Positions 1 to 26,668 of a stretch of DNA of 26,668 nt are shown here, one piece after another. Below the pieces are notes generated by a model. It was given only the letters and a program-made list of their open reading frames with translations. It did no database searches and was not told the DNA's origin. Positions within the stretch are counted from its first letter, which is position 1, and each line of letters starts with the position of its first letter. The position numbers were made by a program, and so were the translations under genes. The DNA is from a virus. The stretch is from the IMG/VR virus record IMGVR_UViG_3300025767_001189, positions 1 through 26,668 of that record; one strand, given 5' to 3'.

Positions 1-26
1 TAGTATTTTTTTAACCATAAGGTTAT

Positions 27-524
27 TTATGCTAGTTTGTATTTCTCGTCATGAGCTTTACCAGTGCCATAATCACCGTCGTACATACGAATTGTCTCTG
101 CATCAAAAGTAAGATACTGACCAATGCGTGTACCGGGTCGGATCTTCATCATACCGCCGTTAACGTGCATTACCCCAGCCATAACCCCCTGATAACCAGA
201 GTCATACAAACCAGATGTGAGGAATACACCATTACGGTTCAGAGTAGACCGAGTGATAACCCAACCAGCCTCGCCCTCAGCAACTTCAATCTCATTCTCC
301 ATAATCACTTCATAGCAACCTGGTTCGAGGTGAAAATATCCATCACTCTTAACGTCAATTGGAACGCTGCCGCGATGTACCTTCTGAGTTTCATCAATAA
401 TAAACTCGCGGGTCTTAATCTGAAAGATTTTGCCTAACCGAAGATCTACAGCGTTAGGCTGAATATCTTGAGGCTGGACGGCCGATAGGTTAGATTTACT
501 TGACTGACTTGCAATATGCTTCAT
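27..524 (-). CDS. dCTP deaminase / dUTPase family protein
   Basis: A 165-aa protein of the trimeric dCTP deaminase/dUTPase family, which keeps uracil out of DNA and supplies dUMP for thymidylate synthesis. The Dcd-type N-terminal motif QPNAVDLRLG (residues 22-31), RSTL (92-95) and RIGQ (133-136) are visible. The stretch GLYDSGYQG (105-113) matches the dUTPase motif 3 with its catalytic Asp (D108). The glutamate that E. coli Dcd uses for deamination, in the strand after this motif, is not present; the aligned positions are G/V. The activity may therefore be dUTPase rather than deaminase. It is last in the visible operon, overlaps the dNMP kinase by ATGA, and fits functionally with thyX in this window. 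The family is clear; the exact reaction is not. Confidence 0.85.
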   Translation of the reverse strand: MKHIASQSSKSNLSAVQPQDIQPNAVDLRLGKIFQIKTREFIIDETQKVHRGSVPIDVKSDGYFHLEPGCYEVIMENEIEVAEGEAGWVITRSTLNRNGVFLTSGLYDSGYQGVMAGVMHVNGGMMKIRPGTRIGQYLTFDAETIRMYDGDYGTGKAHDEKYKLA

Positions 525-1081
525 AGTGATTCCTTAATCTTTTGTATCATGGTGTGAACTTTATCGTGTAGATCGGGTAATGATCCATCATTACACAGGT
601 GGTAGTCAACAAGATGGTCATCAAAACCCCGCTCAGTAATGTGGCCATCGTACTCATGGTCAGGTCGACTGACCTTAACAATAATAGCGTTGTGTTTACG
701 CAACATTGTGTATTCGTTGTCAAACCGCATATCTGTAACTAAGAACAACTTCTTGTTCAGTCCCAATGCAGGTGTGTTAAACTCATTTTCAATATACTTG
801 TTGAATTGATTGGGATCATAGTTGCGCATCATCATACCAATCTCGCGAACAAGATGACGGCCTTCCATTTCTTGTCCCATGTATTGTACAGTCGTCCTTT
901 TAAACTGATCGTATGCAAGAATATCCCTCAGTCCAAATAAGAACTGAATTTGTTTCTTGATAGGATCAGCAAAGGCAATTTGCTGCACATCATACCAGTC
1001 GTGGGCATACTGCCGCCGAATTATATCAGCAACAGTATCCTTACCACAACCCTTCGCGCCTGTGAATGCAATTACGGTCAT
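521..1081 (-). CDS. 1: Deoxynucleoside monophosphate kinase (T4 gp1-like)
   Basis: A 186-aa P-loop kinase that phosphorylates deoxynucleoside monophosphates on the way to dNTPs. The P-loop GAKGCGKDT lies at residues 8-16, and the motif TDMRFDNE at 116-123 is characteristic of phage dNMP kinases of the T4 gp1 type. In T4 this enzyme also accepts the phage's modified dCMP, so a phage with altered guanine chemistry may have a similarly adapted kinase; that is inference. Start and stop overlap both neighbours by ATGA, placing it in one transcript with the TGT-like gene upstream and the dUTPase/Dcd-like gene downstream. No oddities are seen in length or motifs. Confidence 0.88.
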   Translation of the reverse strand: MTVIAFTGAKGCGKDTVADIIRRQYAHDWYDVQQIAFADPIKKQIQFLFGLRDILAYDQFKRTTVQYMGQEMEGRHLVREIGMMMRNYDPNQFNKYIENEFNTPALGLNKKLFLVTDMRFDNEYTMLRKHNAIIVKVSRPDHEYDGHITERGFDDHLVDYHLCNDGSLPDLHDKVHTMIQKIKESL

Positions 1082-1956
1082 TTTTTCCAGATCATTGAGT
1101 TGATGTATTCGATATTCCAGAACACATCTGAGTGACTATGGTCATCATTATACGCGAAGTCCACTTCTTTTTCAAACTTACCATACCGTAGTCCTGTGGG
1201 AGAGTGGTCGAAGCGAAGACCATTCATACCTGCCCACACAGCCGCACTTGAGTCCCAACTAAAGATATACGGAGCATACTGACTCAACAGTTCAATTTCC
1301 CTCGGACCATCTACCATGCCCAAGCAATGGAATCGCTTGATAGCTTTATTGTTTAGCAAATTGCGGCGTTCAAGCTCTTTGAATACCTTCCAACGAGACA
1401 GAAAGCGCTGCAACTTATATGCATCATCACGTGCCGCATCTTTGAACGTACCTTCGTGAACTCCACACGCAATAGGAGCGCCCAAGATTGATATACCAAT
1501 TAGATCAATGTCTTCGTTATTCAAAGCCCACTCGTATGCATTGATATAGTCTAGCATGTCACCGAACTCAGACTGAGGAACAAAGAATGTATCAAACCCA
1601 GCTGCCTTGAACTTAGGTGCAAGATCCTGTGCTGCCTGAATAGTCTTTAATGCAGACTCCTTAGGATAGTCAGACAACACGATACAATCAGCACCACATG
1701 CCTTACCCATCTCAATTAACTTACTAGACTCATACATTGGACGCCCGAGTTTAAACATCTCGAATGCACTGTTATCCATAATCTTATAGCGGCCATCTTT
1801 TAGACCAGCATAGTATGCACAGTACTCTGGATCTTCCTCGACAAGGTGAGCAAGAATTAGATGCGCGCCGTTATCCTTGGTATACAGATCCAAGTAAGCG
1901 GTAGGAGAGATGTGACAAAAGTTAATCTCTGCTGTTTTAGAACGAGGTACGGGCAT
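1078..1956 (-). CDS. dpdA: TGT-superfamily (DpdA-like) base transglycosylase
   Basis: A 292-aa protein that reads as a compact tRNA-guanine transglycosylase fold. MDNSAFEMF (60-68) matches the TGT motif DSGGFQ, giving D61. ADCIVLSDYP (89-98) matches the ADIVMxFDE segment, giving D96. ISILGAPIACG (155-165) sits where TGT has its VQGG loop. LGMVDGPREIE followed by SWDSSAAVWAGMNG (212-246) matches the TGT LGVG and FDCVxPTRxxRxG region, with D235 at the nucleophile position. The TGT zinc site is not seen. Phage DpdA proteins swap guanine in DNA for a 7-deazaguanine. The neighbours folE, queD, queE and queC would supply preQ0, which supports a DNA-modifying role. tRNA as substrate cannot be excluded. 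It overlaps both neighbours by 1-4 bases. Confidence 0.72.
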   Translation of the reverse strand: MPVPRSKTAEINFCHISPTAYLDLYTKDNGAHLILAHLVEEDPEYCAYYAGLKDGRYKIMDNSAFEMFKLGRPMYESSKLIEMGKACGADCIVLSDYPKESALKTIQAAQDLAPKFKAAGFDTFFVPQSEFGDMLDYINAYEWALNNEDIDLIGISILGAPIACGVHEGTFKDAARDDAYKLQRFLSRWKVFKELERRNLLNNKAIKRFHCLGMVDGPREIELLSQYAPYIFSWDSSAAVWAGMNGLRFDHSPTGLRYGKFEKEVDFAYNDDHSHSDVFWNIEYINSMIWKK

Positions 1957-2330
1957 TATTTACTCCAGGACATACGGCAACCGTTCTCGCCGTCTTCAGA
2001 CACTTCAATTGTAAAGTCACGTGCTGGCCACATTTCAATACACTTTGCATATAGGTCACGAGCCATCATCTCACAAGACTTGAAGTCAAGTTGCAATGTG
2101 CCATCGTTATACCAACGCTCCATTATACGCTTAGCCTGGATAAATTCAACATCTCGGTCATCGTGGAATACTTCCATCTCAACACGGAAGTGAAAGATAT
2201 GTCGATGTGGGTCAGCCAAGAAACTGACATCAAGCCAGTCTCCAGTCTTTAGCTTTGGATCAGTACCAGCTGCTGGGTAGCGATGGATGCCTTCTTTACG
2301 AAAGGTCACCCAAATAAAATCTTTACTCAT
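1956..2330 (-). CDS. QueD/PTPS-like T-fold protein, divergent
   Basis: A 124-aa protein with the outline of a 6-pyruvoyl/6-carboxy-tetrahydropterin synthase. HRYPAAG (16-22) and PHRHIFHF (41-48) give histidines H16, H42 and H44 at the spacing of the zinc ligands. HDDRDVEF (56-63), DFKSCEMMARDLY (82-94) and FTIEVSEDGENG (106-117) follow the QueD order of DxF, PTAEN helix and VxVxET strand. The catalytic Cys that QueD carries just before its HGH motif is absent, so it may do a different T-fold reaction or be structural. A second, more canonical QueD lies at 7721-8221. It is translationally coupled (TAATG) to the TGT-like gene downstream. Fold assignment is inferred from motif order. Confidence 0.6.
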   Translation of the reverse strand: MSKDFIWVTFRKEGIHRYPAAGTDPKLKTGDWLDVSFLADPHRHIFHFRVEMEVFHDDRDVEFIQAKRIMERWYNDGTLQLDFKSCEMMARDLYAKCIEMWPARDFTIEVSEDGENGCRMSWSK

Positions 2331-2339
2331 ATATTCTCC

Positions 2340-2987
2340 TTAATTAACAAGGGCTAGTGTACCAGCTTTACCGGTATGGGTAAACGCTTCTCTCCAGTTG
2401 GTCTTAGAGAAGGTAACACAAGCATATTGCGAACGCGCACGAGGCTTGCGCGCGTTGCTAACAGGCTTAACGACGAGCAGCCGATCCACCTTAGGTGATT
2501 CGGCATACTTGTCAAACAGTTCAGGGGTTGTAAAGTTCGAACCAAGTTTCTTCAACTCGGTGGTTGTATTATCAACAACAACGTCGTATCCAGATTGGTT
2601 ATCAATACCAAACACGGAACCACGGTCATAGAAACAAAAGAAGAACTCGCCAGGACCAACTTGAACGTTGCCTGGCTTATAGTTCATCAAAGTGAATTCA
2701 GTAATGTGGTACAGTGGATGATTAACAATCCTGGGTTCGATCAAGTCAGCGACATTACTCAGCTTGCCAGTATCGTTAACATCAGTAATCTCATTAACCT
2801 CAACCATGTCGAGATACTCAATTACATCTTTTGTATTCAGATCATTCTCGTGTGCAGAGCCACAAAAGATTCCGGTTAGCTCGCGGACAAACCAAACGTA
2901 ATCTTTTGAGTTTTTAGGATTGGACAATCCTTCACGGGTTTGCAAAAACTCATCAACACGACCATAGATCTCAGAATAATCAACCAT
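2340..2987 (-). CDS. Unknown protein with a PD-(D/E)XK nuclease-like motif
   Basis: A 215-aa protein I do not recognise. Its middle shows a pattern typical of PD-(D/E)XK nucleases: GPGEFFFCF (111-119, E114), then GYDVVVDN (133-140, D135), then TELKK (143-147, E144 and K146). This is the E, then D-X8-E-X-K layout. No methyltransferase, membrane or DNA-binding helix motif is evident elsewhere, and the C-terminus (about 165-215) is basic. It sits between the FolE block and the QueD-like/TGT-like pair, 9 bases upstream of the QueD-like gene, in the same transcript. A nuclease acting with, or being blocked by, the modified base is possible but unproven; the motif may be chance. Confidence 0.55.
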   Translation of the reverse strand: MVDYSEIYGRVDEFLQTREGLSNPKNSKDYVWFVRELTGIFCGSAHENDLNTKDVIEYLDMVEVNEITDVNDTGKLSNVADLIEPRIVNHPLYHITEFTLMNYKPGNVQVGPGEFFFCFYDRGSVFGIDNQSGYDVVVDNTTTELKKLGSNFTTPELFDKYAESPKVDRLLVVKPVSNARKPRARSQYACVTFSKTNWREAFTHTGKAGTLALVN

Positions 2988-3020
2988 GACAAACCTTTCA
3001 AAGCGAAGAACAATTATCCG

Positions 3021-3308
3021 TTACTTCTTCTTTTTCGGCAACAGATGTTTGTAATCCGGATAATAACCAAACGGAGGGTCTGATACCTCTTTAGGAGTAT
3101 TTTCCGGAGTACTACTTTCTAGCCACATCGAGGAATACTTGAATAGTACTTGTCCTTCAATAATAACACATCGCATGAGGTGGTCCTGGCGGTCATAAAT
3201 GCCGTCTGGTACTTTCAGCTTATAATGATCCTTAATACTGCGGACTGATGTTAACTCATCACAACGTGCTACGCCATATAACTGCTTTGGATTAGTTACG
3301 ATTGACAT
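3021..3308 (-). CDS. Hypothetical protein
   Basis: A 95-aa protein not recognised. It has no signal peptide or membrane segment. The N-terminal half carries charged, soluble-looking sequence ending around a short beta-rich part (MRCVIIEGQVLFKY, 45-58), and it ends in a proline-rich tail with a run of lysines (PKKKK). The start overlaps the folE 3' end by 17 bases, with an AAGGA-type site inside folE, so translation is probably coupled to folE. Tight packing between folE and the downstream gene supports that it is real. Confidence 0.65.
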   Translation of the reverse strand: MSIVTNPKQLYGVARCDELTSVRSIKDHYKLKVPDGIYDRQDHLMRCVIIEGQVLFKYSSMWLESSTPENTPKEVSDPPFGYYPDYKHLLPKKKK

Positions 3309-3963
3309 TTGCCATTACTTCCTTACGCAATTCGCTATTGGCCGCACCGAACTGTCCTAGGCAACAGGCAGTAACAGTAGTACTATTAGTGTCCTTAATA
3401 CCTCGCTGAGAAACACATGTGTGTCCAGCATCGACAACAACCATTACGTCTTGAGAGTCAGTAATGAATGCAATTGCATGAGCAATTTGTTGCGTCAAAC
3501 GTTCCTGTACCTGAGGACGCTGCGCAAAGTATTGAGTAATACGGTTCAGCTTAGATAGTCCTAGTACTTTCTTTCCAGGAATGTATGCAATGTGAGCCTT
3601 TCCGATAATAGGACGAAGATGATGCTCACAATCAGAATACAACGTGATATTCTTTTCAAGCACAAACTCATCACCATGACAGAATTTATTCTCGACAGTC
3701 GTACACTTAGGAAAGGTATCGTAGCGAAGACCAGAAAAGATCTCATCGACATACATCTTAGCAACACGGATAGGGGTTTCTTCCAACGAATCGTCGGTCA
3801 AATCAAGACCCAATGTCTTCAACATTTCTTCAGTGAGCGAGGCGATCTTGTGGATCTTCTCTTCACGTTCAGCTTTAACCAATTCGGTAATCGGTGTGTT
3901 GATACCAAGAGTATCGAGATACTTATTTACGGCACGGCCCAATTCAGGGTTAGATTTACTCAT
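3292..3963 (-). CDS. folE: GTP cyclohydrolase I
   Basis: A 223-aa type I GTP cyclohydrolase, which converts GTP to 7,8-dihydroneopterin triphosphate, the first step of both folate and 7-deazaguanine synthesis. The zinc and active-site motif CEHHLRP (112-118, C112 and H115) and HTCVSQRGIK (181-190, C183) are intact, as is LGLSKLNRI (134-142). Length is close to the family norm. The ATG at 3963 has an AAGGA site seven bases upstream. With queD, queE and queC also in this window, its job is most likely preQ0 supply rather than folate. A hairpin-rich leader precedes it. Confidence 0.96.
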   Translation of the reverse strand: MSKSNPELGRAVNKYLDTLGINTPITELVKAEREEKIHKIASLTEEMLKTLGLDLTDDSLEETPIRVAKMYVDEIFSGLRYDTFPKCTTVENKFCHGDEFVLEKNITLYSDCEHHLRPIIGKAHIAYIPGKKVLGLSKLNRITQYFAQRPQVQERLTQQIAHAIAFITDSQDVMVVVDAGHTCVSQRGIKDTNSTTVTACCLGQFGAANSELRKEVMANVNRN

Positions 3964-3993
3964 TTTAATTTCCTTCTCAGATTATTGTTTAAC

Positions 3994-4059
3994 GACGGAG
4001 GAGAGGCGAGGTCCGTCAGGCCTGGGCCAGGAAAAAACGCATTGCACGTGCAACCCTGG
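3994..4059 (-). promoter_or_regulatory. Hairpin-rich leader upstream of folE
   Basis: Between the 59-aa gene and folE lie about 150 non-coding bases with three inverted repeats. They are a 12-base perfect palindrome TTGCACGTGCAA (4042-4053), flanked by CCAGG (4027-4031) and CCTGG (4055-4059); CCTGGGCCAGG (4021-4031); and a 6-bp stem GACGGA/TCCGTC (3994-3999 with 4012-4017). No T-tract follows on the minus strand, so this is not an ordinary terminator. A cis-regulatory RNA or protein-binding site for folE is possible. I could not match it to a known riboswitch class. Confidence 0.4.
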
Positions 4060-4114
4060 AATACCTTGTTGCTTTTTAAATTTTTCATCACACATCATAA
4101 TATAAAAGAGGTTG

Positions 4115-4294
4115 TTAGTCAACAAGTTCACTTACAATCTTGTCGAACATTTTACCGTTCTGTTTACCAAACTTTTTAATGAATGCTTGTTTGATCTCAT
4201 CGTGAGGTTTCTCTGTATCCATAACCTCACGCGTGATGTATTTCTTCATTGCTGCTTGGTTTGTAGCTTCGGTGACTTGCTTGAATGACTTCAT
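4115..4294 (-). CDS. Small protein, possible late/structural (59 aa)
   Basis: A 59-codon frame begins ATG at 4294 and ends TAA at 4117-4115. It encodes MKSFKQVTEATNQAAMKK at the start and ends KIVSELVD. A GGAG site lies eight to ten bases before the ATG, and a T4-type late promoter sits about 30 bases upstream. The protein is helical and lysine-rich. The MKSFKQ start followed by VTEA resembles the N-termini of small T4-like head or core proteins, and VTE|A is close to the prohead protease site (I/L)xE|(A/G). That role is inference; the gene itself is well supported by signals. Confidence 0.65.
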   Translation of the reverse strand: MKSFKQVTEATNQAAMKKYITREVMDTEKPHDEIKQAFIKKFGKQNGKMFDKIVSELVD

Positions 4295-4324
4295 GGTAAC
4301 TCCATTAGGATTAATTGATATACC

Positions 4325-4332
4325 TATTTATA
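4325..4332 (-). promoter_or_regulatory. T4-type late promoter
   Basis: On the minus strand this reads TATAAATA, the exact T4 late promoter -10 element read by RNA polymerase carrying gp55 (encoded in this window). It lies just after the dsbA stop codon and about 30 bases before the 59-aa gene, so it would produce a short leader for that gene and possibly read on into folE. Confidence 0.7.
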
Positions 4333-4334
4333 TC

Positions 4335-4595
4335 TCAAGCTGGTTTAATGATGTTGAGCATGTCGGTGTATAGCGCAGAGACATCTTCTGTTTCCTGCAA
4401 CACCTCTGTGAGGTTGTTCTTGTGATAGATACGAGCAATCTTACGTACGTACTTCTTATCCAAGTTTAACGCACCTGCAACATCAGCAATAGCCTCTTTC
4501 TGAAAGTCACGTTCGGCATCGACTCGCGTCATGGAGTTGGATAGCTCTTGAACAGCATCATAGAGCTTTTTACGATCAGCTGGGTTACTTAACAT
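4335..4595 (-). CDS. dsbA: dsDNA-binding protein, DsbA-like (late transcription)
   Basis: An 86-aa helical protein matching T4 DsbA, a small double-stranded DNA-binding protein that binds late promoter regions. The C-terminal half KYVRKIARIYHKNN (48-61) followed by ETEDVSALYTDM (71-82) lines up with the T4 protein's RLLALYHKQ and ETEEVVELYDT segments. The length matches T4 (89 aa). A strong AAAGGAGC site precedes the ATG at 4595, inside the 3' end of the upstream membrane-peptide gene (11-base overlap). A late promoter follows directly downstream. Confidence 0.8.
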   Translation of the reverse strand: MLSNPADRKKLYDAVQELSNSMTRVDAERDFQKEAIADVAGALNLDKKYVRKIARIYHKNNLTEVLQETEDVSALYTDMLNIIKPA

Positions 4596-4770
4596 CGGTT
4601 AGCTCCTTTACAATTTCTTCCGAACGCTTGTCGACGAATTCTTCAACAATACCTAGACCTTCTGCCAAAATTAACAGAATACCTGCCCACCAAAAGTTAC
4701 CGCCCATCAGGGTAGCGCCGGCGGCAAAACGAATACCGCTTTTAAACATTGACACGTTGAAATGATTCAT
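4585..4770 (-). CDS. Small membrane protein
   Basis: A 61-aa protein with one probable transmembrane segment at about residues 13-36 (hydrophobic, glycine- and alanine-rich, with a WW pair) followed by a charged C-terminal tail of about 20 residues. I do not recognise a family. The start overlaps the radical SAM gene by ATGA, and the end overlaps dsbA by 11 bases, which supports it being translated. Confidence 0.65.
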   Translation of the reverse strand: MNHFNVSMFKSGIRFAAGATLMGGNFWWAGILLILAEGLGIVEEFVDKRSEEIVKELTDVK

Positions 4771-5585
4771 AATTTACTTTCGTTAATTTTCTTCATGATT
4801 TGTAATACCTGCTCTTCAGGTTTGTTCACCATTCTTTCAGTACACACTTTACAATAGTCCTCATATTTAAACAACTCATAGTTCATCATTTTGTCAACAT
4901 TAGATTGGGTAATGTCAAACTGACGCGAACCATTGATTACCTTCTTACTACAATGTCTGATCTTTTGGATCTCAAAGTCAACAACTGGTACAGAGGGATA
5001 TGCAGCGCATATTCGTCTCTCTAGCTCAGGCGCTTGTTGTAATACAGCATACGTGGGTGATCGCGAATTGTATTCCTTGAGGATAGTGTTTGCGTGATAT
5101 ACATCAAGCTGGTGTGTCTTGATGTACTCTTGATAACCCGGAGTTTTAATTATCAGGTTATAGTTATTATAGTCGTTTTCTTCAAAAAAGTCAAACTGTC
5201 CTAGTTTCTCAATTCGATCGCCATAGAAGTCCAATACCAGATGCTCAACATACAATACCTCGGGATCTTCCAATATAGATGGGTACCTCTTTCTAACAAA
5301 TGAGTTAGAGAGAACTGTTGGAACAAAATTCTCATACTTCTTTATCTGATCAATTACTTCGGTGAGATTTTTAATCAACCCGGGTTCCCCACCCAAGAGA
5401 TTAATCCGCATCTTGTGGTCTTTAAACATCTCTAGAGTGTTATTCAAGAAATCCATATCGACATCAAGATTACGCATCTCAAGAGTCCAGGCCGTACAAT
5501 AGTGACACGACTTATTGCACGACTTGGACAAGTAGAAGTCAATAGGATGATACCCACTCTGGTTAACTTGATCAAGAGATTTCAT
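4767..5585 (-). CDS. Radical SAM protein
   Basis: A 272-aa radical SAM enzyme. CNKSCHYC (23-30) gives the CX3CX2C ligands of the [4Fe-4S] cluster, and LLGGEPG (63-69) is the SAM-binding GGEP motif. Further cysteines near the C-terminus (C193, C212, C245, C248, the last two as CKVC) suggest an auxiliary cluster or SPASM-like tail, though shorter than the classical one. Substrate unknown. It is coupled by ATGA to the DegT-type aminotransferase upstream and lies in the queD-queE transcript, so it may act on the same product or on a sugar nucleotide. It is not a second QueE: the QueE N-terminal signature is missing. Confidence 0.85.
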   Translation of the reverse strand: MKSLDQVNQSGYHPIDFYLSKSCNKSCHYCTAWTLEMRNLDVDMDFLNNTLEMFKDHKMRINLLGGEPGLIKNLTEVIDQIKKYENFVPTVLSNSFVRKRYPSILEDPEVLYVEHLVLDFYGDRIEKLGQFDFFEENDYNNYNLIIKTPGYQEYIKTHQLDVYHANTILKEYNSRSPTYAVLQQAPELERRICAAYPSVPVVDFEIQKIRHCSKKVINGSRQFDITQSNVDKMMNYELFKYEDYCKVCTERMVNKPEEQVLQIMKKINESKL

Positions 5586-6658
5586 AGCATTGATTTTATA
5601 GTAGTGGCAACTTGATTAACTTCTGAGTCAGTCATCCACGCATGAATAGGCAATGACAATACTGTATCTGCGGCTATCAAAGATGATACACACAAATCGG
5701 TTCTATGATCAATTGTGTCAAACATAGGGTGCAGTGACATGGGCCTGTCGTAGTGAACTGATGCATTCAAGGCGCGCCTGATAAAATCTCGTGTAAATTT
5801 AGTGCCAAGTCGAATGACATACTTATGATAGTTGTGATTGAGTCCGCTGCTCACATTCTGTACGATAGCTGGTACGGAGGCTAGTTTACTGTCATACATC
5901 ATTGCTATCTGCTGTCGTCTTAGTTGCCATTGATTAATCCGTTGTAATCTGTAACGAATTACCTCAGCGTTCAGTTGATACATTCTGGAGTTTCGACCTA
6001 ACATATCAAATGTTGAGTCAGACAATCCGTGGTTAGTCATACTCTTAACTCGAGCTGCTAGATCATCATCATCAGTAACCAAAGCGCCCCCACCACTAAT
6101 TCCAGCAATTACTTTATTGGAATTAAAACTTATAGCACTGCACTTACCAATGCTTCCAGCTCGTATAGAGTTTAAACTCGATCCCAACGACTGTGCAGCA
6201 TCTTCGATCAACAGTATACCAGACTCAGTACAAAATTGCTGGACGTCGGTTATGTCAACCATGTTACCAAATAAATGTGTGTACATCAACGCTTTGGTAT
6301 TAGGTGAAATCATCTTCTTAATGCTGGCCAGGGATATGTGATATGAGTCAAGATCAATATCACAAAACACAGGCCGGGCGCCCGAAAGAGAAATGCTTGT
6401 GGCCGAAGCTATGAATGAAAAATTAGTAACCAGTACTTCATCACCCGCTCCAATATTATTTGCAACTAAAGACAAGGTCAAAGCATCAGTAGCGCTGTTA
6501 CACACAACTGCATGCTTACGACCTACAATCGCTGCTAGTTCTGTCTGAAGGCCAGAAACACTATCCCCACCTTGCTTAGACATTACATCAGCAAAGATGC
6601 TGTTGTAGTCGTTAGCATTAAACAGATATTCGCGTTCCCAACCATCATAGGATACCAT
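5582..6658 (-). CDS. DegT/DnrJ/EryC1-type PLP aminotransferase
   Basis: A 358-aa member of the sugar aminotransferase family, which transfers an amino group to keto-sugar nucleotides using PLP. Visible family features are VCNSATDAL (52-60), EDAAQS (152-157, PLP-ring Asp D153) and SFNSNKVIAGISGGG (177-191), with K182 as the Schiff-base lysine. The chosen ATG is two bases after the queE stop and has GGAAAG upstream; a longer GTG start at 6685 would overlap queE. It precedes the radical SAM gene (ATGA overlap). A UDP-sugar dehydrogenase and an epimerase are also in the window. Substrate unknown; a role in glycan or nucleobase decoration is inference. Confidence 0.87.
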   Translation of the reverse strand: MVSYDGWEREYLFNANDYNSIFADVMSKQGGDSVSGLQTELAAIVGRKHAVVCNSATDALTLSLVANNIGAGDEVLVTNFSFIASATSISLSGARPVFCDIDLDSYHISLASIKKMISPNTKALMYTHLFGNMVDITDVQQFCTESGILLIEDAAQSLGSSLNSIRAGSIGKCSAISFNSNKVIAGISGGGALVTDDDDLAARVKSMTNHGLSDSTFDMLGRNSRMYQLNAEVIRYRLQRINQWQLRRQQIAMMYDSKLASVPAIVQNVSSGLNHNYHKYVIRLGTKFTRDFIRRALNASVHYDRPMSLHPMFDTIDHRTDLCVSSLIAADTVLSLPIHAWMTDSEVNQVATTIKSML

Positions 6659-6660
6659 GA

Positions 6661-7545
6661 TTACTTTCCGATAATATTTTCCCACAGGTAGGCATGCACT
6701 CGAGCGGACACTCGATATCCACGTCGCAGAGCCTCATCAGCAATCACATGAGCAGGAATATGACCACCAACCTCACCTTTCTGACCCTCTACAGTACCAC
6801 CCAAAGGCATAATCCATACAGGATAGGTCACACCCGCTCGACGATATAGCTGAACAACTTCTTCAATCTCATTCCAAGCATCATCAGCTCCATTGCAGAC
6901 AAATTTAAGCTGTCCTTGATGAGATAGATCATGGTAGTCGGCAACAATCTCAGGTAGGATAGCTTTCTCACGCTTCTCGCCAGCGACCGTCCACAACTTG
7001 GGACTAACCGAGAAGAACAACTCAGTTGAAAAGTTGTTAGCCCAGTACGCCACAAACTCATCTGTTAATGGCTGAGTTCCATTCGTCTCAAAGGTAACAC
7101 TAGGGATTGTCTGTTTATTAGCGTCATAATAATTCAACACTTCGACAACTGCACGCTGAGCGTGCTTCATCATAGGCTCTCCGCCAGTAAAACACATATG
7201 AATGTTATCATTAAAATTGCGATTGGGAATAGCATCAAGAATTTTCTCAGCAATTTCACTAGCGGTCTCCTTATGCTGCAAGTGCTTAAACTTAGCAGAC
7301 CAAGAGTACGAAGAGTCGCATCCTCGCTCAAACACAGGCAGGTCTTCAATCTTCTTGTAGTCTTCTACTTTGATATTTTGATAAGGTAGGACATAGGTAT
7401 CGGGATTAGTCGGATCCGATTGACCAAATCCATCACACTGTAAATTGCACAAGAAGAACCGAAGCCATGCAGTCGGCTCGCCAGTGTACTTACCTTCACC
7501 TTGCATAGAGTAGAAAATCTCACTATACGCATACTGCTTACTCAT
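6661..7545 (-). CDS. queE: 7-carboxy-7-deazaguanine synthase (radical SAM)
   Basis: A 294-aa QueE, which rearranges 6-carboxytetrahydropterin into 7-carboxy-7-deazaguanine. The N-terminus SEIFYSMQGEGKYTG (8-22) is the QueE signature, with FTGGEP at 119-124 and FETNGT following. The cluster cysteines are unusual: C33 and C37 form CX3C, but the third, in CDSSYSW (76-82), comes after a 38-residue stretch. Aligned with the CX3CX2CD pattern of Bacillus-type QueE, this is an insertion of about 36 residues inside the cluster loop. The gene is longer than usual QueE (about 210-245 aa). It is coupled by ATGA to the small gene upstream. Confidence 0.92.
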   Translation of the reverse strand: MSKQYAYSEIFYSMQGEGKYTGEPTAWLRFFLCNLQCDGFGQSDPTNPDTYVLPYQNIKVEDYKKIEDLPVFERGCDSSYSWSAKFKHLQHKETASEIAEKILDAIPNRNFNDNIHMCFTGGEPMMKHAQRAVVEVLNYYDANKQTIPSVTFETNGTQPLTDEFVAYWANNFSTELFFSVSPKLWTVAGEKREKAILPEIVADYHDLSHQGQLKFVCNGADDAWNEIEEVVQLYRRAGVTYPVWIMPLGGTVEGQKGEVGGHIPAHVIADEALRRGYRVSARVHAYLWENIIGK

Positions 7546-7724
7546 TTTACATCCTTTTTAACAATCGTCCATGTACCATCTTTGTTGTCGATCCATGTCA
7601 TCACATCGCCGACTTTCCATCCCGCAGCTTCCATCAATTCATCGGGAAACTCAACAGCTAGGTCACCTTCAAATTCAATGATCGGTACTGTCCATGATGT
7701 TTGGATATTTGTTGTGTCGCTCAT
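7542..7724 (-). CDS. Small hypothetical protein, AbrB-like hint
   Basis: A 60-aa protein between queD and queE, overlapping both by ATGA. The core FPDELMEAAGWKVGDVMTW (26-44) followed by GTWTIVKK resembles the LPxxxxxxxGxxxGDxl plus short beta strand layout of swapped-hairpin AbrB/MazE DNA-binding domains. The fold is a guess from this pattern. A regulatory or accessory role in the queD-queE operon is possible; no catalytic motif is visible. Confidence 0.7.
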   Translation of the reverse strand: MSDTTNIQTSWTVPIIEFEGDLAVEFPDELMEAAGWKVGDVMTWIDNKDGTWTIVKKDVK

Positions 7725-8221
7725 GCAAACAAGTCCTCATTCCACTCGCGATGGCCTTCACGATAAGCCATATTAGCTTGAGTCTCGCGTACCTCTACTC
7801 GGTAGCACCACAGACGCTCAGCCTCTGCAGGTCCCCACATATCAGGAATGTACACTCCGTTGACATAATTGTACAGCTGATCAGACAGACCTTCACAACC
7901 CAATTTAGGAAGGATAGTTAGTTTAGCAATACCGCGGCGTTGCATCTCCATGTACAGCTCTAATTCAGGATCGTCTTCAGCAACGAGTAACGTATGGTCA
8001 AACTGACTTTCCAATACATTCTTCAATTCTTTTAGACCACCATAGTCGGCAGCCCAGTTACGGACATCTAGGTCATCGGTACCAAAGTAAAACTTCATCG
8101 AGAAGCTATAGCCGTGGATTGTGTTACAGTGACTATCAGCCCGCCACTGTCGGTATGCGCATGGGAATGCGTCATGATACTCTTTAGTACTTGTGTACTT
8201 GTATACTCTTGGTTCGTTCAT
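7721..8221 (-). CDS. queD: 6-carboxy-5,6,7,8-tetrahydropterin synthase
   Basis: A 166-aa QueD that converts dihydroneopterin triphosphate to 6-carboxytetrahydropterin. SHCNTIHGYSF (30-40) holds the catalytic Cys (C32) and the HGY/HGH zinc motif (H36), and QFDHTLL (73-79) is the conserved DH motif. EVRET near residue 147 supplies the substrate-binding Glu. It is longer than bacterial QueD (about 120 aa), with an insertion around 80-125. The ATG at 8221 follows a GAGG site that can be paired in a leader hairpin. It heads the queD, 60-aa, queE, DegT, radical SAM operon. Confidence 0.9.
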   Translation of the reverse strand: MNEPRVYKYTSTKEYHDAFPCAYRQWRADSHCNTIHGYSFSMKFYFGTDDLDVRNWAADYGGLKELKNVLESQFDHTLLVAEDDPELELYMEMQRRGIAKLTILPKLGCEGLSDQLYNYVNGVYIPDMWGPAEAERLWCYRVEVRETQANMAYREGHREWNEDLFA

Positions 8222-8228
8222 ATAAGTT

Positions 8229-8283
8229 CCTCTTTAGAGGGGGGCAGAATGTTTTGAGAGGGTTGATCCCCGGTTAGGCCTCT
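8229..8283 (-). promoter_or_regulatory. Possible preQ1-type riboswitch in the queD leader
   Basis: The 75-base leader before queD can form, on the minus strand, a 5-bp hairpin AGAGG/CCTCT (8279-8283 with 8257-8261). Its loop begins CCTAACC and contains GGGG (8268-8271). An A-rich linker CAAAACATTCTG then leads to CCCCCC (8239-8244), which can pair with the loop GGGG as an H-type pseudoknot. Overlapping that C-run, CCTC (8237-8240) can instead pair with the ribosome binding site GAGG (8229-8232). A hairpin with a tail pseudoknot and an A-rich linker is the architecture of preQ1-I riboswitches, and the gene is in that pathway. Not tested against a covariance model. Confidence 0.4.
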
Positions 8284-8296
8284 AGCTAGCATTATA

Positions 8297-8518
8297 TTAG
8301 ATATCCAACTTAAAGTCAACAATCTTGACACCCAGCGCCCAGTTCTCTGCAGCATCTTCAACATACTGGAGACTGTAATCTGGAAAGCGCTCTTCCCAAA
8401 TCATCGCATCACCAACATAATAGTTGATCTTGAATCGCTCGTCCCTAGAGTCAAGAACAATCTCACATCGATTGTTGATATCATCATCACTATAGTAAAC
8501 TGAAATAACTTTATCCAT
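8297..8518 (-). CDS. Hypothetical protein
   Basis: A 73-aa acidic protein, not recognised. It starts MDKVISVYYSDDD and ends VKIVDFKLDI; no membrane segment. The ATG at 8518 has a GGAG site nine bases upstream and overlaps the thyX stop by eight bases; a longer TTG start at 8533 has no site and was rejected. It is the last gene before the structured queD leader. Confidence 0.65.
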   Translation of the reverse strand: MDKVISVYYSDDDINNRCEIVLDSRDERFKINYYVGDAMIWEERFPDYSLQYVEDAAENWALGVKIVDFKLDI

Positions 8519-9194
8519 TTGTGTATTCTCCAATCATGGGGAACGCCTGAGTAATGGCTTGCGCGCAAGCCTTAGCAACCTGGATATGTTCCTTTTGAGT
8601 GCCATTAGCTGAGCGGAGTTCAATGTAATGGATCCAAGAGCGAATTGTGCCATTGACCTGCAACCTAGACATCATCAAGCCTTCTGGCAATACTGCCCTA
8701 GCCTGTTCCTTGGCAATACCATTATCAATAGCCCAACTGTAAGCCTCCTTTGCGGCATCGCGAACTTTGACTTGCTGTGCTTCCCACATCCAGGCAAGAC
8801 GCCGACCTTCGTCCGTGGTCATATCAACGTCTACACTATTCTGTCTATTTTTCTCGTCCTGAAGGCGTGGTTCGCGAAGTACCATTTCCAAATCTTTAGT
8901 TGGATCTGCGTACCTTTGTGAGAACTCTTGAAAGGAGAACGAGCGGTGTCGTAGTAACTGACGGCCGATGTCTCGGGTTGTTTCAACTTCGATACAGGCT
9001 GAGACCATTTCAAATGGGGACCAGTGTTTGTGCTTGGCCAGATATCCGAGCAGTTTTTCAGCAGTCGCTGTATTAAACTGGTTGGCTGGATTGCTAACTC
9101 TGGCGCAGTATGCAATAAGGTCCTGCGCGTCATATAACCCTTGATCATATAATTCCCTCGTAGGTTTGGAAAAGCTGATTAGTGTTGCTTTCAT
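8511..9194 (-). CDS. thyX: Flavin-dependent thymidylate synthase
   Basis: A 227-aa ThyX that makes dTMP from dUMP with FAD, NADPH and methylene-tetrahydrofolate. The family motif RHRxxSxNExSxRY is present as RHRSFSFQEFSQRY (82-95), with Gln in place of the usual Asn. SRLQVNGTIRSW near the C-terminus fits the dUMP-binding helix. T4 carries the unrelated ThyA-type enzyme (td), so this is a different solution. It lies one base after the gp41 stop and is in the replication transcript. Confidence 0.95.
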   Translation of the reverse strand: MKATLISFSKPTRELYDQGLYDAQDLIAYCARVSNPANQFNTATAEKLLGYLAKHKHWSPFEMVSACIEVETTRDIGRQLLRHRSFSFQEFSQRYADPTKDLEMVLREPRLQDEKNRQNSVDVDMTTDEGRRLAWMWEAQQVKVRDAAKEAYSWAIDNGIAKEQARAVLPEGLMMSRLQVNGTIRSWIHYIELRSANGTQKEHIQVAKACAQAITQAFPMIGEYTNG

Positions 9195-9195
9195 A

Positions 9196-10557
9196 TCAAT
9201 CCATCTTAAAGTTTTTAAATTTGTTTGTCGGTGCAGCTGCTGGCATTGTGTCGTTAATCAGATTGCTCTGAGCTTCGTCAACGTCATACAACCGCATTCT
9301 AGAACGATCTACACCGACGACAAACCGCTTGAAAGCGCCTGGATCGTTGTATCTATTCTTCAACTGCTTGACCATTATCTGTCCCTGAGCCTCTAGCTCC
9401 TCATTGGACACCAGAGCAAACATTAGATCGGCAGTAGCAGGGAGACCAAAACTTTCTGACGTATCCTCAAGTCCAGGATCCGAACTGGAATAACCAGACC
9501 GGGTGGTCTGGGTTGCAGACACAATAGGTACGTCGAATTCGACTGCAAGGCCACGAAGCTCTTCAGCAACTGCTTTGATATACGTATACGAATTGATAGA
9601 CCCTCCCATAGCTTTCATTCTAGACGATGCACAAATATTTAGGTAATCTATAAAGATAATCTCAGGAACAAAATTCTTCTTTAGCTTCAATTCGTTTAGC
9701 AAGGCTCGGAAATGACTTGAATTAGCTTGACCAGTAGGATACTCTTTAACAATTAGTTTACCATGAGTCTTGGCTGCAATGTTCTTAACTTTAGTCGTTA
9801 ACATATCCTTGGACAGCTTATCCAGCTGATCAATGGGTACGTTCAACAGGTTAGCGTCAATCCGCTCGGCAATACGCTCCTCTGCCATCTCCATAGTAAT
9901 ATACAAGACATTGCGGCCTTGGGTCAGAGCATTAGCGCCGACATGACACATAAACAAAGACTTGCCCACGCCAGTACCAGCTAGAGCAATATTCAAAGTC
10001 TTGTTGGGTAAACCACCCTTAGTAATTTTATTAAAGTACTCAAGATCAAACGGAATTCGTTCTTCTTGCTCATGATAGAAGTCGTAGCGCTGTTCGACAT
10101 TCTCAATATAATCGTGGCCAATGTTGGCATCAAACGTAACGGCCAATGCTTTCTGCAAAATATCAGGAAGAGCATTCTTCGTCAGCGTTTGATGTTTCCC
10201 ATCAATAATAGTGATCGACTCCATAATCGCATTATAGACAGCTCGGTCTTGGCACCACTTTTCAGTAGTATCCAACAACCACTTGTCATCAATAGCTTCT
10301 TTACCAAAGATATTAGGAATAATTTCCAATGCATGGCGATAGTGTTCTTCGTTCATATCAGCTTGATCCAGCTCGATCTTAAACGCTTCGAGAGTCGGCA
10401 ACTTGTTGTACTTTGATACAAACTTACCTACTTCTTTATATAACTGACGATACACACCCTCGAAGTAATCAGGTTTTATAAACGGAAGTACCTTGCGCAT
10501 AAACGGATCGTTAGTCAGAATATTACGCAATACAGTCTGCTCAATATTAATGTTCAT
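9196..10557 (-). CDS. 41: Replicative DNA helicase gp41 (DnaB family)
   Basis: A 453-aa DnaB-type hexameric helicase that unwinds the phage replication fork. Walker A AGTGVGKS lies at 193-200 and Walker B IIFIDYLN at 300-307, followed by the RecA-fold segment VSATQTTRSGY that holds the sensor residues. The N-terminal 150 residues are helical, as in T4 gp41 (475 aa). It follows the gp40-like gene by three bases, as in T4 (uvsX-40-41). In T4 it pairs with primase gp61; no gp61 is visible here, but an AEP-like gene is. Confidence 0.95.
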   Translation of the reverse strand: MNINIEQTVLRNILTNDPFMRKVLPFIKPDYFEGVYRQLYKEVGKFVSKYNKLPTLEAFKIELDQADMNEEHYRHALEIIPNIFGKEAIDDKWLLDTTEKWCQDRAVYNAIMESITIIDGKHQTLTKNALPDILQKALAVTFDANIGHDYIENVEQRYDFYHEQEERIPFDLEYFNKITKGGLPNKTLNIALAGTGVGKSLFMCHVGANALTQGRNVLYITMEMAEERIAERIDANLLNVPIDQLDKLSKDMLTTKVKNIAAKTHGKLIVKEYPTGQANSSHFRALLNELKLKKNFVPEIIFIDYLNICASSRMKAMGGSINSYTYIKAVAEELRGLAVEFDVPIVSATQTTRSGYSSSDPGLEDTSESFGLPATADLMFALVSNEELEAQGQIMVKQLKNRYNDPGAFKRFVVGVDRSRMRLYDVDEAQSNLINDTMPAAAPTNKFKNFKMD

Positions 10558-10560
10558 TCG

Positions 10561-10881
10561 TTATTCTATCTCTTTGTCTGTTTCTCTGGATTGTAGACTG
10601 CCATCTGCAATTGACTGCCGAACCAACATGTACAACACATCTCCAGCATATTCTTGCAATGCTGCATTTGTTGTCGACAAATTGATATCAGGAGACTCAA
10701 TTATACGGAAATTAAATTTAATTTCAACATCTTGTTCTCTATCGCGACCATCCAACTGCACAGATCCATATTGGATAACAGTCTCAGGAAACGGACCAGT
10801 TAGGAAGCGAACCTCCCAACTGTCGTTGTCATCCTTAGATGGTACTAGTTGATAGTCTGTATTTTCAACTAGTTGCAACAC
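10561..10881 (-). CDS. 40: gp40-like head vertex assembly chaperone
   Basis: A 106-aa acidic protein placed exactly where T4 has gene 40, between uvsX and 41. In T4, gp40 assists assembly of the gp20 portal initiator at the membrane. The visible pattern, SWEVRFLTGPFPETVIQYG (21-39) then IKFNFRIIESPD and a helical C-terminus, agrees with what I recall of T4-like gp40 proteins; the assignment rests mainly on synteny. The start is GTG at 10881, with AAGGA six bases upstream, inside the uvsX end (17-base overlap). Confidence 0.65.
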   Translation of the reverse strand: MLQLVENTDYQLVPSKDDNDSWEVRFLTGPFPETVIQYGSVQLDGRDREQDVEIKFNFRIIESPDINLSTTNAALQEYAGDVLYMLVRQSIADGSLQSRETDKEIE

Positions 10882-11998
10882 TTACGATCCTTTCGGGGTC
10901 GACGACCGTTTGGTACCCGATCGAGTACTGCTTTTTGAGGAACTCTTTGAAGTCGGTTTGGGCGAAGACTGGCTGCCAGAACGCTTCGGTGAGCGTTTCT
11001 TTTTCGCGGTGCTTGCCGCTTTCGATGCCTCCGCTTCCGTCACCGCTGGAGGCGGATGGGGAAACGGCCAGTGACTTGTCCCCGGCGGTTGCGGTGGCGG
11101 TGCCTTCAAGTCTTCGGCTGAAGTCCCGTTGGTACCATCCGTTAGACGGTTTAATGACGTATCCTCCTGCGACTGCGACGTCGAGGAGTCCTGAGTATTC
11201 TTGTACTCCCCCGTCCCAAGTAACCGAGATAGGAATTCTAGACTTTTCTTTAACATAACGTGATTTCTCCACATTGATTACAAAATGATAACCTTTGATC
11301 TCAGTACCAACTTTATCCTGTTGACGACCCAAGATCCAAATGTTGTCAGCAGAGTAGTAGATACCAGTCCCACCGCCAACAATGTCCTTAGGAAAAAGAC
11401 CAATCTCTTTATAAGTATGGTTAATAGCTAACAGAGGAATATTCTTCATTGTTAGATATGGCGTAACCATACGGAACAAACCCTTCAAGGCCTTTGCACG
11501 AGACATATCTGCAACAGATTTCTCGTTCAATGCGTCTTCAACTTCTTTCTTCGAAGCTAAGTTGCCAATTGAATCAATGACGACAATAACCTTATCGTCA
11601 CGGCCAATTTCCTCAAGCTGAGACATAATATCGAATTTTAGCTCTTCGACATTCGCAACAGGGGTATGTAGGACACGACTCACGTCGATTCCAAATGTTT
11701 CGAAGTAAGACTGGGGTGACCCAAACTCCGAATCATAAAATAGCATAATAGCATCCGGATACTTCTTCAAATAGGCGCCAGCCATCAGAAGAGCAAACGA
11801 AGATTTAAAATGCTTTGAGGGACCAGCCAAGACAGTCAGTCCAGGTGCCAGTCCTCCGTCTACTGAACCAGACAACGCAACGTTGATCATAGGAACACTA
11901 GTGGGGATCATCTCCTTTTCAGAGAAGAACTTAGAATCAGCAAGTATGTCTGTACTAGAGATCTTACTGTTCTTTTTCAACTTATCCATTATACTCAT
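10865..11998 (-). CDS. uvsX: UvsX RecA-like recombinase
   Basis: A 377-aa strand-exchange protein for recombination-dependent replication and repair. Walker A is AGPSKHFKSS (58-67), close to the UvsX GPSKxFKS form; Walker B is VIVVIDSIGN (137-146). GWYQRD (287-292) and REKETLTEAFW (331-341) are the conserved C-terminal blocks. Between them is an insertion at about residues 299-328 made almost only of Gly, Ser, Ala and Thr, encoded by clearly GC-richer DNA than its surroundings (11015-11104). The end also runs about 16 residues past the usual final QYSIG. Start ATG overlaps the sugar dehydrogenase stop (ATGA). Confidence 0.95.
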   Translation of the reverse strand: MSIMDKLKKNSKISSTDILADSKFFSEKEMIPTSVPMINVALSGSVDGGLAPGLTVLAGPSKHFKSSFALLMAGAYLKKYPDAIMLFYDSEFGSPQSYFETFGIDVSRVLHTPVANVEELKFDIMSQLEEIGRDDKVIVVIDSIGNLASKKEVEDALNEKSVADMSRAKALKGLFRMVTPYLTMKNIPLLAINHTYKEIGLFPKDIVGGGTGIYYSADNIWILGRQQDKVGTEIKGYHFVINVEKSRYVKEKSRIPISVTWDGGVQEYSGLLDVAVAGGYVIKPSNGWYQRDFSRRLEGTATATAGDKSLAVSPSASSGDGSGGIESGKHREKETLTEAFWQPVFAQTDFKEFLKKQYSIGYQTVVDPERIVSVATS

Positions 11999-12843
11999 TG
12001 TTTATCCTTGTAGATAATGTTTTGCTCAATCTCACGCTCGTCGCGTTCATAGTTCGAGCGATATTGATTGTTAATTGTAATAGCTTTCTCCAGTAGAGTC
12101 AACTTATTACTGTACTTGGTAAATGCAGCTGTGTCTTTGGGAAAGCATGCTCCCCCATATCCTTGTTTGCCATCAAACCCAGGTACTCTTGTATGGGAGT
12201 GACCCACGCGGGTATCTCTACCTACGGCATTGATAATTGTACTGAAGTTAACCCCAGCGGTAACTGCGGCATCGTAGATCTGATTAAAGAATGTTACCTT
12301 AGTAGCGAGGAAGCTGTTAATTGTATACTTAACAAAACTAGCTTCTTCTAGAGTCATCTCTAACACTTCACATGGCGCGCACAAACTATATTGGCTGTAC
12401 ATACTGGCTAACCGCTGAGTGTCGTTGTACGCACCTCCCATGATATGGAACGGAGGATTGATAAACTGCTCGTTAGCAGACTTCTCTGTTAAGAATTCCG
12501 GATTGTACACCACCCCACTGACTAGTGCAATTTTGCTAAGAATGTCAGGGGTAACAGTGGACTTGATAGCAATAACATTATCGTGAATCTTACTACCCCG
12601 AAGCTTCTTCATTACTCCCAGAAGAATTGTTGCGTCAATTGAACCGCTGTCACCAAAAGGGGTAGGCACACAAACAAATATAAGATCGTATCTTCCGACA
12701 TGGATATCCTCCAACTTAGGGCTATCAGGGTATTTAGGATCTACAATAGTCTTTTCTACCCTGGGGTGAGTAAACCCATAATCAACTGCTTTACCCACAA
12801 AGCCATGCCCAATAATCAACACTTGCAATTTTCTTAACATCAT
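11995..12843 (-). CDS. UDP-sugar dehydrogenase family protein, lacks C-terminal domain
   Basis: A 282-aa protein of the UDP-glucose/GDP-mannose dehydrogenase family, which oxidises sugar C6 to a uronate with NAD. The Rossmann motif GHGFVG (12-17), VCVPTPF (57-63), NPEFL (114-118), the central-domain FVKYTINSFLATK (170-182) and the catalytic-cysteine loop GYGGACFPKDT (228-238, C233) are all there. The protein stops about 45 residues later, so the C-terminal UDP-binding domain (family length about 390-450) is missing. The ATG at 12843 lies one base after the upstream stop; an in-frame ATG at 12864 is possible but adds seven atypical residues. It sits between uvsX and the AEP-like gene. Confidence 0.87.
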   Translation of the reverse strand: MMLRKLQVLIIGHGFVGKAVDYGFTHPRVEKTIVDPKYPDSPKLEDIHVGRYDLIFVCVPTPFGDSGSIDATILLGVMKKLRGSKIHDNVIAIKSTVTPDILSKIALVSGVVYNPEFLTEKSANEQFINPPFHIMGGAYNDTQRLASMYSQYSLCAPCEVLEMTLEEASFVKYTINSFLATKVTFFNQIYDAAVTAGVNFSTIINAVGRDTRVGHSHTRVPGFDGKQGYGGACFPKDTAAFTKYSNKLTLLEKAITINNQYRSNYERDEREIEQNIIYKDKQ

Positions 12844-12844
12844 A

Positions 12845-13807
12845 TTAACCGTTCTTATAAACATACTCTAAAGCAGAATCGGCCTCGCGTTCCATAGGCC
12901 TATTCTCATACCACTTACCATGATCCATATCAAACTGTCGACACATATCAGCAATCTGCTTCGATGTGATAGGATACTCTCTCTTGATGGCATTACCAGC
13001 TAGCGCGACCATTATCTGATACATCTTGCGGTACCACCCCCCATCAGCAATCATCATATACTCAGACGCCTGACGTTTAGGCCAGAACGGACAGTCGTGA
13101 TACCCTGTCCAGTTTACCGATGTGTTATTTAGCTGGTCTTTACGGTGCTGGATGACTTGGTCTCTCCATGCATCGGGGAGACGATCAAGGAAGTTTGCTG
13201 CTGAACTTTTTCGATCGTCAAAGTACCACTTCGCGCATAGAGCATCAGGGTCAATGTGATTAGCACTGTTGCTAAAGATAAAGTTGTTACTGCCAGCATA
13301 CGTCGCAGGGATATAATACATTCGGCTGAGGTCTTTAGTCTGCTTATCTCCGATTGAGTCCAATTCTGAGTTGAGTGCGAACCAGAAGTGACGAATTCGC
13401 TCAGCCTCGACATGTCCCGTAAGAGGGAAGATAAGTCTGAACTTCGGCCGTGCAACAGTGCTGCTTGCAGTACTATAACAAACATAGCTCCAAGCGCCAA
13501 ATTTATTATAAAGAACATCTTTCAGATCCCCCTCAACAACATAATCGTCGACATCAACAGCAGCCCAGCCTGCCCAAGCAGTAACAGTTTTATTGGACCG
13601 ATTCGTTCCAGGCTCGAATACAGCCGGTGTAATAAGTTCCGCATCTTGCTTACCTTCCAATTCACGCTCAGAGAGCTTATATAAAAACTTTTCAAATTTA
13701 TCCCACGAGCCGAAATCCATCCGACGGTGAGTCTTGTTATCGTACACATATCGTTGCTGAGCTTCCCACCAGCGAGGCGACTTGAATACTGTCAATGAAT
13801 ACTTCAT
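12845..13807 (-). CDS. Archaeo-eukaryotic primase-like (PrimPol) protein
   Basis: A 320-aa protein with features of the AEP/PrimPol fold found in viral and plasmid primases. WAAVDVDDY (81-89) gives the hDhD metal motif (D85, D87). YSTASS followed by [10 protein letters not shown] (111-129) is the strand pair typical of RepB/VirE-type AEP domains, and [11 protein letters not shown] (158-168) resembles the third motif. The C-terminal 110 residues are helical and could be a PriCT-like cap. It overlaps gp43 by ATGA, so its synthesis is coupled to the polymerase. T4 primase gp61 is of the DnaG type and is not seen in this window; this protein may prime replication instead. Function inferred from motifs and context. 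Confidence 0.65.
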
Positions 13808-16299
13808 GCAAAGAAATCTTCTAGTGTAGATCTAGGTTCAATCTCCCAATCCATTGCTTCTAGCAGAGGCTTGAGAGGCTCGACAAACGTCTTGTCGAAC
13901 ATCTTATTATAGTCGATATACCGGTGAAGGGCAAACTCTGGTGGTAACACGTCATTGTATGCAATCACATTTTCTTTGATAGGATTAGGAGTCTTCAAGT
14001 ATACAAACTTAATCTTCTCGCCGTCCTTAACCAACTCATACTTCTTCTCGAGTCCAGCTAACTTAACCTGATGGTTATACAACAAAGCACCGCGGACATG
14101 GATGGGAGTAGCTTTCACATAGATATCTTTTCGATCAGAGTACTTGGTGAGCTCATGTACACCTCGAGGGAATGAGATTACTTCTGGATCGAGTTGGTTG
14201 TACTCGCTACGGAATTCTTTTACAAACTTCTGAACATCATCCTCTGTATCCTCAATAATAACTTTGAAGATCTCCTTAAACTTATCACGGATGATCTGAG
14301 GAGTTGAAGAACGAACAGCGTCGACACCCATCATCTTAATCTTGGGCTCAGCGTACTGGACACCTTCTGAGTTATGAACATTCAGGATATATCGCTTCTT
14401 AGCAATCCAGATACCTCGATCAGCAATAACCTCTCGCTTCATCTCCATGCGGTTCTCATATGCATTCATCAGATGAGCAAGGTCTGCGTATGAGTCCTCT
14501 AGGATCTTCTCAAAGTGTTCACTACAGATCTTATCCAAGAACTTGACCGGATCCTTAGGCTGGAACATCTTGATCAGATCAGTCATGTTTACATACAACG
14601 AGTCGGTATCAATTGCAATTACATAGTCGCGTGCAGTCGACTTCAGAATAGAATTCATCTTGCCGTTAATTGCACGCTCAGCCCAACGAATAGACAGTTG
14701 ACCAGATGTCGTGATAGCCTCAGCAACTCGGTTATCGAAGTAGCGGAAGTATGCGTTACCCAATGCACCGTAAAGCGAGTTCATCAGAATCTTAATGGCC
14801 ATCTGCTGGTTCTCAAGAGTGTTGATCTCATTCTCTAGCTTCTTACTCTTGCTGATCTCATACTCTTGCTTAGCTTCCAACATGCGCTTCTTAACAGCAC
14901 GTCGCTCGTCATAGTATTGCTTAATCACATTAGGAATTACCCCTTGCTTGTCTTTACGGAATTGTAGTCCAGTAGCAGATACAGCAAAGTCATCTTCCTG
15001 AACATAGTCACGACCAGCCAACAGATTCTCAACATCAATACCGGGGATCTTACCTTCGACGATTGTCTCCGGCGACATATTGTATTGAACAATAATGTTA
15101 GGATACAGAGAGTTCAAGTCAAACGAAACCACCCAGTCATGCTTACCGACCATGGGATCTTTTACATAAGCACCTGGGTAAGGTACCTTAGCTTTAGGTC
15201 TGCTCCACGGTACAGCCGTCTTCTGTGCGTGCAGAATGCGATATATGATCGAGTCCCAAATAGAAGTGGTACCAAACGTATCTGAGTAGTTAACACCACC
15301 ACGATACGCCATCGTCATAGCCAGCGAGATTAGACCCATCTTCTCTTCGAAGCGATCCACAAGCTCGACGTCCTTGATGTTATAATCAATAAACTTCTGG
15401 TAGTCGTTTTTATACAGACTATGCAATGAGCCATGCTCTTCGTATGATAGCTTACGCTCGCCTAACACAACAGATGCGATATGATCGAGCTTGTAGCTGG
15501 ATTGCATACCATACGAGTATCCAAACTTCTTGAATAAGTCGTAGTAGTCAAGCTGCTGGATGCCGGCCATCTCATATGCGGTTTGCTCACGTCCAGCGAT
15601 AACGATCGAACGCTTGTCAACAATACCCCATGGAGAAAATTGCTTTGCGTAATCCTCACCAAACAGATTGATTGTCCGGTTAATCAGATACGGAAAGTCA
15701 AACAACCGTACATTCCATCCGGTGACTACATCCGGACAAGTGTACTCATGATTCCAGAAACGAAGAAACTTTTCTAACAAGTCTTGCTCAGTGGTGCACT
15801 TAATATACACAACCTGATGAGTGGTCATGTTAGTATTCTCGACATCGTAGTCACCTAGACCCCAAACATAGTATATGTTATCGATGTTGTTCTTTGTTGC
15901 AATCGATATGACCGGATGAGCGGCTTGTTCAACAAATGGGAAACCATCATCAGATGCAACCTCAATATCAATGGTGGTCACATTGACTTTGTTGCGCTCG
16001 AAGTGAATGTCACTAGGAAACTTCTCAGTTATGAACTGAGTGATGTAGTTATTGGATCCGTAGAAGTTGAAGTTGTCAACCTCGTTGTACTGCTTAATAA
16101 AGTCAGCAGCATCGCGCATTGTATCAAAGCGCTTAGGTAACACGTCGCGACCGTATAGAGTCTTCCATCCAGTAGGCTTAGGAGAGTCTACGAATAAGGT
16201 AGGAGTGAATTTGACTTTCTTGGCTACTTTCTTGCCATTTTCAAATCCACGATAGAGAATATTATTGCCATAGCGATTTACAGATGTGTAGAAGTTCAT
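13804..16299 (-). CDS. 43: DNA polymerase gp43 (family B)
   Basis: An 831-aa replicative polymerase with 3'-5' exonuclease. Exonuclease motifs: TTIDIE (108-113), [12 protein letters not shown] (194-205) and DYNIKDVEL (305-313). Polymerase motifs: FDLNSLYPN (393-401), KILMNSLYG (503-511) and IDTDSLY (563-569), then KKRYIL. The tail STLEDFF near the end resembles the clamp-binding peptide that ends T4 gp43, which would dock on gp45. It is slightly shorter than T4 (898 aa), and no intron or intein is seen. A TATAAT hexamer lies directly before the start, but without a good -35. In T4, RegA lies next to 43; here queC and the hsp20 cassette intervene. Confidence 0.97.
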
Positions 16300-16329
16300 A
16301 GAGTCTATTATACAACAAGACCAGGTTTA

Positions 16330-16986
16330 TTAAAACCCATAATCATAATTACCAAAGGCCTGATACCTATCTTTGCACCATCTGCATGTCTTACATGGCA
16401 TTCCCATATGGTTGTCACTAATACATGAGTTGGTTATTAGCGATAGGTCTTCAATACCCAATGCTTTATACTGAGCGGCAATAAAGTCTTTACCTACATC
16501 CTTCCACGGAAACCCCTCGCCGTGAGTCTGGAACACTTCTTGTTCAATTGCTCTGGTACGAGCTTCGTGGGATTGGATAGTAACATAGTCACTAAGATTT
16601 TGGCCTGATATTAGCCAATCAATAGGCACATCGTCGCATAGCTGAATAATTGCATATAAGCTGGCAATAATCTTACTATCATTACCTCGTTTGTCTCCGT
16701 CGTACATTCGTAGAGGATGAATCGTTACATCGGGGAATGATTTGGACACATAGTTAACAACATCTGTTGCGTTGATGCGTGTATCCAGTTTCTTTAGGTT
16801 TAAATCGAACAGATGATATGGATGAATCTCTGTACCGTACTGCTTGCGATCGCTAATCTCTTTAGCTAGACAATAAAGTGCCAGAGCCGAGTCTAGGCCG
16901 CCAGAAGTAGATACCGCTGCGTGTTGCAGGTCGGTAGGAATGTTCTGAAAATAATCAATGGAGGTTATGCCGTCAGTCAATATCAT
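16330..16986 (-). CDS. queC: 7-cyano-7-deazaguanine synthase
   Basis: A 218-aa QueC, which uses ATP and ammonia to convert 7-carboxy-7-deazaguanine to preQ0. The PP-loop STSGGLDSA (26-34) is near the N-terminus, and the zinc cysteines C188, C198, C201 and C204 (pattern CX9CX2CX2C, ending in CKDRYQAFG) match QueC. It lies alone between the terminator of the hsp20 cassette and gp43, about 8 kb from queD and queE, so the pathway genes are dispersed among replication genes. No glutaminase domain or other fusion is present. Confidence 0.9.
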   Translation of the reverse strand: MILTDGITSIDYFQNIPTDLQHAAVSTSGGLDSALALYCLAKEISDRKQYGTEIHPYHLFDLNLKKLDTRINATDVVNYVSKSFPDVTIHPLRMYDGDKRGNDSKIIASLYAIIQLCDDVPIDWLISGQNLSDYVTIQSHEARTRAIEQEVFQTHGEGFPWKDVGKDFIAAQYKALGIEDLSLITNSCISDNHMGMPCKTCRWCKDRYQAFGNYDYGF

Positions 16987-16992
16987 AATTAA

Positions 16993-17013
16993 AAAGGGGC
17001 GCAGGGCCCCTTT
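16993..17013 (-). terminator. Rho-independent terminator
   Basis: On the minus strand the sequence AAAGGGGC (17013-17006), a 5-base loop and GCCCCTTT (17000-16993) form an 8-bp perfect stem that runs into TTTTTAATT. It lies three bases after the stop of the 73-aa gene and seven bases before queC, and closes the hsp20 cassette. Confidence 0.85.
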
Positions 17014-17015
17014 AG

Positions 17016-17237
17016 TTAGTCTTTTTTGGTTACAAAAGAATACATCTCGGTAGCCTTTTTCATCAACTCTTCTGTTGAATAGGGCTTTAGGGCTTGTTGC
17101 ACATCTTCGATGTTATTCTTACCTTGATCGAACAGTTGTTGGGTAAATGAGTAGTTCATCTCCCACTGACGATCCATATAGTCTTTAGCCATTTGAAGCA
17201 TGTCTGCACGAATTTCAAAAGGGTTTTTGTTGCTCAT
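17016..17237 (-). CDS. Small helical hypothetical protein
   Basis: A 73-aa protein starting MSNKNPFEIRADML. It is almost wholly alpha-helical and charged, with aromatic residues every few positions (YMDRQWEMNY, 19-28), resembling phasin-like or coiled-coil small proteins, but I do not recognise a named family. The ATG at 17237 has AGGAG seven bases upstream; the longer frame to 17420 adds a basic region without a ribosome site and was rejected. Last gene before the terminator. Confidence 0.75.
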   Translation of the reverse strand: MSNKNPFEIRADMLQMAKDYMDRQWEMNYSFTQQLFDQGKNNIEDVQQALKPYSTEELMKKATEMYSFVTKKD

Positions 17238-17316
17238 ACTGATTTCTCCTGTGTGTGTTTGCGATTGGGATAGTTTAGATTTTCCCACTCTTCGTCTGTT
17301 ACTGGCCACCATTGGT

Positions 17317-17526
17317 TCATTTCTTTTTGCCAACGGATAATGCATTATCCCACAAAAACTTATTGACAGCAACGGTGTTCTCAACAAGCATCTTGGCAAA
17401 TGCAGTTTGTGAGTCAACAAATTTGACTGCTACTTCCTGCAACTCAGGTTGATCTTTGAAGATTTGATCTGCAACAATTTTCTTTGTTGCTTGAAACTGA
17501 TCGATGTAAAAGTTGGGTGTGAACAT
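17317..17526 (-). CDS. Small helical hypothetical protein, phasin-like hint
   Basis: A 69-aa protein with an amphipathic helical pattern (FYIDQFQATKK, KFVDSQTAFAKML) reminiscent of phasin-type helices. No membrane segment or catalytic motif. ATG at 17526 has an AGGAG site eight bases upstream. It pairs with the similar helical 73-aa protein downstream, and both lie in the hsp20 late cassette. Confidence 0.75.
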   Translation of the reverse strand: MFTPNFYIDQFQATKKIVADQIFKDQPELQEVAVKFVDSQTAFAKMLVENTVAVNKFLWDNALSVGKKK

Positions 17527-17613
17527 ATTAGTTCTCCTATGTGTGTGTTGTGTTAAGTGAATGGTGGAGCTTTTGTTTTGTATGAGATGCTCCTCAACTC
17601 ATATTATTATATA

Positions 17614-17796
17614 TCAATACTTCAATTGGCCGATACCGGCTTTTTGAATTTCTCTCTGTCGTCTCTCCAAGTCAACCAGGTCAACAGAGCGGGCCAAATA
17701 GGCTTCGACCTGTCGTTGGCGGGCTTCAATCATGCTGTCAAGCATGCTGAGTGCTGTTTTCTGTAAGAAACTGAAGATTTTTTTGATTAGTGTCAT
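17614..17796 (-). CDS. DUF3563-like small protein
   Basis: A 60-aa protein. After a short hydrophobic/basic N-terminus (MTLIKKIFSFLQ) it carries EARQRQVEAYLARSVDLVDLERRQREIQ, the pattern R-x-x-E-A-Y-L-x-x-x-x-D-L-x-D-L-E-R-R-x-R of DUF3563 proteins, whose function is unknown. The ATG at 17796 has GGAG seven to ten bases upstream; it lies inside the hsp20 coding end, an overlap of 59 bases in another frame. The longer frame to 17877 was rejected for lack of a ribosome site. Confidence 0.78.
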   Translation of the reverse strand: MTLIKKIFSFLQKTALSMLDSMIEARQRQVEAYLARSVDLVDLERRQREIQKAGIGQLKY

Positions 17797-18217
17797 GTGT
17801 GTTCTCCACGTGGTGATTAATAGGAATCGTACGCGGACGCTTTTCTTCCGGGATGACTCTTTCGAGATCGATGACAAGCAGTCCGTCCCTTAGATTAGCT
17901 CCTTTTACTTCTACATGTTCAGACAGTCGAAAGGAACGTTTGAACGCTCGGCCAGAAATTCCCTTGTGCAAATACTCTTGGGTAGATGAAGCGCGTGGCT
18001 TACCAGTGACATATAGAATGCCATCTAGATGTTGGATGTCCAACTCCTCTTCTGCAAAACCCACTACAGCAAGTTCAATTGCGTATTTGTGTTCGGAAAG
18101 TTTGACAATGTTATGTGGCGGATAGTTGTCTGTTGAAGCGTTAGACAGTTTGTCCAACTCATCAAAGATGTTATCAAAGCCAATAAACGCGGAACGTGGT
18201 AACTTAAAATGTGTCAT
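17738..18217 (-). CDS. Small heat shock protein Hsp20
   Basis: A 159-aa alpha-crystallin-type chaperone like those of cyanophages, binding unfolding proteins in the infected cell. YAIELAVVGFAEEELDIQ (45-62), ILYVTGKP (67-74) and GLLVIDLERVIPEEKRP (112-128) are the alpha-crystallin core. RTIPI (129-133) is the C-terminal I-x-I anchor. The tail after it, about 26 residues, overlaps the start of the DUF3563-like gene. AGGAGG eight bases before the ATG is the strongest ribosome site in the window, and a late promoter lies 64-71 bases upstream. Confidence 0.92.
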   Translation of the reverse strand: MTHFKLPRSAFIGFDNIFDELDKLSNASTDNYPPHNIVKLSEHKYAIELAVVGFAEEELDIQHLDGILYVTGKPRASSTQEYLHKGISGRAFKRSFRLSEHVEVKGANLRDGLLVIDLERVIPEEKRPRTIPINHHVENTHDTNQKNLQFLTENSTQHA

Positions 18218-18280
18218 GATTATGACCTCCTAATAAAAGCAAGGTTGTAGTTATGAGCCCGATAATTCAGCACTCATGGG

Positions 18281-18288
18281 TATTTATA
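18281..18288 (-). promoter_or_regulatory. T4-type late promoter for the hsp20 cassette
   Basis: On the minus strand TATAAATA, identical to the T4 late consensus and to the one at 4325-4332. It lies about 64 bases before the hsp20 ATG in a 192-base non-coding gap, and with the terminator at 16993-17013 it bounds a four-gene unit. Confidence 0.72.
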
Positions 18289-18409
18289 TCCATTTGATGG
18301 ATATTTCTCAAAATCCTGCTTACTTTATACAGGGACAACTATCGAGTGCCAGTCCAATTGTTCGAATGCATTTTTACCGTTGGCATTACAACGGCCCTAA
18401 GGTGGGTTC

Positions 18410-18781
18410 CTACAGCTTTGTGCCAATGTTGTATTTTGGACAAAGCTCCCAATCATTTTTCTCTTTGTGAGGAATGATCTTGATCTGTCTCAGCGGCGCG
18501 CAATCCAGAGATGATGTTTTGGAGAATGTTACGAGACCCCAATCACTCAATAATGTTGCAATTGTGTTACGACGTTGGACATCGTTAACTTCGAGATTGG
18601 CTTTCTTACCATCTAGAATAAACAGCTCTTTAAAATGGACAATGAAGTATCGTCCTTGTTTATGTAGGATGTGACACGATTGATACAGCTTGTTCTCTTT
18701 ACGAGAAGCCACACCAATGCGCGTAAGAGTTTCACGGACCTTTAAAAAATCGTCCGGTTCGTTAAGGGTAATCTCTAGCAT
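18410..18781 (-). CDS. regA: RegA translational repressor
   Basis: A 123-aa RNA-binding protein that shuts off translation of early mRNAs, including its own, by covering their initiation regions. From the chosen ATG it reads MLEITLNEPDDFLKVRETLT, which closely follows T4 RegA; LYQSCHILHKQGRYFIVHFKE (33-53) and CPKYNIG near the end are also T4-like. T4 RegA is 122 aa, so the ATG at 18781 was preferred over the GTG at 18820 that adds 13 residues. A GGAG site lies ten bases upstream. It follows gene 62 as in T4. A 6-bp hairpin (18377-18394) lies just downstream. Confidence 0.95.
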   Translation of the reverse strand: MLEITLNEPDDFLKVRETLTRIGVASRKENKLYQSCHILHKQGRYFIVHFKELFILDGKKANLEVNDVQRRNTIATLLSDWGLVTFSKTSSLDCAPLRQIKIIPHKEKNDWELCPKYNIGTKL

Positions 18782-18806
18782 GTCGCTAGGACTCCATCGT
18801 ATGTTG

Positions 18807-19184
18807 TTATTTTCTTCCACCGCGATTCACCTTTTGTCTTAATGTTGTTATCTGATCGGGTGACAGAAGAGTCAAGGCTTGGCGCGCTTTTTCATTGCTA
18901 TAGCCATAGTATTGTTTGACAACTTCAATATCACTTTCCAAAGTTGGTTTTATCCATTTCGAGAAGCGCTGACGCTTCCGTACTATATTTAGGAGAAAGT
19001 GAAATTGGAGCTTGTTGTCGATGTGATGATAACGATTCATCTCATTAGCAACGGCAACGGTGTCAGGAAAATAAGAAAGACTGCGGTTAACTACAAAGCT
19101 AATGTATGCCTTCTCGGTGACATCATCAACCATGATGTCAATCTTTTTAGAATTAATACTGTTTAAATAATCAAATGGACCCAT
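18807..19184 (-). CDS. 62: Clamp loader small subunit gp62
   Basis: A 125-aa subunit that, with four gp44 copies, loads the gp45 clamp onto DNA. It begins MGPFDYLNSIN and contains DKLQFHFLLNIVRKRQRF-type helices in the middle, matching the short gp62 of environmental T4-like phages (T4 itself has 187 aa). The ATG at 19184 overlaps the stop of the 58-aa gene upstream as TGATG, which decides the start over the longer frame to 19256. The tail is basic (KVNRGGRK). Confidence 0.85.
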   Translation of the reverse strand: MGPFDYLNSINSKKIDIMVDDVTEKAYISFVVNRSLSYFPDTVAVANEMNRYHHIDNKLQFHFLLNIVRKRQRFSKWIKPTLESDIEVVKQYYGYSNEKARQALTLLSPDQITTLRQKVNRGGRK

Positions 19185-19360
19185 CACCAAAACCCTAACA
19201 CTCTTCCGTTTCCAACAATGATGAAAAAGCAAGTTACAATATGCACGATCCACCAAAAGGTACGGATCAATGCAATTGTATCGGCTTGAGTATCAGTCTC
19301 GCCTACTTTCTCACCCAACGACTTTGCCCAAAGGCGCCACAGCTTAGACAAACTCAACAT
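19184..19360 (-). CDS. Small membrane protein between 44 and 62 (58 aa)
   Basis: A 58-codon frame runs from ATG at 19360 to TGA at 19186-19184. It starts MLSLSKLWRLWAKSLGEK, continues with ADTIALIRTFWW and has one transmembrane helix (WWIVHIVTCFFIIVG, about 36-50). Similar short proteins with a KxWRLWAKSLGEK start are, from memory, common at this place in cyanophage-type T4-like genomes. It overlaps the gp44 end by 17 bases and the gp62 start by one base (TGATG), so it is probably translated and may couple 44 to 62. Function unknown. Confidence 0.72.
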   Translation of the reverse strand: MLSLSKLWRLWAKSLGEKVGETDTQADTIALIRTFWWIVHIVTCFFIIVGNGRVLGFW

Positions 19361-20279
19361 TAGCCATGATCTCAGTCATACATGCCACAATGTTCAATTC
19401 ATGATCTGCAACAAAAGCATCCTTATATTGGTAATCAGCAAGAATCAATACAAGCTGAGGAACAGAGGAAGGTTGTACAGTAGTACTCATTTGATCATAC
19501 ACACCGCGGAAGATAGCAACAGCATCAACGTCCATATTGTTAACAACCCATCCCCGCATCTTCTTAAAGTCTTTTGCTTTCAGAGCATCAAACAAACCGG
19601 TGAAGTTGCTAGTAGTATCAACAATAGCTTCTGTACTAAGTTGGCCACCAATACTGTAACGCTGGACCTCATTGAGGATACGTCTCCAGTCCGGAGCATG
19701 CTTGAGGATCAGATTAGCAATTAGTTGTTCGCTAGCCTCCACTTGTTCTGCTGCAAGGATAGTCTTCAACCGCTTCATGAATTGGCCGGCCATTGCAGCC
19801 TTCTCTTTTCCAGTTGCAGTGAAGTCATATACGCCACAACGAGAGTGAAGCGGTTCAATAATACGATTCTTGAAGTTACACGTTAAGATGAAGCGACAGT
19901 TGTTACTGAACTCTTCGATGAACCCACGTAGAGCGGGCTGTGTAGAAGTTGGGTTTAGGTAGTCGGCCTCATCGAGGATAACCACCTTGTACCCGCCCTG
20001 TAGCGATACAGAAGAGGCAAATTGCTTGATCTTACCTCGAAGGGTATCAATATTACCTTCTTCTGAACCGTTAATCAGGATGTAGTCTAGACCGAGGGTA
20101 TTACAGAGAGCCTTAGCAACAGTGGTCTTACCGGTACCAGCAGTACCACTAAACAACATATTAGGCATCTCGCCGCCATCGGCCATAGACTGAAACGTAG
20201 CCTTTAGTTGAGGAGGAAGAACAGTCTCCTCGATCGTTTTAGGACGATACTTCTCAACCCACAAAAATTCATTAGACAT
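19344..20279 (-). CDS. 44: Clamp loader ATPase gp44
   Basis: A 311-aa AAA+ protein, the ATPase subunit of the clamp loader. Walker A GTAGTGKT (45-52), Walker B VVILDEAD (99-106) and the SRC arginine finger motif (146-148) are intact; VEKYRPKT (8-15) is the standard loader start. T4 gp44 has 319 aa. The ATG at 20279 with GAGGT upstream was preferred to a start at 20297. A sigma70-like promoter lies directly upstream. Confidence 0.96.
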   Translation of the reverse strand: MSNEFLWVEKYRPKTIEETVLPPQLKATFQSMADGGEMPNMLFSGTAGTGKTTVAKALCNTLGLDYILINGSEEGNIDTLRGKIKQFASSVSLQGGYKVVILDEADYLNPTSTQPALRGFIEEFSNNCRFILTCNFKNRIIEPLHSRCGVYDFTATGKEKAAMAGQFMKRLKTILAAEQVEASEQLIANLILKHAPDWRRILNEVQRYSIGGQLSTEAIVDTTSNFTGLFDALKAKDFKKMRGWVVNNMDVDAVAIFRGVYDQMSTTVQPSSVPQLVLILADYQYKDAFVADHELNIVACMTEIMANVEFV

Positions 20280-20305
20280 ATAGACCTCACATAACAAAGA
20301 ACAAA

Positions 20306-20334
20306 ATTATAAATCAAAATGGTCTAATGATCAA
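20306..20334 (-). promoter_or_regulatory. Sigma70-type promoter for gene 44
   Basis: On the minus strand TTGATC (20334-20329), 17 bases, then TATAAT (20311-20306), a perfect -10. It starts right after the stop of the 68-aa gene and would initiate near 20299, about 20 bases before the gp44 ATG. Confidence 0.6.
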
Positions 20335-20541
20335 TTACTTTTTGGCTGGCGGGGCGCTTTCTGCTGCTTGTTGTTGAAATGCTTCAGCCAATGAAATAGC
20401 TTGAACACATTGGTCGCGCAAGCCACCAATTGTTGAGAGCTCTTCTCCTTTAAAGCCGCCGCGCTGGGTGACTGCATCAACGACGGCAATGGCACTACGT
20501 GCAATGCGGTTGGACAAGTCATACATTTGTTTATGTTCCAT
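20335..20541 (-). CDS. Small hypothetical protein between 45 and 44
   Basis: A 68-aa helical protein (MEHKQMYDLSNRIARSAIA at its start) with an alanine/glutamine-rich tail ending PPAKK. No family recognised. AGGAG six bases before the ATG is a good site. Placed between gp45 and gp44, so probably made with the replication proteins. A shadow frame inside it was ignored. Confidence 0.75.
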   Translation of the reverse strand: MEHKQMYDLSNRIARSAIAVVDAVTQRGGFKGEELSTIGGLRDQCVQAISLAEAFQQQAAESAPPAKK

Positions 20542-20556
20542 TATATTCTCCTAGGA

Positions 20557-21237
20557 TTATTCAAAAGTTGAGGACTTTTCAAGAGCTACCCAGTACTTTA
20601 AGTCCTTCTCATCATCGGTACTGGTGAATTGCGAAATTAGTTTAGATGAGATATCAACACGATAACTACCAGGGATCATACGCAGGTTATTGATACCTAC
20701 GATGAAGTTAAAGTCGTTATCACCGTTGAACTCACCAGGAACCTCAATCGAATACTTATTAGAGGTAGTATTGCTTGAATCGACAATGGTTAGCTTAATA
20801 CATCCATCACCGGGTGTAATAGACAACTCACTGTGACCCAACACTCCAGCGGCTCGCTTCAGACCGCTAAGTGTGCCCTCGTCTAATGTAAAAGTTACAT
20901 CAGCAGCTGGCATTGTAATCCCTTTCGTGGGGGATGTCAACATGTCCGGATCAGAGTAGAAATATTCAACACCACCGCGGCCCGAGCCATCGGTAATACG
21001 AACAAAGCTCTCCTCAAAGCGGAGACTAGGACTATCTACTAGACCCATAGCAGACAAGCACTCTGAGAGATCATAAATGCCGAATTCTTTTTCGAACGTC
21101 TCAGTAACAGTAGCTTGGCTTAAAATATTCTTGGCTTCCGACATCGTCATGATTGTGTTACCGGGACGAATCACGATGTTGGAATTAATTGTTGCATAGT
21201 TCTTTAGAACTTGCGAGGTAAAAGAGGAGAGTTGCAT
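20557..21237 (-). CDS. 45: Sliding clamp gp45
   Basis: A 226-aa trimeric clamp that tethers gp43 to DNA and activates gp55-dependent late transcription. It starts MQLSSFTSQVLKNYATINSN, like T4 gp45 (MKLSKDTTALLKNFATINSG from memory), with the same length (228) and a closing segment DLKYWVALEKSS. Order 46-45-44-62-regA is as in T4, apart from two small genes. Confidence 0.94.
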   Translation of the reverse strand: MQLSSFTSQVLKNYATINSNIVIRPGNTIMTMSEAKNILSQATVTETFEKEFGIYDLSECLSAMGLVDSPSLRFEESFVRITDGSGRGGVEYFYSDPDMLTSPTKGITMPAADVTFTLDEGTLSGLKRAAGVLGHSELSITPGDGCIKLTIVDSSNTTSNKYSIEVPGEFNGDNDFNFIVGINNLRMIPGSYRVDISSKLISQFTSTDDEKDLKYWVALEKSSTFE

Positions 21238-21240
21238 AAT

Positions 21241-22959
21241 TTATCCTTTAATCTGACTAAAGTTTTTCTCTTTAATAAACTCAATCTTCGAAGCAAACTT
21301 GCCATCTAAGATATCGCCTTTATGAGATATCACAAACACGTTGGTGTCATCTCCTAGAGTATAGATGATCTTCATTAAATTGTCAACACCTTCATAGTCC
21401 AAGGACGAATCAAATGTTTCGTCTAACACTAGCAGGTTAGTAGACACCGAGTTCTTCATCTTGGCGATCATGCGCCATGTAAACAAAAGCGCCAGGTCAA
21501 TACGTTGCTTCTCACCTTCAGAGAACGAATCGTAGGTAAAGCTGTCGCGGTGGCGTGAACGAATAGTCTCAGCAAAAGCCTCGTCTAAATTGAATGACAC
21601 AAAGAAGTCAAGCACTTGCAAATATTGATTGACTAGCTTGTTGATAACTGGAAGGTATTGCTTAACGATCTTGGTCTTGATGCCAGTATCTTTGAGCATC
21701 TCACCAATCACACTATTATAAGAGTATTGCTCATTAAGTGTCAGCTTGTCTTCAATTAACGCGTCATTCTTATTAACAAGCTCGGATAGCTCATTACGAC
21801 CTTGCTCAAGATCCCCAGACCCACTTGACAGCTTATCTAGCTCTTCTACAGTATCACCCACACTTTTCTGTAAACGAGTGATCGTTTGATTATTAGCGTG
21901 GATTTGCGATTGCCATTGACGCTCAGTATTCAACTTATCAGTAACTGTTTCGAGGTGACTATTAGTGCTGGTCATTTCAAGATCAAGACGCGTCAATGCA
22001 CTTTGCAGCTCTCTAGCTTTTGCCTTAGCACCAGCAATTTTGTCTTCTTTAATCTTGTCGGTAATATCTTGCGTACATGTAGGACACACATCATTCTCTT
22101 CAAAGAACTTGGCATTCTTCACAACAGACTTCATGTCCTGTTTGAACTGAGTTTCGTATTGAGCAAGCTGCTGTTGCTTTGAGGTTAACGACTTTAGTAG
22201 GGGCGTACACTCCTCTTGATATTGTTCGGCTTTAGTAGACAACAGGGTGTTGGCAGTCTGCAGCTCAGCAATCTCCTCGTGGAGATCTTTGATTAGCTTA
22301 TTCTTACTATCGCGCTGCTCTTCATTAATAGCCTCAATGTCTTTAATATACTTTTTCTGGCTACCAAGTCTGGTTTTGATGATTTCAATTTCATGTTTTA
22401 CGTCTTTGATCCTCTCACGTAGACCGCTGTTCTTCTCTTTTAGAATCTGATTCATTTTAGAGAACACATTGATATCTAATAGGTCTTCGATCACATCACG
22501 GCGAGCAATAGTACTTAGCTGCATGAACGGCACAAATGAGCTCGAACCCAAAACAACAATCTGATGGAAAGACTTGTGGTTTAATTTAATAATATTTTGC
22601 TCAAGAACCTTTTGGTATTCTTTAGCATGCGAATCTTGATTGATGAGGTCGCCATTCTTCCAGATCTCAAAACGTGAAGGCTTTATGCCCCGCACAATCT
22701 TAAATTGAGATCCAGACACATTGAACTCTACCTCAACAACTGTGTGTTTATTGTTGATTGTATTGACCAACTGAGGCTTGCTAATGTTACGATGAGCCTT
22801 GCCAAACAACGCAAACGACAATGCGTCGAGCATGGTAGACTTGCCGGCGCCGTTATGACCCACAACAAGTGTGGTAGGATTGCGTTGGAAGTCAACCTCA
22901 GTATACTTGTCTCCAGTACTGAGGAAGTTACGCCATTTTAAAGTTTGAAATTTTATCAT
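21241..22959 (-). CDS. 46: Recombination endonuclease subunit gp46 (Rad50/SbcC-like)
   Basis: A 572-aa SMC-like ATPase that with gp47 resects DNA ends for recombination-dependent replication. Walker A GHNGAGKS (34-41), a long coiled coil (about 170-420) broken by the zinc hook CPTC (292-295), ABC signature FSEGEKQRID (479-488) and Walker B LLVLDE (509-514). T4 gp46 has 560 aa. Start overlaps the gp47 stop (TAATG). Confidence 0.96.
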   Translation of the reverse strand: MIKFQTLKWRNFLSTGDKYTEVDFQRNPTTLVVGHNGAGKSTMLDALSFALFGKAHRNISKPQLVNTINNKHTVVEVEFNVSGSQFKIVRGIKPSRFEIWKNGDLINQDSHAKEYQKVLEQNIIKLNHKSFHQIVVLGSSSFVPFMQLSTIARRDVIEDLLDINVFSKMNQILKEKNSGLRERIKDVKHEIEIIKTRLGSQKKYIKDIEAINEEQRDSKNKLIKDLHEEIAELQTANTLLSTKAEQYQEECTPLLKSLTSKQQQLAQYETQFKQDMKSVVKNAKFFEENDVCPTCTQDITDKIKEDKIAGAKAKARELQSALTRLDLEMTSTNSHLETVTDKLNTERQWQSQIHANNQTITRLQKSVGDTVEELDKLSSGSGDLEQGRNELSELVNKNDALIEDKLTLNEQYSYNSVIGEMLKDTGIKTKIVKQYLPVINKLVNQYLQVLDFFVSFNLDEAFAETIRSRHRDSFTYDSFSEGEKQRIDLALLFTWRMIAKMKNSVSTNLLVLDETFDSSLDYEGVDNLMKIIYTLGDDTNVFVISHKGDILDGKFASKIEFIKEKNFSQIKG

Positions 22960-24020
22960 TAAGCTACTTCATACGTCTGAGCTTCAATCATTAGATCACT
23001 CATCTGTACTTTGATACGTTCTTTATCCAAATCTGTTTCGACCCCATCAACATAACTATTGAGCAGGGTTGTAGTATCTTCCAATGAAATCCCCTCATCG
23101 TCAACGCTTTCGCCAACAAATTCAGAAAAATTCTCTGCAATCTTTAGCTCGTGTATCTTACGGTTCTGAATACGATCAATAAAGCGATCAAACACAAACG
23201 TATCTGACTTGTTAATTACGACAACCTTGACAAACTTATTTTCACAATCATCTACATTTACAGTAATGTAGTCATGCTTGGTGTCATCATAGTAGATCTT
23301 CTTAAACATCGTGTAGGGGTTGCGTACTGCCGTTATTTCCCGCGTTTCAGTGTCGAGTATATGAAAGTACTTGGGATCGTCTGCATCGTTAGCAAAGAAC
23401 TCCATCTGACTACCAAGATACTGAACGTTGCCCTTCTGGGACTTGGTGTGGAAGTGTCCAGACAGAACCATTTCGAATCGCTGGAGCACAGCTGCATCCA
23501 TTCCCTCGTGCATCTCGACACCCTTCATCACCTCAAACCCTTTGAGTTCAAAGTGACCCCCAATAACAGGAGCTTCGCAATGCTGCAAGAATTTGAGAGA
23601 TTCTTCTTCGTTGTCTGGAGCAATCCATGGCACCAGACCCATACTAAGACTGCCATACTGCATAACAGTAGGACGATGAATAATATTGACTTCATTCATA
23701 TAGTGACCGAGTAACTCTTTCAAGCTGTTCAAGTCATTTGTATTCTTGTAGTATGTGTCGTGATTACCACAGATAATATCCATCGTGATACCATAGTCAC
23801 GCAACTTAGATAAGAACATCTTGCGGTTGCGATGCAACGCTTTGAAGTTAATAAATTTGCGATTGTCATAGTAATCGCCAAGATGCAGGATATTTGTAAT
23901 GTTGTGTTCCAACAAATAGGGGAAGAAAACTTCCCCATAAAACTTTTCCTGATAATCTAAGAAGATATCCGAAGAGTTTCGAATACCCGCGTGTGTGTCA
24001 TTCAGTATGGCAATTAACAT
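22959..24020 (-). CDS. 47: Recombination endonuclease subunit gp47 (Mre11/SbcD-like)
   Basis: A 353-aa metallophosphoesterase nuclease, partner of gp46. The metal ligands are seen in NDTHAG (7-12), LHLGDYYDNR (45-54), CGNHD (84-88), GGHFE (154-158) and SGHFHTKS (187-194). T4 gp47 has 339 aa. It overlaps the epimerase gene by 23 bases; GAGGA lies about ten bases before the ATG. Confidence 0.96.
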   Translation of the reverse strand: MLIAILNDTHAGIRNSSDIFLDYQEKFYGEVFFPYLLEHNITNILHLGDYYDNRKFINFKALHRNRKMFLSKLRDYGITMDIICGNHDTYYKNTNDLNSLKELLGHYMNEVNIIHRPTVMQYGSLSMGLVPWIAPDNEEESLKFLQHCEAPVIGGHFELKGFEVMKGVEMHEGMDAAVLQRFEMVLSGHFHTKSQKGNVQYLGSQMEFFANDADDPKYFHILDTETREITAVRNPYTMFKKIYYDDTKHDYITVNVDDCENKFVKVVVINKSDTFVFDRFIDRIQNRKIHELKIAENFSEFVGESVDDEGISLEDTTTLLNSYVDGVETDLDKERIKVQMSDLMIEAQTYEVA

Positions 24021-24762
24021 CCAAAATGTTCCTCTTAGGCGTCCAGCCCAACTTTAACAAATAATCAACTTCCGCTTCAGTGTGCACTCGTTCACCAACA
24101 GCCTTAGCAGTCACATACTCGCCGGTGTAACCCATTATCTTTGCGACTTCTGTGACTGGTACAGCATGACCGGTACCGATATCAACGACACCTTTATCTT
24201 GCACATCCAATCGACTATTATACACGGTATCAAAGTTTGTGACAAGCGTTTCGATAGCTGAGCACAAATCGCGGACATGGATGAAGTCTCGTTTATGTTC
24301 ACTGTTAATATAAGTCACTTCTTTATTCTGAAGTTTGCGGAACAACATATCCGGACGTCCGGGAAACACGGTGTGGAACCGCATACCAATTGCACGATAA
24401 GGTCGAGCCTGGCACTCGTTCATCTTCTTGGTACCGGCATACGGGTTAAGCCACCATTCATATGCATTGGATGAAGATGCATACAAAAGTTTGTCTGACA
24501 TCTGGGAACCATACTGTAGGAAGTTCTCCATACACATGGTGTTGTTATAATAGTAGCGCTCAGGGTTTTCAAATGATTGACGTACGCCTGGGTAAGCTGC
24601 TAAGTGGATAATGGCGTCATACTTTTCGCCAATGTATTGTTTCCAGTTGTCTTTTTTGGTGGCATCGCCCTCAAAGGACACTACGTTAAACCCACGGGCC
24701 TCAAAATGAACTTTGAGGTTTGATCCCACCATACCCTCTGCGCCGGTAATTAAGATGGCCAT
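23998..24762 (-). CDS. NAD-dependent epimerase/dehydratase (extended SDR)
   Basis: A 254-aa extended short-chain dehydrogenase of the sugar-nucleotide epimerase type. The Rossmann motif TGAEGMVG (6-13), HLAAYPGV (53-60), YASSSNAYE (94-102) and YAGTK (108-112; catalytic Y108, K112) are intact. RDFIHVRDL and VDIGTGHAVPV are the usual substrate-side motifs of GalE/uronate epimerases. It is shorter than typical GalE (about 310-340 aa) and lacks the usual segment between the SS and YxxxK motifs. Coupled to gp55 by TAATG. Exact sugar unknown; related sugar enzymes lie at 11995-12843 and 5582-6658. Confidence 0.88.
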   Translation of the reverse strand: MAILITGAEGMVGSNLKVHFEARGFNVVSFEGDATKKDNWKQYIGEKYDAIIHLAAYPGVRQSFENPERYYYNNTMCMENFLQYGSQMSDKLLYASSSNAYEWWLNPYAGTKKMNECQARPYRAIGMRFHTVFPGRPDMLFRKLQNKEVTYINSEHKRDFIHVRDLCSAIETLVTNFDTVYNSRLDVQDKGVVDIGTGHAVPVTEVAKIMGYTGEYVTAKAVGERVHTEAEVDYLLKLGWTPKRNILDVNCHTE

Positions 24763-25355
24763 TAATTATCTCCCATAAAATCTTGCAAGTCTGAATCAGC
24801 GTATACCGATCGTTTGCGCCGCTTCTCCTCATTAACATACTCTTTGAACTCAGCATCCTTATCACGCACACGATCAATTCGCTCCTTCAGAGTTTCTACA
24901 AAAGCACGTACGACCTCATCGTTCGCCACAACTTGATTATCATCTCCAAGATAACTCTCAAACCCATTCTGGGTAATGTAACGAATCTTTACATCTTGCT
25001 GCTTCTTCTCCTTGGCAATCCTACGCAAAAATGCATACCAAGAGATCTGTGTGAAATACGCAAAAGCATTTGGCAAACCCGTACGCGTTGCTGTTTCGAT
25101 GTTGTAGTTCTCGATAGCTCTAAGACAGTTCTCAACAGCATCCATTACCATCTCTTCACGATATGTGTAACGAATAAAGTTAGACTTGTGAGACAAACCT
25201 TCAGCAATTTTTAAAAAGCATTGAGCAATATAGTTAGGAACCACAGGAACGGCAACCCCATCCTTTTTGGATTGAGAGGCGCGGGTGCAGTACTCAACTA
25301 CAGCTTCAGAGAACTGTCTATTGTTTACGTAATGAGGTTTTTCTTTTGCATTCAT
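24762..25355 (-). CDS. 55: Late-transcription sigma factor gp55
   Basis: A 197-aa sigma-like factor that directs host RNA polymerase to TATAAATA late promoters, two of which are in this window. The segment FAYFTQISWYAFLRRIAKEKKQ (98-119) matches the sigma region 2 core of gp55, and YVNNRQF near the start is typical. The acidic/hydrophobic end DLQDFMGDN likely binds the gp45 clamp. T4 gp55 has 185 aa. A consensus-like minus-strand promoter lies about 30 bases upstream; the ATG has only a weak ribosome site. Confidence 0.93.
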   Translation of the reverse strand: MNAKEKPHYVNNRQFSEAVVEYCTRASQSKKDGVAVPVVPNYIAQCFLKIAEGLSHKSNFIRYTYREEMVMDAVENCLRAIENYNIETATRTGLPNAFAYFTQISWYAFLRRIAKEKKQQDVKIRYITQNGFESYLGDDNQVVANDEVVRAFVETLKERIDRVRDKDAEFKEYVNEEKRRKRSVYADSDLQDFMGDN

Positions 25356-25383
25356 AATATGTCACAAGTTAATAACAAAAGCT

Positions 25384-25412
25384 ATTATATCATAGCTAAT
25401 ACAAAAAAGCAA
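25384..25412 (-). promoter_or_regulatory. Sigma70-type promoter for gene 55
   Basis: On the minus strand TTGCTT (25412-25407), 17 bases, TATAAT (25389-25384). The -10 is perfect. Initiation near 25377 would give gp55 a leader of about 20 bases. It probably drives 55, the epimerase, 47 and 46. Confidence 0.7.
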
Positions 25413-25426
25413 CTGGAAAATATTAG

Positions 25427-25455
25427 TTGACTTTTTTCGCGAAAGGAATTATACT
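25427..25455 (+). promoter_or_regulatory. Divergent sigma70-type promoter, plus strand
   Basis: TTGACT (25427-25432), 17 bases, TATACT (25450-25455) on the plus strand. The spacer contains the 10-base palindrome TTTCGCGAAA (25435-25444), a possible operator. It points away from gp55 into the 3' end of the Sm-like gene, where the only plus-strand frame with a nearby purine-rich site is a 45-codon one at 25481-25618. Confidence 0.55.
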
Positions 25456-25484
25456 AATACCAGCGGTTAGGGGGCAGTATATGT

Positions 25485-25916
25485 CTAATGAATTTTGTGT
25501 GCTTCGTCTTCAACGTAAAAGCCATTATTGTTTTGAGGTTCAGCTGAGTCGGTACCGGCCATTAAGTCCATTGCATCTTGATATAGTTTATCTAGCATAT
25601 CCTTATCGTCCGGCGTAGTATCTTTATATGCATTATCAACAGTAAGAGTGTAGTTATTAAACAATAAACCGGTTGGAATGCATTCGCCCACTATTAGTGC
25701 GGAATTTAAATTAAGTACTTTTGAGGGATCATCCATATAGGTCATCCATGGCCGGAAAGTAAAATATCTCATTCCCAGCTCAGCATTCTCAACAGTTACA
25801 ATAATATATGCATGTCTTGCCAATATTGCATCCGTCTCTTCATTATTCCACAAAAGGACTTCGCAGATGATCTCATCACCATTACTAAGTTTTATTTGAC
25901 GGATGTCTTTACTCAT
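25485..25916 (-). CDS. Small conserved-looking protein with Sm-like N-terminus
   Basis: A 143-aa acidic protein. The first 60 residues, with IKLSNGDEIICEVLLW (8-23) and later YIIVTVENAE, read like the N-terminal strands of an Sm/LSm-type barrel. FRPWMTY (54-60) and a variable acidic tail follow. Such small proteins near uvsW and 55 are, as I recall, common in cyanophage-type T4-like genomes, with no known function. Its start overlaps the uvsW stop by eight bases. Confidence 0.72.
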   Translation of the reverse strand: MSKDIRQIKLSNGDEIICEVLLWNNEETDAILARHAYIIVTVENAELGMRYFTFRPWMTYMDDPSKVLNLNSALIVGECIPTGLLFNNYTLTVDNAYKDTTPDDKDMLDKLYQDAMDLMAGTDSAEPQNNNGFYVEDEAHKIH

Positions 25917-26668
25917 TGATATCCACCTTTACTATCTTAAATTTAAATTGCTCTTTGTTGTATATCTTTACACGCTCTGCAGAATGCAGTAAGGTAAAAT
26001 TCTGTCTACCCTTCCAATGCAAGTCATCAGCTACATCAAAAAGTTGTGTAGTAGATCCATCGTCCGACTTTCTCAACCCCCTACCAATACTTTGTAGTAC
26101 GCGGATTTGAGATTTTGAAGGAGAAGCGAATATAATATTATGCAAGTTCTTTATGTTAATGCCGGTACTAAATGTACCCATCGACGCAACAATAATAGCA
26201 TTACTCTGCTTCTCGACAATCTTACGTATCGCCTCTCGGTCATCTGCGCCAACTGCACCTGATACAAAAAAGACTTTACGATCTAACTCTGCCTTACTAC
26301 TTATCAGGTCGTAAAGAACCTTTCCGTGCTTCTCCACCAGCTGAAACAGCACTAGGGTGTTGCCTGTTCGATCTAGTGCTATATTTCTGATCAATTTGTT
26401 TCTTGCATCATTCTTTACAATAAAATCAATCTCCTGTTGATACGTCTGCTTGCCAAAATTTTGTCTGACAGATTCGGGATAGTTTAATAATAATACATTG
26501 ATATCTAAAGGAGCAAGTGTGTCGTTATCCTGCAACTCTTTTGTGCTCGTCACCTTGAATACGGGCCCGAATAATCCTTCTAATACTAGCTTATGGGTTT
26601 GTGTACCATCAAGTGTACCAGTGGTACCGAATCGATATTTTGCTTCAGTCGCCTTATTCATAATAGAA
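25909..26668 (-). CDS. uvsW: UvsW RNA-DNA/DNA helicase, C-terminal part (partial)
   Basis: The 3' part (at least 252 codons) of an SF2 helicase; the frame stays open to the window edge, so the true start and the Walker A half lie outside. T4 UvsW unwinds R-loops and branched DNA, switching replication from origins to recombination. Seen here are FGTTGTLDG (motif III region), LVLFQLVEKHGK (motif IV), VASMGTFSTGINI (motif V) and QSIGRGLRK (motif VI). The Met at 26661 is internal. Confidence 0.92.
   Translation of the reverse strand, partial: SIMNKATEAKYRFGTTGTLDGTQTHKLVLEGLFGPVFKVTSTKELQDNDTLAPLDINVLLLNYPESVRQNFGKQTYQQEIDFIVKNDARNKLIRNIALDRTGNTLVLFQLVEKHGKVLYDLISSKAELDRKVFFVSGAVGADDREAIRKIVEKQSNAIIVASMGTFSTGINIKNLHNIIFASPSKSQIRVLQSIGRGLRKSDDGSTTQLFDVADDLHWKGRQNFTLLHSAERVKIYNKEQFKFKIVKVDINE

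Follow-up and report, generated by a model that had tools for sequence, protein, structure and literature searches.

Modification of their DNA with 7-deazaguanines lets phages evade restriction (PMC6884629). The virus record IMGVR_UViG_3300025767_001189, whose 26,668 nucleotides we call the window, carries a queD-like gene with a short leader, which raises the question of whether this leader is a regulatory RNA and, if so, to what it responds. To our knowledge, how phages regulate the 7-deazaguanine pathway is not known. The analysis below indicates that the queD leader is almost certainly a real cis-regulatory RNA switch. This small knotted RNA can exchange its pairing for one with the ribosome-binding site, and very probably represents an on/off switch of a new kind.

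Pathway genes and layout of the queD leader

The queD gene is predicted to encode an enzyme that is thought to help make a modified guanine. The following genes of the window belong to, or resemble genes of, the pathway:

7721..8221, minus strand: queD-like gene, 6-carboxytetrahydropterin synthase family, PTPS fold (Pfam PF01242, E 8e-14)
6661..7545, minus strand: queE-like radical SAM gene, two genes downstream of queD (phrog_2076, E 3.5e-54)
3292..3963, minus strand: folE, GTP cyclohydrolase I (PF01227, E 1.4e-59)
16330..16986, minus strand: queC-like ATPase, a weak match (PF06508, 24.4 bits, cut-off 22)

Against the NCBIfam QueD model the queD-like protein scores 32 bits, below the cut-off of 89. 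Phage QueDs, including that of the window (7721-8221), read HCxxxHGY, compared with CxxxHGH in the bacterial enzyme. Elsewhere in the window, a radical SAM protein (4767-5585) has the prokaryotic viperin family as its best NCBIfam match (41.8 bits, cut-off 180), and its gene lies directly downstream, on the same strand, of a DegT-type aminotransferase gene (5582-6685). A 292-aa protein (1078-1956) belongs to a PHROG of unknown function (phrog_19058); no homologue was found in 23 contigs that carry the element described below, and no solved relative.

The leader lies on the minus strand between the stop of a 78-aa ORF at 8297 and the queD start at 8221, and reads AGAGG-CCUAACC-GGGG-A-UCAAC-CCUCU-CAAAACAUUCUGC-CCCCC-UCUAAA-GAGG-AACUUAU-AUG. 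The first-pass annotation had described here a hairpin, a GGGG/C-run pairing, an A-rich linker (CAAAACATTCTGC) and a stem over the Shine-Dalgarno (SD) sequence, and all of these are present on the minus strand. The element itself was thus rightly recognized, with its extent drawn too wide (8222-8296); the core occupies 8283-8229. Its parts are:

8279..8283, minus strand: 5' strand of P1, AGAGG (sequence; P1 compensation across the family)
8272..8278, minus strand: loop L1, CCUAACC, starting with the family HCU (CU at L1 positions 2-3 in 218/223 leaders)
8268..8271, minus strand: 5' strand of P2, GGGG (P2 covariation; AGGGA/CCCCU in the siblings L224, L291 and L300)
8262..8266, minus strand: L2, UCAAC, consensus UCAHC (UCA in 221/223 and C in 223/223 queD leaders found by pattern only)
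8257..8261, minus strand: 3' strand of P1, CCUCU, in DNA CCTCT (sequence; P1 compensation across the family)
8244..8256, minus strand: L3, CAAAACAUUCUGC, consensus NNANANAYUCUGC (constant length of 13 nt; C after CUG in 217/223, most of the other L3 letters having been demanded by the search pattern)
8239..8243, minus strand: 3' strand of P2, CCCCC (8242-8239 pair with GGGG 8271-8268; register directly after YUCUGC)
8237..8240, minus strand: anti-SD strand CCUC of the alternative stem P3 (same CCUC/GAGG arrangement in L224, L291 and L300)
8229..8232, minus strand: Shine-Dalgarno GAGG, 3' strand of P3, closing a UAAA loop (ViennaRNA unpaired probability 0.03-0.04)

The A that follows GGGG (A8267) is the unpaired A.C position of what is a five-pair P2 in the family, and the last C of L2 (C8262) immediately precedes the P1 3' strand, which is the position of the specificity base in preQ1-I riboswitches. 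P3 in the window (CCTC 8240-8237 with GAGG 8232-8229) covers the queD Shine-Dalgarno with 4 bp only. In the family register it shares C8240-C8239 with P2, so the claim that the two pairings are mutually exclusive holds. The run of six Cs permits a slipped P2 that avoids this clash but sacrifices the conserved C of UCUGC; such slippage is conceivable because P2 of the window has only four G-C pairs and one A.C. Folded alone, the window leader was no better than its shuffles (z 0.38, -0.10, 0.30), and single-sequence folding therefore gives no support to the structure.

A family of queD leaders in uncultivated phages

We retrieved the 80 closest QueD homologues in IMG/VR and compared their leaders. 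The common form was AGCGG-YCU-n-GGCG-UCAUUC-CCGCU-UUACAAAYUCUGC-CGCC-...-SD-AUG, and a descriptor search found the element in 65 of the 80. Since this first descriptor demanded HCU and UCA, the conservation of these letters was rechecked on sites chosen without them, in two gene-blind scans of IMG/VR with a pattern of P1 and the linker only. A QueD homologue followed 223 of the 241 sites found; the others were mostly at contig ends or chance-like. Among the 223 leaders, CU followed the first L1 base in 218, UCA was present in L2 in 221, and a C stood directly before the P1 3' strand in every one. The element thus precedes queD in hundreds of uncultivated phage contigs, and the QueDs behind it are 29-100% identical to that of the window.

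Of 30 long phage contigs searched with a model, the 28 whose queD leader fits the family each contain one strong copy (35-58 bits), one has a degenerate form ahead of queD (L131), and one has none. The weak extra matches that were inspected in phage contigs lay in coding sequence, antisense within genes, or in no element-like context, and in the sampled phages the element is confined to queD leaders. The degenerate form (L131, L452:950-975) precedes another queD; it keeps P1, UCAAC and YUCUGG, and has lost HCU and the usual P2. The element can be lost or can move, since two close QueD relatives (L032 and L076), whose upstream gene resembles the 78-aa ORF of the window, do not have it.

In the 23 element-bearing contigs we found FolE in 21, a strong QueE match in 21, QueF in 2 and QueC weakly in some. 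These contigs are fragments, from which the absence of a gene cannot be proved; with QueF this rare, most element-bearing phages seem to stop short of preQ1.

Outside uncultivated phages, BLAST of the leader against isolate phages returned nothing or chance matches, the element was absent at 11 queD loci of cultured phages (including ACP17, X1, Motura, Mendera and BUCT-ZZ01), and a genome contig scan with the AGCGG form gave chance matches only. Scores stayed below 27 bits throughout about 990 bacterial genomes from three phyla, compared with 30-58 for the phage elements under the same model, in a scan of limited sensitivity that scored 15-21 candidates per genome. The element is absent from Rfam, and a search of open-access journal papers yielded no description of a queD-linked phage RNA.

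Covariation of the pseudoknot

Both helices change in a compensated manner. P1 occurs as AGAGG/CCTCT, AGTGG/CCACT, AGCGG/CCGCT and ACCGG/CCGGT. P2 has a single register across the family, its 5' strand ending before UCAHC and its 3' strand starting after YUCUGC. We scored it in 70 sequences from which the window and the AGCGG group had been left out. Each of the five pairs varies on both sides, pairing is kept in 91.4% of P2 cells compared with 59.8% after shuffling, and no slid register scores above 0.197. The covariation of the loop-tail GGGG/CCCC pairing in related phages, on which the first-pass annotation had staked its proposal, survived (score 0.895 against 0.263 for shuffled alignments, with 0 of 500 shuffles reaching it), and 98 sequences with the window included gave the same result.

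A covariance model built from the 70 sequences, without the window, matches the window element with 39.7 bits (E=1e-11), its sole match in the 26.7 kb at E up to 5. Three relatives (L224, L291 and L300), whose QueDs are 38-39% identical to that of the window, have the same GGG/CCC P2 and the same CCUC/GAGG anti-SD pairing. Judged by comparison of sequences, the queD leader is a member of a conserved family of H-type pseudoknots, and for this predicted fold the five-pair covariation of P2, together with the match of the held-out model, is decisive.

A competing helix over the ribosome-binding site

The 3' strand of P2 can also form a helix of at least 6 bp with the SD or start codon. Such a helix is possible in 88% of 219 unique leaders, compared with 10% of leaders with shuffled letters and 54% when the heads were swapped between leaders; the frequent starts GAUGGC and GAUGAC thus account for part of the pairing with the start codon. 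A helix of at least 6 bp to the SD or start codon was available to the P2 3' strand in 83%, compared with 0-15% for other leader segments. There are 40 distinct P3 helices, for example CCUAUG/CAUAGG, which covers the SD in the AGCGG group, AAGUCAUC/GAUGACUU, which covers the start codon in L086, CUCUAUU/AAUAGAG and CCAUAAC/GUUAUGG. Since this complementarity is family-wide, mutually exclusive pairing is a family-wide design.

Folding with ViennaRNA without pseudoknots left the SD or start codon paired in 5 of 5 leaders. When the P2 strands were held aside, the site mostly opened; the SD of the window (AGAGG) then tends to pair with the P1 3' strand, a pairing that is not general in the family. 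P2 and the SD are separated by a median of 15 nt, a distance at which the pseudoknot would not have to obstruct the ribosome. The pseudoknot pairing and the complementarity of its P2 3' strand to the ribosome site are both observed, and their arrangement is the anatomy predicted for a translational switch with the pseudoknot as the permissive state. The marks of such a switch on queD, namely a pseudoknot, an A-rich linker, an anti-SD stem and competition between the two pairings, are as the first reading had them, though it named neither fold as the ON state.

In 49 of 62 AGCGG-type leaders (L001-L080; for example L048:1046-1120), the stretch of L3, P2 and the P3 loop coincides with a near-consensus sigma-70 promoter, and transcripts from it would bypass the switch.

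Comparison with known RNA systems

Like a translational riboswitch, the leader has a conserved aptamer-like fold before a pathway gene, and one strand of this fold can also pair with the ribosome-binding site. The closest known RNA is the preQ1-I riboswitch (RF00522, types I-III; PMC11625349, PMC10622847), also an H-type pseudoknot of P1 and a loop-tail P2, with a 5-bp P1, an A-rich L3 and translational control of a 7-deazaguanine gene (predicted here). In preQ1-I the specificity C is the base just before the P1 3' strand (PMC11625349), as is the invariant C of the queD element.

The two differ in the letters around this C. The preQ1-I L1 carries a conserved UU/UUC, whose uridine(s) contact N9 of the ligand, whereas the L1 of the queD element starts with HCU, its first base being A in 104, U in 63 and C in 26 of 193 leaders (C in the window). 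In place of a conserved A of L3 beside P2, L3 ends in YUCUGC (last C in 192/193), with an invariant UCUGC between the A-run and P2. Unlike P2 of preQ1-I, which masks the SD itself or promotes a terminator, P2 of the queD element pairs a dedicated strand that would block the ribosome-binding site in the other state (ON logic).

None of the Rfam preQ1 models (RF00522, RF01054, RF02680) reached its gathering threshold in the window or 30 relatives, and at E up to 10 nothing relevant from Rfam was found in stretches of 81-501 nt from the window, L048, L077 and L086. Because it does not match the curated model and has neither a conserved L1 uridine nor a conserved A at the end of L3, the element is not filed under preQ1-I, and the likeness to Bacillus preQ1-I that the first-pass annotation saw does not extend to membership. 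Its interpretation holds for the competing-fold switch on queD and not for this assignment. Membership of preQ1-II (RF01054) or preQ1-III (RF02680) was rejected for lack of a model match; these are likewise pseudoknots upstream of queuosine genes, and differ by their HLout folds, extra hairpins and an SD taken into the structure (PMC11625349). In short, the element would by analogy act as a riboswitch does, and what it has in common with preQ1-I is the topology, P1 and the C next to P1.

Structured leaders are known in other phages, among them the glutamine riboswitch of OM43 phage Melnitz (PMC9004378) and the manA, wcaG and PhotoRC-II motifs of cyanophages (PMC2864571), each with another structure and another gene. 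Their hosts are aquatic, often T4-like phages, and none of these RNAs is tied to queD or 7-deazaguanine.

Proposed mechanism and alternatives

The reading that we favour, and consider reasonably probable as a whole, is a cis-acting translational switch with two exclusive folds. In the first fold P1 and P2 would form the small H-type pseudoknot, and the unpaired letters that stay fixed in it (HCU, UCAHC and ANANAYUCUGC) have the look of a pocket for a ligand. The second fold would release the P2 3' strand from the pseudoknot to pair with the SD or start codon (P3), blocking translation. A small molecule that stabilizes the pseudoknot would then turn queD ON. From the anatomy, the pseudoknot is quite likely the ON state, and the predicted ligand is probably a small metabolite. 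Our best guess is a base from the 7-deazaguanine pathway with a Watson-Crick edge like that of guanine (preQ0, guanine or preQ1), which may be read by the invariant C beside P1; the main alternative is the substrate, dihydroneopterin triphosphate. A pathway whose product switches its own synthesis ON would be an odd form of feedback, which counts against the ON reading.

The pseudoknot might instead be a translational operator bound by QueD or another phage protein, which we consider unlikely. T-even phages do have pseudoknot operators, the T4 gene 32 leader being one: an H-type pseudoknot in an mRNA leader that controls translation when bound by gp32, in autoregulation of a single-strand binding protein rather than in control of queD. 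The ORF translations of the window show a T4-like gene content (polymerase, clamp loader and recombination genes), and the element sits only at queD. The fixed letters, however, barely vary while QueD drops to 29% identity, and a preQ1-like pocket geometry, with its invariant C beside P1, is expected of an RNA that binds a base.

A divergent fourth type of preQ1-I riboswitch, which would bind preQ1 and repress queD, appears improbable. It would account for the H-type topology at a gene of the same pathway, for the C adjoining the P1 3' strand on its 5' side, for the A-rich L3 and for a P1 (AGAGG/CCTCT) identical to that of the Bacillus element. Besides the absence of a gathering match to RF00522, which at E up to 10 gave only a 9.4-bit fragment on the strand opposite P1/P2 and outside the pseudoknot core, this explanation has against it the unconserved L1 uridine and last L3 adenine, the presence of QueF, needed for preQ1, in only 2 of 23 contigs, and an alternative pairing that argues for ON, not OFF.

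We give still less credence to a ligand-independent folding device, a co-transcriptional timer or thermosensor in which the pseudoknot forms first and decays to the hairpin that blocks the ribosome-binding site. P1 and P2 are indeed transcribed before this site, and P3 was the stable state predicted without pseudoknots in all five leaders folded, but such a device leaves the fixed unpaired HCU, UCAHC and ANANAYUCUGC across diverse phages unexplained. That the conserved stretch is a DNA promoter and not an RNA is very improbable, and was dropped for the family: TTTACA-N17-TATAAT overlaps P2/P3 in 49 of 62 AGCGG-type leaders, but none of the 227 leaders of the AGAGG and AGTGG types, the window included, carries it, and a promoter is not expected to show base-pair covariation.

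Implications

Returning to the metabolite-responsive switch, we tentatively propose a new riboswitch class, so far phage-only, in which a miniature H-type pseudoknot would sense a guanine-like base and turn queD ON; this is a plausible reading that may well need revision. With a conserved core of less than 50 nt, the element is easy to synthesize and test. If true, this riboswitch-like RNA, attached to queD across hundreds of phages, would represent a mainly viral switch class, which is rare, and since it resembles preQ1-I but with the logic reversed, ideas on how small pseudoknot aptamers evolve could be put to the test. If the sensor of a guanine-like base is real, the virus would meter its own 7-deazaguanine synthesis by RNA.
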